NCBI GenBank assembly: GCA_945897785.1
Contig: CAMDGD010000004.1
Span: 1 to 64,000 of the forward strand
Length of the DNA stretch: 64,000 nt
DNA from: Paludibacter jiangxiensis
GTDB lineage: Bacteria > Bacteroidota > Bacteroidia > Bacteroidales > Paludibacteraceae
Reading direction: 5' to 3'
The translations under genes were made by a program, and so were the position numbers. Every line of letters begins with the position of its first letter. Within the stretch, counting starts at the first letter, position 1. The notes under the pieces are model-generated. The model saw only the letters and a list, made by a program, of their open reading frames with translations. It was not told where the DNA came from and did no database searches. Positions 1 to 64,000 of the stretch are shown here, piece by piece.

Positions 1-14
1 ATTTGCTAAAACAC

Positions 15-47
15 AAAAAACCCTTGATTAATTAGCTTAATCAAGGG
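15..47 (-). terminator. Intrinsic terminator of tRNA-Phe
   Basis: An 11-bp perfect stem (CCCTTGATTAA / TTAATCAAGGG) with a 5-nt loop is followed on the minus strand by six T residues. It lies 9 nt beyond the 3' end of the tRNA gene and is a textbook rho-independent terminator. Confidence 0.85.
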
Positions 48-55
48 ATTGGTTG

Positions 56-128
56 TGGTACCACCAGGAATCGAACCGGGGACACAAGGATTTTCAGTCC
101 TTTGCTCTACCAACTGAGCTATGGTACC
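56..128 (-). tRNA. tRNA-Phe (anticodon GAA)
   Basis: The minus strand folds into a complete cloverleaf of 73 nt: acceptor GGTACCA/TGGTACC, D arm GCTC...GAGC, anticodon stem AAGGA/TCCTT with loop CTGAAAA, and T arm with TTCGATT. The anticodon GAA reads Phe codons. The discriminator base is A and the CCA end is not encoded. The middle pair of the T stem is a C-U mismatch (51:63), which is slightly unusual. A Bacteroidota promoter lies just upstream and a terminator just downstream, so the gene is transcribed alone. Confidence 0.93.
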
Positions 129-146
129 ATTTTCTTTTAGCGTGTG

Positions 147-176
147 CAAAAATACAGGTTTTTTTTGTTTTACAAA
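147..176 (-). promoter_or_regulatory. Promoter of tRNA-Phe
   Basis: On the minus strand TTTG, 18 nt, TATTTTTG matches the Bacteroidota sigma-A consensus (TTTG / TAnnTTTG). It lies 18 nt upstream of the mature tRNA 5' end. Confidence 0.7.
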
Positions 177-274
177 ATGTTTAGTGCAATATTTTATATT
201 TTACCTTGTTTGTGCTTGCTGTTTTATTCCAACAGGGCGTAGTTTATCTATATAATCAAGCAAAAATAATTCAT

Positions 275-304
275 TTTGTAAGCTGAAAAAAAACTGTACT
301 TTTG
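275..304 (+). promoter_or_regulatory. Promoter of the DUF898-M48 operon
   Basis: TTTG, 18 nt, TACTTTTG matches the phylum consensus; the start codon of the DUF898 gene follows 23 nt after the -7 element. Confidence 0.7.
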
Positions 305-327
305 TATTATTCACAAACAATAGTAAC

Positions 328-1467
328 ATGGAAAATACGCCTCAATTGTCAACAGAAGAATCACCGAAAAAAAATACCCTAGGCTTTGATGGCAAGGGGT
401 CTGAGCTTTTTGCTATCGACTTAGTAAATACCTTGTTTACCATTCTTAGTTTAGGCTTATATTACCCTTGGGCAAAGGCAAGAAAATTAAAATATGTATA
501 TCAAAAAACCCAATTAGCAGGTAGCCGGTTCGATTTTTTGGGTACCGGAAAAGAAATTTTTAGGGGATTTATTAAAGCTGTTATTATTCTAGTGGTTTTT
601 TACGGAATGCTCTACGCCACACAAATTTTATTGCCTAAGATACAAGATAATGAAATATTGTTGGGTGTTTTTATTGCCTTATTACTCTTGTTGCTTTTTG
701 CAGGTATGCCCTTTTTTACTGCGTATGCTATATTCGGCACTTTTCGCTATCGGGCTGCTCGTTCTACATGGCGGGGCATTTTATTTGGCTTCGATGCGGG
801 TAAAAAAACCTTTATTCCCTCTTTCTTAAAAGGGTATTACTTTATTATTTTGGTTTACTTAGTGTTTTTCGGACTGTATTTTGGGTTGTTTTATTTTATG
901 ACTTCAGAGGGAATGGAAACCGGTGGTATGAATACAACAACAACCATTTTATCGCTAGCTATGTTGCCTATTTTGGTACTGCTTTTTTATGCTATGGCTT
1001 GGTACCAAACAAATTTGTACAAGATTACCTACGGAAACTTGCGTTTGGGTAATGTAAAGCTCCATTTTACAGGTGATGCAAGTACTCTTTTCGGTATTCA
1101 AATAGGCGGAAGCTTATTAAGTAGCTTAACCCTAGGCATTTATTACTTTTGGTACAAAAAAGACTTGTATAACTTCCTGATTCAAAATTGCTTGGTAGAA
1201 CAAGATGAACTTACTTTTCCGGTAAAATCAGCTATCACCCCTAAACAAGTGTTTAATTTGGAGGCAGGTAATTTCTTTTTGTTGCTTTTTACTTTAGGTT
1301 TGGCCTACTCGTGGACCTACTGTCGTACTGCACGGTTTATTACCAAAAACATCATTATTCCGGAAGATATTGACCTTGACCGCATACAACAAACCGAAAA
1401 TGCAACTACCGATGCTACCGGCCAAGAGATGGGCGATATGTTGGATTTGGGAGGCATTTTCTTTTAA
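328..1467 (+). CDS. DUF898 (YjgN-like) membrane protein
   Basis: A 379-residue multi-pass membrane protein. The segment FDGKGSELFAI...LGLYYPWAKARKLKYVY near residues 20-60, a related second copy in the middle (GDASTLFGIQIGGSLLSSL, then LGIYYFWYKK) and a third near residue 305 (NLEAGNFFLLL...LAYSWTYCRTARF) are the repeated pattern of the YjgN/DUF898 family. At least six hydrophobic stretches are visible. The biochemical role of the family is not known. The M48 metalloprotease starts 31 nt downstream on the same strand, so the two probably form an operon and may act together at the inner membrane. That link is inferred from context only. Confidence 0.8.
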   Translation: MENTPQLSTEESPKKNTLGFDGKGSELFAIDLVNTLFTILSLGLYYPWAKARKLKYVYQKTQLAGSRFDFLGTGKEIFRGFIKAVIILVVFYGMLYATQILLPKIQDNEILLGVFIALLLLLLFAGMPFFTAYAIFGTFRYRAARSTWRGILFGFDAGKKTFIPSFLKGYYFIILVYLVFFGLYFGLFYFMTSEGMETGGMNTTTTILSLAMLPILVLLFYAMAWYQTNLYKITYGNLRLGNVKLHFTGDASTLFGIQIGGSLLSSLTLGIYYFWYKKDLYNFLIQNCLVEQDELTFPVKSAITPKQVFNLEAGNFFLLLFTLGLAYSWTYCRTARFITKNIIIPEDIDLDRIQQTENATTDATGQEMGDMLDLGGIFF

Positions 1468-1498
1468 TCATTGATTAATAAGCAACGCATTTGCAACC

Positions 1499-2590
1499 AT
1501 GAAAAAATTCGACATCACCTACTCCGACGGAAAAACAGCACGACTATATGATGCCCAGCTGTCGTTCTTGTCGCATAGTTTATCTATAAGATATATTGAT
1601 GAGCATGGGTTTACGCATGTTATAAATTGGGATATTGATAAGATTAACCCCACGCAATTTGGGGCATCATTTCAACCCAAGCTTACTTATGGTGATTTTC
1701 CTTTCGAAACTATCGAAGTGGGTGCGGGCTTTTTTGAGGAACTACAATCGTTTTATCCAACGCTAAAGCTAAAAAATAAAACCAATAGGCATATTCAAAA
1801 AAATACTTGGCGTACCATATTGCTTGCGTTTGTTATTATTGCAGGTTTTTCGGCTCTATCGTATTTTTATATTGTGCCGGGTATTGCCGATAAGGTAGCC
1901 CAATCTATTCCTGTTAAATATGAAATGCAGTTGGGCGAACAAATTTACCAACAAAACATGCTGCCTTTTACTACCGACTCGGCAAAAACGGTGTTGGCAA
2001 ACAAGTATTTTGAACAAATGGTGGCTGATGCGCCCTATCCGGTTAAGGTTACCGTAGTGGATAATACTATTGTTAATGCCTTTGCTATGCCGGGAGGGCA
2101 TATTGTAATTTTTACCGGATTGCTAAACCAGATGAAACACCACGAAGAGTTGGCCGGGGTGTTGGCGCATGAATACGGACATATTTACTACCGTCACAGT
2201 TTGCGGAGCATGGCCCGATCCCTAGCAAACTATGCGCTATTGTCTTTGGTGATTGGCGATGTTAGCGGATTAGCCGGCATATTGATTGATAATGCTGATT
2301 ATATTATGTCGATGAAATACTCACGCGAGATGGAAAGACAAGCTGATGCCTTTGCTTTTGAACTAATGCATAAAAATGGCATAAACCCACAAGGCATGGT
2401 TTGGTTGTTTGAAACGCTTAACGACTTGCAAAAAGACGAAGAACTGCAGATACAATTGCCTGAATTTATGAGTTCGCACCCCGAAACCGTAAAAAGGATA
2501 GATGCCATGACGAAAATGGCAAAAACAAACAAAACCACCCTCCGTTCAAACGAGCAAATGGAAGTTATTTGGGGACAACTAAAGCGCTGA
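1499..2590 (+). CDS. M48-family membrane metalloprotease
   Basis: 363 residues. A zinc-binding HEYGH motif at residues 224-228 and a downstream SREMERQADAFA segment supplying the third ligand (ExxxD) identify an M48 peptidase. One transmembrane segment is visible around residues 105-125, so the catalytic domain is probably anchored in the membrane; the first 100 residues form an uncharacterised beta-rich domain. The motif AFAMPGGHIVIFTGLL preceding the active site is typical of the BepA/LoiP/Oma1-like branch, suggesting a role in membrane or envelope protein quality control. The gene follows DUF898 in an apparent operon and ends just before the convergent tRNA-Pro terminator. Confidence 0.88.
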   Translation: MKKFDITYSDGKTARLYDAQLSFLSHSLSIRYIDEHGFTHVINWDIDKINPTQFGASFQPKLTYGDFPFETIEVGAGFFEELQSFYPTLKLKNKTNRHIQKNTWRTILLAFVIIAGFSALSYFYIVPGIADKVAQSIPVKYEMQLGEQIYQQNMLPFTTDSAKTVLANKYFEQMVADAPYPVKVTVVDNTIVNAFAMPGGHIVIFTGLLNQMKHHEELAGVLAHEYGHIYYRHSLRSMARSLANYALLSLVIGDVSGLAGILIDNADYIMSMKYSREMERQADAFAFELMHKNGINPQGMVWLFETLNDLQKDEELQIQLPEFMSSHPETVKRIDAMTKMAKTNKTTLRSNEQMEVIWGQLKR

Positions 2591-2598
2591 TTATAGAT

Positions 2599-2633
2599 AA
2601 AAAAAGTCTGACAATCAATACTGATTATCAGAC
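2599..2633 (-). terminator. Intrinsic terminator of tRNA-Pro
   Basis: A 12-bp stem (GTCTGAtAATCA / TGATTgTCAGAC on the minus strand, one mismatch) with a 4-nt loop is followed on the minus strand by a run of seven T. It begins directly after the encoded CCA of the tRNA. Confidence 0.8.
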
Positions 2634-2635
2634 AA

Positions 2636-2714
2636 TGGTCGGGGTGACAAGATTCGAACTTGCGACCACACGCCCCCCAGACGTGTACTCTAAACCGGGC
2701 TGAGCTACACCCCG
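2636..2714 (-). tRNA. tRNA-Pro (anticodon GGG)
   Basis: The minus strand folds as a cloverleaf: acceptor CGGGGTG/CACCCCG, D arm with AGCCCGGTTTAGAG, anticodon stem CACGT/GCGTG around loop CTGGGGG, T arm GCAAG-TTCGAAT-CTTGT. The anticodon is GGG (Pro). Unlike the tRNA-Phe of this window, the CCA end is encoded (last three bases). Confidence 0.92.
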
Positions 2715-2727
2715 TGGTTTTCTGTTG

Positions 2728-2758
2728 CAAAAATAACTGTAATTTATATTTTTCACAA
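2728..2758 (-). promoter_or_regulatory. Promoter of tRNA-Pro
   Basis: On the minus strand a TTG element and a TATTTTTG -7 element are separated by 20 nt, about 14 nt upstream of the tRNA 5' end. Confidence 0.6.
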
Positions 2759-2765
2759 CCGTTTT

Positions 2766-4211
2766 TTACATCATTGGACTAAAAAGGCGCGAAAACGATT
2801 CCATTATCCGTTGACCCCGAGGTCTTTTTCGCCATTTTTTTTCATTCACTTGCTTTGTATAATGCATATCTTCCAAAAAAATGGCTTTTAATTTTAATGC
2901 ACTATCCTTATCGTAGATAAATGCATTAACCTCAAAGTTTTGCTCAAAACTTCTAAAATCGAGGTTGCTTGTTCCTACAATAGAAATGCTATCGTCAACA
3001 ACAATGGTTTTGCTATGTAAAAATCCTTTTTCGTAAAAGAACACCTGCACCCCGGCATCGAGCAAAAACTCTATATACGACGAATTGCTTGAGCGAACTA
3101 TAGATAATCGAGACAGCTTTGGCAGCATCAAACGAACTTCCACCCCTCTAAGTGCCGCTGTTTGAATGGCATGTAAAATCAACTCGGGAGGCATAAAATA
3201 AGGCGTTTGTATATAAACATAGTTGTTCGCCGTACTTATAGCATAAAAAATTCCATGCATAATGCTCATCCACCGGGTATTGGGGCCTGCATTTACCAAC
3301 TGAACACAGTTTTTCGGAAAATTATTGCTTGTATTAGAAGGGAAATATTGTTTTCCTTTAAGGTGAATTCTATCAACAAAAAACCAATCATTGATAAAAA
3401 TTTCTTGTAGTCCACTTACAGCCGGACCTTCTAAACGAATCATGGTGTCACGCCAGGGACCCAGGTTATCGCCATTAAAATAGCGCTTTGCTACATTTAA
3501 GCCTCCGGTATAACCAATGTTTCCGTCTATAACAATAATTTTTCGATGATTACGGTAATTAATACGACTTAATACAAAGGGAAACTTAGGCGGAAAAAAT
3601 GCATGCGCCTTAACACCGGCTTCTTTCAAAGGCTTTAAAAAACGGGAACTAAGTTTAAAACTACCCCAGTAATCGTATATTACCCGTACCTGAACACCTT
3701 GCTGAGCTTTTTGAATAAGCAACTCTTGCAAACGCAGACCCAATGCGTCATTGGCAATAATATAAAATTCGATATGAATATGGTCTTTTGCTTGTGCTAT
3801 GGTTTCAAAAATAGCTCGAAATGTTTCTTTTCCATTGGTATAAAAAGCAATGGCTGAATTGCTATACGGGTAAGCATCGCTATTGGTATACAACAACTTG
3901 ATTAATCCTTTTACCGCTTCTGAGGGCGCCGTTTGTAAAATAGCTGCTATATCTAGTAATGCTGCCGATTTTTCTTTTGCCTTTTGTCGCAAACTCAATT
4001 TGTTTATGGTATTCTTTTGCCGAATATTTTGTCCGAATAGCAAATAAAAAAATAAGCCCACAAAAGGCAAAAAGATTAGCGCAACTATCCAGGCAATAGA
4101 ACGAATCGGGTTGCGATTTTGCATTATTATTACCACCACCGTTGATATAAGCGTATAAATATATATGGCTAAAATCAACACAGAGAGCATATTACTAGTA
4201 ATAAAAAGCAT
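2766..4211 (-). CDS. cls: Cardiolipin synthase (phospholipase D superfamily)
   Basis: 481 residues. Two HKD motifs, HRKIIVID near residue 221 and HSKTIVVDD near residue 398, form the two-lobed phospholipase D active site. The N-terminal 60 residues contain two hydrophobic segments flanking QNRNPIRSIAWIV, the PLDc_N module of bacterial cardiolipin synthases. The enzyme condenses two phosphatidylglycerol molecules, or PG with another phospholipid, to cardiolipin at the inner membrane. It lies 24 nt downstream of ribD on the same strand and is probably cotranscribed with it. The length and domain order are normal for ClsA/ClsC-type enzymes. Confidence 0.92.
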   Translation of the reverse strand: MLFITSNMLSVLILAIYIYTLISTVVVIIMQNRNPIRSIAWIVALIFLPFVGLFFYLLFGQNIRQKNTINKLSLRQKAKEKSAALLDIAAILQTAPSEAVKGLIKLLYTNSDAYPYSNSAIAFYTNGKETFRAIFETIAQAKDHIHIEFYIIANDALGLRLQELLIQKAQQGVQVRVIYDYWGSFKLSSRFLKPLKEAGVKAHAFFPPKFPFVLSRINYRNHRKIIVIDGNIGYTGGLNVAKRYFNGDNLGPWRDTMIRLEGPAVSGLQEIFINDWFFVDRIHLKGKQYFPSNTSNNFPKNCVQLVNAGPNTRWMSIMHGIFYAISTANNYVYIQTPYFMPPELILHAIQTAALRGVEVRLMLPKLSRLSIVRSSNSSYIEFLLDAGVQVFFYEKGFLHSKTIVVDDSISIVGTSNLDFRSFEQNFEVNAFIYDKDSALKLKAIFLEDMHYTKQVNEKKWRKRPRGQRIMESFSRLFSPMM

Positions 4212-4235
4212 AGCAATGGAATTAATACTCTTTTA

Positions 4236-5297
4236 TTAATTTCTATATAAAACAAATTTATTTCCTTCGTAACTACATTCCGATTCAAAATAACGCATAG
4301 CAAGCAAGGGTGCCTGTACGCCGGCTCCTAGTTTTATTGGGGCAATCTCTACCCTTGCTTCATCCCACAAACCGTCTTCAATAAAACTATGGAGCAAGGC
4401 CGACCCACCCTCAACAATAAGCGAATTAATATTTCGTTGATGCAAAGCCTTTACTAACTGAGGGAGTATTTTTTCCGAAAAATTGAGCTGTGAAAAGGCT
4501 ATATTGGCAGTTCCAACAACAGCCCTTTCTGTAAAAATTAAGCTTGGCGTTGTTTGGTCGAGTATATGAAATGATGTATTTGACGCAAGCATGGCATCGT
4601 ACAATAACCCTTTACGGTCGATAGTTACGCGCAAAGGGTTTTTGCCTGCCCATAAACGAGTAGTAAGTTTTGGATTATCCATTAGTACAGTGTTGGTGCC
4701 AACAAGAATAGCAGCTTCTTCGGCACGCATTTTATGATTAAAAATTTGTGTTGTTTGTGTAGAAAAAAGTACGGGAGGAGTAGTGCTATCTTTGCGGTCA
4801 CCGTCCATAAAACCATCAATAGATTGCGCCCACTTTAAAAAGATGTACGGTCGGGATTGCTCCTGAAAGGTGAAAAAGCGTTTATTTAATTCCCTGTTTT
4901 CTGCATCGAGTACGCCTGTTATTACTTCGACACCGGCTTCTTGCATCATTCTAACGCCATTGCCTGATACCAATGGATTAGGGTCTATGCTTCCAATAAC
5001 TACACGGGGTATTTTTTTTTGAATGATTAAAGCCGCGCAAGGCGGTGTTTTTCCGGTATGCGAACAGGGTTCTAAATTAACATATAAGGTTGATTTTTCT
5101 AGTAAAGCGGCATCTCGTACTGCATAAATTGCATTTGGCTCTGCATGCGCTTCTCCGTATTCTTGATGATAGCCCTCGCCAATAATCAAATCATCATAAA
5201 CCAATACTGCACCCACCATCGGATTTGGAGCAGTTCGTCCCAAGCCATTTTTAGCTAACTGCAAACACCGTTGCATGTATTTTTCATCTACAATCAT
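4236..5297 (-). CDS. ribD: Bifunctional riboflavin biosynthesis deaminase/reductase
   Basis: 353 residues. The N-terminal cytidine-deaminase-like domain carries the zinc ligands H51 (HAEPNAI), C78 and C87 (PCSHTGKTPPC); the C-terminal domain from about residue 150 is the RibD_C NADPH-dependent reductase (FLKWAQSIDGFMDG, later LIVEGGSALLHSF). It performs the second and third steps of riboflavin synthesis, deamination then side-chain reduction. No other rib genes are in the window. It is divergent from prmC and probably the first gene of a ribD-cls unit. Confidence 0.93.
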   Translation of the reverse strand: MIVDEKYMQRCLQLAKNGLGRTAPNPMVGAVLVYDDLIIGEGYHQEYGEAHAEPNAIYAVRDAALLEKSTLYVNLEPCSHTGKTPPCAALIIQKKIPRVVIGSIDPNPLVSGNGVRMMQEAGVEVITGVLDAENRELNKRFFTFQEQSRPYIFLKWAQSIDGFMDGDRKDSTTPPVLFSTQTTQIFNHKMRAEEAAILVGTNTVLMDNPKLTTRLWAGKNPLRVTIDRKGLLYDAMLASNTSFHILDQTTPSLIFTERAVVGTANIAFSQLNFSEKILPQLVKALHQRNINSLIVEGGSALLHSFIEDGLWDEARVEIAPIKLGAGVQAPLLAMRYFESECSYEGNKFVLYRN

Positions 5298-5441
5298 TCT
5301 ATATTCTTTATTAGCAAGATACTAGTAAAAATTCTACCCCGGCAATAGCACAAAATATCATATAGGTTGAATGCATTTTTACTAATAAATTTGGGTAAGT
5401 CAGCCTATTTTATCAATTTTGTGTACTAAATATACACCGAA

Positions 5442-6281
5442 GTGCAACAAGCTTACTTATTATTTCAAAAACAACTCGCCGGTTATTATCCCGAAACAGA
5501 GATTCGTAGTTTTTGGCTGTTACTAATGGAACAGTTATGCGGCTTATCGCGTACCGAAATTCGTACAAACAAAAATAACATTTTATCAGAAGAACAAGGC
5601 GAAAAATTGAAAACAATTATTCTCCGCTTGCAAAGAGCTGAACCCATTCAATATATATTGGAAGAATGTACCTTTTTCGATTTGCCATTTTTTGTTAGTC
5701 CGTCGGCACTTATTCCCCGACAAGAAACCGAAGAACTGGTTGATTGGATACTAAAAGAGAACGCTGATTGCAAAGGCACAGTATTGGATATTGGGTGCGG
5801 AAGCGGTAGTATAATTGTTACCCTTGCCAAACACTGTCCGCTAGCTAAATGCTATGGATTAGATATCTCGGAAGATGCCATTGCCTTGGCTCAAAAAAAT
5901 GCACAACGAAACCAAGTTGCGGTTTCTTTTATCAAAGGCGATATTTTATCAAAAAACTGTAGCCCTATTCCTGCCCAACTAATTATCAGCAACCCACCTT
6001 ATGTATGCGAACACGAGAAAGCTTCGATGCACCGCAATGTATTGGATTATGAGCCGGCAGTAGCTTTATTTGTACCCGATAACGACCCTCTTATATTTTA
6101 CAAAGCCATTGCCGATTACGCCATCGAAAATTTACTTTCCGGAGGAAAATTGTTTTTTGAGATAAACAGAAGCTATGGAAAAGAGCTAACTGTGATGCTT
6201 GAGCAAAAAGGCTTTTATGCTATTACAGTAAAAAAAGATATATCGGGAAACGACCGAATGATACAAGCACACAAAAAATGA
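5442..6281 (+). CDS. prmC: Release factor glutamine N5-methyltransferase
   Basis: 279 residues, GTG start. The SAM-binding motif DIGCGSGS (about 116-123) and the NPPY motif at 184-187 that binds the glutamine side chain are intact. The first 80 residues form the helical PrmC N-terminal domain that recognises release factors. The enzyme methylates the GGQ glutamine of RF1/RF2. The GTG is preferred because the next ATG would cut away the conserved N-terminal domain. The stop codon overlaps the recX start (ATGA), so the pair is translationally coupled. Confidence 0.92.
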   Translation: MQQAYLLFQKQLAGYYPETEIRSFWLLLMEQLCGLSRTEIRTNKNNILSEEQGEKLKTIILRLQRAEPIQYILEECTFFDLPFFVSPSALIPRQETEELVDWILKENADCKGTVLDIGCGSGSIIVTLAKHCPLAKCYGLDISEDAIALAQKNAQRNQVAVSFIKGDILSKNCSPIPAQLIISNPPYVCEHEKASMHRNVLDYEPAVALFVPDNDPLIFYKAIADYAIENLLSGGKLFFEINRSYGKELTVMLEQKGFYAITVKKDISGNDRMIQAHKK

Positions 6282-6745
6282 AAAAGCGGCTTACATACGA
6301 GCAAGCCTTGCATAAAGCCGCCGCACTTTGTACCCGTGCCGAAAAATGCAGTTATGACATACGGCAAAAATTACTCAGTTGGGAACTAACAACCGAAGAA
6401 AGCTCAGCAATAATAAAAACACTAATAACCCAACAATTTATAGATGATGCGCGGTATTGTGCCTTTTTTATAAAAGACAAAACACGCTTTAATAAATGGG
6501 GAAAGATAAAGATACGGTATGCCCTACAAGCAAAAAAAATTGATGAACTTCTTATCAATAAGGCACTCGATACCATTGACTCAGAAAGTACTTTGAAACA
6601 GTTACGCGAACTGCTTCAGCAAAAAAGCAAAAACATCAAATATAAAGATAACTACGAAAAAAAAGGCAAGCTAATTCGCTTTGCCTTAAGCAGAGGATTT
6701 GAAATGCATCACATACAAGCAGTTTTACAAGAAATAGAAGAATAA
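6278..6745 (+). CDS. recX: Regulatory protein RecX
   Basis: 155 residues of helical, lysine/arginine-rich sequence with the RecX pattern of three-helix repeats: AAALCTRAEKCSYDIRQKL, then LITQQFIDDARYCAFFIKD, then KWGKIKIRYALQAKKI. RecX proteins bind RecA filaments and limit recombination and SOS activity. No recA lies nearby; instead the gene overlaps prmC by 4 nt. It converges on ackA with a single base between the two genes. Confidence 0.85.
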   Translation: MKKRLTYEQALHKAAALCTRAEKCSYDIRQKLLSWELTTEESSAIIKTLITQQFIDDARYCAFFIKDKTRFNKWGKIKIRYALQAKKIDELLINKALDTIDSESTLKQLRELLQQKSKNIKYKDNYEKKGKLIRFALSRGFEMHHIQAVLQEIEE

Positions 6746-6746
6746 G

Positions 6747-7955
6747 CTATTTCGACAAAGCGCTTACAATCCGTAACGAGTCGGTAGCAATCATAAACTC
6801 TTCATTTGTAGGTACTACGGCTACTTTAATTCTTGATTGTGGTGTACTAATTAGCATTTCCTCACCCTGAACACTGTCGTTCATTTTTTTATCAAAGTCG
6901 ATACCAATAAATTCCATTTCATTACAAACCAATGCGCGCACTTTTGCAGCATTCTCTCCAACACCTCCGGTAAAAATAATGGCATCGGCTCCACCTAAGG
7001 CCGCAATATATGCCCCAATGTATTTTTTTATGCGATAGGCGTACATATTTAACCCTAAAATGGCTCTTTCATTGCCGGCATCACAAGCCTGTAATATTTC
7101 CCGTATATCACTAGATATACCTGTAATACCCAACATTCCACTGTGTTTATTAAATAAGGTTGAGGCTGAACCAGCACCTATCATCTCTTTTTCCATGATA
7201 TAAAAAACTGCACCTAAACCTATATCTCCACTTCGTGTACCCATCATTAATCCTTCAATAGGTGTAAATCCCATGGTGGTATCGACCGACTGCCCATTTT
7301 TTATGGCTGCAATAGAACAACCATTGCCAATATGGCAAGTAATAACTTTACTGTTATTAGGGTCAAACCCAAGAAACTCTATGGCTCGTTTAGAAACATA
7401 CCGGTGACTAGTTCCATGAAACCCATACCGACGAACGCTATGTTTGGTATATAGCTGGTACGGAATAGCATACATATAAGCATAATCGGGCATGGTTAGG
7501 TGAAAAGCAGTATCAAAAACACCTACTTGAGGAATATCCGGCATTAAATCAGAAATAGCATAAATACCGGCCAAATTGGGTGGGTTATGCAAGGGGGCCA
7601 TATCAATACATTCTTCCATTTTATCAATAACTTCTTGCGTAATTAATACAGACGAATTAAATTTTTCTCCCCCATGAACCACCCTGTGTCCAACCGCATC
7701 AATAGCATCTAACGATTCGATACAGCCATACTCATCACTGGTTAGCACTCCTAATATATATTCAACACCTATTTGATGTTCCAATACCTCCCCCTCCAAA
7801 ACAACGCTGCGTCCGTCTTCTGTTTGATGCTTTAGAAAAGACCCTTTCATCCCCACTTTTTCAACAGCACCCTGTGCTAAAACCGAATGTTTTTTCATAT
7901 CAAATAACTTGTATTTGATAGAAGAGCTTCCACAATTTAAAACTAATATTTTCAT
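6747..7955 (-). CDS. ackA: Acetate kinase
   Basis: 402 residues, family-typical length. Signatures include the N-terminal MKILVLNCGSSSIKYKLFD, the central GYRYGFHGTSHRYV-type stretch (RRYGFHGTSHRYVSKRA), CHIGNGCSIAAI and the C-terminal FTGGVGENAAKVR. It interconverts acetyl phosphate + ADP and acetate + ATP. It is the last gene of a pta / hydroxyacyl-CoA dehydrogenase / ackA unit; only 11 nt separate it from the dehydrogenase. Confidence 0.96.
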   Translation of the reverse strand: MKILVLNCGSSSIKYKLFDMKKHSVLAQGAVEKVGMKGSFLKHQTEDGRSVVLEGEVLEHQIGVEYILGVLTSDEYGCIESLDAIDAVGHRVVHGGEKFNSSVLITQEVIDKMEECIDMAPLHNPPNLAGIYAISDLMPDIPQVGVFDTAFHLTMPDYAYMYAIPYQLYTKHSVRRYGFHGTSHRYVSKRAIEFLGFDPNNSKVITCHIGNGCSIAAIKNGQSVDTTMGFTPIEGLMMGTRSGDIGLGAVFYIMEKEMIGAGSASTLFNKHSGMLGITGISSDIREILQACDAGNERAILGLNMYAYRIKKYIGAYIAALGGADAIIFTGGVGENAAKVRALVCNEMEFIGIDFDKKMNDSVQGEEMLISTPQSRIKVAVVPTNEEFMIATDSLRIVSALSK

Positions 7956-7966
7956 GTACTTATATT

Positions 7967-8944
7967 TTATTTCGGCAATACACTTAGGTTAATGCTAACA
8001 ATATTTCCTTGTTCATCATAAATATAAAAGCCTTTTCGCTTACTGATTCCAAATTGATTGGAGCGATAAAGGCGGTTTAATAAAGGCGAAGGTTTATACT
8101 TGATGTTTCCAAACTCTTGATACATATTTTCCATCAAGTGAACAATCTTTTCTATCCCCATTTGGTCTGCCGTTCTAAAAACGCCCTGTTTATGTCCATA
8201 GCCTACTATCAGCACCTTATCAATATCTTCTACTCCGGCAACACCTTCCATTAAAATAGAACATGCCTCATTTAACTGAACAAAAAAGATACGCAAGCTT
8301 ACCAAGCCAACCGACTCTTGTAGAGTAACAAAAGCATGTTTAATCAATTTAGCAAATTGACAGACATGTTCGTATGTTTGTACGGAGGTGGAAACTCCCG
8401 GAACAATTTCAAGGATGTTAGACTCAGGGGTGTTAGATAAAAAATGGAATCCTATGGCGCGGTGTTTATAATGTAATTCGTTGGCTAATTCTGTAACAAA
8501 AATGGTAGATACATTGGAAGCGATAATAGCATCTTTTGAAAGTACTGACTCTAAAATGGCAAACACTTCTTTTCTGTTTTCAACGCTTCGCACGCCCATA
8601 TCATCGTATCGGATGGTTTCTATAACAAAGTCGCAACCGGCAAAGTCTTTAAAATCAGTAGTGCCTTTTACATGCGAAAGAATTGTTTTCTTTTCCGATT
8701 CGGTTAATCCCCAACTGATAATTTGCTTGTTGAGTTTTTCTTCAATACGGGCAAAGGCATCGCGCACTCTATCTTCGGTTGGTTCCAAAAAAACCACTTC
8801 CATTCCCTTGCTTGCAGCTAAGGTTACAATGTAACTACCTTCTTTGCCGCAACCAACTACGCCGATACGAGAAAAAAGTGCCCGTTTCCTTTTTCTGCTG
8901 CTGAGTCCAAATTTTTCGATGGGTTCTGTATTCATTGTTGCCAT
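7967..8944 (-). CDS. 3-hydroxyacyl-CoA dehydrogenase family protein
   Basis: 325 residues. An N-terminal Rossmann fold (IGVVGCGKEGSYIV, GxGxxG around residues 31-36) is followed by the catalytic-region motif IGFHFLSNTPESNILEIVPG and a C-terminal helical dimerisation domain ending RKGFYIYDEQGNIV. This is the architecture of single-domain 3-hydroxybutyryl-CoA dehydrogenases, which oxidise (S)-3-hydroxyacyl-CoA with NAD(P). The glycine loop is KEG where the family usually has a small residue plus G or M. It sits between pta (24 nt upstream) and ackA (11 nt downstream), an unusual place for it. The exact substrate cannot be read from the sequence. Confidence 0.8.
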   Translation of the reverse strand: MATMNTEPIEKFGLSSRKRKRALFSRIGVVGCGKEGSYIVTLAASKGMEVVFLEPTEDRVRDAFARIEEKLNKQIISWGLTESEKKTILSHVKGTTDFKDFAGCDFVIETIRYDDMGVRSVENRKEVFAILESVLSKDAIIASNVSTIFVTELANELHYKHRAIGFHFLSNTPESNILEIVPGVSTSVQTYEHVCQFAKLIKHAFVTLQESVGLVSLRIFFVQLNEACSILMEGVAGVEDIDKVLIVGYGHKQGVFRTADQMGIEKIVHLMENMYQEFGNIKYKPSPLLNRLYRSNQFGISKRKGFYIYDEQGNIVSINLSVLPK

Positions 8945-8968
8945 GTATTAATAGTATCTATATTAACG

Positions 8969-9973
8969 CTATTTTTTACCTATTGCCTGATTTGCCGTAA
9001 TGGCAACTAATTTAACTATATCCGAAATAGAACAACCTCGCGAAAGGTCGTTAATTGGAGCTGCCATGCCTTGCAAAATCGGACCAACAGCTTCGATGTT
9101 AGCTAACCGTTGCACTAGCTTGTAGCAAATATTGCCCGACTGCAAATCGGGGAATACCAAGACATTCGCTTTACCGGCAATAGGGCTTTCGGGTGCTTTG
9201 CTTTGAGCAATTGCCGGAATTATTGCTGCATCAGCCTGTAATTCTCCGTCTATTTGCAAATCAGGAGCCATCGCTTTGGCAAGCGCAGTAGCATTAACCA
9301 CCTTATCCACCAGTTCGTGGCAAGCTGAACCTTTGGTAGAGAAACTCAACATGGCAATACGAGGCTCAAAGCCGGCAATATCTCTTGCTGTATTGGCAGT
9401 GCAAATGGCTATCTGGGCCAGTTCTTCGGCAGTAGGGTTTGGGTGTACGGCACAATCAGCAAAAACCAGCAAGCCATTCTCGCCAAATTCAGGCTGTTGT
9501 GTAAACAGTAAAAAAGCACCGGAAACTACTCGAATACCCGGCAGGGTTTTTATCAACTGAAATGCCGGACGAAGCACATCCCCAGTAGCATTTGCCGCAC
9601 CGGCAACTTCGCCGTCGGCATCGCCATTTTTAATTAATAAACACGCTAAATACAAAGGGTTTTTTGCTAAAACAGTTGCTTCTTCAACCGTCATTCCTTT
9701 TTCTTTTCGCAACTGATACAAAAGATTGGCATAAAATGGAATTGAGGCATCCGTTTCCGGATCGATAATTTTTGCTTTTGCTATATGTTGCAAGCCAAAT
9801 TGCTTGGTTTTAGCCAAAATCAAATCTTCATTTCCCAATAAAATAATAGACACAATATCATCTGCCAACAAAGCATCAGCAGCTTGTATAGTTCGATCTT
9901 CTGCACCTTCGGGCAATACAATCCGTTGCCTGTTATTTTTGGCACGAAGCATCATTTTTTCTATCAAATCCAT
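8969..9973 (-). CDS. pta: Phosphate acetyltransferase
   Basis: 334 residues from the ATG that gives [28 protein letters not shown]; the ORF track starts 48 codons earlier in hydrophobic, non-conserved sequence across the promoter. Family signatures are [14 protein letters not shown] near the start, [19 protein letters not shown] in the middle, LSFSTKGSA and [23 protein letters not shown] near the end. It is the short class lacking the N-terminal DRTGG regulatory domains. It converts acetyl-CoA + phosphate to acetyl phosphate, feeding AckA in the same operon. Confidence 0.94.
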
Positions 9974-10034
9974 AACTCCAATTCTACAAGTTAAAAAAAA
10001 GTTCAAGCAAACGCTACTAAAATAGGGCGGTTCG

Positions 10035-10042
10035 TAAAGATA
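10035..10042 (-). promoter_or_regulatory. -7 element of the pta operon promoter
   Basis: TATCTTTA on the minus strand lies about 60 nt before the chosen pta start. An inverted repeat TGCAT-N9-ATGCA (about 10061-10079) lies just upstream. The -33 element is poor. Confidence 0.45.
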
Positions 10043-10224
10043 TAAAATGCTTTTAATTTTGCATAAAAAAAAATGCATAAACTTACCGTTTTTGAAAAAA
10101 ACACACCAAAAAAACAACTCTCTTGCATAACACTCATTGAATAAGGAACTCTTCCTAGCAAAACAGTACTTTCTGAATAAAAACGATTCGTTATCATTTT
10201 TAGTTGTTTTTGATTTTCATTCAG

Positions 10225-10232
10225 TATATTTG
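10225..10232 (+). promoter_or_regulatory. -7 element of the proC promoter
   Basis: TATATTTG matches TAnnTTTG, with a GTTG -33-like element 18 nt upstream and the proC ATG 25 nt downstream. It shows that the longer ORF-track start (10204), which would lie upstream of the transcript, is wrong. Confidence 0.6.
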
Positions 10233-10257
10233 CATTACAAATTTAAAAACAATTCAC

Positions 10258-11040
10258 ATGCAAATAGCGATTATCGGAGCCGGAAATATTGGTCAGGCTA
10301 TAGCCGGCGGTTTTATTCGAAACAAAGCTGTAGAACCCGAAAAACTTATTGTTTCTGATGTTTGCGAAGCTAGCTTAGCAGCTATCCAAAAAATAGATAG
10401 TAATATTACAACAACAAAAAATAACAAGGAAGCTGCAGCAAAAGCATCGATGTTGATATTAGCGGTAAAACCCTGGTTAGTGCAGGCCGTTTTATTTGAT
10501 ATTGCTAAAGAAATATCCGACGATAAAATTATAGTTTCATGTGCAGCAGGAATTGATTTTGATTTTTTATCTCATACCATAGATAAACAAATTGCCTTGT
10601 TTAGAGTAATGCCCAATACCGCTATTTCTATTGGCGAAAGCATGACATTAATTGCTTCTCAGGATACAAGCAAAGCCCAAGATGATTTTGTTGTAAGTTT
10701 GTTTTCAAAACTTGGAAAAGCCTTGCTAATATCTGACAACCTAATGGGAGCCGCTACTTCTGTGGCTTCTTGTGGTATTGCTTATGCGCTTCGTTATTTG
10801 CGTGCATCAACTGTAGGTGCAGTAGAGCTTGGTTTTACACCTGAAACCGCCTCCCTCCTCGTAGCTCAAACTATGAAAGGAGCTGCAGCGCTAATGCTTA
10901 CGAACCAAACGCATCCTGAAATAGAAATTGACAAGGTAACAACTCCAGGTGGGTGGACCATTAAAGGATTAAACGAGATGGAAGCACACGGTTTTAGTAA
11001 TGCCGTAATTAAGGGACTAAAGGCAAATAGAAACTCATAG
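10258..11040 (+). CDS. proC: Pyrroline-5-carboxylate reductase
   Basis: 260 residues starting MQIAIIGAGNIGQAIAGGFI, a Rossmann NADPH-binding loop at the very N-terminus as in all ProC proteins. The middle contains VMPNTAISIGESMT (consensus RxMPNTP) and the C-terminal part holds the helical dimerisation domain with TTPGGWTIKGLNEME (consensus SPGGTTxxGL). It catalyses the last step of proline synthesis. The start was moved to the ATG at 10258 because the ORF-track extension overlaps the promoter. It seems monocistronic. Confidence 0.92.
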   Translation: MQIAIIGAGNIGQAIAGGFIRNKAVEPEKLIVSDVCEASLAAIQKIDSNITTTKNNKEAAAKASMLILAVKPWLVQAVLFDIAKEISDDKIIVSCAAGIDFDFLSHTIDKQIALFRVMPNTAISIGESMTLIASQDTSKAQDDFVVSLFSKLGKALLISDNLMGAATSVASCGIAYALRYLRASTVGAVELGFTPETASLLVAQTMKGAAALMLTNQTHPEIEIDKVTTPGGWTIKGLNEMEAHGFSNAVIKGLKANRNS

Positions 11041-11077
11041 TTTTCCTTTAATTGGTTTTCATTCTCTCATAATCAAC

Positions 11078-11085
11078 TATTTTTG
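11078..11085 (+). promoter_or_regulatory. -7 element upstream of the VanZ-like gene
   Basis: TATTTTTG matches the phylum -7 consensus. It ends only 4 nt before the first ATG, so either the mRNA is almost leaderless or the ATG at 11102 is used. Confidence 0.5.
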
Positions 11086-11089
11086 TGTT

Positions 11090-11464
11090 ATGCAAAAATT
11101 CATGCACCACTTCTGGAAATCAATACTTGTTTTCGGAGCTGTTTTTATTGTTTCGATTGTACGAACACCAACTGTTTATTTAGAGAAAATTCCTTTTCAA
11201 GATAAGTTAGCCCATATAGTATTATACTTTGTTCTTACAGCCATTTTTTTCTTCGACCTAAAACCTCTCAACAATTCTAGGCAAAAAAAAGCAATTTTTG
11301 CCATTGGTATTCCTTTTTTTTACGGTTGTATTATTGAACTTTGGCAAGGGGTTTTTACCAACCACCGAAGTGCAGACTTATACGATGTATTGGCTAATTT
11401 AACAGGGATAATTAGCTCTTTTGTTGTATTATCTGTAGTTTTTACCGGAAAAAAAACAAAATAG
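11090..11464 (+). CDS. VanZ-like family membrane protein
   Basis: 124 residues with four hydrophobic segments. The pattern FQDKLAHIVLYFVLTAIFFFDL followed by GCIIELWQGVFTNHRSADLYDVLANLTGIISSF is the VanZ/DUF2809-like signature (conserved D-K-x-x-H near helix 2, E-x-x-Q and R-x-x-D-x-x-D-x-x-A-N in the last loop). The cellular function of such small VanZ-like proteins is unknown; the name comes from the teicoplanin-resistance gene and does not imply resistance here. The start may be the ATG at 11102, because the upstream ATG is only 4 nt after the -7 element. Confidence 0.8.
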   Translation: MQKFMHHFWKSILVFGAVFIVSIVRTPTVYLEKIPFQDKLAHIVLYFVLTAIFFFDLKPLNNSRQKKAIFAIGIPFFYGCIIELWQGVFTNHRSADLYDVLANLTGIISSFVVLSVVFTGKKTK

Positions 11465-11510
11465 ACATTAAAGTTTTTAACAAACAACGCGCGTAATACA
11501 ACTATTTTAG

Positions 11511-11518
11511 TACTTTTG
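11511..11518 (+). promoter_or_regulatory. -7 element of the dprA promoter
   Basis: TACTTTTG matches TAnnTTTG; it leaves a leader of about 45 nt before the dprA ATG. Confidence 0.5.
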
Positions 11519-11567
11519 CTACCTCAAAGTATTTTATTGGTAATTGACAAATTTGTAAAAAAACTCT

Positions 11568-12677
11568 ATGTCGCTTCGTTTTCAAATAGCCTTATCGCAG
11601 ATTAAAGGGATTGGTCCTGTTTTAGCAAAGAACCTTATTGCATACATAGGCAATGCTGAAGGGGTTTTCAGAGAATCGCAAGCCAATCTGGCAAAAATTC
11701 CGGATATAGGCATAGCTTTATCAAAACAGATTAAGCAACAGCAAACCGAAGCACTAAATAGAGCTGATAAAGAACTTTTCTTTATACACAAATACAATAT
11801 TAACACTGTTTTTTACACAGATAAAGACTATCCATACCGTCTAAAAGAATGTGCCGATTCTCCAATAATACTATTTACCAAAGGAAATATTTCTCTTAAC
11901 GGATCGCGAAATATTGCACTAGTAGGTACAAGAGACGCAACTGAATATGGCAAGGAATTGTGCTGCAATTTAATTAAAGATTTAGCCAAGTTTGTTCCGG
12001 ATGCAACTATTGTAAGTGGATTGGCTTATGGTATAGATATTTGTGCACATAAAGCCTCGGTTGAAGTAAATTTACCAACGATAGGGATTGTTGGGCATGG
12101 ACTTGATCGTTTATATCCTGCTCAACACAGACAAACGACGGTAAAAATGCTTGAAATGGGTGGCTTAGTATCGGAGTATCTATCGGAAACAATCCCCGAA
12201 AAACAAAACTTCGTACAACGAAACCGCTTAATTGCCGGTTTGTGTGATGCTATTATCGTTGTCGAATCTGCTGAGAAAGGCGGTTCGTTAATTACCGCTG
12301 ATATGGCTCAATCGTACAACCGAGATGTTTTTGCATTTCCGGGAAGAGTGGGCGACACGCAATCAGCCGGATGCAACAGATTAATTAGTAGTAATAAAGC
12401 CGGACTAATAACATCTGCATCCGATTTAATACAAGCTATGTGTTGGGAAATTAATCCGGAACAAAATACAGTAATTCAACCCAGCTTATTTATGGAGTTG
12501 ACAGAGATTCAACAAATTGTAGTGGGGATTTTGCGAAAAACAGAAACTTTAAGTGTAAATGAGTTGGCTATAGCATTACAAATGCCAGTCAGTAAAACTT
12601 CCTCTTTACTACTCGAAATGGAATTTAATGGTATAGTTAAATGCTTACCCGGAAATGTGTATAAACTAAGACCGTAA
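11568..12677 (+). CDS. dprA: DNA-processing protein DprA
   Basis: 369 residues. An N-terminal helical SAM/HhH-like region (ALSQIKGIGPVLAKNLIAYIG) precedes the Rossmann-fold DprA domain with IALVGTRDATEYG, IVSGLAYGIDICAHKAS, the RNRLIAGL stretch and VVESAEKGGSLITADMA. A C-terminal winged-helix domain (LSVNELAIALQMPVSKTSSLLLEMEFNGIVKCLPGNVYKL) completes the usual three-domain form. DprA loads RecA onto incoming single-stranded DNA in natural transformation. No other competence gene is nearby, and dprA is kept in most Bacteroidota regardless of known competence. Confidence 0.93.
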   Translation: MSLRFQIALSQIKGIGPVLAKNLIAYIGNAEGVFRESQANLAKIPDIGIALSKQIKQQQTEALNRADKELFFIHKYNINTVFYTDKDYPYRLKECADSPIILFTKGNISLNGSRNIALVGTRDATEYGKELCCNLIKDLAKFVPDATIVSGLAYGIDICAHKASVEVNLPTIGIVGHGLDRLYPAQHRQTTVKMLEMGGLVSEYLSETIPEKQNFVQRNRLIAGLCDAIIVVESAEKGGSLITADMAQSYNRDVFAFPGRVGDTQSAGCNRLISSNKAGLITSASDLIQAMCWEINPEQNTVIQPSLFMELTEIQQIVVGILRKTETLSVNELAIALQMPVSKTSSLLLEMEFNGIVKCLPGNVYKLRP

Positions 12678-12690
12678 GGGTTCTTTAGGT

Positions 12691-12762
12691 AAAAAAATAA
12701 AGCGGAATCACCGCGCTCGGCTATCCGCTTTATTAACCTTAAATCTAATACTATGAAAAACA
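12691..12762 (-). ncRNA. Small RNA gene with own promoter and terminator
   Basis: On the minus strand a -7 element TATCTTTG (12775-12768) is followed by about 72 nt ending in a strong terminator: a 10-bp stem AATAAAGCGGA/TCCGCTTTATT type with an inner CCG/CGG helix and seven T. The 5' part forms a second hairpin, ACTGTG-TTTTT-CATAGT (one G-U pair), then the unpaired stretch ATTAGATTTAAGGTTAAT. No open reading frame fits. From memory, the CATAGTATTAGATTTAAGG segment next to a variable terminator hairpin recurs in other Bacteroidota genomes and may correspond to a named RNA motif; this was not checked. The hairpin may also end dprA transcripts from the other side. Confidence 0.7.
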
Positions 12763-12767
12763 CAGTA

Positions 12768-12798
12768 CAAAGATAGTTGTTTATATGTTTTAAAACAT
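12768..12798 (-). promoter_or_regulatory. Promoter and palindrome of the small RNA
   Basis: TATCTTTG at 12768-12775 (minus strand) is a perfect -7 element. The perfect 14-bp palindrome ATGTTTTAAAACAT at 12785-12798 covers the -33 region, where a TTTG would be expected; it may be an operator. Confidence 0.55.
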
Positions 12799-12894
12799 GA
12801 TTTTTTTGTTAATTAAAGTTAAATATGTGTTTTATAGCATATTTTTGGTCAACACTATTTGTTAATCCTTAACTCATTCAAATAAGATAAAGAC

Positions 12895-13863
12895 TTAAAA
12901 TCCTATCGATTTTAAAAGTAATCCGGATTTCTCATCTAAACCACAAATCAAATTCATATTCTGAACAGCTTGACCTGAAGCTCCTTTTAATAAATTATCT
13001 ATAGCCGACGTCACCAATAATTTTGACCCATGTTTTTCAATATGCAACAATGCCTTATTAGTATTTATTACTTGTTTTAAATCGATGGCTGTATCGCTAA
13101 CAAAAGTAAAGGCAGCATCTGCATAAAAATCGGCATACAATTGCTTGGCTTCTTCTAAAGATAATGAGCAATCGGTATAAGCAGTTACAAATATTCCTCG
13201 GGAAAAATTCCCACGCATAGGAATAAAATTAATGGCTTGGTTAAATCCGGCTTGCAATTGTGTTATTGACTGACATATTTCTGCTAAATGCTGGTGTTCA
13301 AATGCCTTATAAACAGACACATTATTATTGCGCCAACTAAAATGCGAAGTCGATGTCGGTTTCTGTCCCGCTCCGGTAGATCCGGTAATAGCATGTATAT
13401 GCAATTCATTGGTAAGTAAATTGGCTTTAGCTAAAGGCAATACAGCCAATTGTATAGCCGTAGCAAAACATCCCGGATTAGCCACTCGTTTACTATTCAA
13501 TAACGCATCTCTGTTTAATTCCGGAAGTCCGTACAAAAACCCTTTATCATTGGGTTGTGGACGATAATCTGTAGATAAATCGACAATTTTTAAAGTTTCG
13601 GGTAGTTCGTGCGCTTCCATAAACTTCTTTGTATCGCCGTGTGCTGTACAAAAGAACAACAGCTCAACAGTATTCAATGGCAATGCTTCGGTAAATACCA
13701 AATCGATTTCACCAATTAATCCGCCATGTACATCACTCACTTTATTGCCGGCATTACTACCACTGTTAACAAAGCAAATTTCTACTTGAGGATGATTTAC
13801 CAAAAGGCGAATCAATTCCCCGGCAGTGTACCCCGCCCCTCCAATAATTCCTACTTTAATCAT
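12895..13863 (-). CDS. argC: N-acetyl-gamma-glutamyl-phosphate reductase
   Basis: 322 residues from the ATG giving MIKVGIIGGAGYTAGELIRLL; the ORF track adds four residues from an upstream TTG. The catalytic cysteine lies in NPGCFATAIQLAVLPL, and HAITGSTGAGQKP and the HFSWRNNNV segment follow the ArgC pattern. It carries out the third step of arginine synthesis. It is isolated from the other arg genes of the window (argR-GNAT-argG 6 kb away, argD 13 kb away) and no ARG box was recognised upstream. Confidence 0.92.
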   Translation of the reverse strand: MIKVGIIGGAGYTAGELIRLLVNHPQVEICFVNSGSNAGNKVSDVHGGLIGEIDLVFTEALPLNTVELLFFCTAHGDTKKFMEAHELPETLKIVDLSTDYRPQPNDKGFLYGLPELNRDALLNSKRVANPGCFATAIQLAVLPLAKANLLTNELHIHAITGSTGAGQKPTSTSHFSWRNNNVSVYKAFEHQHLAEICQSITQLQAGFNQAINFIPMRGNFSRGIFVTAYTDCSLSLEEAKQLYADFYADAAFTFVSDTAIDLKQVINTNKALLHIEKHGSKLLVTSAIDNLLKGASGQAVQNMNLICGLDEKSGLLLKSIGF

Positions 13864-13949
13864 AATTATAATCAATGAGCCAATAAGTTAATAAGCTAGT
13901 TTTTCAATTTATTTACATTGGAAAACACGCATATTAGTTCATTGGCATA

Positions 13950-14627
13950 TTATTCGTTTAACAAATCCGGTCGCAAAGTTTTTGTCCGCTCCATCGCCTG
14001 TTCCATTTCCCATTCGTAAATTTTTCGTTCGTGGCCAGACAATAAAATGGCGGGCACTTCCCATCCTTTATAATTTGCCGGACGGGTATATACAGGGGGA
14101 GCTAACAAATTATCCTGAAAAGAATCGGACAAAGCCGACTGTTCATCTCCGATTGCTCCGGGCAATAAACGAACCATACTATCAGTAATCATCGCTGCTA
14201 CCAATTCTCCGCCGGTTAATACAAAATCACCTATAGATATTTCTTTGCTGATAAAATGGTCCCTCACCCGCTGATCAACACCCTTATAATGCCCACAAAG
14301 AATAATAATGTTTTTACATAAAGACAAATTATTAGCCATTTTCTGGTTAAACCGCTCTCCGTCCGGCGAGGTATAAATAACCTCATCGTACTCTCTTTCG
14401 CTTTTAAGCTGTGTAATTAACCGGTCAATAGGTTCAATTTGCAACACCATACCGGCACCAAAACCAAAAGCATAATCATCAACCCTGTTATTTCTATCTA
14501 AAGCATAATCGCGTAAGTTATGAATAAATACCTCAACCAAACCTTTGTCTTTAGCACGCTTAACTATAGAATGATCCAATGGACTCATTAATAAGTCGGG
14601 CAATACAGAGATGATATCTATTCTCAT
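13950..14627 (-). CDS. trmD: tRNA (guanine-N1)-methyltransferase
   Basis: 225 residues. The trefoil-knot SAM site is seen in [16 protein letters not shown] and [17 protein letters not shown], and the N-terminus [13 protein letters not shown] is canonical. It methylates G37 next to the anticodon, in tRNAs including tRNA-Pro(GGG) and tRNA-Leu, preventing +1 frameshifts; its substrate tRNA-Pro(GGG) also lies in this window. In many bacteria trmD sits with rimM, rpsP and rplS, but here it stands alone between argC and a divergent protease gene. Confidence 0.94.
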
Positions 14628-14736
14628 AAAAAAAAGGGTTATTTTACTTAAGCGTACAAATTTAATAAAAATGAAAGAATGCCTGTGTAAATATTACTTG
14701 ATTTATGTTTTTTACATTAACTTAGCTTCTATTCGT

Positions 14737-14744
14737 TATCTTTG
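14737..14744 (+). promoter_or_regulatory. -7 element upstream of the M16 protease gene
   Basis: TATCTTTG matches the consensus. The ORF-track start (TTG at 14742) lies inside it, so the ATG at 14763 must be the start; the leader is about 12 nt. Confidence 0.6.
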
Positions 14745-14762
14745 TGGTTTGCAAATTCTGTT

Positions 14763-15983
14763 ATGATATACGAAACACATACACTTTCAAACGGCATCCG
14801 ACTGGTTCATAAACCAGACGAATCGCCTGTTGCTTATTGCGGAATAGCGATAAATACCGGCACACGCGACGAAGAGGAGCACGAACAAGGTATGGCGCAT
14901 TTTATTGAGCATATGCTTTTTAAAGGCACAAAAAAACGAAAAGCATGGCATATCATTAACGGTTTAGAAAATGTAGGAGGCGAATTAAATGCATATACGG
15001 GCAAAGAAGAAACTTTTGTTTACAGTACAGTATTATTAGAAGATTTTGAACGCGCCACAGAACTAATTGCCGATATTGTTTTTAATGCCACCTTTCCGAA
15101 AAATGAAATTGAACGGGAGATTGAAATCATTCTTGACGAAATACAATCATACAAAGATAGTCCAGCAGAAGAAATTTTTGATGACTTTGAAGAATTGGTT
15201 TTTGCCAATAGCGCTATCGGAAGAAATATATTAGGCAAGCCTGAATTACTAAGAAATTTCTCTAAAAAAGATGCGGAACGGTTTATAGAAAACAATTACC
15301 ATACAGATCAGATGGTGTTCTTCTCGCTTGGAAATATTCCTTTTAAAAAAATTATTCGCTGGTGCGAAAAGTACCTAGCATGCTATCCTACTTCAATTCG
15401 AAGCATAAAACGGACAAGCCCAAGCGATTATCAGCCACAGCAACTTTGTTATAAAAAAGACACCCATCAGCTACATCTTATGCTTGGCAATAGAGCTTAC
15501 TCCCTCCATCACGAAAATAAATTAGGTCTGTATATGCTAAACAATATTATCGGAGGTCCGGGAATGAATAGCTTGTTAAACTTATCATTACGCGAAAGAA
15601 ATGGATTGGTTTACAATGTGGAGTCAAATTATACAGCTTTTTCCGACTGTGGTATATTTTCAATTTATTTAGGGTCTGACCCAAAAAATAAAGATAGGTG
15701 TCTATCACTAATCGCCAAAGAATTGCAACTTTTAAAAGATAAGATAATCAGCCCCTTAAGTTTTTCCAAATACAAAAAACAATTAATAGGGCAAGTAACC
15801 ATAGCCTCACAAAACAAAGAAAACCTAGCCCTGAGCATAGGAAAAAGTTTTTTGCATTTTAACCGTATTGAAAGCATGCTCGAAACCAAACAAAAAGTAC
15901 ACGAGCTAAGTCCGGAGAAACTACAACAAATCGCAAACGAAATACTTGATCACAACAAATTGAGTAGTTTAATATACCAATAA
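14763..15983 (+). CDS. M16-family zinc metallopeptidase
   Basis: 406 residues from the ATG at 14763. The inverted zinc motif HFIEH is at residues 46-50 with the distal glutamate in the following helix region. A C-terminal inactive M16 half (HLMLGNRAYSLHHENKLGLYMLNNIIGG, LRERNGLVYNVES) gives the standard two-half single-chain form, related to mitochondrial processing peptidase and YmxG. No signal peptide is visible, so it is probably cytosolic and degrades short peptides. An O-methyltransferase gene starts 11 nt downstream and is likely cotranscribed. Confidence 0.9.
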   Translation: MIYETHTLSNGIRLVHKPDESPVAYCGIAINTGTRDEEEHEQGMAHFIEHMLFKGTKKRKAWHIINGLENVGGELNAYTGKEETFVYSTVLLEDFERATELIADIVFNATFPKNEIEREIEIILDEIQSYKDSPAEEIFDDFEELVFANSAIGRNILGKPELLRNFSKKDAERFIENNYHTDQMVFFSLGNIPFKKIIRWCEKYLACYPTSIRSIKRTSPSDYQPQQLCYKKDTHQLHLMLGNRAYSLHHENKLGLYMLNNIIGGPGMNSLLNLSLRERNGLVYNVESNYTAFSDCGIFSIYLGSDPKNKDRCLSLIAKELQLLKDKIISPLSFSKYKKQLIGQVTIASQNKENLALSIGKSFLHFNRIESMLETKQKVHELSPEKLQQIANEILDHNKLSSLIYQ

Positions 15984-15994
15984 AGACCGCTTTT

Positions 15995-16636
15995 ATGTCA
16001 TCAGCAATAGATAACTATATTGAGGCCCATACCACTGAAGAACCTGACTTACTCAAAAAGCTTAACAGGGAAACGCACTTACGGGTAGTTAACCCACGCA
16101 TGCTTTCAGGGCATGTGCAAGGTCGGTTTTTAAAAATGATATGCCGCATGATACAGCCAAGTTGCGTGCTAGAATTAGGAACTTTTACAGGCTACTCAGC
16201 ACTTTGCCTTGCCGAAGGAATGCCGGAAGATGGGATATTACACACCATTGAAATTAACGATGAACTGGAAGAATTTACACAAGAATTTTTTGCGCAATCG
16301 CCACACGGAAAAAAAATAAAACAACACATAGGCAACGCGTTGGAAATAATTCCAACGCTTATAGAATCGTTTGATTTGGTATTTATGGATGCTGATAAAC
16401 GGGAATACCTGTCGTATTATCATGCCATATTCGACAACGTTAGGCCGGGTGGATATATTATAGCCGACAACACGCTATGGGATGGTAAAGTAGTGGAAAA
16501 TACAACGGCAAACGACAAACAAACCCTTGCCGTTATGGCTTTTAACGATTTTATTGTCAAAGACGAACGGGTAGAAATAGTATTATTACCTTTAAGAGAC
16601 GGTCTCAGCATTATTCGAAAAAATGAACTATATTAA
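15995..16636 (+). CDS. Class I SAM-dependent O-methyltransferase
   Basis: 213 residues of the caffeoyl-CoA/catechol O-methyltransferase family (Methyltransf_3). Motif I is VLELGTFTGYSALCLAEGM, the acidic ribose-binding residue is in HTIEINDE, and the metal site is in VFMDADKREY and IADNTLWDGKV (D and DN ligands). The methyl acceptor cannot be predicted; bacterial members act on small catechols or other hydroxylated aromatics. It follows the M16 protease by 11 nt, a pairing seen in operons without a known functional link. Confidence 0.87.
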   Translation: MSSAIDNYIEAHTTEEPDLLKKLNRETHLRVVNPRMLSGHVQGRFLKMICRMIQPSCVLELGTFTGYSALCLAEGMPEDGILHTIEINDELEEFTQEFFAQSPHGKKIKQHIGNALEIIPTLIESFDLVFMDADKREYLSYYHAIFDNVRPGGYIIADNTLWDGKVVENTTANDKQTLAVMAFNDFIVKDERVEIVLLPLRDGLSIIRKNELY

Positions 16637-16646
16637 CAATAAATTT

Positions 16647-16654
16647 TACCTTTG
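16647..16654 (+). promoter_or_regulatory. -7 element upstream of the thioesterase
   Basis: TACCTTTG matches TAnnTTTG. It ends 8 nt before the thioesterase ATG, implying a leader of only one to a few nucleotides. Confidence 0.5.
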
Positions 16655-16662
16655 TATTCATT

Positions 16663-17073
16663 ATGGAAAAATATATTTTTGAACAAAAATTTAAAGTGCG
16701 CGATTACGAATGCGATATTCAAGGAGTACTTAACAATGCCGTATATCAGAATTACTTAGAACATACACGACATGAATTCTTAGCGTCAAAAAATATTTCT
16801 TTTGCCGACTTGCACCTAAAAGGTATCGACCCCATGGTAGCGCGTATAAGCATCGATTATAAAACACCACTTCGTCCGGGAGACTGCTGTATTTGCCGCT
16901 TATATGTACAAAAAGAAGGCATAAAATATGTATTCTTTCAAGATATTTACCGCTTAGGAGATGAAAAAATTGCCATAAAAGCTAGGGTTGATGCAGTAGT
17001 TGTTGTAAACGGAAAATTGGGTTTTTGCGATGAACTAGACGAATTGGTTAACGACACTAAAATAGTAAAATAG
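16663..17073 (+). CDS. Acyl-CoA thioesterase (YbgC/4HBT hotdog fold)
   Basis: 136 residues. The pattern FKVRDYECDIQGVLNNAVYQNYLEHTRHEFL is the 4HBT catalytic region; the usual Y-x-D-x-D-x-x-G-x-x-x-N is represented by YECDIQGVLNNAVYQNYLE, with the acidic residue D of CDIQG. The second half IDYKTPLRPGD is the conserved hotdog strand. Such enzymes hydrolyse acyl-CoA thioesters; the substrate is unknown. It starts a run of four same-strand genes ending with lpxH and DUF2721. Confidence 0.83.
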   Translation: MEKYIFEQKFKVRDYECDIQGVLNNAVYQNYLEHTRHEFLASKNISFADLHLKGIDPMVARISIDYKTPLRPGDCCICRLYVQKEGIKYVFFQDIYRLGDEKIAIKARVDAVVVVNGKLGFCDELDELVNDTKIVK

Positions 17074-17101
17074 TATTCCATAACGGTTAACATAAAATAA
17101 G

Positions 17102-17416
17102 ATGAATGAACATTTAGAAAAAGAAGAGAAAATTGTGGCGGTACTTAAAACGGTATTCGACCCCGAAATACCTGTTAATGTGTACGATTTGGGTCTAATT
17201 TACAACATTGAAGTTACTGAATCAGGCATAGCAAACATCACAATGACGCTAACAGCTCCAAATTGCCCGATGGCAGATTTTATTGTTGAAGATGTTAAAT
17301 ACAAGGTAGAAAGTGTTGAAGATATTGCTGAAGTAAACATTAGCTTAGTGTTCGACCCACCTTGGGATAAAGATATGATGAGCGAAGAGGCTAAACTGGA
17401 ATTAGGGTTTTTGTAA
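17102..17416 (+). CDS. MIP18/DUF59 Fe-S cluster assembly protein (SufT-like)
   Basis: 104 residues covering one DUF59 domain: VLKTVFDPEIPVNVYDLGLIYNIEV, then MTLTAPNCPMADFIVEDVKYKV with the conserved cysteine in APNCP, and VSLVFDPPW-type ending (NISLVFDPPWDKDMMSEEAKLELGFL). Members of the family help deliver or mature Fe-S clusters. In many Bacteroidota the gene is part of the suf operon; here it is about 37 kb from sufBCDSE, between a thioesterase and lpxH. Confidence 0.87.
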   Translation: MNEHLEKEEKIVAVLKTVFDPEIPVNVYDLGLIYNIEVTESGIANITMTLTAPNCPMADFIVEDVKYKVESVEDIAEVNISLVFDPPWDKDMMSEEAKLELGFL

Positions 17417-17442
17417 AAACAACCGTATTAAAATATCCCGTA

Positions 17443-18192
17443 GTGAAAAAAATATATTTTATTTCGGATGCACATCTAGGCTCCTTAATGGTACAAAACC
17501 CTCGAGAACAAGAGCTTAGGTTAATTTCTTTTTTAGATGCAATAAAAGAAGATGCCGCTGAAATATTTCTGTTAGGAGATATGTTTGATTTTTGGTTCGA
17601 ATACAAAACGGTTGTGCCTAAAGGACAAGTTCGTTTTTTAGGCAAACTAGCTGAACTTACAGACAAGGGAATTGTTATCCATTTTTTTACAGGAAATCAC
17701 GACTTATGGACATTTGGTTATTTGGCAGAAGAAATTGGATTGCAAGTACATAAAACCCCGGAAATTATTGAACGAGGCAATAAAAAGTTTTTCCTGGCAC
17801 ATGGCGATGGCTTGCAAGATACCGATAAAGGCTTTGCATTTATTCGTTGGGTGTTTCATAATAAAGTACTGCAACAATTATTTTCTTTCGTTCCCCCTCG
17901 CATTGGCTTAGGCTTTGCTAAACAATGGTCAAAAAGCAACCGAAAAAAAGATATAGCCCATGCCTACGGCTATCAAGGCGAAGAAAAGGAATTATTGGTT
18001 CAATTTGCTAAAAAATTTAGTCAACAAGAAAACATCGATTTTTATATTTTCGGACATCGACATATTTTACTCGATTTGCAGTTGGCACAAAAAAATCGCA
18101 TAGTAATTATTGGCGATTGGCTTACGCTTTTTTCGTACGCCGTATGGGATGGCGAAAACTTAGAGCTTAATCAATACGAACCAACACAATAA
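17443..18192 (+). CDS. lpxH: UDP-2,3-diacylglucosamine diphosphatase
   Basis: 249 residues, GTG start. Calcineurin-like metallophosphoesterase motifs are complete: DAHLG (residues 9-13), GDMFDFWFE, TGNHDLW, LAHGDG and FGHRH. The GDMFDFWF sequence is typical of LpxH and the related YbbF proteins. It removes UMP from UDP-2,3-diacylglucosamine to give lipid X, the fourth lipid A step at the inner membrane. lpxK is encoded 19 kb away in the same window. The downstream DUF2721 gene begins after 11 nt. Confidence 0.9.
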   Translation: MKKIYFISDAHLGSLMVQNPREQELRLISFLDAIKEDAAEIFLLGDMFDFWFEYKTVVPKGQVRFLGKLAELTDKGIVIHFFTGNHDLWTFGYLAEEIGLQVHKTPEIIERGNKKFFLAHGDGLQDTDKGFAFIRWVFHNKVLQQLFSFVPPRIGLGFAKQWSKSNRKKDIAHAYGYQGEEKELLVQFAKKFSQQENIDFYIFGHRHILLDLQLAQKNRIVIIGDWLTLFSYAVWDGENLELNQYEPTQ

Positions 18193-18203
18193 AACGACGG
18201 ATT

Positions 18204-18677
18204 ATGGAAAGTATTATCGTAACTATTATTCAAGCTATGCTTGCTCCGGCAGTAATGATTTCTGCCTGTGGTTTATTACTCCTCGGAACAAATAATAAAT
18301 ATGCCCTTATTGTTAACCGAATACGGCTACTCGATGAAGAAAAAAGAAAACTTAAAATAGCAGGAAAAACAGAACCCTTAACTGAAGATCAACTACATCG
18401 GTTATGGAATGTAGAGCTACAAATTGAAAAAATCAGCTTTCGAATAAAACTGGTACAAAACGCAGTTTTTTCGTACACCTTAGGTGTAATTTTTTTCATT
18501 GCGGCGTCTTTAATAATTGGGATACAGTATTTTATTCCAACAAGTTTCATAACAGGTCTTTCAGGTTTAGCCTTTTTAGTTGGCATGCTTTCGGTAATGG
18601 TAGGAGTTTTATTTGCTGCACGCGAAGTAAGAAAAGGATATGAAATAATTCAACTCGAAATAACTGAAATTGAATAA
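18204..18677 (+). CDS. DUF2721 membrane protein
   Basis: 157 residues with an N-terminal membrane segment (LAPAVMISACGLLLLG), the DUF2721 signature NKYALIVNRIRLLDEEKRKL, a central amphipathic/coiled region and two C-terminal membrane segments. The function of the family is unknown. It is the last intact gene of the thioesterase-DUF59-lpxH run, and is followed by a decayed gene. Confidence 0.8.
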   Translation: MESIIVTIIQAMLAPAVMISACGLLLLGTNNKYALIVNRIRLLDEEKRKLKIAGKTEPLTEDQLHRLWNVELQIEKISFRIKLVQNAVFSYTLGVIFFIAASLIIGIQYFIPTSFITGLSGLAFLVGMLSVMVGVLFAAREVRKGYEIIQLEITEIE

Positions 18678-18698
18678 CTAAATCTAACCACACTAAAT

Positions 18699-19225
18699 AT
18701 GCAAGCTATTAAGAAATACCTACTTGCCCATATTGCCTATCTTCTTTTTATCTCCTGTATTAGCACAAAAAGACATACAATTATTAGTTGTGGCGGGTGG
18801 TCACATATTCGATACTTTGTACTTTTTTCAGTTCTTTGAAAAAATACTCGGTGTAAGTGTTAACACTTGCTTGCAGCCTTTACTAAGATAATTGCCGTAA
18901 ATTAAAATAAACTTCTATTTAATGGTGGCAGAACATATGTTTACAGTTTACACATAAATTACCCTACGGTTTAAAGTAGATTTAAAATATCCAACTATAC
19001 GCTAAGTTAGAATACTCCTATTTATTTGACGAAGTTTATAGTAATTCGGATTACATATAAAGATAATACCCCATTATAAGCATTCAAAAGAACAACTGCA
19101 ATAAGATAATTGACTTTACTCATCAGGTGTATAACTCTTAGTAAGTGTATCTGCTAACCAAACACAACAAAAAAGCTTATAAAAACCATGCCTTCGACAT
19201 AATTCTACGCAATACCATTCACTAG
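18699..19225 (+). pseudogene. Decayed ThuA-like (trehalose-utilisation domain) protein
   Basis: No intact ORF exists, but pieces in all three forward frames line up in order with a secreted ThuA-like protein. After an ATG at 18699 a frameshift leads into a signal-peptide-like IFFLSPVLAQ, then QLLVVAGGHIFDTLYFFQFF (ThuA proteins begin with VTGGHxFD). A middle piece GGRTYVYSLH and FKVDLKYPTIR resemble GGR..H and the D-x-HP region. The end piece EYSYLFDEVYSNSDYI, IIDFTHQVYNS and VYLLTKHNKKAYKNHAF is in a single frame broken by TAA, TAA, TAG-TAA and a final TAG. At about 175 codon equivalents it is shorter than the family (200-240), so small deletions are likely. The family assignment is from remembered patterns. 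Confidence 0.72.
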
Positions 19226-19299
19226 ATGAGTAAACAATATATGCTAACTTTCATTTTTATACTTAAATGAATTTAATAATGTATAAATTGACGAAAAAA

Positions 19300-19357
19300 T
19301 GCATTTTTCTGTAAATAATTGCATATTTTTGTCAGAAATTTTGAATATTTATTCACA
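19300..19357 (+). promoter_or_regulatory. argR promoter with consensus ARG box
   Basis: A -7 element TATTTTTG is at 19324-19331. At 19340-19357 lies TTTGAATATTTATTCACA, an 18-of-18 match to the classical ArgR box WNTGAATWWWWATTCANW, covering the expected transcription start. Two copies of TGCATnTTTnTGT (19300 and 19320, 20-bp period) flank and overlap the promoter. Autoregulation of argR and the downstream operon is inferred. Confidence 0.65.
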
Positions 19358-19429
19358 TAATTCATTGTTCTAAAACAAAAACAATCTGACTAAATTTCAA
19401 TATATCAGATATATAATAAGTATATTAGC

Positions 19430-19909
19430 GTGAAAAATAAAAAAATTAGGTTGGAGGCTATTGAAGCAATTATCCGAGTATCTACTTTTCGAAACCAAGA
19501 TGATTTGCTACTGGCGCTTAACGAAAAAGGTTTTTCGTTAACACAAGCTACCCTTTCGCGCGACTTAAAGCAGTTGAAGGTAGCCAAACAGCCAACAGCT
19601 AACGGAGACTATGCCTACATATTTCCCGCTGATACACAAGAAAAAACCAAGTCAATAGCCAGAGATGTTTCGCACTCTTTTGCTGCCAACGGATTTCTAT
19701 CCCTTGATTTTTCGGGAAATATGGCCGTAATAAAAACACGACCGGGATACGCCGGAGGAATTGCCTCTGATATTGACACCTTACCTATTTCGCCATTTTT
19801 AGGTTCACTTGCCGGAGATGACACCATCTTTCTCTTGCTAAAAGAACAAGCTACTAAAGAAACCGTTTTAGAAACCTTAACGCCCATTATTCCGGGAATT
19901 CGAAAATAA
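19430..19909 (+). CDS. argR: Arginine repressor
   Basis: 159 residues, GTG start. The N-terminal winged helix (RLEAIEAIIRVSTFRNQDDLLLALNEKGFSLTQATLSRDLKQLKVAK, with the recognition helix TQATLSRDLKQL) and the C-terminal arginine-binding hexamerisation domain (RPGYAGGIASDIDTLP and SLAGDDTIFLL) are intact. It represses arginine genes when arginine is plentiful. It heads an argR-GNAT-argG operon (7 and 24 nt gaps) behind a promoter with a consensus ARG box, which implies autoregulation. Confidence 0.93.
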   Translation: MKNKKIRLEAIEAIIRVSTFRNQDDLLLALNEKGFSLTQATLSRDLKQLKVAKQPTANGDYAYIFPADTQEKTKSIARDVSHSFAANGFLSLDFSGNMAVIKTRPGYAGGIASDIDTLPISPFLGSLAGDDTIFLLLKEQATKETVLETLTPIIPGIRK

Positions 19910-19916
19910 AATACAC

Positions 19917-20546
19917 ATGGAAAAAGATAAAATTGAAATCGTCATTGCTAATGCCGAGCATTTTCCTTATATAAATACTGTCCTAGAAACCATAGAATTA
20001 GCGGCAAAGGCTCGTGGTACAGGAATAGCTCGTCGGTCGCCTGAGTACGTCAAACAAAAAATGGACGAGGGTAAAGCAATCATTGCTTTTGTAAATGGAG
20101 AGTTTGGAGGCTTTTGTTACATAGAAACTTGGAGCAATAAAAAATTTGTGGCAAACTCCGGTCTAATTGTCGTAGAGAAATTTCGTGGACACGGTTTAGC
20201 CAAAGCTATTAAGAAAAAAGCTTTCGAATTATCGCGCAAGCTTTTTCCAGAAGCCAAAATATTTGGTCTAACAACAGGCCTAGCCGTAATGAAGATTAAC
20301 TCTGAACTTGGCTATAAGCCGGTAACTTTTTCTGAATTAACAGATGACCAAGCGTTTTGGAAAGGATGCGAGGCCTGTGTAAATTTTGATATATTGCAAC
20401 GAAACAATTATAAAATGTGTTTATGTACCGGCATGTTGTACGACCCACAAGTAAAAGAGAAAAAAGAAGGCAAAAAAACTTGGAAAGAAATATTGAAAAA
20501 AATAATTAGCATTCCAGTTATCAAATTAAAAGACAAAGAAAAATAA
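19917..20546 (+). CDS. GNAT acetyltransferase, probable N-acetylglutamate synthase
   Basis: 209 residues with a GNAT fold: the core strand-loop is GLIVVEKFRGHGLAKAIKKKAFELS, where RGHGLA is the acetyl-CoA pyrophosphate loop (Q/RxxGxG/A). The C-terminal 50 residues are lysine-rich. Its place between argR and argG, 7 nt after argR, suggests it makes N-acetylglutamate for arginine synthesis, as proposed for similarly placed GNAT genes in Bacteroidota. The substrate is inferred from context only; classical ArgA kinase-like sequences are absent. Confidence 0.8.
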   Translation: MEKDKIEIVIANAEHFPYINTVLETIELAAKARGTGIARRSPEYVKQKMDEGKAIIAFVNGEFGGFCYIETWSNKKFVANSGLIVVEKFRGHGLAKAIKKKAFELSRKLFPEAKIFGLTTGLAVMKINSELGYKPVTFSELTDDQAFWKGCEACVNFDILQRNNYKMCLCTGMLYDPQVKEKKEGKKTWKEILKKIISIPVIKLKDKEK

Positions 20547-20570
20547 AACAACATAAAAGAAGCAACAACA

Positions 20571-21770
20571 ATGAAAGAGAAAGTATTACTAGCATTTAGT
20601 GGCGGGTTAGACACTTCTTTTTGTGCTATGTATTTAGCCAAAGATAAAGGATATGAGGTTCATACCGCAATTGCAAATACCGGTGGATTTAGCAAAGAAG
20701 AATTAAAAAAAATTGAAGAGAAAGCATACTTGCTCGGTGCAAAATCACATGCAACTTTAGATGTAACGGAAGCATACTACGAAAAAAGTATAAAATACAT
20801 GGTTTTTGGCAATATTCTGCGCAACGGCACTTATCCTATCTCGGTAAGTTCAGAAAGAATGTTTCAGGCTATTGCTATTATTGAACATGCAAAAAAAATT
20901 AATGCCGATTATGTTGCTCATGGATCTACCGGGGCAGGAAACGATCAGGTTCGTTTTGACTTGACTTTCGAAATTTTGGCACCGCATATTAAAATCTTAA
21001 CCCCAACACGCGACATGGTTTTAACGCGTGAATATGAAATAAACTACTTAAAAGAAAATGGGGTAGAAGCTGATTATACAAAAATGGAATACTCTATCAA
21101 TAAAGGGTTGTGGGGAACTTCTATTGGCGGAAAGGAAACACTGAAATCAGAACAAACCTTGCCAGAGGAGGCTTATCCTAGCCAAGTTACTAAGCAAGAA
21201 GAAGAAACCTTAACCATCGGCTTTGAACAAGGAGAAATTTGTGCGGTAAACGGCAAAAAATACACCAATAAGATTGAAGCTATCCAAGCAGTAGAAGCTA
21301 TTGGCTCTCAATTTGCTATTGGTAGGGATATGCATGTTGGAGATACAATTATCGGCATCAAAGGGCGCGTTGGGTTCGAAGCTGCTGGTCCAATTTTAAT
21401 TATCAATGCACATAAAATGCTCGAAAAGCACACTTTAACCAAATGGCAACAATATTGGAAAGACCAATTGGGGACATGGTATGGTATGTTTTTACATGAA
21501 GCACAATACCTAGAACCGGTAATGCGGGATATGGAAGCCTTTTTGCAAAACTCGCAAGCCAATGTTAATGGTAAAGTAATTATTAAGCTTCGCCCTTACA
21601 GTTACACATTGGTTGGTGTTGAAAGCTCTTTCGATTTAATGAAAACAGATTTTGGCGAATACGGAGAAGTAAATAAAGCTTGGACGGCCGACGATGTAAA
21701 AGGATTTACAAAAATACTGGGCAATCAGATGAAGATCTTTTACAATACACAAAAAAGAAACAACAATTAA
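20571..21770 (+). CDS. argG: Argininosuccinate synthase
   Basis: 399 residues. The ATP pyrophosphatase P-loop is LAFSGGLDTSFCAMYLA at the N-terminus; AHGSTGAGNDQVRFDL and the central YSINKGLWG segment follow the ArgG pattern. It joins citrulline and aspartate using ATP. The sequence is of the divergent Bacteroidota type, in which citrulline may be N-acetylated or N-succinylated; this cannot be decided here because argF' is outside the window. It closes the argR operon. Confidence 0.9.
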   Translation: MKEKVLLAFSGGLDTSFCAMYLAKDKGYEVHTAIANTGGFSKEELKKIEEKAYLLGAKSHATLDVTEAYYEKSIKYMVFGNILRNGTYPISVSSERMFQAIAIIEHAKKINADYVAHGSTGAGNDQVRFDLTFEILAPHIKILTPTRDMVLTREYEINYLKENGVEADYTKMEYSINKGLWGTSIGGKETLKSEQTLPEEAYPSQVTKQEEETLTIGFEQGEICAVNGKKYTNKIEAIQAVEAIGSQFAIGRDMHVGDTIIGIKGRVGFEAAGPILIINAHKMLEKHTLTKWQQYWKDQLGTWYGMFLHEAQYLEPVMRDMEAFLQNSQANVNGKVIIKLRPYSYTLVGVESSFDLMKTDFGEYGEVNKAWTADDVKGFTKILGNQMKIFYNTQKRNNN

Positions 21771-22089
21771 AAGCAAAGAGCCCTGTGCAATACCGAGCTC
21801 TACTGCAAGAAATATAATTATTAACCTGTCCAACTTTTTGGGCTCAATTCAAAAACGAACCTTTTTTTTATAAAACAAAAAAAACACGCTTACGTAATTT
21901 ATTTAGATAAAAAAGTACAAACCTATGCATTAAAATGCAATAAGGCAATTGACTACAGTCAACAATTGAAATGTAAGCCACATTATTGTATAAATTAATA
22001 AAAATAAAGGTAAAAAAGAAAGAAATTGCAAAAGCGCTTGTATATCAATAATTTGTTTTTATCTTTACGGAAATTTTTAAACTATAATA
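21771..22089. other. Intergenic region, argG to cspA
   Basis: 319 nt without a gene. It holds a weak AGAGC/GCTCT hairpin after argG, an isolated TGTCCAACTTTTTGGG sequence resembling an IS3-type terminal repeat (21827-21852) and, at the end, the cspA promoter. The rest is A/T-rich with no visible structure. Confidence 0.6.
22037..22067 (+). promoter_or_regulatory. Promoter of the cold-shock gene
   Basis: CTTG, 19 nt, TATCTTTA is a close match to the phylum promoter; the ATG follows 22 nt later, so the leader is short and lacks the long cold-shock leader of E. coli cspA. Confidence 0.6.
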
Positions 22090-22281
22090 ATGAACAAAGG
22101 AATTGTAAAATTCTTTAATAACTCAAAAGGTTTTGGGTTTATTAAAGATCAAGACTCAGAAAAAGAGTATTTCGTACATGTAAATGGTCTTGTAGATCAA
22201 ATCAAAGAAGACGACGAAGTAACATTTGAACTTGAAGAAGGAAGAAAAGGATTAAACGCTGTAAATGTAAAAAGAGCGTAA
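22090..22281 (+). CDS. cspA: Cold-shock domain protein
   Basis: 63 residues, one cold-shock domain. RNP1 is KGFGFI and RNP2 is YFVHV, both with the aromatic residues that stack on nucleic acid. It binds single-stranded RNA and DNA as an RNA chaperone. The sequence is acidic around residues 20-55 and slightly shorter than the usual 65-70. It is monocistronic, with its own promoter and terminator. Confidence 0.93.
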   Translation: MNKGIVKFFNNSKGFGFIKDQDSEKEYFVHVNGLVDQIKEDDEVTFELEEGRKGLNAVNVKRA

Positions 22282-22303
22282 TCTCAAGTAACCGATAAAA
22301 TTT

Positions 22304-22332
22304 ATGCCTTGCCTTACGGTGAGGCATTTTTT
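22304..22332 (+). terminator. Intrinsic terminator of cspA
   Basis: A 10-bp stem ATGCCTTGCC/GGTGAGGCAT (two G-U pairs, loop TTAC) is followed by a run of six T. Confidence 0.8.
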
Positions 22333-22345
22333 ATGCTTCACTTTG

Positions 22346-22780
22346 CTATCTCTTTTTCCGAAAAAAGCTAGTCATAAGTTCAGCACAAGCAGTTTCTAGA
22401 ACCCCGGAAATCACTTTTGTTTTTGGATGCAATGCTTTAGGTGCAACTTGTCGGAAGCCTCTTTTTTCGTCTGTTGCACCATACACCACCTTTGCTATTT
22501 GCGACCAGCCCAATGCTCCTGCACACATTGCGCACGGTTCAACAGTAACATACAGCACACAGTCTGTTAGGTATTTTCCTCCAATCGCATTGGCAGCAAT
22601 GGTTATTGCTTGCATTTCGGCATGAGCAGTAACATCCGTTAATTTTTCGGTTAAGTTATGTGCTCTTGCTATAATCCTATCCTGACAAACTATTACAGCA
22701 CCAACAGGCACTTCGTCCATATCGAAAGCTTTTTGGGCTTCCAACAAGGCTTGTTTCATATAGTAGGCATCATCAAACAT
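22346..22780 (-). CDS. tadA: tRNA adenosine(34) deaminase
   Basis: 144 residues. Zinc-site motifs HAEMQAI (H53, catalytic E55) and PCAMCAGAL (C83, C86) are those of the TadA/CodA deaminase family; DEVPVGAVIV and the VVYGATDEKRGF segment point to TadA, which converts A34 to inosine in tRNA-Arg(ACG). Its start overlaps the end of the upstream PAP2-like gene by 8 nt, so the rpoN-PAP2-tadA genes probably form one transcription unit. Confidence 0.9.
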   Translation of the reverse strand: MFDDAYYMKQALLEAQKAFDMDEVPVGAVIVCQDRIIARAHNLTEKLTDVTAHAEMQAITIAANAIGGKYLTDCVLYVTVEPCAMCAGALGWSQIAKVVYGATDEKRGFRQVAPKALHPKTKVISGVLETACAELMTSFFRKKR

Positions 22781-23387
22781 TTATAAAAAGTTGGCCAAAC
22801 AAATACACAACAGTAAAGCCAATGCAAAAACCAACCAATGTTTGCATTGGGGTATGCATTTTTAAAATAATACGAGCAGAAGCCAGCAATCCGGCTAAGA
22901 CAAAAGCAACAGAAAGAAGTAAAAGTGGAGTAATATACAAATGATACGAAACAACAATTATCGCTGCACATAAACCTCCAATAGCAGAAAGATGGGCGCT
23001 CACCTTCCACTTTAAGTTTATCAACATAATAAGGATAGTGGAGAAAACAACCCCTGTCATCATGCTAACAACATAAAAAGGCATACCTATTCGGTACAAA
23101 AAGATGATTGCGGCAGCATACGAGAATATAGTAAATACATATGGTATTGTTCGTTCTTTACGGTTAGCAAGTTGAATAGAAGAGACCAACCCCATCTTTT
23201 TTAAGAAAAGAATAACAACCAAAGGCACTACTGCCGTTAATAAAAAAACAGAAAGCACCGTTGGAAGTTTATATTCCATAAAATCGGCATACACAAAACT
23301 GCCTACCTGAAACAACAGAATCATTCCGTAAGTAGGGAATAGTAGGGGTTGGAAAATATTAGACAGTATTTGTGCGAATCGTTGCAT
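22773..23387 (-). CDS. PAP2-superfamily-like membrane protein
   Basis: 204 residues from the ATG at 23387 (MQRFAQILSNIFQPLLFP); the longer ORF-track start runs into rpoN. Six or seven hydrophobic helices are visible. Remnants of the PAP2 phosphatase signature occur in order: ANRKERTIPY, KVSAHLSAIGG and SARIILKMHTPMQTLVGF, but the usual K-x6-RP, PSGH and final aspartate are not matched exactly. It may therefore be a divergent or inactive lipid phosphatase. It lies 25 nt after rpoN and overlaps tadA by 8 nt. Confidence 0.65.
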   Translation of the reverse strand: MQRFAQILSNIFQPLLFPTYGMILLFQVGSFVYADFMEYKLPTVLSVFLLTAVVPLVVILFLKKMGLVSSIQLANRKERTIPYVFTIFSYAAAIIFLYRIGMPFYVVSMMTGVVFSTILIMLINLKWKVSAHLSAIGGLCAAIIVVSYHLYITPLLLLSVAFVLAGLLASARIILKMHTPMQTLVGFCIGFTVVYLFGQLFINV

Positions 23388-23412
23388 AATCAAAGTTAAA
23401 TTAAATCCGGAA

Positions 23413-24861
23413 TTAAAACGCTTTACGGAGTCTGGCCACCGGAATATCCAGTTGCTCCCGGTATTTAGCAACGGTTCGGCGAGCAATAATATACCCTTTG
23501 TCTTTTAAAAGCTTGGCTAATTGCTCATCGGTTATCGGTTTTCGTTTGTCTTCTTCGGCAATACATTTTTGAAGAATACTTTTAATTTCGCGCGAAGAAA
23601 CTTCCTCGCCTGTATCTGTTTGCATTGATTCCGAAAAGAAATACTTTACCGGATATACGCCAAATTCTGTTTGAACATACTTACTATTACTTACCCTCGA
23701 AATGGTAGAGATATCTAACCCTGTTATTTCGGCAATATCTTTTAAAATCATTGGCTTAAGCAAGGTCTCGTCTCCTTCGAGGAAAAACTCTTTTTGAAAA
23801 GTAACAATAGCATTCATGGTAACCAATAAAGTGTTTTGTCTTTGTTTGATAGCATCGATAAACCATTTTGCGGCATCGAGTTTTTGTTTTACAAACATCA
23901 CGGCATCTTTCATTTCTTTATTTCGGTTTTCCTTATTGCTCGAGTAATCTTTAAACATCTCCTGATAGGTACTGCTAACACGCAACTCAGGAATATTTTT
24001 ATTGTTTAACGAAATAAACGGATGACCATTATCTACCTCCAAAATAAAATCGGGAACCACATGTTGCATGTTTCTTTCCAACAAGCTCCCCCATGCATTG
24101 CCTGGTTTCGGATTTAGCTTTGTTATTTCAGAAACAGCCTCTTTAAATAAGGTCTCAGAGATGATTAATCGTTTTATGATTCGTTCGTAGTGCTTTTTTG
24201 TAAATTCCTCGAAAAAATCGCGAATAATTTTTGAAGCAATACGCACTGTCTCCGTTTCATTTTTCCGACTAATTTGAAGCAACAAACACTCCTGAAGGTT
24301 ACGAGCACAAACTCCGGCGGGTTCAAAATCTTGAATAACAAACACTAATTCATTCATCTCATTGTCAGAAACCTCCATGCCCGTTTGAAAAACAATATCA
24401 TCCACCATAGAAGACACTTCGCGTCTTAAATAGCCTTCTTCATCAATATTACCTATAATATATTCGGCTAAAGACTTTTGTCTTTCCGAAAGCGTACGAA
24501 GGCCTAGTTGGTTGATTAAATGTTCATGAAAAGTAAGTCCTATAGAAAAAGGAATATCTTCTTTTCTATCATCTTTTGAGTTATTATTTACATGTAGTTT
24601 ATAGTCGGGTATATCATCATCATGCATGTATTCTTCTAAATCTATATCATCATTATTGCCCCCTTCATCCATTTCAGTCTCGGTTTCAATATCTTCGGTT
24701 GTTAAATCATCCGGTCCCTCATCTAAAGCTGGGTTTTCTTCCATTTCCTGACGAATCCGCTCCTCCAGTTCTAATGTAGGAACTTCTAAAAGCTTTATCA
24801 CCTGAATCTGTTGTGGAGACAGCTTTTGTTGTAGTCGTTGTTGTAATCGTTGGTTAAGCAT
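23413..24861 (-). CDS. rpoN: RNA polymerase sigma-54 factor
   Basis: 482 residues from the ATG giving MLNQRLQQRLQQKLSPQQIQ; the ORF track adds 11 unlikely residues. Region I is glutamine/leucine-rich (QIQVIKLLEVPTLELEERIRQEMEENPAL), region II is acidic, the core-binding domain follows, and the C-terminus has the RpoN box ARRTVAKYREQLDIP. The box is intact, so the factor should recognise GG-N10-GC promoters with AAA+ activators, none of which lie in the window. Confidence 0.95.
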   Translation of the reverse strand: MLNQRLQQRLQQKLSPQQIQVIKLLEVPTLELEERIRQEMEENPALDEGPDDLTTEDIETETEMDEGGNNDDIDLEEYMHDDDIPDYKLHVNNNSKDDRKEDIPFSIGLTFHEHLINQLGLRTLSERQKSLAEYIIGNIDEEGYLRREVSSMVDDIVFQTGMEVSDNEMNELVFVIQDFEPAGVCARNLQECLLLQISRKNETETVRIASKIIRDFFEEFTKKHYERIIKRLIISETLFKEAVSEITKLNPKPGNAWGSLLERNMQHVVPDFILEVDNGHPFISLNNKNIPELRVSSTYQEMFKDYSSNKENRNKEMKDAVMFVKQKLDAAKWFIDAIKQRQNTLLVTMNAIVTFQKEFFLEGDETLLKPMILKDIAEITGLDISTISRVSNSKYVQTEFGVYPVKYFFSESMQTDTGEEVSSREIKSILQKCIAEEDKRKPITDEQLAKLLKDKGYIIARRTVAKYREQLDIPVARLRKAF

Positions 24862-24940
24862 AAATTGATGTACCAAAAGAATTTTAAAACCCAATAGACA
24901 GCTATTACTACTATTTTCGTGTTTAAAGATAACTTTTTCT

Positions 24941-24974
24941 GATTAAATTTGCCCTAAATAGGGTAAATTTAATC
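24941..24974. repeat. 34-bp imperfect palindrome upstream of rpoN
   Basis: Two 16-nt arms, GATTAAATTTGCCCTA and TAGGGTAAATTTAATC, pair throughout with one G-T and are separated by AA. It starts at the last base of the nucleoside kinase gene and ends 10 nt upstream of the rpoN -7 element (TATCTTTA at 24924-24931, minus). There is no T run, so it looks more like an operator or RNA-processing hairpin than a terminator. Confidence 0.75.
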
Positions 24975-26641
24975 TAATAATGAAAACTGCTTCCACCCAA
25001 AAACTCTCTTAAAAGTGAGGTTGGGGGTACCTCATTGTCGTAAATGGGTAAAAAATATTTTAAAAACTTAAGCAAACGATGTGCCTCTGAGTACTCTTCG
25101 CTGTTGCGAGGAACCTCCGATAAAATTGGTTCTGCATAATGCTTTAAAACGGCAAACTCAAAAATCAAAGCCGAATTAAACATTACATCTGCATTCTCCT
25201 GAAAAGGGAAAATCCATTTATCTTCCCCTTTTCGCACACTTGCCCAACGCGCTATAGTTTGTTGAGCGCTATAGCCTCTATACTTGTAATCGCGAATAAT
25301 ACGGCGAAGCAACCTATTGTCGGTAGTTGGAATCCAGTTGTGGTCATCTAAGGAAATACTGGTTAAGGCAGATACATATATTTTAAACTTAGTTTGCTCG
25401 GAAATTCCAGGCATAAGATTGGGATTTAACGCATGTATTCCCTCCAGAATCAAAACAGTGCCTGGGTTTAATTTTAGGGTATGACCTTTAAACTGTCTTT
25501 TCCCTAATTCAAAATTAAAAGTAGGTATTTTTACTTCTTCGCCATTAAGCAATTGTTGCAACTGAAGATTAAAAAAATCAAGATCCAATGCGTTAAGAGA
25601 TTCAAAATCGAGCTCGCCGTTTTCATCAATAGGTGTTTTATCTCTGTTAACAAAATAATTATCGAGCGATAAAATTACCGGCTTTACTCCGCCTACCTGC
25701 AATTGCACAGCCAACCGTTTTCCAAAAGTTGTTTTTCCTGACGAAGAAGGGCCGGATATCATTACAAAACGAGTTTCGTGCATCGAATGAATTATTCGGT
25801 CAGCAATACCCGCAATTTTTTTTTCGTGCAATGCTTCGGCAATTTGTATCAACTCGTATGCTTTTTTATCTTTACAAGCCCTGTTAAACTCACCCACATT
25901 GCTTATACCCATAATGCTATTCCAACGAATAAACTCGTTAAAAATCTCGTACATCTTTGGTTGCGGAACAATATCTTCTAATACAGTTAGCTTTGTTCTA
26001 GACGGAATTCGAAGCAAAACCCCATCATAATAAGGTATCAAATCGAATAAATATAAATTTCCTGTGCTTGGCAAAAGTGCACCATTATAATAATCTACAT
26101 ATCCATCTAGCTCATAGTAGTCAACATACGATCGATTAAGTGTTTCTAATAAAAGCACCTTATCCATCTGTTTGCGCTTGCGAAATAGTTGAACAACTTC
26201 ATCGCCTTGTTTTTCGTGTTTTGCAATAGGCAAATTAAGGTTGATTATTTCTTGCATTTTTTGCTTAATGGAATAAATAAAGGCATCATTTAGTGGAATA
26301 TCTAAGTGATTTATTTTACAAAAATACCCTTTCGAGAGCGGATGTTCCAGGTGCATGCGAGCGTTGGGCTGTAGTATATGAATAGCTTTTGCCAACACCA
26401 AAGCCAAAGAGCGCACATACACACGCATACCGGATGATGTTTTAATGTCAATAAACTCAATATCTTTCGGCTTATAAACGGCAAAATTCAGGTCTTCCGA
26501 TTTGTTGTTTACCCGAGCAGCAACAATATGATTTGTAGAGTTTGGCTCCAAATCGTTAAGAATCTCAAGCATGGTTGTGCCAATTGGATACTCCTTGTAT
26601 AATTGTCTTTTTTTACAATAAATAGTTACCATTTTTTCCAC
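24974..26641 (-). CDS. Nucleoside (uridine) kinase with TGS/ThrRS-like N-terminus
   Basis: 555 residues. The first 60 residues are TGS-like (MVTIYCKKRQLYKEYPIGTTMLEIL), followed by a threonyl-tRNA synthetase second-additional-domain-like region that contains HLEHPLSKGYFCKI. From about residue 290 a phosphoribulokinase/uridine kinase domain has the Walker A motif GPSSSGKTTFGKRLA and LEGIHALNPNL. This fusion is common in Bacteroidota and Firmicutes and is annotated as nucleoside kinase; the role of the synthetase-like part is unknown. The start may be the GTG used here or the ATG three codons later. Confidence 0.87.
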   Translation of the reverse strand: MEKMVTIYCKKRQLYKEYPIGTTMLEILNDLEPNSTNHIVAARVNNKSEDLNFAVYKPKDIEFIDIKTSSGMRVYVRSLALVLAKAIHILQPNARMHLEHPLSKGYFCKINHLDIPLNDAFIYSIKQKMQEIINLNLPIAKHEKQGDEVVQLFRKRKQMDKVLLLETLNRSYVDYYELDGYVDYYNGALLPSTGNLYLFDLIPYYDGVLLRIPSRTKLTVLEDIVPQPKMYEIFNEFIRWNSIMGISNVGEFNRACKDKKAYELIQIAEALHEKKIAGIADRIIHSMHETRFVMISGPSSSGKTTFGKRLAVQLQVGGVKPVILSLDNYFVNRDKTPIDENGELDFESLNALDLDFFNLQLQQLLNGEEVKIPTFNFELGKRQFKGHTLKLNPGTVLILEGIHALNPNLMPGISEQTKFKIYVSALTSISLDDHNWIPTTDNRLLRRIIRDYKYRGYSAQQTIARWASVRKGEDKWIFPFQENADVMFNSALIFEFAVLKHYAEPILSEVPRNSEEYSEAHRLLKFLKYFLPIYDNEVPPTSLLREFLGGSSFHY

Positions 26642-26845
26642 AAGTAGAAATAGTTTTTAAAGGTTAAGTCTTTGATAAATAGTTTCAGAAATACCGATTA
26701 TATTCAATCGGGGTTTAAAAATACATCAAATTTTGCTATGTTTTGTGCCTTTCCCAAATAAAATAACTATAAATTTGTGTCGAGAATAGAAATAGTGTTT
26801 TTGGCTATATTTCTTGTTAAATTAATTTAGATAACACCCTACAAT

Positions 26846-27967
26846 ATGAATCTTTTTGATGTTTACCCACTTTTTGATATTAATATAACAAAAGGGAAAA
26901 CTTGTCGTACTTATGACGATCAAGGCACCGAATATCTTGACTTATACGGCGGACATGCCGTTATTTCAGTGGGGCATACCCATCCGTATTATGTACAAAA
27001 ACTAACGGAACAACTCAATGCCATTTCTTTTTATTCGAATTCTGTGGTAAATAAACTGCAAGTTGAGTTGGCCGAAAAATTAGGAAAACTCTCCGGATAC
27101 GAAGATTATGCGTTGTTTTTGACCAACTCAGGTGCAGAGTCGAATGAAAATGCACTTAAACTTGCCTCTTTCCATACGGGACGAAAAAAAGTACTTGCCT
27201 TTAAACGGTCTTTTCACGGACGAACATCGGCTGCTGTTCGCGTTACCGACAACCCAAAAATTGTTGCACCCATCAACGAAGATATAGAAGTGGTTTTTGT
27301 TGAATTAAACGATATTGAAACCGTTAAAAAAGAGTTAGAAAGCAAAAGTTTTTGTGCAGTTATTATCGAGGGAATCCAAGGCATTGGTGGTATTCGGGTT
27401 CCTGACACAGACTTCTTATCGGCATTGCAAAAAAGCTGCAAAGAAACAGCTACAATGCTTATTTTGGATGAAATACAATCGGGTTACGGACGTAGCGGAA
27501 AATTCTTTGCACATCAATTTGCCGATATTCGTCCTGATTTAATTACAACTGCCAAAGGTATGGGTAATGGATTTCCTATTGGAGGACTGCTTATTAGTCC
27601 GCTATTCAAAGCCTCATACGGCATGCTGGGAACTACTTTTGGCGGAAATCATTTGGCTTGTGCAGCAGGTATTGCTGTGCTAGACATAATGAAAGCCGAG
27701 AAATTAATAACTAATGCAACAAAAATTGGCAATTACCTACTTGAAAAATTAAAGGCTATTCCTCAAATAAAAGAAATACGGGGTATGGGATTGATGATAG
27801 GTATCGAGTTCGATTACCCGGTAAAAGAGATTCGCAACAAATTGCTGTTTGAGCATAAAATATTTACCGGTGTAAGTGGAATAACTGTTATTCGTTTACT
27901 TCCGCCCTTATGTCTAAGTAAGGCGGATGCAGATATCTTTTTAGAAAAACTAAAGTTGTGTTTGTAG
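26846..27967 (+). CDS. argD: Acetylornithine aminotransferase (class III)
   Basis: 373 residues. It has the class III PLP-enzyme pattern: TNSGAESNENALKLA (phosphate loop), LILDEIQSGYGRSGKFFAHQ (cofactor aspartate) and TTAKGMGNGFPIGG (Schiff-base lysine). The short N-terminus and length suit ArgD rather than GabT or HemL. It makes N-acetylornithine (or the succinyl form) in arginine synthesis. It is separated from the other arg genes and converges with the following epimerase gene. No ARG box was recognised upstream. Confidence 0.88.
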   Translation: MNLFDVYPLFDINITKGKTCRTYDDQGTEYLDLYGGHAVISVGHTHPYYVQKLTEQLNAISFYSNSVVNKLQVELAEKLGKLSGYEDYALFLTNSGAESNENALKLASFHTGRKKVLAFKRSFHGRTSAAVRVTDNPKIVAPINEDIEVVFVELNDIETVKKELESKSFCAVIIEGIQGIGGIRVPDTDFLSALQKSCKETATMLILDEIQSGYGRSGKFFAHQFADIRPDLITTAKGMGNGFPIGGLLISPLFKASYGMLGTTFGGNHLACAAGIAVLDIMKAEKLITNATKIGNYLLEKLKAIPQIKEIRGMGLMIGIEFDYPVKEIRNKLLFEHKIFTGVSGITVIRLLPPLCLSKADADIFLEKLKLCL

Positions 27968-27977
27968 CATGGTGTAA

Positions 27978-29000
27978 TCACCTTTTCCTTTTTAGAAGAG
28001 CACATAAATCTGCTACACAATTTTCTATAGCTGTGAATGTAAACCCTATGGCCTTTTCAATTTTTTGTGAAGAATAAAACGAACGACTAAGCACTACGCG
28101 AACTGTTGCTCTGTCTATAAAGGCCTTGGTATTAAACACAGCTGCGAAAAATTCCATTACCAAAGCAATAGGATACAATAAAAAGATGGTTCCGTTAATA
28201 AAAGGAGGCATTTTTTTTAGATACTTAGCAATTAAAAACAACAAGTCTTTATTGGAAAGATTTTCGCCAACCAACACAAACCGTTCGTTTACAATTTCAC
28301 TTTCCATTAAATTTATCATAGCGCGGCACACATCCTTTACACAAACAAACCCACTACCTCCTTTAGTATAAATAGGCAAGCCTTTCATTACCGATGAAAA
28401 TAGTTGCATACTGTTGTTAGTTTCGTCAGCCATTCCTAAAATAACACCGGGATTAACAATTATAGTTGGCAAGCCTTTTTTAATTGCCTGCCATACAACC
28501 TCTTCGGATAAATACTTGCTTTGGGCATACACCGATCGCTCCCTTTCTTTATCCCAAGGTGATTTTTCCGTAATAAGCTGCTGGCCGGTTTCTTTACCCA
28601 AGGCAGCAATCGAACTTACAAAACAAAATTTCTTTACGCTATGTTTTAGTGCCGCATAAACTATATTTTGAGTCCCCCTAATGTTTATATCAAGTACCCT
28701 GCGGGGTTTTTTCGAAAAAGAAACAATGGCTGCACAATGATATACCTGCTCAATACCAAGCATGGCTTTTTCTATAGAGTCGTAATCGAGCACATCGCCG
28801 GATACCCACTGTAATTGGTCTGAATAGTTTGCTAAAGAATCATTGTATGCACTAAAAATTCGCTCTGTTTGGGTTAAATTGCTTCGTTCTCGTTTAGTAG
28901 CACGAACGGTTAGTCCTTTTTGTAGCAGATGCCATAACAAATGAGCACCCAACATTCCGGTAGCTCCCGTAAGCAATATTTTTGGTGTAGATACGTTCAT
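27978..29000 (-). CDS. NAD-dependent epimerase/dehydratase (extended SDR)
   Basis: 340 residues from the ATG giving MNVSTPKILLTGATGMLGAHLLWHLL; the ORF-track extension of 28 residues covers the promoter. Rossmann motif TGATGMLG (consensus TGxxGxxG), VSGDVLDYDS, the CAAIVSFSKK strand, and active site S..YAQSKYLSEE (YxxxK) identify an extended SDR similar to dihydroflavonol reductase-like and sterol-dehydrogenase-like proteins. The substrate is unknown. It is transcribed divergently from the LOG gene through overlapping promoters. Confidence 0.83.
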   Translation of the reverse strand: MNVSTPKILLTGATGMLGAHLLWHLLQKGLTVRATKRERSNLTQTERIFSAYNDSLANYSDQLQWVSGDVLDYDSIEKAMLGIEQVYHCAAIVSFSKKPRRVLDINIRGTQNIVYAALKHSVKKFCFVSSIAALGKETGQQLITEKSPWDKERERSVYAQSKYLSEEVVWQAIKKGLPTIIVNPGVILGMADETNNSMQLFSSVMKGLPIYTKGGSGFVCVKDVCRAMINLMESEIVNERFVLVGENLSNKDLLFLIAKYLKKMPPFINGTIFLLYPIALVMEFFAAVFNTKAFIDRATVRVVLSRSFYSSQKIEKAIGFTFTAIENCVADLCALLKRKR

Positions 29001-29026
29001 CAAAAGCGAATTATAAAAATGAAGTT

Positions 29027-29056
29027 CAAAAATACGGAAAGAAATCAGTATTTTTG
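29027..29056. promoter_or_regulatory. Overlapping divergent promoters
   Basis: CAAAAATA at 29027-29034 is a minus-strand -7 element (TATTTTTG) for the epimerase, and TATTTTTG at 29049-29056 is the plus-strand -7 element for the LOG gene. They face away from each other 14 nt apart, so each lies in the other promoter's -33 region. Confidence 0.55.
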
Positions 29057-29090
29057 CATGATTTCTAAAAATTAAGGCTTTCATTTTTCC

Positions 29091-29687
29091 ATGAAAAACA
29101 CAAGCAATAGGTTAAATATTGCCGTTTATTGCGCTTCAAGCTCGAAGGTTGATTCTGCTTATATAGATGCGGCTCAAAGCCTAGGAGATATTTTTGCAGA
29201 AGAAAAGGTCCACGCTATTTTTGGTGCCGGACACAGTGGTTTGATGGGCGCTTTTGCCGATGCTGTAATTGCAAAAGAAGGTACAATAACTGGTGTTATT
29301 CCTGCATTTATGATTGAAAACAACTGGCATCACAGCCAATTGGAACAACTCATTATAACCGACACTATGCACGAAAGAAAAGCACGGATGGCCCAATTAG
29401 CCGATGCCGCAGTGGCCTTACCCGGAGGATGTGGCACCTTAGAAGAACTACTGGAAGTAATAACATGGAAGCAGTTGAATTTATTCTGTAAACCCATAAT
29501 TATTGTAAATATCAAAGACTACTTCGCTCCGCTTTTAGCCATGTTAGAAAAGGCTGTTTCAGAACAATTTATGCATCCGGAACACAGAAAGCTTTGGGAA
29601 GTTGTAAGCAGTCCGGATGCCGTACTATCTGCCATTAGAAATACACTAAATAAGAAAGAAACCGATAGTAACTTTGCCGTAGTATAA
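29091..29687 (+). CDS. LOG-family nucleotide phosphoribohydrolase
   Basis: 198 residues. The LOG signature PGGCGTLEELLEVITWKQL (consensus PGGxGTxxE) and the N-terminal VYCASSSKVDSAYIDAAQSLG and FGAGHSGLMGAFADAV identify a TIGR00730/lysine-decarboxylase-like protein. Characterised members release free base from cytokinin riboside or purine nucleoside 5'-monophosphates, so older lysine decarboxylase labels are wrong. It lies 3 nt upstream of the DUF4271 gene, suggesting cotranscription with hemD. Confidence 0.88.
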   Translation: MKNTSNRLNIAVYCASSSKVDSAYIDAAQSLGDIFAEEKVHAIFGAGHSGLMGAFADAVIAKEGTITGVIPAFMIENNWHHSQLEQLIITDTMHERKARMAQLADAAVALPGGCGTLEELLEVITWKQLNLFCKPIIIVNIKDYFAPLLAMLEKAVSEQFMHPEHRKLWEVVSSPDAVLSAIRNTLNKKETDSNFAVV

Positions 29688-29690
29688 AAT

Positions 29691-30497
29691 ATGCTTTTAC
29701 AAAACACCCTACCGTTTTGGGATGAGCGCATCGACATGATAGCCGACTCCTTAGCCGAATTACATCGTATGGATTCAATTAGAGAAGTTGCGGTTGATTC
29801 TATAGCGCTTTTGGCAAAAACCCCTACAGGATTTGTTGGCATACCCCTTCCGGATGCACTACATAGTAATCCTATTGTTGCTCTCTCGTTATTGGTGCTA
29901 TTTTTTCTATTCTCGTATGCGCTTACAAACGGAAAAAAAATGATACTGGAAACAACCAAAGACTTTTTCTATTTAAAGGAACGGTCAAGTATTTTTATTG
30001 AATCAACAGCCAAAGCCATTCCCTTACGAATAAGCTTCTTGCTCATTTCTATTGGCACAATTAGCCATTTTTTATTTTCTTTATATTTTCATGCAGATAC
30101 CACCACTCCTTTTGAAGAAAAAATGCAGTACTTAGGATTATTTTTGCTTATTACAGGGGGATTTTTTTTATTTAAGCTTATCAGCTTTCATTTTTTAAGC
30201 TTTGTATTTCTCGACAATAGCACCAGCCAAATTTTTACAAAAGGATACTTCACCATTCTTTTTGGCTTAGGGATAGCTCTTTTTCCGGTTATAGTAGGAC
30301 TAATATATACTCCTGATTCTTTCTTCTTTTTCTTTCTTTATGCAGGTGTCTTTTTATTTTTAGCAGCATTTTTACTCATCTTATATAAAATATTTCAAAT
30401 CTTTCTGCTTAATCTTTATTCATTGTTTTATATAATATTGTATCTTTGTGCGCTAGAAATTTTGCCTGTTTTACTCGTACTTAAAGTGTTAGGGTAA
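29691..30497 (+). CDS. DUF4271 membrane protein
   Basis: 268 residues with an N-terminal soluble segment ending in a PLPDALHSNP stretch and then about seven hydrophobic helices. The family is restricted to Bacteroidota as far as I know and regularly precedes hemD, as here (9-nt gap). Function is unknown. Its fixed place by hemD hints at a role linked to uroporphyrinogen or haem metabolism, but that is only context. Confidence 0.75.
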   Translation: MLLQNTLPFWDERIDMIADSLAELHRMDSIREVAVDSIALLAKTPTGFVGIPLPDALHSNPIVALSLLVLFFLFSYALTNGKKMILETTKDFFYLKERSSIFIESTAKAIPLRISFLLISIGTISHFLFSLYFHADTTTPFEEKMQYLGLFLLITGGFFLFKLISFHFLSFVFLDNSTSQIFTKGYFTILFGLGIALFPVIVGLIYTPDSFFFFFLYAGVFLFLAAFLLILYKIFQIFLLNLYSLFYIILYLCALEILPVLLVLKVLG

Positions 30498-30506
30498 AAT
30501 GGTTTT

Positions 30507-31295
30507 ATGTTTTATAACCAAATAGCCAAAGCCTTGAAGATCAAAAAAATCCTAATTTCCCAGCCTAAACCTAGTGCTGAAAAATCACCGTACTTTGACA
30601 TCATTGAAAAATACGGTGTTAAGATTGATTTCAGACCTTTTATTAAGGTAGAACCTGTTTCTGCTAAAGACTTTAGACAACAAAAAATTACTATTCTAGA
30701 TCATTCTGCCATTATATTCACTGCCCGTACGGGTATTGATAATTTTTTCAGACTTTGTCAGGAAATGCGCATAACTGTGCCCGAAGATTTGAAATATTTT
30801 TGCATATCAGAATCTGTTTCGCTTTACTTGCAAAAGTATATTCAGTACCGAAAAAGAAAGGTGTTTTTTGGCGCTACCGGAAAATTAACCGAATTAATGA
30901 CCGTGATGCAAAAACACAAAGAAGAAAAATTTTTGCTTGCTTGTACCGATGTGCATAACGAAGAAATTATTGAGATATTAAACGATAATAGCTTTGATTA
31001 TAACAAAGGAGTAATGTACAGAACAGTAAGTAATGATTTTTCTCAGGAAGAAGAATTTAATTACGATATGCTTATTTTTTTCAGTCCTTCTGGTGTTGCA
31101 TCCTTAATGAAAAATTTTCCGGATTTTAAACAAGACAATATTAAAATAGGCTGTTTTGGAAAAACAACCGTACAAGCGCTTGAAGATTATGGCTTGCGAT
31201 TAGATTTAGAAGTACCTCAAGCACAATTTTCTTCGATGACAACAGCCTTAGATTTTTACATCAAAGAGAACCATAAAAACTGCAAAAAAAATTAG
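30507..31295 (+). CDS. hemD: Uroporphyrinogen-III synthase
   Basis: 262 residues. The Bacteroidota-type HemD sequence starts KIKKILISQPKPSAEKSPYFDIIEKYGVKIDFRPFIKV, where two Rossmann-like lobes alternate; IIFTARTGIDNFF is the first substrate-cleft strand and MLIFFSPSGVASLM the matching element in the second lobe. It cyclises hydroxymethylbilane in tetrapyrrole synthesis. No other hem gene is in the window. It probably shares a transcript with the LOG and DUF4271 genes and ends at a strong terminator. Confidence 0.85.
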   Translation: MFYNQIAKALKIKKILISQPKPSAEKSPYFDIIEKYGVKIDFRPFIKVEPVSAKDFRQQKITILDHSAIIFTARTGIDNFFRLCQEMRITVPEDLKYFCISESVSLYLQKYIQYRKRKVFFGATGKLTELMTVMQKHKEEKFLLACTDVHNEEIIEILNDNSFDYNKGVMYRTVSNDFSQEEEFNYDMLIFFSPSGVASLMKNFPDFKQDNIKIGCFGKTTVQALEDYGLRLDLEVPQAQFSSMTTALDFYIKENHKNCKKN

Positions 31296-31315
31296 CGTTT
31301 ACAGTAGATTAATAC

Positions 31316-31360
31316 AAAACATCCCGGAGGCATCAGACAATATCTCTTGGGATGTTTTTT
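31316..31360 (+). terminator. Intrinsic terminator after hemD
   Basis: A 10-bp stem AAAACATCCC/GGGATGTTTT with a 23-nt loop that can form a small inner GAG/CTC helix ends in a T run. It separates hemD from rnpA and overlaps the ORF-track start of rnpA, which argues for the later rnpA start. Confidence 0.75.
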
Positions 31361-31376
31361 GTTTTTACACCGCATT

Positions 31377-31769
31377 ATGCAAACAACAAAAATACATACT
31401 TTAGCTAGAATCGAGCGACTTAGAGGCAAAGTGCGTGTAGAAAATTTGTTTACCCAAGGAAAAGCATTTATCGTGTATCCTTTTCGGATTATCCTTATGG
31501 AGGCTGATGACAACAAAGGAGTGCCGGTGCAAGTGCTTGTAAGTGTGCCAAAAAAAAGAATAAAACGAGCCGTAGTTCGCAACAAGCTAAAACGACGGAT
31601 GAAAGAAGCCTATCGCTTGCATAAAGCGGAATTGTCTGATTATTTGTCAAGTCAAAAAAATACTTGGTTAATAGGGGTTACCTATGTTGCGAACGATGTT
31701 TTACCTTACGCAATGATTGAGCAAAAAATGATTGAAGCCTTACAGAAAATCAAAGCAGCAATACAGTAA
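31377..31769 (+). CDS. rnpA: Ribonuclease P protein component
   Basis: 130 residues from the ATG at 31377 ([25 protein letters not shown]); the ORF-track start lies within the upstream terminator. The RNR motif is [21 protein letters not shown], the conserved basic helix that binds the RNA subunit. The protein assists RnpB in 5' maturation of tRNAs. The stop overlaps the yidD start by 1 nt. In this phylum rnpA is often away from rpmH; here rpmH is 1 kb downstream, after yidD and tatD. Confidence 0.9.
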
Positions 31770-31996
31770 TGTGGATAAAAAATATCATAACTTCGGTACT
31801 TCTTTTGCCTATTTACGGGTATAAATATTTAATTTCGCCACATATTCCTCGTTCGTGTCGATACACTCCTAGCTGTTCGCAATATACCATTGAGGCACTC
31901 AAAAAATACGGTCCGTTTAAAGGACTGGCACTTGCCATAAAACGTATCTCACGCTGTCACCCTTGGGGAGGTCATGGCTACGATCCACTGCCATGA
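31769..31996 (+). CDS. yidD: Membrane protein insertion efficiency factor YidD
   Basis: 75 residues. The family pattern is [64 protein letters not shown], complete with the three conserved cysteines and a C-terminal GGxGYDPxP. An amphipathic N-terminal helix attaches it to the membrane, where it helps YidC insert proteins. It overlaps rnpA by 1 nt and tatD by 4 nt (ATGA). Confidence 0.94.
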
Positions 31997-32646
31997 ATAA
32001 GTACATTAACATTCATAGCCACACATACTGTGATGGAGCCATTATTGTACTGAATTGCTACCCAAACGAAATTCAAAACGCCCTTAGTGAGAACAACGCA
32101 CGATATTATACCGTTGGGTTACATCCTTGGTATATCAGCGATGAATACGAGATAGCCTTAGCTGAAATACGGTTAACGGCAAGTAACCCAAGCATTTTGG
32201 CTATAGGCGAAACTGGCTTAGATAAATTATGCAGTACGCCCATGCTTTTGCAAGAAAAGGTTTTTAAAGAACATATTGCCATTGCAGAAGAATACCAAAA
32301 ACCACTTATTATTCATTGCGTTAAAGCGTATAACGAACTAATACGAATCAAAAACGAACTTAATCCAACAACACCTTGGGTTATTCACGGATTTAGAGGA
32401 AATATACAGATAACGAAAGCCCTGCTAAAAGCAGGTTTTTATTTTTCGTACGGACAAAATCTCAGTTATTTATCTGAGAGTTTACTCCTTATTCCTAGTG
32501 ATAAATTGTTCTTGGAAACTGACGATAAGGCTATCTTGATTGAGGATGTTTATGCGGAAACTGCACGTTTACTTTCAATTGAATTAAAACAATTACAAAA
32601 CCTAGTGTTACAAAACTTCGAACATGTCTTTCTGAAAAAAGCTTAA
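31993..32646 (+). CDS. TatD-family hydrolase
   Basis: 217 residues from the ATG at 31993 that overlaps the yidD stop. The metal-binding set of the TatD amidohydrolase superfamily is visible: NIHSHTY (HxH), [10 protein letters not shown] (bridging E), [19 protein letters not shown] and LETDDK. It is shorter than typical TatD (about 260) because several loops are reduced, as in other Bacteroidota. Family members are Mg-dependent 3'-5' DNases or RNases. Confidence 0.87.
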
Positions 32647-32686
32647 CGAAAAGAAAAATAATAAATATATTTTTAAACAATAACTA

Positions 32687-32717
32687 TTTGGATAGTAAAA
32701 AATCTTACCTATCTTTG
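32687..32717 (+). promoter_or_regulatory. Promoter of rpmH
   Basis: TTTG, 19 nt, TATCTTTG is a perfect match to the phylum consensus, leaving a leader of about 40 nt. Confidence 0.82.
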
Positions 32718-32763
32718 CAAGCCCAAAATAACTGAAAAACAAACACTAAATAATAAAACGGCA

Positions 32764-32919
32764 ATGAAAAGAACATTTCAACCTTCCAACAGGAAAAGAA
32801 AAAATAAACACGGTTTTCGCGAAAGAATGTCAAGCGCAAACGGCCGTAGGGTATTGGCTAGCCGCAGAGCAAAGGGTAGAGCGAAACTTACTGTTTCAGA
32901 CGAAATTAAAGGGAAATAA
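32764..32919 (+). CDS. rpmH: Ribosomal protein bL34
   Basis: 51 residues, too short for the ORF track. The start [20 protein letters not shown], followed by [19 protein letters not shown], is the invariant bL34 sequence. The C-terminus is extended by a few residues ([11 protein letters not shown]), common in Bacteroidota. It has its own perfect promoter, and the terminator hairpin begins within the last codons. Confidence 0.97.
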
Positions 32920-32938
32920 TAATTATTTCCCTTTTTTA
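32911..32938 (+). terminator. Intrinsic terminator of rpmH
   Basis: A 9-bp stem GGGAAATAA/TTATTTCCC with loop TAA, followed by TTTTTTATTT. The upstream arm contains the rpmH stop codon. Confidence 0.8.
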
Positions 32939-32940
32939 TT

Positions 32941-33357
32941 TTACAAAGACACTCTTAACTCTCTTTTCTCTGCTGTTTCTATTATTTCAACGCGAACGCA
33001 ATCTGGCGGTAATAAGTTCTCAATTTTCTCTGGCCATTCAATAAAGCAATACGCTCCACTATAGAAATAATCTTCGTAACCAAAATCGAAAGCTTCTTCC
33101 TGACTGTTTATGCGGTAAAAATCAAAATGAAACAATTGTTCTTGTTGGCCACTAAAGTATTCGTTTACAATGGAAAAAGTAGGACTACTAATTGCATCCT
33201 TAACAGAAAAAATTTTACACAGAGCTTTAATAAAGGTTGTTTTACCTATACCCATGGGACCGTAAAAAGCAAATACCCTATGTGTTCCCATCAAATGATA
33301 AAAGGCGCGAGCAGCCTTATCTAAGTCGGCTAAGGTAGTAATAGTTAATATTGTCAT
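32941..33357 (-). CDS. tsaE: tRNA threonylcarbamoyladenosine ATPase TsaE
   Basis: 138 residues. Walker A is [18 protein letters not shown]; the switch-like region [12 protein letters not shown] and the FHFDFYRI and [13 protein letters not shown] motifs are diagnostic. TsaE works with TsaB and TsaD in making t6A37. The partners are outside the window. A TACCTTTG -7 element (33376-33383, minus) lies just upstream, divergent from efp. Confidence 0.93.
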
Positions 33358-33421
33358 TCCTGTTTATTTATGCTACAAAGGTATAAAAAAGAAAAAATTT
33401 TCGATTATCACCTATTTACAT

Positions 33422-33429
33422 TATTTTTG
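33422..33429 (+). promoter_or_regulatory. -7 element of the efp promoter
   Basis: TATTTTTG matches the consensus, 34 nt before the efp ATG. No clear -33 element. Confidence 0.5.
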
Positions 33430-33463
33430 CAAACCTAAAAACAAAACACAAACAAAAATTTTT

Positions 33464-34027
33464 ATGGCTACAACAGCAGATATCAAAAACGGAATGTGTC
33501 TGGATATTGACGGACAGTTTTATTTTATTGTAGAGTTTCTTCATGTTAAACCGGGCAAAGGACCGGCATTTGTTCGAACCAAACTTAAAAATGTAATTAG
33601 CGGGAGAGTTATTGATAAAACATTTAACTCGGGTATTCGAATTGACGAAGTTCGTATTGAAAGACGCCCTCATCAATTCTTGTATCTAGACGATATGGGG
33701 TATAATTTTATGAATAACGAGTCGTACGAACAAATTTCAATAAAAAAGGAAATGATAAATGGCGTTGATTTCTTGAAAGAAGGCGATATGGTGGAAATTG
33801 TATTTCATGCTGAATCGGAGACACCTTTATATGCAGACCTTCCGCCACATGTTGTTTTACAAATCACTTATACTGAGCCAGGTATTAAAGGAGACACCTC
33901 AACAAATTCTTTAAAACCCGCAACGGTAGAAACAGGAGCAACTGTACGAGTGCCTTTATTTATTAACGATGGCGAAAAAATTAAAGTTGATACCCGCGAT
34001 GGGTCATATGTAGAAAGAGTAAAATAA
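33464..34027 (+). CDS. efp: Elongation factor P
   Basis: 187 residues, three beta-barrel domains. The domain I tip loop is [12 protein letters not shown], with the lysine (K32) that reaches the peptidyl-transferase centre; no EpmA/EpmB-type modification genes are nearby. The C-terminal domain ends [16 protein letters not shown], the conserved tail. EF-P relieves ribosome stalling at polyproline. It ends directly against the convergent queF gene with no spacer. Confidence 0.95.
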
Positions 34028-34399
34028 TTACTTTCTTTTTTCTGCAATAGCAGTTAATTGTAACCCTCCACGAATATTTTGTGCGAGGGTTATTTTTATC
34101 CAAAAAGGCTGTATTGCCTTAAAAATATCTTCGGCAATTTCCCCTGCTAAGGCTTCGGCAAACTTAGCCTCATCACGAAATGACCACAAATATAACTTCA
34201 GACTTTTGCTTTCTAAACACAAGGCATCCGGTTTATATTCTATGCTTACTTGATTAAAATCGGGCTGGTGTGTAACCGGACAAAAACTGCTTAACTCGTT
34301 ACTATCAAATTTTACCAATTCGATGTTGGCTGGCGTAGGGAAACTTTCCAGCGCTTTACTCGGCGCATTACTTTTGTGCCCTAAATGTTTAAATTCCAT
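34028..34399 (-). CDS. queF: NADPH-dependent preQ0 reductase
   Basis: 123 residues from the ATG at 34399 (the track starts two codons earlier at a TTG). The catalytic cysteine C40 and aspartate D47 are in SFCPVTHQPDF, and the substrate-binding ESKSLKLYLWSFRDE segment is present. It is the short YkvM type that reduces preQ0 nitrile to the preQ1 amine. It is the last gene of the minus-strand queC-queE-queD-queF series. Confidence 0.92.
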   Translation of the reverse strand: MEFKHLGHKSNAPSKALESFPTPANIELVKFDSNELSSFCPVTHQPDFNQVSIEYKPDALCLESKSLKLYLWSFRDEAKFAEALAGEIAEDIFKAIQPFWIKITLAQNIRGGLQLTAIAEKRK

Positions 34400-34423
34400 A
34401 AGCAATCGTATTTTTCAGCAGTG

Positions 34424-34843
34424 TTAATTAGCATATACCTTTGCAGCACTAGTGCAGGTTTCATTTATCTCCACACAAAAAACCTGTATAGTTTCATTAG
34501 TAAAAAGTTCCTGTGCCTTAGCCAGAATCAGTTCGGCAATATGTTCGGCAGTTGGGTTTTTTGTGGTAACCAATACCTTATTTCCAAACGATCGAAGCGT
34601 CTCTATCATTGGATCTTCTTCCCATAAAATGGTAACATGATCAAGGGTTTCGTCAATCCATGTTTTTAACAATTTTGTTTCGATAAAATCGAGCAACATG
34701 TCTTTCTCATCCAGTTCCTTTCCTTCCAAATGCAACTTTACCAAATAAGAATGTCCATGGTTATTGGCACATTTGCCGCAATAATTTTTCATCAAACGAT
34801 GTGCAGCTTCGAACGAAAATTCTTTTATAATTTGATATTTCAC
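34424..34843 (-). CDS. queD: 6-carboxy-5,6,7,8-tetrahydropterin synthase
   Basis: 139 residues from a GTG giving VKYQIIKEFSFEAAHRL; the track start is a TTG 17 codons earlier with no conserved sequence. The zinc histidines are in FEAAHRL and CANNHGHSY, with the catalytic cysteine in CGKCANNHGH, and TAEHIAELIL and VEINETCTSAA follow the PTPS-III/QueD pattern. It turns dihydroneopterin triphosphate into CPH4 for queuosine. It sits between queE and queF. Confidence 0.88.
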   Translation of the reverse strand: MKYQIIKEFSFEAAHRLMKNYCGKCANNHGHSYLVKLHLEGKELDEKDMLLDFIETKLLKTWIDETLDHVTILWEEDPMIETLRSFGNKVLVTTKNPTAEHIAELILAKAQELFTNETIQVFCVEINETCTSAAKVYAN

Positions 34844-34908
34844 GCTATTTTTTTTATAATTTGATAGTAATAAATCTGTTATCTTTAATAACAATGGACA
34901 TTAATACG

Positions 34909-35607
34909 CTATTTCATTCGCTTATCTCCCCATAGCATTACCTGCAAGCGGGGCGAAAAATGGTATCCTTGAGTAATAATTTCATCTACTAACTTGCCGT
35001 TAAGTTGCGACTCAACCGTATTTCCCTCTAAGGCGAGATACACTTTTTCTTTAGGCAAAGCCCATTTTTGTACTAAGTTATCAACGGCATCAATATCGGA
35101 TTTAGTTTGAATGATAAACTTAAAGATACAGTCATCCATTGTTTTCCAATACAACAAAGCCTGTTCATCCAAAAGTTCTCCCGCATTTGCCATTTTGGGC
35201 GATACTACCCAATGAAACTGCTCAATAACTGCTCGTTCCATAGCCTCCCGTAGTATCTTTTTTCCATTAGGAAGGGCCATTTCAAAAGGCTTTGTGGGCA
35301 GAATTGTGCCGTTGGTTTCAACATGCATTTTTTTTCCAACAACGGCCAGTTTATCTAACCGATACATGGCAGGCTCGCCGCCCGTTAAGATAATATGCTT
35401 TGCCGGACTTGCTTTTATTTGTGCTATTAATTCATCAGCACTCGTTTGTTGTATACCATTAGTAGCTACCCATGTATATTTGGTATCACACCATAAACAG
35501 CGCAAATTGCAAAAGTGAAAACGAACAAAAAAACTTCGAACGCCGGCAAAATCGCCCTCACCCTGAATTGATTCAAATGTTTCGGATAAATAATAAACCG
35601 GATTCAA
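34909..35607 (-). CDS. queE: 7-carboxy-7-deazaguanine synthase
   Basis: 232 residues. This is a radical SAM enzyme with the CNLRCLWCDT cluster motif (CxxxCxxC) preceded by QGEGDFAGVRSFFVRFHF, and the SAM-binding LTGGEPAM motif. It ring-contracts CPH4 to CDG. It follows queC by about 30 nt on the same strand; queD is 65 nt further on. Confidence 0.93.
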   Translation of the reverse strand: MNPVYYLSETFESIQGEGDFAGVRSFFVRFHFCNLRCLWCDTKYTWVATNGIQQTSADELIAQIKASPAKHIILTGGEPAMYRLDKLAVVGKKMHVETNGTILPTKPFEMALPNGKKILREAMERAVIEQFHWVVSPKMANAGELLDEQALLYWKTMDDCIFKFIIQTKSDIDAVDNLVQKWALPKEKVYLALEGNTVESQLNGKLVDEIITQGYHFSPRLQVMLWGDKRMK

Positions 35608-35638
35608 TGTGTTGAATTTTAAACAGCAACAGCAAAAA

Positions 35639-36325
35639 TTACTGTAACGATTGTTGATACTCTTGAAAACCTTTAGCCCTTAGTTTACAGGCAGGACATT
35701 CGCCACAACCACGACCCCAAGCGTGCAAAGTTTCAACCCCATTGTAACAAGAAAGAGTCATCTCAATGAGTTCTTTTAATTTACAAGCCTCAGCAGCCAT
35801 ATCAAAAGTTTGTGCTTTGGTTTTCCACATCAAGGGTGTATGTATGCATACGGTACAATCTAAACCAAGCGATAATTCTGTTTCTTTTGCTTTAATATAA
35901 CCCTCTCTACAATCGGGATAGCCGGAATAGTCAGTTTCGCAGACCCCGGTTACAATATGTATATGCTTTTCTTTATTTCGAAAAGCATGATTCGATATAA
36001 TAGTTAAAAACAAGCCATTTCTGTTCGGCACAAAACTCGCCGGTAAATTCTTAGCTTGCTGATGAAAAGCATTATGACTACCTGAATTTAACAAGGAGCT
36101 ATCGGATATTGCACTTAGAAAGTCGCCAATAGAATAAATGGTATGCTTGATGCCATAATAGGTAGCAATTTTGGAGGCATACTCCAGCTCCTTAACATGC
36201 CGTTGGTTGTAGGCAATACTTACCGCTTCTATCTCTCCAAATCGCTGCAAAGCCCACGATAAACACACAAAGGAATCTTGTCCGCCAGACAATAACAAGT
36301 ATGCTTTTTCTTTATATTCTGCCAT
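35639..36325 (-). CDS. queC: 7-cyano-7-deazaguanine synthase
   Basis: 228 residues. The PP-loop ATPase motif is LLSGGQDSFVCLSWAL (S13-S18) and the C-terminal zinc site is CGECPACKLRAKGF with an additional upstream cysteine (RGCGEC). It converts CDG to preQ0 with ammonia and two ATP. It is the first gene of the que cluster; a TATCTTTG -7 element lies at 36348-36355 on the minus strand. No preQ1 riboswitch was recognised in the 23-nt leader. Confidence 0.93.
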   Translation of the reverse strand: MAEYKEKAYLLLSGGQDSFVCLSWALQRFGEIEAVSIAYNQRHVKELEYASKIATYYGIKHTIYSIGDFLSAISDSSLLNSGSHNAFHQQAKNLPASFVPNRNGLFLTIISNHAFRNKEKHIHIVTGVCETDYSGYPDCREGYIKAKETELSLGLDCTVCIHTPLMWKTKAQTFDMAAEACKLKELIEMTLSCYNGVETLHAWGRGCGECPACKLRAKGFQEYQQSLQ

Positions 36326-36347
36326 TGCGAAAACTTTTTAATACATA

Positions 36348-36355
36348 CAAAGATA
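36348..36355 (-). promoter_or_regulatory. -7 element of the que operon promoter
   Basis: TATCTTTG on the minus strand, 22 nt upstream of the queC ATG. The -33 element is not convincing. Confidence 0.5.
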
Positions 36356-36454
36356 AAATTTTGTTGTTGATAATTTTAAAAACTGTTGAAATACTTAACA
36401 GGAAAAATTTACATACTAACTCTTAGTAAGCATATAAATATTCTCGAAACATTG

Positions 36455-37267
36455 CTACAAATCTGCAACTAATTCCTTCATCAATAAGGTCATAAGTGGC
36501 TGTACATTATTGGCAATTTGTTGTACTTCTTCATGTGTTACTTCTACAATTTTACCTAGAACGCCAAGGTCGGTAATAATAGATATAGCAAAACAGTGCA
36601 ACCCTGCGTGCCTAGCCACAATTACCTCTGGCACAGTACTCATTCCTACGGCATCACCACCAATAATACGAAAATAGGCATACTCTGCCGGTGTTTCAAA
36701 TGTAGGTCCTTGAGTACCAACATATACCCCTTCTTGTAACTTAATATGATTGTCTTGCGCAATTTTTTTGGCTTTTTCGCGAAGCGTTTTGCTATATGCC
36801 TCACTCATATCGGGAAAACGAGTACCTAATGATTCACTATTTTTTCCTCGCAAAGGGTGTTCGGGAAACAAATTTATATGATCGCGAATAAGCATAAGAT
36901 CACCAATCTCAAAATCAGGATGCATACCCCCTGCAGCATTCGACAACAACAAGGTATTTATGCCCAATGCAGCCATCACACGCACCGGGAAAGTTACTTC
37001 TTGCATGGAATAGCCTTCGTAAAAATGAAAACGCCCTTGCATGGCCAACACCTTTCGTTGTCCGAGTTTACCAACTATGAGTTTACCACTATGCCCTTCT
37101 ACAGTAGAAACTGGGAAATTAGGAATAGTTTCGTAGGGCAGTTCAATTTTATCAGTAATTTGATTGGCCAAGTCGCCTAATCCTGTACCAAGAATAATTC
37201 CCACAGCAGGAATTTCAGGTAGCTTACTTTCTAAAAAGGCTACGGTTTGTTTTATTTTTGCTAACAT
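36455..37267 (-). CDS. punA: Purine-nucleoside phosphorylase
   Basis: 270 residues from the ATG giving MLAKIKQTVAFLESKLPEIP; the track start is 13 codons earlier inside lpxK. Trimeric PNP motifs are GIILGTGLGDLANQI, VEGHSGKLIVG, MQGRFHFYEGYSMQEVTFPVRVM, LLLSNAAGGMHPDFEIGDLMLIRDHIN and GTQGPTFETPAEY, with VGMSTVPEVIVARH late. It phosphorolyses guanosine and inosine. Its 5' end overlaps the 3' end of lpxK by 44 bp. Confidence 0.93.
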   Translation of the reverse strand: MLAKIKQTVAFLESKLPEIPAVGIILGTGLGDLANQITDKIELPYETIPNFPVSTVEGHSGKLIVGKLGQRKVLAMQGRFHFYEGYSMQEVTFPVRVMAALGINTLLLSNAAGGMHPDFEIGDLMLIRDHINLFPEHPLRGKNSESLGTRFPDMSEAYSKTLREKAKKIAQDNHIKLQEGVYVGTQGPTFETPAEYAYFRIIGGDAVGMSTVPEVIVARHAGLHCFAISIITDLGVLGKIVEVTHEEVQQIANNVQPLMTLLMKELVADL

Positions 37268-38321
37268 AACCCAGTATTTGCTCGTTAAACAATTTCTCTT
37301 GATCAAATAAGAATGTTACCTCAATAGGCAACATATAAATAAATTCTTTTACACTCTCCGGAAACAATCTATTACCTACCAACCGGGCAGCATCTTTTTC
37401 TGTTGTGATAATAATTTTTTTTGCCCTTTCTATCGATTTAAATTTATTTTCGATAGCGATTAAATCATCTTCTGTATAAAAATGATGGTCGGGATATTCT
37501 ATTGCTTGCAGGTGAGAGGTATATTGGTGTAAATAATCTATCAAATGCTGTTGCGATACGATACCGGTAAACACCAAAAGTTCATATTTTTCCTTTAAAA
37601 TAAGTTCTTTAGTTATCCGTTTTGTTTTATCAGAGGCAAACACCGGAATCAATTCCTTATACACATACTTTGAAAAATACAGGTTTTGGTATGGATACAA
37701 ACTCAGGGTTTTGGTAACCAAACGATAGTCTATTGGTTGTGCCGTTTCGGGACATTTAGTTACAATAACAATATTGGCTCGTTTTCTGTTTGAGGCTGGT
37801 TCTCGCAAATTACCAATAGGCAATAACCGGTCGGAAGTTATCAATCTATTATAATCTGTAAGTAAGATACTTATTCCGGGTTGAACAAAACGGTGTTGAA
37901 ACGCATCGTCGAGCACAATAGCTCCTAGCTCTGGGCCATAATCAGACGCCAACAAATTTTCTATACCTCTACACCTATTGCCGTCAACAGCAACAACAAC
38001 ATTTTCTTTATACTTTTGCAAGATCTGAAAAGGTTCGTCACCAATGCTATCACAATCGGAACTTTCATCTGCTAAAATAAATCCACGCGTAGTTCGTTTA
38101 TACCCTCTACTGAGCATCGCCACTTTCATTATAGGCGAGAGTAACTTAAGCAAGTATTCGGTATGTGGCGTTTTTCCAGTACCTCCAACAGTAATATTTC
38201 CTACCGAAATAATTGGTAAATCGTATTTTTTACTGCTTAAAAGGCCCACATCAAAGAGCCAGTTTCGAATACCAACTCCCATGCTATACAGAAGCATTAT
38301 CGGAAATAATAATAATTTCAT
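37224..38321 (-). CDS. lpxK: Tetraacyldisaccharide 4'-kinase
   Basis: 365 residues from the ATG giving MKLLLFPIMLLYSMGVGIRNWLFD; the track start adds 37 unconserved residues. The Walker-A-like P-loop GNITVGGTGKTPHTEYLL, the AMLSRGYKR motif and LDDAFQHRFVQPGISILLTD are family hallmarks; the N-terminal hydrophobic helix anchors it to the inner membrane. It phosphorylates the lipid A precursor at the 4' position. A TATATTTG -7 element lies at 38419-38426 (minus). The last 44 bp overlap punA. Confidence 0.92.
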   Translation of the reverse strand: MKLLLFPIMLLYSMGVGIRNWLFDVGLLSSKKYDLPIISVGNITVGGTGKTPHTEYLLKLLSPIMKVAMLSRGYKRTTRGFILADESSDCDSIGDEPFQILQKYKENVVVAVDGNRCRGIENLLASDYGPELGAIVLDDAFQHRFVQPGISILLTDYNRLITSDRLLPIGNLREPASNRKRANIVIVTKCPETAQPIDYRLVTKTLSLYPYQNLYFSKYVYKELIPVFASDKTKRITKELILKEKYELLVFTGIVSQQHLIDYLHQYTSHLQAIEYPDHHFYTEDDLIAIENKFKSIERAKKIIITTEKDAARLVGNRLFPESVKEFIYMLPIEVTFLFDQEKLFNEQILGYVSKNKTNRSLFRK

Positions 38322-38573
38322 CAGAATAAATTTAGAAAAGCTACAATCCAACGCAAATTTTGTTATCAAAAAATGTAGTGTAAATACATTTTTGTAAGCT
38401 TTTTTAGTACATAAACAACAAATATAGTTCATTTCTTACACTATTCAATAAAAACCCACAAAAACACAAGGGAAACCTTTTATGTTAAAATTCAATTTAA
38501 TTGATATATTACATTACTTTTTTTGTATTTTTATTGCGATATTTAACATATTTTAATCAAAACAACTTCTATT

Positions 38574-39452
38574 ATGAAACACACAAACACAAGCGCTCAA
38601 AAACTCAATTATGCGCATTTTTTCGAAATGGGGGGAATTGGATTTACGGGACTTAAGAAATTTCTACTTGTTTTAAGTGCCCTAAGCTTACTTTGCTTTT
38701 CGTCTTGTTCAGATAAAGACGATGAAGCCAATGCAATTTCGGTTGATGAAGCTGCAGAAATTACAGCAGCCAGCCTCGGGAGCTCAAGTGGTGGAGCGCT
38801 TTTGTACATAAGCACTTCTGCTGATTTTTCGGCAACAGAAACTTCGCTTCGAGGAGCTGTTATAAGTACTGATACTATAATTTTAGCGCAAGCCCAAGCA
38901 AGGGATAGCGGAATAATAGTTTCGGCTACAGCTGGCAATGTTGGTGATTGGAATTACAATTGGTATTACACGCATAAGCTAATTGTTGATGGGTATCTAA
39001 CCCCCTTACAAGTAAATTCAACATTTAATTATAGTGGCGGTTTAGACATTCCTCGATATACCTCGTCGCACTCAGGCAACGGTAGTTTTGTTTATACCAA
39101 CTTGGGTACAGGGGTTATTAGCTTATCCGTTCCGGGGTCGTACACCGTTGATTCTTTATGGACCTTAAACGGCACCTTTACGCGTGAAGCAACACATACC
39201 TCAAAAATAACTGCCAAAGTAATAACAAGCAAAACTACGCTTACTTTTGATGATTGTAAAGTATATACCGACGGCAGTAAAAAAATTAAAAGCGGTTCGG
39301 CCGGTATTACCATTAGTGGTTCTGTGCCATCAATAGGTGAGTTCTCGTATAATGGAAGGATTTATTTTAATGGTACGGGAGAAGGCAATTTGGAGATTAA
39401 TGGAAAAACATATATAATTTCCTTAACTCAAGGAGAAATTATCTCCAAATAA
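38574..39452 (+). CDS. Putative surface-exposed lipoprotein
   Basis: 292 residues of unknown family. A lipoprotein signal peptide is visible: basic/neutral n-region, hydrophobic FLLVLSALSLLCF and lipobox FSSC at about residues 43-46. The residues after the cysteine, SDKDDE, resemble the K/D/E-rich lipoprotein export signal that sends Bacteroidota lipoproteins to the outer face of the outer membrane. The remainder is rich in S, T, G and alternating hydrophobics, suggesting beta structure. The start could be the internal ATG at residue 19, giving a more normal signal length. It is monocistronic and flanked by convergent mdh. Confidence 0.75.
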   Translation: MKHTNTSAQKLNYAHFFEMGGIGFTGLKKFLLVLSALSLLCFSSCSDKDDEANAISVDEAAEITAASLGSSSGGALLYISTSADFSATETSLRGAVISTDTIILAQAQARDSGIIVSATAGNVGDWNYNWYYTHKLIVDGYLTPLQVNSTFNYSGGLDIPRYTSSHSGNGSFVYTNLGTGVISLSVPGSYTVDSLWTLNGTFTREATHTSKITAKVITSKTTLTFDDCKVYTDGSKKIKSGSAGITISGSVPSIGEFSYNGRIYFNGTGEGNLEINGKTYIISLTQGEIISK

Positions 39453-39601
39453 ATAATGCGATTATAATAAGGTCGTCCTCTTGCCTTATTTAAGATGCTA
39501 ATTATTAAACTTTTTAATTAATTTGTAAACTAATTCCCTTCGGTCATTTAGTTGCACATTGATAAATAGTATATGCTTAGTCTTGTACAAAAATAAAAAA
39601 A

Positions 39602-39634
39602 ATAGCACAACAAAATTGTTGTGCTATTTTTTTA
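39602..39634. terminator. Bidirectional terminator, lipoprotein gene/mdh
   Basis: A 12-bp perfect stem ATAGCACAACAA/TTGTTGTGCTAT with an A run on its left and a T run on its right works in either direction. It lies 22 nt after the mdh stop. Confidence 0.82.
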
Positions 39635-39655
39635 TCAATTTATATTTAATGTATC

Positions 39656-40597
39656 CTAAATAAGCTTCATTTCGGCTAACACACTATTCATACTACGCAC
39701 TGCATCGGCACTTTTAGCAAATAATTCTTGTTCTGCATCGTTCAATTTGTTTTCGGCAATTCCTTCAACACCGTTTTTACCAATAATTGCCGGTACACCT
39801 ATACAAATATCTTTTTGACCAAATTCGCCATCCAAATACACACAACTAGCAATTACTTTCTTTTGGTCTTTCAAGATAGCCTCAACAACAGCAGCTCCGG
39901 CAGCTCCTGGTGCATACCAAGCTGAAGTACCAATTAATGCGGTTAAAGTAGCACCACCAACCATAGTTGCTTTTACTACTTCCTCTTGCTTCTCGGGAGA
40001 CAACAATTCTGACACTGCTTTTCCTTGACACGAAGCGAAACGAATTAAAGGAATCATGGTAGTATCACCGTGTCCACCAATTACCATAGCATCGATATCG
40101 CTTTGACACGCACCAAGCGCATTAGATAAATTATATTTAAAACGAGATGAGTCAAGCAAACCGCCCATACCAATAATTCTGTTTTTAGGCAGTTTGGTTA
40201 GTTTAAGCGATAAGTAAGTCATGGTATCCATTGGGTTAGCAATAACAATTAAAATAGCATTTGGTGAATGCTTTAACACATTTTCGCAAACAGATTGTAC
40301 AATATTAGCGTTAACACCTATTAAATCTTCGCGAGTCATTCCCGGTTTTCGTGGCACTCCCGAAGTAATAACCACTACATCAGAATTGGCAGTTTTTGAA
40401 TAGTCGTTGGTTACTCCAATCAAGTTGGTTTTAAAGTTTAGTAACGAAGCACATTGGTTAATATCCATTGCTTTTCCTTCGGCAAAACCTTCTTTCACAT
40501 CCAACATGACAACTTCGTCGGCAATTTTATTCACAGTAAGTACTTGGGCGCATGTTGCACCTACATTTCCGGCTCCTACAACGGTTACTTTTGACAT
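39656..40597 (-). CDS. mdh: Malate dehydrogenase
   Basis: 313 residues of the LDH-like MDH branch. The NAD loop GAGNVGATCAQVL, adenine-binding strand acidic residue (VMLDVKEG), the substrate loop SGVPRKPGMTREDL (R, K, R arranged for malate/oxaloacetate) and the catalytic histidine in IGGHGDTTMIPL are visible. It oxidises malate with NAD in the TCA cycle. Monocistronic, with a -7 element and a striking palindrome upstream. Confidence 0.94.
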   Translation of the reverse strand: MSKVTVVGAGNVGATCAQVLTVNKIADEVVMLDVKEGFAEGKAMDINQCASLLNFKTNLIGVTNDYSKTANSDVVVITSGVPRKPGMTREDLIGVNANIVQSVCENVLKHSPNAILIVIANPMDTMTYLSLKLTKLPKNRIIGMGGLLDSSRFKYNLSNALGACQSDIDAMVIGGHGDTTMIPLIRFASCQGKAVSELLSPEKQEEVVKATMVGGATLTALIGTSAWYAPGAAGAAVVEAILKDQKKVIASCVYLDGEFGQKDICIGVPAIIGKNGVEGIAENKLNDAEQELFAKSADAVRSMNSVLAEMKLI

Positions 40598-40950
40598 ATG
40601 GGTAAATTTTTAGTTTATATGGTTTTTAAAATATTCTTTACAAAAATAGAATTATTCTTCATTACGGAAAAATTTCCGTAATTTATTTTACCGATTTTTT
40701 GCTAAAATTATGTGTTTTAAACTAAAATAGTACAATTAAATGAAATAGCTCTCGAAACAAAGGACGAGTAGTAGTTAAAAAAGTTGACAATAACCCTAGT
40801 TGTAAGAGTTAAATTTAGAGAATAGGAAATAAAAAACTGGATATAGTAATGAAAAACTTCTGTTTTATAGATTATTTTTTTTAATAAAAGCAACTTAAGT
40901 GCGATTGCTGCTATAATTGCGCCACTACTAGTCAGTAAATTAGTAAAAAG
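40598..40950. other. Intergenic region, holB to mdh
   Basis: 353 nt. The part next to mdh holds its promoter (-7 TATTTTTG at 40641-40648, minus) and a 22-bp palindrome. The remaining 265 nt next to the holB stop are A/T-rich and show nothing I can identify. Confidence 0.6.
40641..40682 (-). promoter_or_regulatory. mdh promoter with 22-bp palindrome
   Basis: The -7 element TATTTTTG (minus) is at 40641-40648. At 40661-40682 the arms ATTACGGAAA and TTTCCGTAAT form a perfect 10-bp inverted repeat with a 2-bp spacer across the -33 region, a likely operator for an unidentified dimeric regulator. Confidence 0.6.
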
Positions 40951-42108
40951 CTAATTTTTTAACAACATAATAAGCTTTAAGGCTAAATCGTAAAAAACAA
41001 AGCGAGCCTGCACATTTTGGTCAATATGCTGTTCGGCCAAGCCAAGTTCATGCATAATGCTAATTACATTGCTTTCGTTAATAAATGGAGCAAATTTATC
41101 GGCAAATTCTCGTTCAGTTTTTGAGAGGTAGTTTAGCTCTTGCCGTTTTAAGTTGTAAATAAAATTCTCACGAATCATATGCTGCGAATACACCAAAAAC
41201 CGTTTCTGGTTTTCTCTACCAATTTTGGCCATATTACCCGAAAAAATTTTGAGTGCTTGTAGCGAATTTCCTTTTTCGCTTATCTTTTTATGAAATTTTA
41301 TTCCATAAGCCGTACGCATCAATTGCATAAAGTTTTCAAGATGCATTTGGTTTGATTCATTTGCAGCAAGCTCTTGTGTTGCTTTACTAAAATTGCCGTT
41401 TACTAATCGAGCCAAGCATTGCGAATCGGTTATAGGTAAGTCAAATCTTTCAAAAAGAGCATTTGCTAAATCTTGCACCGCTATAGGCGGAATATTAATT
41501 CGTTGTACGCGCGATTGTATGGTGGAAATAATAGTATCTGAAGCATCGGAAAGCAACAGAAAGAGAGTCTTTGGAGGAGGCTCTTCAATAATTTTCAATA
41601 GTTTATTGGCACATTGTTCATGCATCTTTTCTGCCTGCCAAATAAGCATTATTTTGTATTCCGACTCGTATGTTTTGAGGTTTAGCTTTCGGAGTATCTC
41701 CTGACTCTCATTCGAATAGATAAGTCCCTTTTTGCCTTCACCGGCAATTTTCTCGAACCATTCATCTTCGCTAAAATAAGGATTCTCTATTAACGATGAT
41801 CTAAATGGAGCGATAAAATCATCACAAACAACAGTAGTTTTATTTGACGGTTTAATAACTGGAAAAACAAAGTGCATGTCGGGATGCACCAATTTAGCAA
41901 ACTTTAAACAGGAAGGGCACTTTCCGCACGAATCGTTTTCTCCCCTATCTTGACAACAAATATATTGAGCATAGGCTAAAGCAAGCGCTCGTTTACCTAC
42001 ACCTACACCACCACTAAAAAGTTGCGCATGTGGTATTCGCTGTTCTTTAACCGTTTGAATTAAGCGATTCTTAACAGCATCTTGTCCAATGATAGATGAA
42101 AAAAGCAT
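40951..42108 (-). CDS. holB: DNA polymerase III subunit delta'
   Basis: 385 residues. The N-terminal AAA+ fold starts FSSIIGQDAVKNRLIQTV; the P-loop-like SGGVGVGKRALALAYA has Arg where ATP-binding clamp-loader subunits have Thr/Ser, matching delta', which does not bind ATP. A zinc finger CCQDRGENDSCGKCPSC follows, and sensor-like SDASDTIISTIQSRVQRI is present. It is part of the clamp loader. A TATTTTTG -7 element lies 18 nt upstream (42126-42133, minus). Confidence 0.9.
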   Translation of the reverse strand: MLFSSIIGQDAVKNRLIQTVKEQRIPHAQLFSGGVGVGKRALALAYAQYICCQDRGENDSCGKCPSCLKFAKLVHPDMHFVFPVIKPSNKTTVVCDDFIAPFRSSLIENPYFSEDEWFEKIAGEGKKGLIYSNESQEILRKLNLKTYESEYKIMLIWQAEKMHEQCANKLLKIIEEPPPKTLFLLLSDASDTIISTIQSRVQRINIPPIAVQDLANALFERFDLPITDSQCLARLVNGNFSKATQELAANESNQMHLENFMQLMRTAYGIKFHKKISEKGNSLQALKIFSGNMAKIGRENQKRFLVYSQHMIRENFIYNLKRQELNYLSKTEREFADKFAPFINESNVISIMHELGLAEQHIDQNVQARFVFYDLALKLIMLLKN

Positions 42109-42578
42109 ATTTTCTAAGTTGAATGCAAAAATAGAAAAATTAAGCGAATTGAAGTGTGTTCATGCTAATAGTTTGCATAAGATAGTCTCTCGTTCTAAAA
42201 CCTTTCTTTAAACAAATGCCTTCGTTTTACCTATATATACATGTAAAAACGAAAAGTTTTAGGGCAAAGATTGAGAAAACAGAGAGCTAAGAATCTAGAC
42301 AAAAGAGTAAAGAATAAAAACGGGTTTTTTAAATTACAATAAAAAAGACTTTCAGTGCTCAAACGATTAACCAGTTAAACTATGTATCAGTAAGCTTCTT
42401 AATTATTATCTATTTGATTACCTTGTAAATTAAATCCCTTTAGCCATTTACAGTTTGTTGTATATTATAAAACGGCACATACATAAATACCCTTTTTATC
42501 GAATTAATATGTTACAATTTCTATATCTAAATCCCTTTTTGTATTTTTGCCCCGAGTACTAATGAAATTTATTGTCAA
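42109..42578. other. Intergenic region, holB to metF
   Basis: 470 nt without a gene. It contains divergent promoters at its ends (holB -7 at 42126-42133, metF -7 TATTTTTG at 42542-42549), two short intergenic repeat units shared with other gaps (42294-42319 and 42423-42450) and no recognised riboswitch or RNA gene. Confidence 0.55.
42542..42549 (+). promoter_or_regulatory. -7 element of the metF promoter
   Basis: TATTTTTG matches the consensus 29 nt before the GTG start. The short ORF ATG-AAA-TTT-ATT-GTC-AAG-TGA (42562-42582) lies between and its stop overlaps the GTG. Confidence 0.5.
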
Positions 42579-43535
42579 GTGAAAATAATCGATTTAATCA
42601 ATCAAAGCAAAAAGACCGCATTCTCTTTTGAGTTATTACCTCCATTAAAAGGTAATAGTATAGATAAAGTCTATAACGGTATCGACCCTTTATTGCAGTT
42701 TGAGCCTACTTATATTAACATTACCACTCACCATAGTGAGTTTGTACAACGCACTTTAGATACTGGCGAGGTAGTAAAACAAAACATTCGCAAACGCCCG
42801 GGTACAGTATCTATTGCCTCAGTAATACAACATAAATACAATATTCCTACCGTACCACATGTTATCTGTGCGGGTTTTTCTAAAAGCGACACAGAATATG
42901 CCTTGGTTGATTTACAACTTTTAGGCATTACTGATTTATTGGTATTACAAGGAGATAAAGGTAAGCTTGAACCCAATTACATACCCGAAGGCGAAGGACA
43001 TAATTATGCTATAGAACTACAGAAGCAAATCAATCAGTTTAATGAAGGCGCTTTTATTGACGGAAGTACAATGGCCGATAAGCCGGTTACTCCTTTCTCG
43101 TATGGTGTTGCCGGTTATCCAGAAAAACATGCAGATGCCATAAGCATGGATATGGATATTTATTATTTAAAAGAGAAGGTAAAAGCAGGAGCCGATTATA
43201 TTGTTACCCAAATGTTTTTCGACAATCAAAAATACTTTGATTTTGTTTCCCGTTGCCGTGCCGAAGGCATTACCGTACCAATTATTCCAGGCATTAAACC
43301 TGTTGTTTTAATGAATCAGCTAACAGTATTGCCAAAAATATTTGGTTCATCCATTCCGGAGCCCTTTGCCAACGAACTAGCCAAATGCAAAACAGATGAA
43401 GCAGCAAACGAAGTAGGTACTGCTTGGTGCATTGAGCAATGCAAAGAACTAATAGCACAACAAGTGCCCAGCTTGCATTTTTACACTTTTATGGCAACCG
43501 ACAGCGTGGCAAAAGTGGCAAACGCTGTGTATTAA
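42579..43535 (+). CDS. metF: 5,10-methylenetetrahydrofolate reductase
   Basis: 318 residues, GTG start (VKIIDLINQSKKTAFSFELLPPLKG). The TIM-barrel FAD enzyme pattern includes SFELLPP, ITTHHSEF, HVICAGFS, LLVLQGDKGK and VTQMFFDNQKYFDFV, with the catalytic glutamate in FELLPP. It reduces methylene-THF to methyl-THF for methionine synthesis. DUF4834 follows 15 nt downstream and is probably cotranscribed. Confidence 0.93.
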   Translation: MKIIDLINQSKKTAFSFELLPPLKGNSIDKVYNGIDPLLQFEPTYINITTHHSEFVQRTLDTGEVVKQNIRKRPGTVSIASVIQHKYNIPTVPHVICAGFSKSDTEYALVDLQLLGITDLLVLQGDKGKLEPNYIPEGEGHNYAIELQKQINQFNEGAFIDGSTMADKPVTPFSYGVAGYPEKHADAISMDMDIYYLKEKVKAGADYIVTQMFFDNQKYFDFVSRCRAEGITVPIIPGIKPVVLMNQLTVLPKIFGSSIPEPFANELAKCKTDEAANEVGTAWCIEQCKELIAQQVPSLHFYTFMATDSVAKVANAVY

Positions 43536-43550
43536 TAAAAAACGCTTCCA

Positions 43551-43778
43551 ATGATATATATTTTTATTCTCATTTTTATTCTATTGCTTTTTGGGGTATC
43601 TTTTTTTTTCGGGATATTCAACTTTATTTTGCGCCTACTAGCCGCACTCTTTTTGTTTGGAAGAAAAACAGACAAACAAGCAAGCAAGAAGGCCGAATAT
43701 ACCCAGCCCACACAAAAGAAAAAATCTCTCTTCAATAAACAAGAAGCAGAAGATGCCGACTTTGAAGAAATAAAATGA
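43551..43778 (+). CDS. DUF4834 small membrane protein
   Basis: 75 residues with one long N-terminal hydrophobic helix (about residues 2-35, IFILIFILLLFGVSFFFG) and a lysine-rich soluble tail ending DADFEEIK, the conserved acidic end of the Bacteroidota family DUF4834. Function unknown. It starts 15 nt after metF. Confidence 0.7.
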   Translation: MIYIFILIFILLLFGVSFFFGIFNFILRLLAALFLFGRKTDKQASKKAEYTQPTQKKKSLFNKQEAEDADFEEIK

Positions 43779-44109
43779 CGGTTGTTATAGATTCTGATTG
43801 TTATATTTTTTATGCTTATAGGCTAAAAAAATACTTTTTAACACTAAGCAACTTTTAAAATCACTATGTATGCTTACAAAAAAGCCGAGTAGTATAGTAT
43901 TATTACGATTATTAATCCTTCAGAACACCTAAATAGTAAAACGGCCATAACAAATACCCTTCATATACTTGAAAACCTAATAGAATAAAACTCTATCCAC
44001 AAGCAATTCTATCATCTTCACTTTATTTAATAGCAATAGTTTGGTAACTACGGTCGAAAAATTTACCTTTGTATCGCTTTAAAAAATTAATCATTTAAAA
44101 TATAGTATC
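43779..44109. other. Intergenic region, DUF4834 to fba
   Basis: 331 nt. The last 70 nt are the fba promoter and leader. The rest is A/T-rich; an open stretch around 43930-44000 can be read as HLNSKTAITNTLHILENLIE but I see no family or start for it. Confidence 0.55.
44040..44071 (+). promoter_or_regulatory. Promoter of fba
   Basis: TTTG, 20 nt, TACCTTTG is a full match to the phylum consensus, with a leader of about 32 nt. Confidence 0.82.
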
Positions 44110-45102
44110 ATGGTAAGTTACAAAGAATTAGGCCTTTCGAACACCAAAGCGTTGTTTGCAAAAGCACATGCAGGGAAATATGCAATTCCCGCTTTCAATT
44201 TTAACAATATGGAGCAATTACAAGCTATTATTCAGGCTTGTGTTGAAACAAAATCACCGGTTATTTTGCAAGTATCGGCTGGAGCGCGTAAATACGCAAA
44301 CCAAACTATGCTTCGCTATATGGCTCAAGGAGCTGTTGAGTATGCTAAAGAATTAGGCTGCAACATTCCTATCGTACTTCACCTTGACCACGGAAACTCT
44401 TTCGAATTATGTAAAGAATGTATCGATTCGGGCTTTTCATCTGTAATGATTGACGGATCGCACTTGCCATACGAAGAAAACATTGCCTTAACCAAAAAAG
44501 TGGTTGAGTACGCACACGCAAATGATGTAACCGTTGAAGGCGAATTGGGTGTGTTAGCTGGTATCGAAGACGATGTAGTTGCAGAACACCATACTTATAC
44601 AGAACCAGATCAAGTAGAAGATTTTGTAAAGAAAACCGGCGTAGATTCGTTGGCTATTTCTATCGGAACATCGCATGGTGCAAATAAATTTACTCCTGCA
44701 CAATGTACCAGAAATGCTGATGGCGTGTTAATTCCACCTCCATTGCGTTTTGATATTCTAGAAGAAATTGAAAAAAGAATTCCCGGATTCCCTATCGTAT
44801 TACACGGAGCATCATCTGTTCCTCAAGAATTAATTGCTGTTATTAACAATAACGGTGGAGCAATGAAAGATGCTATCGGAATTCCTGAATCAGAATTACG
44901 CCACGCAGCTACTTCAGCTGTATGCAAAGTAAATATCGACTCTGATGGTCGTATTGCTATGACGGCTGCTGTTCGCGAAGTATTGGCTACACAACCGGCT
45001 GAATTCGATCCAAGAAAATACTTAGGTCCGGCACGCGATCAACTAAAAGACTTATACAAACACAAAGTGCTAAATGTTTTAGGCAGCAACGACAAAGCTT
45101 AA
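44110..45102 (+). CDS. fbaA: Class II fructose-bisphosphate aldolase
   Basis: 330 residues. Zinc and catalytic residues are in VLHLDHGNSFELCKECIDSGFSSVMIDGSHLPYEEN (H of LDHG, D of LDHG), VEGELGVLAGIEDD, AISIGTSHGANKF and VLHGASSVP. It is the typical class II metal aldolase of glycolysis and gluconeogenesis. It stands alone between a consensus promoter and a strong terminator, and codon use looks optimised, as for a highly expressed gene. Confidence 0.95.
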   Translation: MVSYKELGLSNTKALFAKAHAGKYAIPAFNFNNMEQLQAIIQACVETKSPVILQVSAGARKYANQTMLRYMAQGAVEYAKELGCNIPIVLHLDHGNSFELCKECIDSGFSSVMIDGSHLPYEENIALTKKVVEYAHANDVTVEGELGVLAGIEDDVVAEHHTYTEPDQVEDFVKKTGVDSLAISIGTSHGANKFTPAQCTRNADGVLIPPPLRFDILEEIEKRIPGFPIVLHGASSVPQELIAVINNNGGAMKDAIGIPESELRHAATSAVCKVNIDSDGRIAMTAAVREVLATQPAEFDPRKYLGPARDQLKDLYKHKVLNVLGSNDKA

Positions 45103-45121
45103 AAAAATAGTCAACGAAATT

Positions 45122-45157
45122 ATACCCTACACAGAAAACTGTGTGGGGTATTTTTTT
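45122..45157 (+). terminator. Intrinsic terminator of fba
   Basis: A 13-bp stem ATACCCTACACAG/CTGTGTGGGGTAT (one T-G) with loop AAAA and seven T. Confidence 0.9.
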
Positions 45158-45324
45158 GAACTATAATTAATGTTAAATGTAAAGTTTCTTTTTACAGTAC
45201 AAAACCAGGTACTATTACTTCAAATACGCCTAAAACAAGCGGTTATAGTAATTTTGCAAAGATATAACAGCTTGATTATCAAACAACAAAAAACACTAAA
45301 AAGACTTAATATTTTTATGTACAA

Positions 45325-45355
45325 CTTGTTTTTAAATTCGTAATGCTTATTTTTG
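45325..45355 (+). promoter_or_regulatory. Promoter of the small membrane protein gene
   Basis: CTTG, 19 nt, TATTTTTG, followed 28 nt later by the ATG. This supports the following short ORF as a real gene. Confidence 0.6.
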
Positions 45356-45383
45356 ACGCAACTTAAAATTTAACACATAGCCT

Positions 45384-45596
45384 ATGACGCAAATTAACAC
45401 CCTAATTGGCATTCTATTACTTATCATCGGATTCCCCATGTTTTTGATTGGGTTCAAAATCATCAATCCTTTTCGCAAAGAAAAAAACCCTGAGAAAGAA
45501 TTTATTTTTTACAAAACATGTGGCATTGTGCTCAAGTTTTGTGGTCCTCTATTGTTGATAATTGCCGCTTATTTTATATTCTTTCTCACACAGTAA
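45384..45596 (+). CDS. Small two-helix membrane protein, unknown
   Basis: 70 residues. Two hydrophobic helices (about 7-27, IGILLLIIGFPMFLIGFKII, and 47-68, IVLKFCGPLLLIIAAYFIFF) are joined by a charged loop FRKEKNPEKEFIFYKT. No family recognised. A consensus-type promoter upstream and the hydrophobic periodicity support it as a real gene. Monocistronic. Confidence 0.6.
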   Translation: MTQINTLIGILLLIIGFPMFLIGFKIINPFRKEKNPEKEFIFYKTCGIVLKFCGPLLLIIAAYFIFFLTQ

Positions 45597-45608
45597 GAAA
45601 ACACTATT

Positions 45609-45640
45609 TCTAGACAAAAGAACAAAAAGTAAAGATAAAA
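45609..45640 (+). repeat. Short intergenic repeat unit
   Basis: TCTAGACAAAAGA followed by GTAAAGATAAAA resembles the sequence at 42294-42319 (TCTAGACAAAAGA, GTAAAGAATAAAA). It may be a decayed dispersed repeat; the A-rich composition makes this uncertain. Confidence 0.35.
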
Positions 45641-45878
45641 GGCGGGGGTTCCGTTATAATTAGTCCTAATTAGTGAACCTGCATTTCTTGTATTTCCAAC
45701 TTTACTCTGCAAAAATCAGTGCAATCAGTGTTTTTCTTTTAGAGCCAACAATCTTAAACAATAAAAAAAATCTTTCGTTCTTTGTAACTCAATTGATCAA
45801 TTTTGTTTAAAAATATACTATCGATAAAAGATTAACTTGTACTTTTAGCCTAAATAAAAAACGATAATAAACATTAAC

Positions 45879-46469
45879 ATGCAAAAAATTGTTGTTTTTG
45901 GTGGAACAGGCTATATAGGTTCATCGCTTTGTGAGGCTTTGCTTAAATCAGGATACGAAGTGATAAGCATATCACAATCTGGTAAAAACAAGTACTTATC
46001 AGATACCGCCGGCAAACACATTTGCTTTATTCGAGCAAATGTACTTAGTGATACTCACTGGCAAGAAAACTTAAACGGGTGCATTGCCGTTGTAAACAGC
46101 ATTGGCATTTTATTTCAAAATAAAAAAACAGGCAAAACCTACAAAAGACTAATTACTGATGTAAGCGAAAAAATAGCGCAAGTAGCTGTGGATAAATCCG
46201 TACCTAAATTTATTCATATTTCGGCTATTAAACCACCATTTTTAATGCTACAAAGCTACCATCATCACAAACAGCTAGCCGAAGAATATTTATCTAAACA
46301 ATCCTTTTCACTTCAAATTATTCGTCCACATATCGTTGTTTCTCCTCAAAAACCCCTGTTACTCTTGTTGTATAAAATGCAAGAGCTTTTGCATTTCTCG
46401 TTTAAATACTTTGAATCGATAGATAGCATTAACCAACAAGTACTTCGGTTCTTAAAAAAAACGCCCTAA
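45879..46469 (+). CDS. NAD(P)-binding atypical SDR protein
   Basis: 196 residues. The N-terminal Rossmann loop VVFGGTGYIGSSLCEALL (GxxGxxG) and later KFIHISAIKPPF and the HHKQLAEEYL segment (in place of YxxxK) place it among NAD(P)H-binding/YbjT-like atypical SDRs. The substrate is unknown and the classical catalytic tyrosine is not evident. A TACTTTTA -7-like element lies 31 nt upstream. It is separate from the large secreted protein that follows. Confidence 0.75.
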   Translation: MQKIVVFGGTGYIGSSLCEALLKSGYEVISISQSGKNKYLSDTAGKHICFIRANVLSDTHWQENLNGCIAVVNSIGILFQNKKTGKTYKRLITDVSEKIAQVAVDKSVPKFIHISAIKPPFLMLQSYHHHKQLAEEYLSKQSFSLQIIRPHIVVSPQKPLLLLLYKMQELLHFSFKYFESIDSINQQVLRFLKKTP

Positions 46470-46517
46470 TTTAATAGGAAGATTTTTTCGAAAAATTATT
46501 TTCTAAGCATATTTCAA

Positions 46518-46525
46518 TATCTTTG
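46518..46525 (+). promoter_or_regulatory. -7 element upstream of the HExxH/propeller gene
   Basis: TATCTTTG, 20 nt before the GTG start. No clear -33 element. Confidence 0.5.
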
Positions 46526-46545
46526 GCTTTTAAAATTCGTTTATT

Positions 46546-49392
46546 GTGAAAAATCATCGTATAAAATTGCTTTTTGCACTCCTTTTTTGGGGAGTGTTTC
46601 TGCCTGCTTTCGCTCAGTATTTTGGGGGATTTTCTAATAAAGCCCCCTGGTTTCAACTTGAAACGACTTATGCACGAATTATTTTTCCGGCAGGACTATC
46701 AATGCAAGCCAACAACGTGGCCAACAATATCGACTGGCTTATTCAAACACAAGATTCCTCACGCAACTTTCGCTTGCGAAAAATTGACATTGTACTTAAC
46801 AACCAAGCCGTAGAATCAAACGGCTATGTTAGTTCGGTTCCCTACCATTCGATGTTTTTTCTTACCCCGCCTCAAAACGGAAATGTATTTGGCACAACCC
46901 CATGGCTAGAAGAACTAACCATACACGAGTACCGGCATGTTTGGCAATACAACCAAATGCGAAGCCGGTTAGCCAATGCCTTGTATTGGGTAGCCGGAGA
47001 TAAAGGCTGGGGCGGATACATCCATATTATCTTCCCCAATTGGTATTTTGAAGGTGATGCTATTCACTCAGAAACAAAATTTACGCATTCAGGTAGAGGG
47101 CGATTGCCTTACTTTTCGTTAACACAAAGAGCCATGGCGTTGGATAGCATTAACTACAAATACATTAAACTCCGTAACGGTTCATACAAAGACCCTCTAC
47201 CTAATCACTACGAATATGGCTATCACCTAGTGAGTTATGGAAATAAGCAATTTGGTGAAAGCGGATGGAATAGAATTATAAAAAACACCTCAAGCCTGAA
47301 AAGCTTTTTTTATCCCTTCTCATCGGCCATAAAAAAAGAAAGCGGTATGCGCGCAAAAAAATTTTACCAAGCCATGCTCAAAGATTTTTCGGAATACACC
47401 AACAAACAACAAGCAAACAGAACCATAAGCACATACACCCCGCTTACAATAAAAACAAAAACCGTTAGTAATTATTACCAGGCTGTTTTTGAAACCGACT
47501 CTACGCTATTGGTACTCAAAAATAGCTACAAAGAAATCCTTTCCTTATATCGGCTACACCTACAAACAAGAAAAGAACAAAAACTATACGAAATAGGCTA
47601 CCTAGATAACCCGTGGTTTAGTTACGCAAATAATACCGTAGTGTGGTCGGAATTTCGACATGATAAAAGGTATTGGAATACCGGCTACTCCATTATTCGC
47701 AAGCTTAATTTGAAGACGCTAAAGTGCATTGATCTAACTAAAGAATCGCGGTATTTTTCGCCGGCACTATCACCCAACGGACAAAACATCGCTGTAATAG
47801 AACATACCGATCAGCAAGAAACGTCCCTTAAAATTATTGATGCCATTACCGGCTTAGAGAAAGAAAAAATTGATGCTGCAGCGATTCAATCAACTCTGGA
47901 CAATAAACCTAAATCATCCGAATATTACAAAACAACCATAAGTTCACCTTGCTATTGGAACGATGGGTCGGCCATCCTTTTTATCCGTAAAATAAACGAA
48001 AAAAATTCGCTTTGCAGCTATCACTTTGCTAGTGGAACACTTACAGAATATCCTCAAAATACTAATTTCCAAATTCCTAAGGGCATAGCAGTAACAAACC
48101 CTATAAAACAAGGAAATCTTATATATTTTTCTGCTTCGCACCAAGGTATAGATGATATTTTTTACATTGATACTACTACCGACTCATGCTACCGTGCAAC
48201 GAGCAGTAAACTAGGAGCTTATTATCCCGCCATCTCTCCCAATGGAAAATCCTTGGTGTTTAGCAACTATTCTTTATACGGATTTAAGTTAGCACAAATG
48301 GACTTACCAACTAATCCTGAAAAGCTTTCGGCTCATACATTCGAAAAAGCATATTATAGTTCCGAAATTTATGCTGACACACAAGCCGTACTCTCCGAAA
48401 AAACTCATACAAACACCTATGCCTTAAGCAAATATCCTCGCTTACCAAAAGCAATTAACTTTCATTCATGGGGGATCGATGCAAACGAATACGAAACAGG
48501 CTTAGCTCTTCAATCAGACAATATATTGTTTAATACCAGCTTGTACGGAGGAGTGTTTTACAATTACAACAACCAACTTATCAACAGCAAAATGAGTGCG
48601 TATTACGGTCGGTATACGGCCATTTTATATGGTGGATATGCCCATGCATCAGACCACCGCGTTGACTTACAATTACTAGAAACAGGGGGCATTGTTCCTC
48701 TCGATTTCTCAACAGCAAAATTCAGTAAATCAGTATCTTTTCAGATGGGATATATGCACCAACAAGTGCTTATTGACGGCACAGACAACTATGATTTCTC
48801 CGGCGTACACCTAACTATAAGCGCACAAAACTATAAGCTCCAGGCCAAACAACAAGTTGGTCCAACCAAAGGAATATCAGCCCAATTGGATTGGAAAAAA
48901 GGCATGTTGAATAAGGAATATGACATTCCCGACTTAACGATAAAATCGAACCTATACTTGCCCGGAGTAGCAAAAACGCATGCCATAAAAGTACAATTAA
49001 GCCAAAAATTACAAGCACTTGACGGCTACTTTATGGACGAAATGTCGTACTCAAGAGGATACTTACGACCAGATTCTAGCTTTGTATCATACGGAAAAAT
49101 TGGCCTCAACTACCAACTCCCACTAGCCTACCCTGAGTTTGGCATTTATAGCATTTTTTATATGAAACGGCTTCGGCTTAACCTATTTGCCGATTTTAGT
49201 AAGGCTACCATAGCCCACTACAACCAAACAACCTCCAATCAACTGTATCGCTCTGCAGGTGCCGAACTTTTTTTTGATATTCGATGGTTTAACCGTTTTG
49301 AAGCGCCCCTGTTTATTCGCTATTCTTACTGTTTTTCTACCACAAACAAAACACTTGCTTGGGAATTTGGCACGCCGATAATTGTTTTTTAA
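46546..49392 (+). CDS. Secreted HExxH metallopeptidase-like / beta-propeller protein
   Basis: 948 residues, GTG start. A signal peptide (LLFALLFWGVFLPAFAQ) is followed by a domain of about 250 residues with LEELTIHEYRHVWQYNQM (HExxH) and WYFEGDAIHSETKF, which supplies the third ligand as in MA-clan gluzincins. From about residue 300 to 620 there are TolB-like PD40 propeller repeats (FSPALSPNGQNIAVIE, YYPAISPNGKSLVFSNY). The last 300 residues are strand-rich with aromatic ends and probably form an outer-membrane barrel. I know of similar Bacteroidota proteins without a described function; the protease activity and the barrel are inferences. Confidence 0.72.
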   Translation: MKNHRIKLLFALLFWGVFLPAFAQYFGGFSNKAPWFQLETTYARIIFPAGLSMQANNVANNIDWLIQTQDSSRNFRLRKIDIVLNNQAVESNGYVSSVPYHSMFFLTPPQNGNVFGTTPWLEELTIHEYRHVWQYNQMRSRLANALYWVAGDKGWGGYIHIIFPNWYFEGDAIHSETKFTHSGRGRLPYFSLTQRAMALDSINYKYIKLRNGSYKDPLPNHYEYGYHLVSYGNKQFGESGWNRIIKNTSSLKSFFYPFSSAIKKESGMRAKKFYQAMLKDFSEYTNKQQANRTISTYTPLTIKTKTVSNYYQAVFETDSTLLVLKNSYKEILSLYRLHLQTRKEQKLYEIGYLDNPWFSYANNTVVWSEFRHDKRYWNTGYSIIRKLNLKTLKCIDLTKESRYFSPALSPNGQNIAVIEHTDQQETSLKIIDAITGLEKEKIDAAAIQSTLDNKPKSSEYYKTTISSPCYWNDGSAILFIRKINEKNSLCSYHFASGTLTEYPQNTNFQIPKGIAVTNPIKQGNLIYFSASHQGIDDIFYIDTTTDSCYRATSSKLGAYYPAISPNGKSLVFSNYSLYGFKLAQMDLPTNPEKLSAHTFEKAYYSSEIYADTQAVLSEKTHTNTYALSKYPRLPKAINFHSWGIDANEYETGLALQSDNILFNTSLYGGVFYNYNNQLINSKMSAYYGRYTAILYGGYAHASDHRVDLQLLETGGIVPLDFSTAKFSKSVSFQMGYMHQQVLIDGTDNYDFSGVHLTISAQNYKLQAKQQVGPTKGISAQLDWKKGMLNKEYDIPDLTIKSNLYLPGVAKTHAIKVQLSQKLQALDGYFMDEMSYSRGYLRPDSSFVSYGKIGLNYQLPLAYPEFGIYSIFYMKRLRLNLFADFSKATIAHYNQTTSNQLYRSAGAELFFDIRWFNRFEAPLFIRYSYCFSTTNKTLAWEFGTPIIVF

Positions 49393-49431
49393 GAAAAATG
49401 ACCTAAAAAGGGCTTATAAAAAGTGTAAAAA

Positions 49432-49462
49432 TTTGCACATCAAAATTTTATGTATAACTTTG
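49432..49462 (+). promoter_or_regulatory. Promoter of rimP-nusA-infB
   Basis: TTTG, 19 nt, TAACTTTG fully matches the consensus. It lies inside the 5' extension of the ORF-track rimP, which is therefore not translated. Confidence 0.82.
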
Positions 49463-49484
49463 CGTGCGAATTGAAAGATAGAAA

Positions 49485-49505
49485 GGGGGGACAGCTAGTC
49501 CCCCT
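49485..49505 (+). promoter_or_regulatory. GC-rich hairpin in the rimP leader
   Basis: Arms GGGGGAC and GTCCCCC (7 bp, plus a G-T) enclose loop AGCTA about 20 nt before the rimP ATG. It is not followed by a T run of terminator quality and would lie in the 5' UTR of the operon. Confidence 0.6.
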
Positions 49506-49527
49506 CTTTGTTCACTATAAGTCAACT

Positions 49528-49995
49528 ATGCTAGACAAAACCATTGTATATCAAATTGTTGAGGAGAAAATCCAAAATACAGATTATTTTATCGTCGATG
49601 TAAAAGTTACTCCCGACAACCAAATAACAGTAGAAATTGATTGCCAAAATGGCGTTGATATAGACTTTTGTACTGAACTATTGCGTTATATAGAATCGAT
49701 TTTTGACAGAGAAGTTGAAGACTACGCTCTAGAAGTTGGTTCGGCTGGACTAACCCAACCATTTAAAGTAATAAAACAATACAAAAAAAACATAGGAAAC
49801 GAAGTAGAGGTACTGTCAAAAAGCGGACAAAAACTTAGTGGGGTTTTATTGTCCGCAGAAGAAAATGGCTTCGAAATTGAAATTGAAAAACTAGTAAAAA
49901 CCGAAGGAGCAAAACGAAAAATCAGCATAAAAGAAAAAATACCATTCCTTTACGAAGAAGTAAAATATACTAAATACATTATCAGATTTAAATAA
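49528..49995 (+). CDS. rimP: Ribosome maturation factor RimP
   Basis: 155 residues from the ATG at 49528 (MLDKTIVYQIVEEKIQNTDYFIVDVKV); the track start lies upstream within the promoter. The family's N-terminal alpha/beta domain ends with YALEVGSAGLTQPF (consensus EVSSPGLxRPL), and a C-terminal SH3-like domain follows. It helps assemble the 30S subunit. nusA follows after 2 nt, the classical rimP-nusA-infB order. Confidence 0.92.
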   Translation: MLDKTIVYQIVEEKIQNTDYFIVDVKVTPDNQITVEIDCQNGVDIDFCTELLRYIESIFDREVEDYALEVGSAGLTQPFKVIKQYKKNIGNEVEVLSKSGQKLSGVLLSAEENGFEIEIEKLVKTEGAKRKISIKEKIPFLYEEVKYTKYIIRFK

Positions 49996-49997
49996 CC

Positions 49998-51269
49998 ATG
50001 AGCAAAGTAGAAAGCATCAATTTGATTGATACATTTTCGGAGTTTAAGGACCTGAAAAATATCGACAGAACAACTATGGTAAGTGTGTTGGAAGAGTCTT
50101 TCCGAAGCGTAATTATTAAAATGTTCGGTAGCGATGAGAATTATGATGTCATTATCAATCCTGACAAAGGCGATTTTGAAATTTGGCGAAACCGCGAAGT
50201 TGTTGCCGATAAAGACTTAGAAGACAAGAACACGCAAATTTCGTTAAGCGAAGCAAAAAAAATCGATTCCGATTACGAAATTGGAGAAGAAGTTACCGAT
50301 GCTGTTGAATTTCTAAAATTTGGTCGTCGTGCCATTTTAACTCTACGCCAAACGCTCGCTTCAAAAATTCTTGAACTACAAAAAGACAGTCTATACACAA
50401 AATACAGTGAAATGATTGGCGAAATTGTTAGCGGAGAGGTATACCAGGTTTGGAAAAAAGAAATATTATTGCTGGATGACGAAGGCAACGAAATGCTATT
50501 GCCAAAAACAGAACAAATACCCTCTGATTTTTACCGTAAAGGAGAAACTGTTCGTGCCGTAATTGCCAAAGTGGACAACAACAATAATAACCCCAAAATT
50601 ATACTTTCTCGTACCTCTCCGGTGTTTTTAGAACGATTATTTGAACTTGAAGTGCCTGAAATCAACGAGGGGCTAATTACCATTAAAAAAATTGCACGCA
50701 TTCCAGGCGAAAGAGCCAAAGTAGCTGTTGAGTCATACGACGACAGAATTGACCCTGTTGGTGCTTGCGTTGGAATAAAAGGATCGCGTATTCATGGCAT
50801 TGTACGGGAATTACGCAACGAGAATATTGACGTAGTAAACTACACTCCAAACATCACCTTATTTATTGCCCGCTCATTGAGCCCTGCAAAAATTTCATCT
50901 ATTCGTATCAACGATGAACTGAAAAAAGCTGAAGTATATTTGAAACCCGAAGAGGTATCTCAAGCCATTGGTAAAGGAGGCTCAAACATTAAATTGGCTA
51001 GCTTACTTACAGAATATGTGTTGGATGTTTACCGCGAATTAGACGAAGAAAACGAAGAAGATATTTACTTGGATGAATTCGGCGACGAAATTGATGCTTG
51101 GGTTATCGAAGCCTTAAAAGCCATAGGATGCGACACCGCAAAAAGCGTGTTAGCATTATCAAAAGAAGAATTGATGAAAAGAGCCGATTTAGAAGAAGAA
51201 ACCGTAGCAACTATTCTGCATGTTTTAGCGGCAGAATTTGAAGATGAAACAGAAGTTGAAAAAGCATAA
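49998..51269 (+). CDS. nusA: Transcription termination/antitermination factor NusA
   Basis: 423 residues. The N-terminal RNAP-binding domain (MSKVESINLIDTFSEFKDLKNIDRTTM), an S1 domain (residues about 140-200) and two KH domains (KVAVESYDDRIDPVGACVGIKGSRI and EAIGKGGSNIKL-type SQAIGKGGSNIKLASLL) are present. A C-terminal helix-hairpin acidic module of about 70 residues replaces the E. coli acidic repeats. It modulates pausing and termination. Confidence 0.95.
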   Translation: MSKVESINLIDTFSEFKDLKNIDRTTMVSVLEESFRSVIIKMFGSDENYDVIINPDKGDFEIWRNREVVADKDLEDKNTQISLSEAKKIDSDYEIGEEVTDAVEFLKFGRRAILTLRQTLASKILELQKDSLYTKYSEMIGEIVSGEVYQVWKKEILLLDDEGNEMLLPKTEQIPSDFYRKGETVRAVIAKVDNNNNNPKIILSRTSPVFLERLFELEVPEINEGLITIKKIARIPGERAKVAVESYDDRIDPVGACVGIKGSRIHGIVRELRNENIDVVNYTPNITLFIARSLSPAKISSIRINDELKKAEVYLKPEEVSQAIGKGGSNIKLASLLTEYVLDVYRELDEENEEDIYLDEFGDEIDAWVIEALKAIGCDTAKSVLALSKEELMKRADLEEETVATILHVLAAEFEDETEVEKA

Positions 51270-51324
51270 AACATCTTGTTTTAGATAACAATCCCCTTTT
51301 CTTTTTAATAGTTAAATTATTTGT

Positions 51325-54153
51325 ATGTCGATTAGATTAAGTAAAGTAGTAAAAGATTTAAATGTAGGGCTTTCTACTGCGGTAGAGTACCTGCAAAAAA
51401 AAGGACAAAGTGTTGATGCAAATCCGAATAGTAAAATTTCAGAGGAGCAATACACATTGCTAATTAAGGAATTTAGTACCGACAAAAATCTGCGCATAGA
51501 ATCGGAGAAATTCAGTCAACAACGACAAGAGAAAGAAAAAGCGCCAACCGTTTCTTTAGAAGGATATCAAGATAAAAAACCAGTTGAAGAAGAAAAGGTA
51601 ACCGAAATAATTGAGATAAAAGTGGAAAAAACACAATTTCCTCAAATTAAAACGGTTGGTAAAATTGATTTGGATCAGTTTGCGAAAAAATCGGAGAAAA
51701 AAGAAACAGCACCTGCCATTATTATTGAAAAAGAAGAGGAACCGATTGTTGAAGCTACTGAAGAAGTTAACGTTGAAGCTATTGAACCAATTATTGTAGT
51801 AGAAGAAAAAATAATTGAAACAGCTATAGTTGAAGAGTTGCCCGCTCCAACTGCTCCGGTAGAAGCAGAACTATACACACTAGGGACACCTACACTTAGA
51901 AATACACCTAAGGTAATCGATAAAATTGATTTATCGGCTATAAACGACAAAACCAGACCGGATAAAAAATCGAAAGAAGAAAAGAAAAAAGAACGATTAG
52001 CCCGCGAACGGATTATAATTGACTTAAAAAAACAGCAACTACAAGAAAAAGAAAAGAATAAAGTAAAAACTGATGGGGCAGAAGATACAACCGAAGGTGG
52101 TATTAAGAAAAAACGCATCCGAATAAATCAGGAAAAAGTAGATATAAACAGACCTGCACCAAATTTCCAAGCCATTAAACAGGGACAAAAACCAGCTGGT
52201 ACTGGTAGTAGTCAAAACAACAAACCAAAATTTAAGAAAACAGCCAAAACAGAAGTTGACGAAGAAGCAGTTCAACGGCAAGTAAAAGAAACATTGGCTC
52301 GTCTTACCGAGAAAAAAGTAAAAGGAGGGAAACACCGTCGCGATAAACGGGAGGCAATGTCTCAACGACAATCGCAACAAGCTGAAGCGGAAAGACAAGC
52401 TGAACAAACCATAAAACTTACCGAGTTTGTTACTGCCAGCGAACTAGCCTCAATGATGGATGTAACTGTGAATCAAGTTATTGCAACTTGTATGAACCTA
52501 GGCATTATGGTTTCTATCAACCAACGATTGGATGCAGAAACTATCAATATTGTTGCCGATGAATTTGGTTTTAAAACCGAATATGTTAGTGCCGAAGTGG
52601 TAAGTGCTATTGCTGAAGAAATTGATGCTCCTGAAGATTTGCTCGAGCGCGCACCAATTGTTACCGTAATGGGGCATGTGGATCATGGAAAAACATCACT
52701 CTTAGACCATATCCGCAAAGCCAACGTAATTGCCGGTGAAGCAGGTGGAATAACTCAACACATAGGGGCATATAACGTTAAACTAGACGATGGTCGTCGT
52801 ATTACTTTTCTTGACACTCCAGGACACGAGGCCTTTACTGCTATGCGTGCTCGTGGAGCAAAAGTAACCGATATCGCTATCATCATTATTGCAGCAGATG
52901 ATGATGTTATGCCTCAAACAATCGAAGCTATAAACCATGCTTCTGCTGCAGGCGTACCTATAGTATTTGCAATTAATAAAATTGATAAACCCAACGCCAA
53001 CCCAGAGAAAATTAAAGAAGCCTTGGCCAATATGAATTATTTGGTGGAAGATTGGGGCGGAAAATACCAGTCGCAAGATATATCGTCAAAAGCAGGAATT
53101 AATATTAACGAACTTCTAGAAAAAGTATTACTAGAAGCAGAATTATTGGATCTAAAAGCCAATCCAGACAGAAAAGCGGCCGGTTCTGTAATCGAGTCTT
53201 CTTTGGATAAAGGACGCGGATTTGTTTCTACCATATTGATTCAAAACGGTACGTTACGGATTGGTGATGTGGTGTTGGCCGGACAATATCATGGTAAAGT
53301 AAAAGCCATGTTTAACGAACGAAACCAACGAATTACCGAAGCCGGACCTAGTGCTCCTGCTTTAATTTTAGGATTAAACGGCGCCCCTCAGGCAGGTGAC
53401 AACATCAATGTTATATCGAGCGAACAAGAAGCACGCGATATTGCCAATAAACGGGAACAATTACAACGGGAACAGGGCTTACGGACTTCGCGCCACTTAA
53501 CGCTTGATGAAATTGGACGACGGATAGCGTTAGGCAGTTTCCAAGAATTAAATGTTATTGTTAAGGGCGATGTGGATGGTTCTATCGAAGCGCTATCCGA
53601 TTCCTTAATCAAACTATCTACCGACGAAATACAGGTAAATGTAATTCACAAAGCTGTAGGTGCCATTTCTGAGTCAGATATTATGTTGGCTGCGGCTTCC
53701 AATGCTATTATCGTAGGCTTCCAAGTTAGACCATCTATGGCTGCACGAAAATTAGCCGAAAAAGAAGAAATCGACATCCGCTTGTACTCCATAATCTATG
53801 ATGCCATAGAAGAACTTAAATCGGCCATGGAAGGAATGCTTTCTCCGGATATCAAAGAAGAAATTATTGGTACTGTAGAAATTAGAGAGGTATTCAAAAT
53901 TACCAAAGTAGGTACTGTAGCCGGCTGTATGGTAAAAGAAGGCAAAATAAAAAGAGGCTCAAAGATACGACTAATCAGAGATGGTATTGTGATTTATACT
54001 AGCGAACTTGCTTCCTTAAAACGATTTAAAGAAGATGTGAAAGAAGTAACTCACGGCTATGAGTGCGGACTAAACCTACATAATTATAACGATATTCGCA
54101 TAGGTGATTTAGTTGAAGCATACGAAGAAACAGAAGTTAAAAAAACATTATAA
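51325..54153 (+). CDS. infB: Translation initiation factor IF-2
   Basis: 942 residues. An N-terminal IF2_N module ([21 protein letters not shown]), a long charged, low-complexity linker (about 60-350), a second IF2_N-like module ([21 protein letters not shown]), then the GTPase domain: [14 protein letters not shown] near residue 450, [17 protein letters not shown]. Domains II-IV follow. It places initiator tRNA on the 30S subunit. A terminator lies directly downstream. Confidence 0.96.
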
Positions 54154-54165
54154 CAACCTTATTAT

Positions 54166-54193
54166 AAGTCGGATTTTATATCCGACTTTTTTT
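54166..54193 (+). terminator. Intrinsic terminator of infB
   Basis: A 9-bp stem AAGTCGGAT/ATCCGACTT with loop TTTAT runs into seven T. It ends 8 nt before the cvpA ATG. Confidence 0.85.
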
Positions 54194-54200
54194 ACCAACC

Positions 54201-54695
54201 ATGAATTATATTGATATAATCATTCTTGTTCTGCTAATTTATGCCTTGATAAAAGGAATTCTAAAAGGTTTTGTACTTCAGTTTTTTTCCTTGGTAGGAA
54301 TTTTTATAGGTATTTATATTGCTAAAGTGCATATAAACACAATAGCATTAGTTATAAGTGCATGGACACAATTAGAACTAGCATACGCCAAACCTATAGC
54401 CTATTTAATTATTTTCTTAGTGGTTATAACAATGTCGCATTTTGTGGCTAAGATTATAGATAAATCATTTAATATCAGTTTATTAAAATGGTTAAATAAC
54501 TTACTTGGAGCAAGTTTAGGTCTACTTAAGTATGCATTGATGTTAAGTATATTGCTAAATGTTATGGAGGCAATCGACACAAATAACAAACTAATTAGCA
54601 TGGAATCAAAAAACAAGTCTTCGTTCTATTCACCTATACTACAAGTGGTTCCGAAGATAATGCCTTTTATACAAAAGGACTTTTTGAAAAATTAA
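54201..54695 (+). CDS. cvpA: CvpA-family membrane protein
   Basis: 164 residues with four hydrophobic helices. The start MNYIDIIILVLLIYALIKGILKGFVLQFFSLVGIFIGIYIAK matches the CvpA pattern (D-x4-P/L..GxxxGxxxQ). Family members affect colicin V production and envelope homeostasis; mechanism is unclear. It begins 8 nt after the infB terminator, so it either depends on read-through or has a promoter hidden in the terminator. Confidence 0.85.
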   Translation: MNYIDIIILVLLIYALIKGILKGFVLQFFSLVGIFIGIYIAKVHINTIALVISAWTQLELAYAKPIAYLIIFLVVITMSHFVAKIIDKSFNISLLKWLNNLLGASLGLLKYALMLSILLNVMEAIDTNNKLISMESKNKSSFYSPILQVVPKIMPFIQKDFLKN

Positions 54696-54712
54696 CTAAG
54701 GAATTAAAGTAA

Positions 54713-54756
54713 TTTAGGTATCTAAATACCTAAATAAAATATTTTTTTTATCTTTG
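54713..54756 (+). promoter_or_regulatory. suf operon promoter with perfect inverted repeat
   Basis: A -7 element TATCTTTG is at 54749-54756, 20 nt before the sufB ATG. At 54713-54734 the arms TTTAGGTAT and ATACCTAAA form a perfect 9-bp inverted repeat with a 4-bp spacer, covering the -33 position. It is a likely operator of a dimeric regulator of Fe-S assembly. Confidence 0.65.
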
Positions 54757-54776
54757 TAAATCAAAAGTAAAAAAGC

Positions 54777-56225
54777 ATGGCCGACGAAAAAGATAAAATA
54801 ATAAACGAGGTTACGCAGGGAGAATACAAATATGGTTTTACCAGCGACATACCTACCGATTATATCCCTAAAGGATTAAATGAAGACATCATCCGGCTTA
54901 TTTCTTCGAAAAAAAACGAGCCTGAATGGCTATTGGAAATAAGATTAAAGGCTTTCCGTCATTGGCTTACCTTAGAAATGCCCCACTGGGCACACCTGAA
55001 TATCCCCGAAATTGACTACCAAAGCATATATTACTATGCCTCGCCCACAAAAAAAGAGGGACCGAAGAGCTTAGACGAGGTGGATCCGGAATTAGTAAAA
55101 ACATTCGACAAACTTGGCATCCCTTTGCACGAGCAAAAAATGCTTTCGGGAATGGCTGTTGATGCCGTATTAGATAGTGTCTCTGTAAAAACAACCTTTA
55201 AAGAACAGTTGGCAGAATTGGGCATAATTTTTTGTTCATTTAGCGATGCGGTTAAAGACTATCCGGAACTGGTTCAAAAATATATGGGCTCGGTTGTAAA
55301 CTATACCGACAATTTTTTTGCGGCCTTAAACTCGGCTGTTTTTAGCGACGGTTCCTTTGTATATATACCCAAAGGAGTACGTTGCCCCATGGAGTTATCT
55401 ACCTATTTTCGTATTAATGCGATAAATACAGGACAATTTGAACGAACTCTAATAATTGCGGATGAAGATTCGTATGTTAGCTATCTAGAGGGTTGTACAG
55501 CGCCTATGCGTGATGAAAATCAACTACATGCAGCCATTGTCGAAATTCTTTTACACGAACGTGCAGAAGTGAAATATTCTACCGTGCAAAACTGGTATCC
55601 CGGTAATAAAGAAGGAAAAGGCGGTATTTACAATTTTGTAACCAAAAGAGCCTTGTGTAAAGGCGACTATTCAAAAATTTCCTGGACTCAAGTTGAAACG
55701 GGTTCGGCCATAACTTGGAAATACCCTAGTTGCATTTTGCGAGGCAATAACTCTATTGGCGAGTTTTACTCCGTTGCAGTAACCAATAACTACCAACAAG
55801 CAGATACAGGAACAAAAATGTATCATATAGGAAAAAATACCAGTAGCCACATTGTGTCAAAAGGGATTTCTGCCGGACATAGTCAGAATAGTTACCGCGG
55901 CTTAGTTAAAGTAGTAGGTAAAGCAGAGAATGCACGCAACTTTTCGCAATGCGATAGCTTACTTTTAGGCGACAAATGCGGAGCGCATACTTTTCCTTAC
56001 ATCGATGTACATAACCAAACAGCTATTGTAGAACACGAAGCAACAACCTCAAAAATCAGCGAAGATCAGGTTTTCTATTGCAACCAACGAGGCATTGCTA
56101 CTGAAGATGCCATCGGCCTAATTGTAAATGGCTATGCTAAAGAGGTGCTTAATAAATTGCCAATGGAATTTGCCGTAGAGGCTCAAAAGCTGTTGCAAAT
56201 TACTTTAGAAGGTAGCGTGGGTTAA
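54777..56225 (+). CDS. sufB: Fe-S cluster assembly scaffold SufB
   Basis: 482 residues. Family features are [41 protein letters not shown], the C-terminal [21 protein letters not shown] and conserved cysteines (CTAP and [21 protein letters not shown]). SufB builds clusters in the SufBC2D complex in the cytosol. It is the first gene of sufBCDSE. Confidence 0.96.
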
Positions 56226-56297
56226 CACTCATCCTTTTATATAAGTATAAAAAAACGATTTTAGTATCCCTCCCTTATGGGAAAATAGGAAGACAAT

Positions 56298-57050
56298 ATG
56301 TTAGAAATTAAAAACTTACACGCCAATATCAACGGCAAAGAAATTTTAAAAGGAATTAATCTTTTGGTTAAACCCGGAGAAGTTCACGCTATAATGGGAC
56401 CAAATGGTTCGGGTAAAAGTACGCTTGCTTCCGTATTAACCGGAAACCCTGCCTTCGAAGTTACCGAAGGCGAAGTAAGCTTTTACGGTAAAAACCTGCT
56501 GGAACTATTGCCAGAAGAACGGGCTTGCGAAGGTGTCTTTTTAAGTTTCCAATACCCGGTAGAAATTCCCGGTGTTAGTATGGTTAACTTTATGCGTACA
56601 GCTGTAAACCAACAACGAAAATATAGAGGCCTGGAGCCGATGTCAGCTTCTGATTTTTTAAAATTGATGCGCGAAAAAAAGGAATATGTTGAATTAGATA
56701 ACAAACTAGCCAACCGCTCAGTTAACGAAGGATTCTCGGGCGGGGAGAAAAAACGAAACGAAATATTCCAGATGGCTATGCTCGAACCCCGCTTGTCAAT
56801 TTTAGACGAGACTGACTCGGGCTTGGATATTGATGCCTTGCGTATTGTTGCTAATGGCGTGAATGCCTTAAAGTCAGCCGAAAATTCAACCCTTGTTATT
56901 ACTCATTACCAACGATTACTGGATTATATTGTACCCGATTTTGTGCATGTTTTATATAATGGACAAATAGTGAAATCGGCAGGAAAAGAACTGGCTCTAG
57001 AACTGGAAGAAAAAGGATACGACTGGATTAAGAAAGAAGTTGGAGAATAA
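56298..57050 (+). CDS. sufC: Fe-S cluster assembly ATPase SufC
   Basis: 250 residues, an ABC-type ATPase: Walker A GPNGSGKSTLASVLTG, signature GFSGGEKKRNEIFQMAML and Walker B LSILDETDSGLDIDAL, in which the family's D-E-x-D-S-G-L-D is complete. It drives conformational change of SufB/SufD. The gap from sufB is 72 nt, without an evident internal promoter. Confidence 0.96.
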   Translation: MLEIKNLHANINGKEILKGINLLVKPGEVHAIMGPNGSGKSTLASVLTGNPAFEVTEGEVSFYGKNLLELLPEERACEGVFLSFQYPVEIPGVSMVNFMRTAVNQQRKYRGLEPMSASDFLKLMREKKEYVELDNKLANRSVNEGFSGGEKKRNEIFQMAMLEPRLSILDETDSGLDIDALRIVANGVNALKSAENSTLVITHYQRLLDYIVPDFVHVLYNGQIVKSAGKELALELEEKGYDWIKKEVGE

Positions 57051-57099
57051 AACTAGCCTGATAACAATTATTTCTATTCGAAAATTAGCACTAGTATAC

Positions 57100-58443
57100 A
57101 TGAATATCGAACAACCATATATCGATTTATACAATCAGCACAAGAAAGCCATCGAAAAGAACTCTTCCTTAGTGTTCAATGGTGCCCGTGAAAAAGCTTT
57201 TATCCATTTTAAAAAATTAGGATTTCCTACGGATAAAATGGAACCCTACCTTTACACGAACCTACGCAAGGCTTTTGAACCTGATTACGGACTAAATATC
57301 AATGCACTGGAAATACCCATAAATCCTTATGAAGTTTTTCATTGTAGCGTTCCGGGCTTAAGTGCACATTTGTATTTTGTTGTTAATGATCAATTTTACT
57401 CCAACCTCACCCAAAAATCCGACTTGCCCAAAGGGGTTTTAATAGGTAGTTTAAAAGATTATGCTAAAACGCATCCGGAACTGGTAGAAGAATACTACGC
57501 CAAAATTGCACGCACAAACCAAGATGGAACAGTAGCCTTTAACACAGCTTTTGCCGAAGACGGATTCTTTATGTATGTTCCCAAAGGGGTAATTATCGAA
57601 AAACCCATACAATTAATTAATGTTATGCGTGCCGATGTTGATTTATTGGCAAACAGTCGCAATTTAATTATTATAGAAGAGGGTGCACAAGCTAAAGTAC
57701 TTCTTTGCGAACACACGATGGATAAGGTGACTTTTTTATGCAACCGCGTAACCGAAGTATTTGTTGCAAAAAACGCCATATACGAACATTACAAGCTTGA
57801 AAATACACACAACAAAATGACCCATATTGGCTCGTTATTTATTGAACAACAAGCTAACTCTAGCGTTTTGGTAAACGAAATTACCTTACATAACGGTTTA
57901 ACCCGAAACAACACGCACATTGCTCTTAATGGCGAATATGCAGAAACAACCATTTGTGGTATGGCCATAGGCGATAAAACACAGCATATTGATAACTATT
58001 CCCTTATAGAGCATAACAACGCAAACTGCAAAAGCACCGAGCTATTTAAATATGTATTGGATGATACGGCAAGAGGTGTTTTTTCGGGAAAAATATTTGT
58101 AGCTAAAGACGCCCAAAAAACGGAGGCATTTCAGACAAATAAAAATATATGTATGACCAAAGAAGCGCGCATGCACACCAAACCACAACTCGAAATATAT
58201 GCCGACGATGTAAAATGCAGTCATGGAGCTACTGTTGGACAATTAGACGAGAACGCACTTTTTTACCTTCGTTCTCGGGGCATTGCCGAACCGGAAGCAC
58301 GAATGTTACTTATGTTTGCATTTGTTGATGATGTTATAGGTAAAATAACCGTACCGGCTTTGCAAGACAATATTCGTATGTTGGTTGAAAAACGATTCCG
58401 TGGAGAATTATCCAAATGTATTGGATGTATTAACTGTAGTTAA
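57100..58443 (+). CDS. sufD: Fe-S cluster assembly protein SufD
   Basis: 447 residues from the ATG at 57100 (MNIEQPYIDLYNQHKKAIEK); the track start is a TTG overlapping sufC. The SufBD core is seen in MYVPKGVIIEKPIQLINVM, LIIIEEGAQAKVLLCEHTMD and CSHGATVGQLDENALFYLRSRGI. The C-terminus ends RGELSKCIGCINCS, a cysteine-rich tail of the CxxCxxC type that E. coli SufD lacks. It completes the SufBC2D scaffold. Confidence 0.93.
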   Translation: MNIEQPYIDLYNQHKKAIEKNSSLVFNGAREKAFIHFKKLGFPTDKMEPYLYTNLRKAFEPDYGLNINALEIPINPYEVFHCSVPGLSAHLYFVVNDQFYSNLTQKSDLPKGVLIGSLKDYAKTHPELVEEYYAKIARTNQDGTVAFNTAFAEDGFFMYVPKGVIIEKPIQLINVMRADVDLLANSRNLIIIEEGAQAKVLLCEHTMDKVTFLCNRVTEVFVAKNAIYEHYKLENTHNKMTHIGSLFIEQQANSSVLVNEITLHNGLTRNNTHIALNGEYAETTICGMAIGDKTQHIDNYSLIEHNNANCKSTELFKYVLDDTARGVFSGKIFVAKDAQKTEAFQTNKNICMTKEARMHTKPQLEIYADDVKCSHGATVGQLDENALFYLRSRGIAEPEARMLLMFAFVDDVIGKITVPALQDNIRMLVEKRFRGELSKCIGCINCS

Positions 58444-58490
58444 ATAATAAACCAATGGTTGAAAGGTAACTTTATTGGAAAATTAAAAAA

Positions 58491-59708
58491 ATGTTAGACT
58501 TACAAAAAATAAGAGCCGATTTTCCTATACTGTCCGAAACAGTATACGGCAAGCCCTTGGTATATTTTGATAATGCTGCCACCACACAAAAGCCGCGCTG
58601 TGTAGTACAGAAAATGGAAGAAGGCTATTATAAACGAAATGCAAATATCCATCGGGGAGTACATTTTTTAAGTCAGGAAGCCACCGAAGCTCACGAACAA
58701 GCACGCGAAACAATACGTGCATTTATAGGAGCAAAAAGCAGCAACGAAATTGTATTTACACGAGGCACTACCGAAGCCATCAACTTGGTGGCGAGTTCTT
58801 TTGGCGATTTACTACAAGCAGGTGACGAAATACTCCTTACCGCCATGGAGCACCACTCCAACATTGTTCCTTGGCAGTTGCTCCGTACACGAAAAGGCAT
58901 CGAAATAAAAGTTATTCCCTTTACCAACAGAGGAGAATTGCTACTAGACGAATTGGCAAAGAGTATCAATCCAAAAACAAAACTAATTGCCTGCACACAT
59001 ATTTCCAATGCCTTAGGCACTATTAATCCGATAAACGAAATCATCAAAATAGCCCATGCCGCTAATATTCCGGTATTGGTTGATGGGGCACAATCTGTTC
59101 CACACCTCAAAATTGATATGCAAGCCCTAGATGCGGATTTCTTTGTTTTTTCTGCGCATAAAATTTACGGCCCTACAGGAATTGGCGTTTTATACGGCAA
59201 AGAGAAATGGTTAGATAAGATGCCTCCCTACCAAGGTGGAGGCGAAATGATTGCTAAAGTTAGTTTTGAAAACACCACCTTTGCCGCACTCCCTTTTAAA
59301 TTTGAAGCCGGAACACCTGATTTTATAGGCTCTACTGCTTTTGCAGAAGCCTTACGATATATTAGTGCTATTGGCATAGAAAACATTGCAGCACACGAAA
59401 ATAAATTGCTTTTGTATGCGACAGAGAAATTGCGCAAATTAGAAAATATTCGTTTTATTGGCGAAGCAGAACACAAAAGCGGATTAATATCTTTTTTAGT
59501 TGGGAGCATTCACCCCTACGATGTTGGCTCAATACTTGACAAATTAGGTATTGCTGTGCGTACCGGACACCATTGTGCTCAACCCGTAATGGAGGTTTTT
59601 TCTATTGAAGGAACCGTTCGTGCTTCTTTTGGATTATACAATACTACACAAGAAATTGATGTTTTTATTGACGGAGTAGAACGGGTAAAAAAAATGTTTA
59701 AACAGTAA
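58491..59708 (+). CDS. sufS: Cysteine desulfurase SufS
   Basis: 405 residues, group II desulfurase. Phosphate-loop TRGTTEAINLVA, AMEHHSNIVPW, PLP lysine in FSAHKIYGPTGIGVLYG and the active-site cysteine in VRTGHHCAQPVM are intact. It takes sulfur from cysteine and passes it to SufE, encoded 16 nt downstream. Confidence 0.95.
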   Translation: MLDLQKIRADFPILSETVYGKPLVYFDNAATTQKPRCVVQKMEEGYYKRNANIHRGVHFLSQEATEAHEQARETIRAFIGAKSSNEIVFTRGTTEAINLVASSFGDLLQAGDEILLTAMEHHSNIVPWQLLRTRKGIEIKVIPFTNRGELLLDELAKSINPKTKLIACTHISNALGTINPINEIIKIAHAANIPVLVDGAQSVPHLKIDMQALDADFFVFSAHKIYGPTGIGVLYGKEKWLDKMPPYQGGGEMIAKVSFENTTFAALPFKFEAGTPDFIGSTAFAEALRYISAIGIENIAAHENKLLLYATEKLRKLENIRFIGEAEHKSGLISFLVGSIHPYDVGSILDKLGIAVRTGHHCAQPVMEVFSIEGTVRASFGLYNTTQEIDVFIDGVERVKKMFKQ

Positions 59709-59724
59709 AACGGCAACGAAAACT

Positions 59725-60144
59725 ATGACCATAAACGAAAAACAAGACGCAATAATTGCCGAATTTGAATTTTTAGAAGATTGGCTGGATAAATACCAAC
59801 AGATTATTGATAAAGGAATGTCTTCGGCAGGAGTTAGTGCTAAAGAGAAAACACCCCAAAATTTAATTGAAGGATGCCAAAGTAAAGTATGGATAGTTGC
59901 CGAAATGCATGAGGGAAAAGTTGTTTTTCGTGCCGAAAGCAATACCGATATTGCCGGGGGTATTGCTGCAATGCTGGTAGATGTACTTTCGGGTCATACA
60001 CCGGAAGAAATAATACAAACAGAGCTTTACTTTTTAGAAAAAATTGGCCTTAAGGAACATCTCTCTCCTACCCGAGCCAACGGCATGCTTGCCATGATAA
60101 AGCAACTAAAACTTTTTGCCTTAGCCTTTCAGACAAAACAATAA
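59725..60144 (+). CDS. sufE: Sulfur acceptor protein SufE
   Basis: 139 residues. The acceptor cysteine is in LIEGCQSKVWIVAEM, and the rest follows the SufE fold (NTDIAGGIAAMLVDVLSGHTPEEI, SPTRANGMLAMIKQLK). It receives persulfide sulfur from SufS and gives it to SufB. Last gene of the operon, followed by a terminator. Confidence 0.94.
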   Translation: MTINEKQDAIIAEFEFLEDWLDKYQQIIDKGMSSAGVSAKEKTPQNLIEGCQSKVWIVAEMHEGKVVFRAESNTDIAGGIAAMLVDVLSGHTPEEIIQTELYFLEKIGLKEHLSPTRANGMLAMIKQLKLFALAFQTKQ

Positions 60145-60256
60145 CACCTCTATTGCCTGGTTAATGGGCTAAACTAGGTTGTCTTTGCTTTATATAAAAT
60201 AACAAAAATTGCCATTTTTTAAAATATGTCTTCTTTGATAATCGCCCACCCACAAA

Positions 60257-60285
60257 AGGGCGGAACATAAAACCGCCTTATTTTC
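60257..60285 (+). terminator. Terminator of the suf operon
   Basis: A 7-bp stem AGGGCGG/CCGCCTT with a 9-nt loop followed by TTATTTTC, about 110 nt after sufE. Confidence 0.65.
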
Positions 60286-60321
60286 TTAGAGGTAAACAAA
60301 GCAAAACATATCTCCCCCAAA

Positions 60322-60984
60322 TCAAATCTCAATTAAGTTATTCTTTATTCCAAACTTAATCATATCAATGGTAGTTTTTAAATCGAGTCGTTGCATGATG
60401 TGGTTTTTGTGCGACTCAACGGTACGGACACTTATAAAAAGCTTATCGGCAATTTCTTTATTAGAATAATTATTTCCCCACAATTGCAGAATTTCTATCT
60501 GCCTCGCACTTAACCCATGTATTGTTGGCTCATTAAGCTTTTCGCGCGAGCTCATTTTTTTTATGTATTTATTAAGCAACAGATGCGCAATTGACTTACT
60601 GTAGTAATCGTGACCGTTGCGCAGGGTGTAAATGGCCTCAGAGAAATCGGATATATTCGCTTCCTTATCTAAAAAACCTTTGGCTCCAGCCTTAATTGTT
60701 TTCAGAATAATTTCTTCGCTATTCGTATGCGACACCACTAAAATGCGTGCTCTGGGGTAGCTTAAATTTAACTGAGTTATTAAATTTAATATCGCGGTAT
60801 TTAATGTATGAATATTTATAATCAACACATTAATACCTTTGCCTTTAAGCTCTTCGATAAGTTGCAATTTTTCCGATTGCATTATCGGCAAAGCCTCAAA
60901 ATCTTCGTTGCTCGATAAAAAGGCACAAAGGCTTTGTTGAATAATTTTATGATCGTCGTAAATACCAACTGTAATTGTACTCAT
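60322..60984 (-). CDS. LuxR/NarL-type regulator with degenerate receiver
   Basis: 220 residues. A receiver-like domain (1-125) keeps the acidic pair D10-D11, S85 and K107, but the phospho-acceptor position is asparagine N57 (LIINIHTLN where the family has LLDxxMP); the nucleotides read AAT. A LuxR-type HTH follows (GLSARQIEILQLWGNNYSNKEIADKLFISVRTVESHKNHI). So it is probably a DNA-binding regulator that works without Asp phosphorylation. It starts 3 nt after the large REC/ATP-grasp gene and should be cotranscribed with it. Confidence 0.87.
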   Translation of the reverse strand: MSTITVGIYDDHKIIQQSLCAFLSSNEDFEALPIMQSEKLQLIEELKGKGINVLIINIHTLNTAILNLITQLNLSYPRARILVVSHTNSEEIILKTIKAGAKGFLDKEANISDFSEAIYTLRNGHDYYSKSIAHLLLNKYIKKMSSREKLNEPTIHGLSARQIEILQLWGNNYSNKEIADKLFISVRTVESHKNHIMQRLDLKTTIDMIKFGIKNNLIEI

Positions 60985-60987
60985 TTA

Positions 60988-63900
60988 TTATCCATTTAAT
61001 AGAATTGCTGCTTTGCGGAGTTTGCCATTCATCAAAACCTTTAACGGTTTTTTAAATTGAATATGCTTAAAATATTCCGTTTTATTTTTCACTTTTTGCT
61101 GGGCGATAATATCCCAATTTACATAATCAGTATAAGATGAATCTTGTACCGACAAGTACCCAATATTCATGGAAGTAACATTATGAAAAAAATGTGAACC
61201 TAAGGATGAGTCGAGCGGAAAATTAGGCATGCTAATTTCTACAATTACTTTTGCATTAGATATTTGCGACCATGAAACAGGAATTCCCAAAAACTGATCG
61301 CGGGTACCCCATCTGCCGGGACCAATTAAAACATATTGTCGGCCTTCTTTTATCATTACATTGTTTAGAAATTCAATTTCCTTCATCATATCCAAGGTTT
61401 TCATTCTATCAAATTTCGCTGTATCTACAAAAATGATATCTGTTATATTGGTTATCTCTCCATTCCCTAGACTCGACTCGGTATATAACACTGTGTCTGA
61501 TTTAGCTACTTCCGAGATTAAGATATCATCCCGTTGTTGCGAGGTAACAATAGGTTTTATTTGCAATAAATAAAAGGAAGGTAAGCCATTTACGGTTTTG
61601 GTTAAATCGACCGCCCATTCTATTTCTATTGGAGAGCCCAGTGCATCTTTGGCAATATTTAACAGCTCGTCAATCAATTCGGCCAATGGTATATAGTTAT
61701 ATTTCAATATATTGGCAAAATTAATAATGCGTGGCCCCATGCTACCCAAGCCTGAATTAATCCGATCATTTTCCGGGTTATACACCGACACACAATGGTT
61801 TATAGTACCATGTTTTTCTGCCGTACTAATATCCAATAAGGTTAACGATGCATCCTCTCCTTCATTTAGAAAATCTTGTTGTTTTCGGCTTAAGTCAATA
61901 GCATAAAACTCTACCTGCGTACTTTTAAGCATGTCTTTTGGTGTGTACATGGCAATAGTTGGGTATTTTGGCGAGAAACGATACGACCGTCGTCCACCCA
62001 CCACATAATACCCCAACCCCATTGCCGCTACCGCAAAACCTTCTTCCGGTTTCATGTGAGCCACCGGATAATAATTATACGATTGTGCCGTACCGCTTAT
62101 ATGCGGATAATAATAATTATCGTGCTTGCTGCCTACCAGCTCCTGTAAAATTACGGCCATACGCTCATCTTCCAGTTTATGGTTGATAGCGTTAAAATAA
62201 GTACGAGAATCTTCGGAATATACCGAAGCATAAACTAATTTGATAGCAGTAATAAGCTGCACCAAGTCTTGTGCTTTATCTTCGTTATTATTTGGAATTA
62301 CAAAAGTATCAAAAACCCCCGCAAAAGGATGGCTCATAGAGTCTTCAGAAAGGCTAGAAGAACGAACCGCAATAGGGTTATCAATTTGAGCAATAAACTG
62401 TTTTAGTCTTTGCACCAAAGCATCTGACAAGCTCGCATTTACAAACATTTCTTTAATCTCTTTGTAAGAGAAGTTGGTATCAAAAACATACTTAGATAGT
62501 TTGTTATTCTCCATAAAAAGCTCAAACTCATCGGTGCCAATGATACCTGTTATAGGCGTACGAATATTGATTTCTTGTAAAAATTTAGAGAAATTTAGGT
62601 TGTAAATAAAGGTATTAATAAAAGCCAGGCCCCTTCCTTTTCCGCCTAACGAACCGGATGCTAGGGTAACAATATTTTTCTCGTCAATAGTAGTAACTTC
62701 GTCAATACTTAAAATTTTACCCTTTCGCTTTTCTTCTTTGTATGCTACAATAGAAGCTAAAAAGTACTGACGAAATTCTTCTACCGTTTCAAAATCAGTA
62801 ACACTTACAGGATTAATCGATTTAGCCAATTGAATTTCACCCCTAGACATCAACCACAAGGAAAATTGATTTTTTATGGCATGCAAATACAACGATTCTT
62901 TAGGTATTGTTGCTAAAATGCTTCTAAACTCTTTTAGCGTTTTTGCAACAGCCAAGGCTTTTCCTGCTTTATCGCGAAAAACAAAATCGCCAAAACCAAG
63001 TTGAGTAGTTAAAAACGATTTTAAATCGATTAACAACCGCTCCGAGTTTTTATTGATAAAGCTTACCTCCAGTTTTTTTGCAAGCTCTTCATTAGCAGCA
63101 TCAGACGATTGCAGTATAATGGGTAAGGTAAGCGTTTGTTTTTTAATGTATTTAATAAACCTAACACCGGCCGTTTTATCAAGTTCTCCGTTACGGTCAA
63201 ATTCCACATCAGAGATTACACAAAGCAAAAAATCCTTGTATTTCTCAAAAACGAACATGGCATCTTCGTAGTTTCTTGCATGCAAAATTTTTGGTCGAGA
63301 GCGCATTTTACTAATCTTATCTATCTCGTTCTTTTCAACCTCAGGCAATAATTGTTGAATTTGTCCGAATACAATCGAATACAAATTTTGCAAATACTTG
63401 GAATAATAAAAAGCGGAGTCTTCGATAAGCAATATTACGCGCACAAGTCCAATCTTGGTATCGTTTTCAACATTTACGCTATCCTCGATAGATTTTACTA
63501 TGGCAAATAGAATTTGAGAATTGCCATTCCATACAAAAATTTTATCGACAGAAAACACCGAAGGCACCAACTCCTCGAAATATTTTATGTTGTTTTTCTG
63601 GTTCAACAGCAAATAAACAGGCAGGTCTTTTTGTTTCTTTTTTATCTCTTGACTCAGTAAGATGGGCGAATCATTATCGAGTCCAACCATCAAAATAACC
63701 AAATCGAAATGGGTTGTTTTTAACAAATCCAAGGCTTCTTTGGCAGATGTAACTCCGGTGATACGAGGCAACGAAAATAAGCTGTATTGGTATATTTCTC
63801 CCATAAACTGTTCAAAAAAACCATCCTCGTTTTCTAGAATAAAAGCATCGTATAAGGTAGCTACAAAAAGGATGTTTTTTACTTTAAACTTCATCATATC

Positions 63901-64000
63901 CAAGTAAATATACTTGTCAAGTATTTGCTTGTTAAAATAAAGCTGAAGCGGTTGTTTGTCTTTTGTAAGCGATTTTCGGAAATCATCTACCTTGTGTTTA
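60988..64000 (-). CDS. Receiver-receiver-PEP-synthase-like ATP-grasp fusion (5' end outside window)
   Basis: The frame is open to the window edge, 32 codons beyond the TTG chosen by the track, so about 1003 residues are visible and the start is outside. In order (track numbering): a receiver-like domain to about 140 whose Asp position is Met (FDLVILMVGLDN); a second receiver-like domain about 150-310 with acidic residues, ISDVEF, SSD and NKN (Asp kept); then a PPDK/PpsA-type ATP-grasp domain from about 415 with SLGGKGRGLAFINTF, IAVRSSSLSEDS, FAGVFDTFV and IEWAVDLT. The phosphohistidine swivel and the PEP barrel of PpsA are absent; a C-terminal domain with GPGRWGTRDQFLG follows. The enzyme reaction is unknown. 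Confidence 0.8.
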   Translation of the reverse strand, partial: KHKVDDFRKSLTKDKQPLQLYFNKQILDKYIYLDMMKFKVKNILFVATLYDAFILENEDGFFEQFMGEIYQYSLFSLPRITGVTSAKEALDLLKTTHFDLVILMVGLDNDSPILLSQEIKKKQKDLPVYLLLNQKNNIKYFEELVPSVFSVDKIFVWNGNSQILFAIVKSIEDSVNVENDTKIGLVRVILLIEDSAFYYSKYLQNLYSIVFGQIQQLLPEVEKNEIDKISKMRSRPKILHARNYEDAMFVFEKYKDFLLCVISDVEFDRNGELDKTAGVRFIKYIKKQTLTLPIILQSSDAANEELAKKLEVSFINKNSERLLIDLKSFLTTQLGFGDFVFRDKAGKALAVAKTLKEFRSILATIPKESLYLHAIKNQFSLWLMSRGEIQLAKSINPVSVTDFETVEEFRQYFLASIVAYKEEKRKGKILSIDEVTTIDEKNIVTLASGSLGGKGRGLAFINTFIYNLNFSKFLQEINIRTPITGIIGTDEFELFMENNKLSKYVFDTNFSYKEIKEMFVNASLSDALVQRLKQFIAQIDNPIAVRSSSLSEDSMSHPFAGVFDTFVIPNNNEDKAQDLVQLITAIKLVYASVYSEDSRTYFNAINHKLEDERMAVILQELVGSKHDNYYYPHISGTAQSYNYYPVAHMKPEEGFAVAAMGLGYYVVGGRRSYRFSPKYPTIAMYTPKDMLKSTQVEFYAIDLSRKQQDFLNEGEDASLTLLDISTAEKHGTINHCVSVYNPENDRINSGLGSMGPRIINFANILKYNYIPLAELIDELLNIAKDALGSPIEIEWAVDLTKTVNGLPSFYLLQIKPIVTSQQRDDILISEVAKSDTVLYTESSLGNGEITNITDIIFVDTAKFDRMKTLDMMKEIEFLNNVMIKEGRQYVLIGPGRWGTRDQFLGIPVSWSQISNAKVIVEISMPNFPLDSSLGSHFFHNVTSMNIGYLSVQDSSYTDYVNWDIIAQQKVKNKTEYFKHIQFKKPLKVLMNGKLRKAAILLNG

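Follow-up and report, generated by a model that had tools for sequence, protein, structure and literature searches.

A FopS-family small-RNA gene between argC and dprA of Paludibacter jiangxiensis: a palindrome in its promoter and gldL of type IX secretion as a possible target

The interval between dprA and argC in Paludibacter jiangxiensis carries, on the minus strand, a promoter element and a terminator with no evident protein gene between them, which raises the question of what RNA is encoded there and on which messengers it might act. An earlier note had described the segment as a stand-alone small RNA and as a member of a dispersed RNA family. The window, the whole stretch of 64,000 nucleotides that was analysed, belongs to the assembly of a Paludibacteraceae MAG (G000) that is 86% complete; genome-wide analyses covered 1.88 of its 1.91 Mb. 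The features of the locus are as follows.

11568..12677, plus strand: dprA, the convergent neighbour, ORF of 369 aa
12691..12763, minus strand: predicted fopS sRNA of about 73 nt, with +1 placed at 12763 by the family model and the 3' end in the U tract
12691..12697, minus strand: U7 tract, read from the sequence
12696..12734, minus strand: intrinsic terminator hairpin, fold of -19.6 kcal/mol, z -4.1
12733..12763, minus strand: conserved 5' segment GUGUUUUUCAUAGUAUUAGAUUUAAGGUUAA, which holds the R1/R1' pairing region known from B. thetaiotaomicron (PMC11697453)
12768..12775, minus strand: -7 promoter element TATCTTTG (consensus TAnnTTTG), read from the sequence
12785..12798, no strand: palindrome ATGTTTTAAAACAT at -35 to -22, a candidate operator overlapping -33
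12895..13875, minus strand: argC, the upstream co-directional neighbour, ORF of 326 aa

The covariance search proposed in the earlier note was run against Rfam and matched the FopS family (RF04319) at window positions 12763-12688 of the minus strand, with 66 bits against a gathering cut-off of 56. The alignment spans the full length of the model (1-71 of 71), and its E-value of 2e-7 over the whole window excludes a chance match. The minus-strand feature at 12763-12691 is a small-RNA gene of the already known FopS family. Both the stand-alone RNA, with its own promoter element and terminator, and the dispersed family of the earlier note were supported. With the published FopS RNAs it has in common the full-length match, the 5' R1/R1' segment, which equals the consensus except at position 12 (A/G) and is unpaired in the fold, the 3' terminator hairpin, the -7 element, a paralogue in the genome and an encoded RRM protein. 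It differs in its host (Paludibacteraceae rather than Bacteroidaceae), in copy number (two per genome against 12-15), in the sequence of the terminator stem, in the promoter palindrome, which the Bacteroides/Phocaeicola fopS copies examined lack, and in the genomic setting, as no SusC protein exceeded the cut-off in this assembly. Within the known sRNA family it is an ordinary case, found in a host family for which FopS had not been reported.

GibS (RF04182, PMC7366714) has the 5' R1 segment in common with the RNA beside dprA, but this identity was ruled out by a score of 43.2 bits against a gathering cut-off of 115; GibS is also 145 nt long rather than 73 nt, and its R2 part is absent here. 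The DonS-type antisense RNAs of PULs, according to PMC7366714, which cites them, are likewise small RNAs tied to PUL regulation, but they are encoded opposite susC genes and are set apart by this location from a fopS gene between argC and dprA. The second fopS copy of the genome (L002 1501-1568; G000:C43:4335-4402) scores 55.7 bits, 0.3 bits below the cut-off. It is more diverged, has the altered seed ATTAAATTTAAGGGTAAG, lacks the palindrome and lies behind an rlmI-like gene, a location that is conserved in several genera.

The role of the family is known from gut Bacteroides, where FopS pairs with the start regions of susC-like mRNAs and blocks their translation, as shown for FopS-10 of B. 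thetaiotaomicron (PMC11697453). FopS-01 to -14 of that species form a family of paralogous sRNAs with transcripts of about 65-70 nt that are induced by bile salts (PMC11697453). For the family, the statement of the earlier note that target and role are unknown is therefore outdated, as repression of susC-type mRNAs and binding by RbpB have been described (PMC11697453).

Because fopS lies directly behind the co-directional argC, and its 3' end (12691) comes 13 nt after the stop (12677) of the oppositely oriented dprA, the segment at 12763-12691 might be no more than the 3' end or the terminator of a transcript from either neighbour, or else a functionless copy in decay; a FopS derived from a 3'-UTR does exist in B. 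thetaiotaomicron (PMC11697453). Such an origin is most improbable, however, since the copy has a -7 element and a palindrome of its own, and on the strand of dprA the hairpin is not followed by a U tract. Syntenic copies in other genera have, like this one, an intact 5' segment despite turnover of the stem sequence. In 121 distinct copies, many or most of them retrieved by a pattern covering part of the conserved 5' segment, positions 1-31 show 90-100% identity per position, with the exception of position 12 (A/G). Terminator stem sequences vary widely among these copies, yet all 121 form a 3' hairpin with a folding energy of -6 kcal/mol or lower, in 112 together with a U tract. The orthologue in the same genus keeps the hairpin with A-U in place of one inner G-C pair of the stem (GCCG/CGGU to GCCA/UGGU), and the argC-linked copies L059 and L123 form the hairpin from another stem sequence. 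The statement in the earlier note that the same 5' segment stands beside different terminator hairpins was thus confirmed in the compared copies. The order argC>fopS<dprA recurs in the same-genus genome G002, and argC>fopS in two further genera (G018 and L059). By locus, argC precedes fopS in L097/L122, L123 and L059, and dprA adjoins fopS in L097/L122 and in L057, a Bacteroidaceae MAG. This recurring order suggests that fopS between argC and dprA is an old locus.

The sRNA gene itself extends over about 73 nt (12763-12691) instead of the 85 nt of the earlier note, which take in the promoter; the -7 element, the unpaired linker stretch and the terminator hairpin with U7 were all found as described. 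The 31-nt segment from 12763 reads GTGTTTTTCATAGTATTAGATTTAAGGTTAA, the stretch ATTAGATTTAAGGTTAAT is present at 12749-12732 of the minus strand, and the reverse complement of the 5' segment resembles a start region, TTAACCTTAAATCTAATACTATGAAAAACAC. Folded from the +1 given by the family model, the RNA reaches -20.0 kcal/mol (z -3.1; 1 of 200 shuffles was equally good) with pairing in the terminator alone. The earlier note had also placed a 5' hairpin with a U5 loop in the RNA, and the string TACUGUG-UUUUU-CAUAGUA is indeed present and folds to -26.1 kcal/mol when TACU is added upstream. TACU, however, sits between the -7 element and the +1 implied by the Rfam model, and from this +1 only three pairs of the 5' hairpin are left and none is predicted. 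The tetranucleotide before +1 also varies among the copies of the family search (CACT in 8, CATC in 7, TACT in 6, CAAT in 5, CACC in 5, and others). A conserved 5' RNA hairpin was rejected because it straddles this +1 and its TACU is variable in relatives; a transcription start four bases farther upstream would give the hairpin in the copy beside dprA. The absence of an ORF was right in substance, as only a mechanical GTG frame of 84 aa runs from +1 through the terminator into the dprA antisense, and it is not conserved because its terminator part differs in sequence among copies.

Upstream of the fopS copies compared, TAnnTTTG or a near variant is present. In a check for a sigma-ABfr promoter, the -7 element was there, but a clear -33 TTTG was absent and its position is occupied by the palindrome. 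Outside Bacteroides/Phocaeicola, many fopS copies have in their promoters, at about -38 to -22, a palindrome of the form ATGTTnTAnAACAT, which in most cases begins 34-38 bases before +1. With at most two mismatches it occurs in 24 of the 43 fopS promoters that the family search and its flanking loci provided, against a shuffled mean of 0.7 and maximum of 3; some of these loci had been retrieved with the palindrome pattern itself, which slightly favours the count. Among the promoters of the pattern set it was present in 3 of 84, whose sources are Paludibacteraceae and two further MAGs that are not Bacteroides. In the assembly, 1.88 Mb contain a single exact copy, the one at fopS beside dprA. 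When 41 genomes were searched for exact matches to the palindrome combined with the -7 element, 11 of the 15 matches were fopS promoters, against one match for the reversed pattern. The palindrome loci collected are window positions 12785-12798, L003-L032 and L111-L125. The four matches outside fopS lie near gapdh (L119), a formylglycine-enzyme-like gene (L113), the end of an acyl-CoA synthetase gene (L116) and a possible tRNA region (L111); as they have no gene in common, an autoregulated regulator gene beside the palindrome was rejected.

A regulator probably binds this palindrome. Because the palindrome overlaps the -33 position, its placement would fit a repressor better than an activator. 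In the Bacteroides/Phocaeicola fopS promoters (L034-L110), inspection by eye showed TTTG near -33 and, at around -60, an AAAACAT-like box, which possibly serves a different activator or is an UP element. The FopS paper leaves the activating regulator unnamed and contains neither the word palindrome nor inverted repeat (PMC11697453). The palindrome is apparently new relative to the published account. With regard to HcpR as its regulator, the available part of the preprint PMC13370916 gives no comparable motif.

The messengers on which the RNA might act were approached by duplex predictions with 1553 start regions. The best duplex, at -25.8 kcal/mol, is formed with gldL/porL of the type IX operon porP-gldK-gldL-gldM-gldN, in which nucleotides 7-34 of the RNA are predicted to pair with mRNA positions -24 to +5, 13 nt of this being perfectly complementary. 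The complement recurs in the gldL leaders of relatives (ATTAACCTTAAA in G006 and G008, AACCTTAAAT in G003). For 14 gldL leaders of the family the energies sum to -202.6, compared with -138.1 (sd 11.5) for shuffled FopS, and none of 500 shuffles was as low. Relative to random start regions of the same genomes, gldL gave p 0.0012 in 13 relatives and p 1.5e-5 in the six nearest, which were picked post hoc with the data already seen. The gldM leaders of these loci show nothing unusual (about -12 on average in the seven nearest), and in more distant Paludibacteraceae, as in another fopS-bearing family (G038, -9.7), gldL pairs weakly or not at all. In the genome as a whole, duplexes of -14 or lower were found for 224 start regions, compared with 145 mid-gene regions and 124 shuffled (maximum 214), a modest enrichment. 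Exact seed matches in start regions genome-wide were not enriched over shuffled seeds and were rejected as a target signal. Leader energies of orthologues in G000 and the same-genus genome G003 were uncorrelated (rho 0.03, 196 pairs), apart from a slight surplus between -12 and -14. We tentatively propose gldL as a predicted FopS target, one for which no earlier report was found, the pairing being partly kept in relatives.

FopS might instead have its usual targets here, the mRNAs of SusC/TonB receptors or of other envelope proteins, the gldL duplex being coincidental and susC merely missing from the assembly, a reading that we hold to be a real possibility, short of probable. SusC exceeded the cut-off in 38 of 41 relatives searched and is full-length in same-genus relatives, and receptor, OmpH-like and lipoprotein leaders are within the top 40 predictions. 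The assembly itself gave no SusC/RagA over the cut-off (best match 105 of 368 bits) and 13 weaker receptor matches; as it is 86% complete, the absence of SusC from the P. jiangxiensis genome is only suggestive. Against the usual targets speak the first rank of gldL among the 1553 leaders and the recurrence of the complement in relatives.

For the copy beside dprA we infer both expression and action. It would be transcribed on the minus strand from its own sigma-ABfr-type promoter and the transcript would stop at a terminator of its own; its unpaired 5' segment would then base-pair in trans with the start-codon regions of mRNAs and keep ribosomes from entering, as FopS-10 does in B. thetaiotaomicron, with gldL as the best predicted target in this organism. 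As a whole, this explanation is very probably correct.

RbpB of B. thetaiotaomicron binds FopS and antagonises its repression rather than helping it (PMC11697453). Since RbpB binds FopS there and the present genome also encodes an RRM protein, FopS could chiefly buffer an RbpB-type RNA-binding protein by sponging instead of pairing with mRNAs. The RRM_1 protein is the only one in the genome and has 93 aa. In 61 genomes, however, fopS and RRM_1 were found together in 25, fopS alone in 19, RRM_1 alone in 12 and neither in 5 (Fisher p 0.39), so fopS and RRM proteins of the RbpB type do not co-occur, which is apparently a new observation. Several of the genomes with fopS only are 99-100% complete, and sponging therefore cannot be the common function; as the chief role of FopS it is very unlikely. 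The lack of co-occurrence agrees with RbpB antagonising FopS and means that FopS can be retained without an RRM protein; its presence in such genomes makes an RbpB partnership unlikely as the general mode.

The published conservation of FopS lies within Bacteroidaceae and derives from BLAST with the best 250 targets (PMC11697453); the Paludibacteraceae host is outside this range. In the present survey fopS was found in 35 of 36 sampled Paludibacteraceae relatives (1-5 copies each) and in 67 of 295 Bacteroidales genomes (27 families, 1-14 copies per genome). Phylum-wide it was found in 4 of 297 Bacteroidota genomes, one of them G000 and one weak. The placement in other Bacteroidota by the earlier note thus holds for Bacteroidales and is too wide for the phylum. 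A recently described sRNA family of gut Bacteroides is now placed across at least 27 families of Bacteroidales, and three additions result: the order-wide spread without RRM dependence, the promoter palindrome, which offers a handle on the FopS regulator, and the candidate target in type IX secretion. The conserved gldL pairing, if true, would tie FopS to type IX secretion and could be tested in laboratory species. Going further, FopS may be a Bacteroidales-wide, RbpB-independent regulator that took on different targets and a different promoter control in different lineages, and which in part of the Paludibacteraceae controls type IX secretion via gldL and is itself under a dimeric regulator at the palindrome; this full scheme is possible but rather doubtful.

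Some fopS copies were met in unusual contexts. Four tandem copies lie within about 800 bp in L019 (G035:C4:192014-192809), and shorter arrays are present in G004, G021, G032 and G463. L072 (JAGOJE010000150.1), which is titled Rickettsiaceae, has fopS and is likely a mis-binned Bacteroidales contig. A phage copy of FopS is mentioned in PMC11697453, and 17 IMG/VR viral contigs (L306-L322) carry the exact FopS 5' segment.

Follow-up and report, generated by a model that had tools for sequence, protein, structure and literature searches.

RESULTS

A receiver-dikinase fusion gene adjoins a LuxR-type gene in Paludibacter jiangxiensis

The DNA analyzed here, referred to as the window, is a 64,000-nucleotide stretch of the P. 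jiangxiensis genome (GenBank assembly GCA_945897785.1, contig CAMDGD010000004.1, positions 1 to 64,000). Two genes on the reverse strand occupy its right-hand end (Table 1). The larger encodes a fusion protein with two receiver (REC) domains and a PPDK_N ATP-grasp domain, and the smaller encodes a regulator of the LuxR/NarL type. An initial annotation of the window had placed two receiver-like domains and the ATP-grasp domain in a single open reading frame (ORF), which a Pfam match to PPDK_N confirmed (PF01326; E = 4e-38 to 8e-38), and had located the LuxR-type gene 3 nt downstream on the same strand, where we also found it. Such close spacing of the two genes implies one transcript. A suf gene cluster on the opposite strand (window positions 54777 to 60144; sufB, an ABC-ATPase gene, sufD-like and cysteine desulfurase-like genes, and sufE) ends beside this module.

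The extent of the fusion had to be revised. It had been read as REC-REC-ATP-grasp, a core that stands, but the window edge cuts the gene, which continues beyond it. A 971-amino-acid (aa) protein starting from a TTG codon and ending at the edge was rejected because the ORF continues to a complete length of 1398 aa. The part encoded beyond the window comprises ~430 aa and consists of GAF-type sensor domains in tandem. A DUF5752-like segment and a conserved C-terminal domain had also been overlooked. From the N terminus, the domains are arranged in the order tandem GAF-type, REC1, REC2, DUF5752-like, PPDK_N, and conserved C-terminal domain.

Table 1 Coordinates of the fusion gene, its encoded domains, and the LuxR-type gene in the window
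Feature	Position	Strand	Details
LuxR/NarL-type regulator gene	60322..60984	-	220 aa; Response_reg E = 4e-9, GerE E = 1e-15
LuxR protein layout			Receiver with Asn57 replacing the phospho-Asp, then C-terminal HTH
3-nt gap, fusion stop codon to LuxR start codon	60985..60987	-	
Fusion gene, in-window portion	60988..64000	-	Start outside the window, at contig position 65184
REC1	63520..63882	-	Residues about 435-555; Met499 in the Asp position; REC-REC fold match to PleD
REC2	62998..63441	-	Residues about 582-729; E588/D589, D659, S693, K712 invariant
DUF5752-like segment	62725..62949	-	Residues 746-820; E = 8e-6, bit score exceeds the Pfam cutoff
PPDK_N ATP-grasp domain	61528..62652	-	Residues 845-1219; fold match to PPDK 1kbl
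C-terminal domain, no Pfam family	60991..61503	-	Residues 1228-1398; GPGRWG and SxG[ST]HFFxN motifs

The fusion combines sensor domains, one intact receiver, and a dikinase-like head

The N-terminal ~430 residues of the fusion gave no Pfam match. An AlphaFold2 model of this region (pLDDT 80) contained tandem GAF-like units linked by long helices, and its best matches in the PDB were the GAF domains of phytochromes and phosphodiesterases. From residue 430 onward, we aligned 35 homologues and modeled the fusion over the same part (pLDDT 82.5); PleD and PPDK 1kbl were the PDB fold matches of its REC-REC and ATP-grasp parts, respectively. The alignment upheld the claim that an Asp is kept only in the second receiver. 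In REC1, Met499 stands where the phospho-Asp is expected in 35/35 homologues, and the domain fails the signature of a phosphorylatable receiver, which is complete in REC2: E588/D589, D659, S693, and K712 are all retained in every one of the 35. Tandem receivers of which one is degenerate are also found in PleD-type proteins, but in the fusion the degenerate receiver comes first and the output is an ATP-grasp head rather than a GGDEF domain. No histidine kinase was found among the ORFs neighboring the window locus; HATPase_c genes are present on other contigs.

Five residues of the PPDK_N head, K849, R941, E1187, E1189, and Q1208, are invariant in 35/35 homologues. We take these to be equivalent to PPDK Lys22, Arg92, Asp321 (here Glu), Glu323, and Gln335, respectively, from motif comparison and the known PPDK numbering. 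A MAFFT alignment with the true PPDK of the same genome supported the Lys and Glu/Gln motifs and misaligned the Arg motif, whose assignment comes from the motif itself. Glu replaces the catalytic Asp321 of PPDK in every family member, a substitution by which the activity of the head could be altered or lost.

Consistent with the initial annotation, neither the swivelling phospho-His domain (PF00391) nor the PEP/pyruvate TIM barrel (PEP-utilizers_C) had a match in the 1398-aa protein, in which ~170 residues remain after PPDK_N. The fusion thus shares with PPDK and PEP synthase an ATP-grasp nucleotide-binding domain with corresponding Lys, Arg, Glu, and Gln residues but differs from them in lacking both of these domains, in having Glu for Asp321, in its N-terminal GAF and receiver domains, and in its C-terminal domain. 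Identity as a PEP synthase or PPDK was rejected because the two defining domains are absent and a true PPDK is encoded elsewhere in the genome. This PPDK, on contig C14, carries the sole PF00391 match in the genome; no free-standing swivelling-His domain was found there, and a separate partner protein supplying one was rejected for that reason. The C-terminal domain of the fusion contains a His, His1331, that is invariant across the homologues. A domain with this His motif also occurs in very divergent PPDK_N proteins of glutamate dehydrogenase (Gdh) gene clusters (L078 and L079) and at locus L085.

The family is widespread in the order and has two main forms

We surveyed the family within the Bacteroidota. 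A member is present in 103 of the 119 genomes of the order, so the architecture is kept beyond what chance would allow. The members form two well-separated clades: a long form in which GAF-like units number from one to three or more, and a short form of ~990 aa without GAF. L044, a member that lacks GAF units, branches at the base of the long clade. In the sister species of the Paludibacter genome, the module is entirely absent although the nadE-dnaG-cdf neighborhood is conserved, indicating either loss there or gain in the window's genome. One metagenome-assembled genome has its long form as two ORFs, of 785 and 618 aa (L063:5693-9906), probably because of a frameshift or a sequencing error.

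More distant Bacteroidota encode related proteins of about 1060 aa with a GAF-like segment, PPDK_N, and the C-terminal His motif (L078:4805-7987, reverse strand; L079:7646-10837, forward strand). The L078 protein has a C-terminal nucleotidyltransferase domain by Pfam. Both lie in Gdh clusters, next to PPDK_N-only proteins of 555 to 580 aa, and a relative of similar size lies beside a Gdh gene at L093. These GAF-PPDK_N-nucleotidyltransferase proteins resemble the fusion in their ATP-grasp head, His motif, GAF-like N terminus, and Gdh neighbor but have no REC domains and end in a nucleotidyltransferase; we found no description of them in the open-access papers searched.

Fusion genes are linked to glutamate dehydrogenase genes by paralogue

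The widespread genomic partner of the fusion family is Gdh, in a paralogue-specific manner, rather than LuxR. Among the 119 genomes of the order, a Gdh gene lies within 8 kb of 33/55 long forms (~0.5 expected) and of 25/83 short forms (~0.7 expected), an excess of some forty- to seventyfold over a simple genome-size estimate that ignores phylogenetic relatedness and contig breaks. Most short forms and 22/55 long forms have no Gdh gene within 8 kb, although fragmented assemblies will have concealed some cases. The Gdh directly adjacent to a long form was of the GdhB type in 8/8 cases and that directly adjacent to a short form in the Bacteroidales was of the GdhA type in 15/15, in a set of typed long and short forms that includes several close Carboxylicivirga relatives.

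We next predicted that GdhB would be the type carried by single-Gdh genomes that have the long form alone, and all seven of them carry it (7/7). The window's genome is among them: its only detected Gdh is 76% identical to GdhB versus 62% to GdhA, a typing made by tblastn identity, since the row for this genome in the Gdh tree (L101) represents a topoisomerase ORF and was disregarded. It is unlinked, on a different contig from the fusion. Single-Gdh genomes with only the short form carry GdhA in five of six cases, and the sixth, ambiguous by identity, is type A in the tree. Copy number follows the same pattern, with two Gdh genes in 40/44 genomes that have both fusion forms versus 14/50 with one form (Fisher P = 3e-10, a value that ignores relatedness).

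Distant classes of the phylum also show linkage to Gdh (L078, L080, L083, and L084), with several Gdh-fusion pairs per locus. There, short forms no longer pair exclusively with GdhA but also adjoin GdhB-type and more distant Gdh genes. At L080, a PAS histidine kinase and a canonical LuxR response regulator are encoded between two Gdh/short-fusion pairs (L080:8322-10397). At L086, the gene order is fusion, LuxR, gdhB. Some long forms lie near genes for NuoE/NuoF-like subunits, a molybdopterin/Fe-S oxidoreductase, or 2-oxoacid:ferredoxin oxidoreductase (L039:97-2434, L043:1295-3073, L040:670-4362, and L054:3484-6350), neighbors that hint at a redox linkage of the long forms.

Pairing with LuxR is lineage specific

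The receiver of the LuxR protein lacks its Asp, as had been noted from the sequence, with Asn57 at the phosphosite. Since it retains an effector domain, the protein falls within the definition of aspartate-less receivers (PMC4395418). The published survey of this class puts receivers without the Asp at about 4% of the total, with Asn at that position in 16% of them (PMC4395418). Among the fusion-linked LuxR homologues, the phosphosite is Asn in 7/9 and Asp in 2/9; given the rarity of Asn among receivers, the shared residue is a lineage trait. The aspartate-less receiver regulator RitR likewise has Asn at the phosphosite (PMC4395418), but the LuxR partner differs from RitR-like regulators in its NarL/LuxR-type output and its fixed genomic pairing with the fusion.

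Of the eight best LuxR matches in the 119 genomes, seven adjoin a long-form fusion (G000, G146, G054, G145, G040, G151, and G070), and none of the remaining 65 matches lies beside a fusion. Two further linked pairs are found in G018 and G049. The eighth best match, in G088, has its long form elsewhere; adjacency across a contig break was rejected there, as no LuxR frame lies in the last 460 bases after the fusion and the LuxR contig continues for about 3 kb. Co-directional fusion-LuxR order is kept at L034, L035, L036, L086, and L087, and the co-directional pairs form a single long-form clade with 100% SH-aLRT support, which includes the unlinked G088. Divergent LuxR genes lie upstream of the fusion at L039, L088, and L089. 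Because the best LuxR homologues adjoin long forms and the co-directional cases make up one clade, the pairing is real, co-inherited, and lineage specific.

It is not general, however. LuxR adjoins the fusion in just 7/55 long-form genomes of the survey, and beside short forms no LuxR gene was found except for the distant canonical insertion, with its histidine kinase, at L080. LuxR as a universal partner was accordingly rejected. Co-occurrence of the pair in relatives, proposed initially as a check, holds for one long-form lineage and not for most long forms. A LuxR relative also occurs in G081, a genome without the fusion; it has a normal phospho-Asp, and its gene is immediately upstream of one of the GdhB type (L102:296-2690), suggesting that this LuxR group may control gdhB independently.

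DISCUSSION

We propose, with a probability of roughly 55%, that the fusion acts as a soluble sensor and regulator of Gdh, here of the GdhB type, with a dikinase-like, ATP-using head. The proposal draws on domain architecture, invariant residues, and the Gdh link in relatives, all of which are established at the level of sequence. Weighing against it are the separate contigs of Gdh and fusion in the window's genome, the absence of the module from its sister species, the members with no Gdh within 8 kb, the Glu at the Asp321 position of every member, and the lack of a nearby histidine kinase that could phosphorylate REC2. In such a protein, the GAF domains would bind a small molecule, REC2 would accept a phosphoryl group, and REC1 may serve as a dimerization or adaptor domain. 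The PPDK-type head, with its catalytic residues kept, would use or sense ATP. Without a swivelling-His domain, the fusion is not a dikinase that forms PEP; the C-terminal domain with His1331 probably takes the place of that domain, as either a phosphate acceptor or a surface that acts on the target. The predicted turnover of ATP may involve phosphotransfer to His1331, the putative acceptor, or to a residue of the target. Gdh is the most likely target, through predicted action on the enzyme itself or on its expression from the gdh promoter; the genomic linkage fits both protein-level control and a shared regulon and does not separate them. In one lineage, which includes the window's genome, the aspartate-less LuxR protein would have been added as a transcriptional arm. 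Its predicted binding to the fusion is more likely to control it than phosphotransfer, because the acceptor Asp is missing.

That last point bears on the initial annotation, which suggested a signalling or metabolic-sensing enzyme outside the standard histidine kinase route, with phosphoryl groups or nucleotide state possibly passing directly between the partners. Our analysis did not identify the ATP-grasp head as a known enzyme of unrelated function. A signalling-like system with an output other than a histidine kinase remains our reading, but LuxR is not its core, and direct phosphotransfer from the fusion to LuxR is unlikely with Asn at the acceptor position in 7/9 homologues. A two-gene transcriptional switch, in which the fusion would hand its phosphoryl or nucleotide state straight to LuxR and gene expression would be the main output, is correspondingly improbable. 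It would account well for the 3-nt spacing, for the best LuxR homologues adjoining long forms, and for the co-directional pair in one fully supported clade, but not for the Asn in most of the partners, for the many fusions with no LuxR neighbor, or for the unlinked pair in G088.

Gdh would also be the target if the PPDK_N head were a pseudo-enzyme that binds ATP or AMP as an energy gauge, transfers no phosphate, and acts through reversible protein-protein contact. We consider this doubtful. Although the missing swivelling-His domain, the Glu in place of Asp321 throughout the family, and the heavily regulatory architecture all fit such a sensor, the invariance of the catalytic Lys, Arg, Glu, and Gln positions in 35 divergent homologues suggests chemistry, as does retention of the C-terminal His motif even in very divergent members. 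If chemistry does occur, it might be purely metabolic, with PPDK_N and the C-terminal module forming a ligase or kinase of glutamate or 2-oxoglutarate metabolism that the GAF and REC domains only tune. The Gdh linkage, the proximity of some loci to genes for 2-oxoacid:ferredoxin oxidoreductase or NADH-linked Fe-S oxidoreductase, and the existence in the phylum of Gdh-linked PPDK_N proteins without REC (L079 and L093) are in keeping with such an enzyme, but receiver/GAF fusions and partnering with LuxR fit regulation better than plain catalysis, and we think a metabolic role of this kind quite improbable.

The sensor-regulator reading can be extended, speculatively, to a new signalling class in which GAF and REC sensing would act on a dikinase-type ATP-grasp head with a C-terminal His acceptor and exert covalent, paralogue-specific control of Gdh across the Bacteroidota. 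In this tentative scheme, phosphotransfer output might come from the ATP-grasp head, in the place that a histidine kinase or a Ser/Thr kinase would otherwise occupy.

There are precedents for dedicated Gdh control, exerted by a signalling protein in the case of GarA in actinobacteria and by N-terminal sensor domains in the case of large GDHs. The system described here differs from GarA in having no FHA domain and no Ser/Thr kinase, the putative regulator being a separate GAF-REC-REC-ATP-grasp protein. Its single domains are already known, and the family is known only through domain annotation in the domain libraries used. In the open-access papers searched, we found no description of the family, of its Gdh link, or of a dedicated Gdh controller in Bacteroidota.

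Gdh is a main junction of carbon and nitrogen metabolism, and the pairing of the family with Gdh suggests a so far undescribed system that controls nitrogen metabolism. If this is correct, a dikinase ATP-grasp domain would have been recruited for signalling without its phospho-His carrier, and a regulator family that tracks Gdh by copy and type would make the regulation of Gdh in these anaerobes directly testable.
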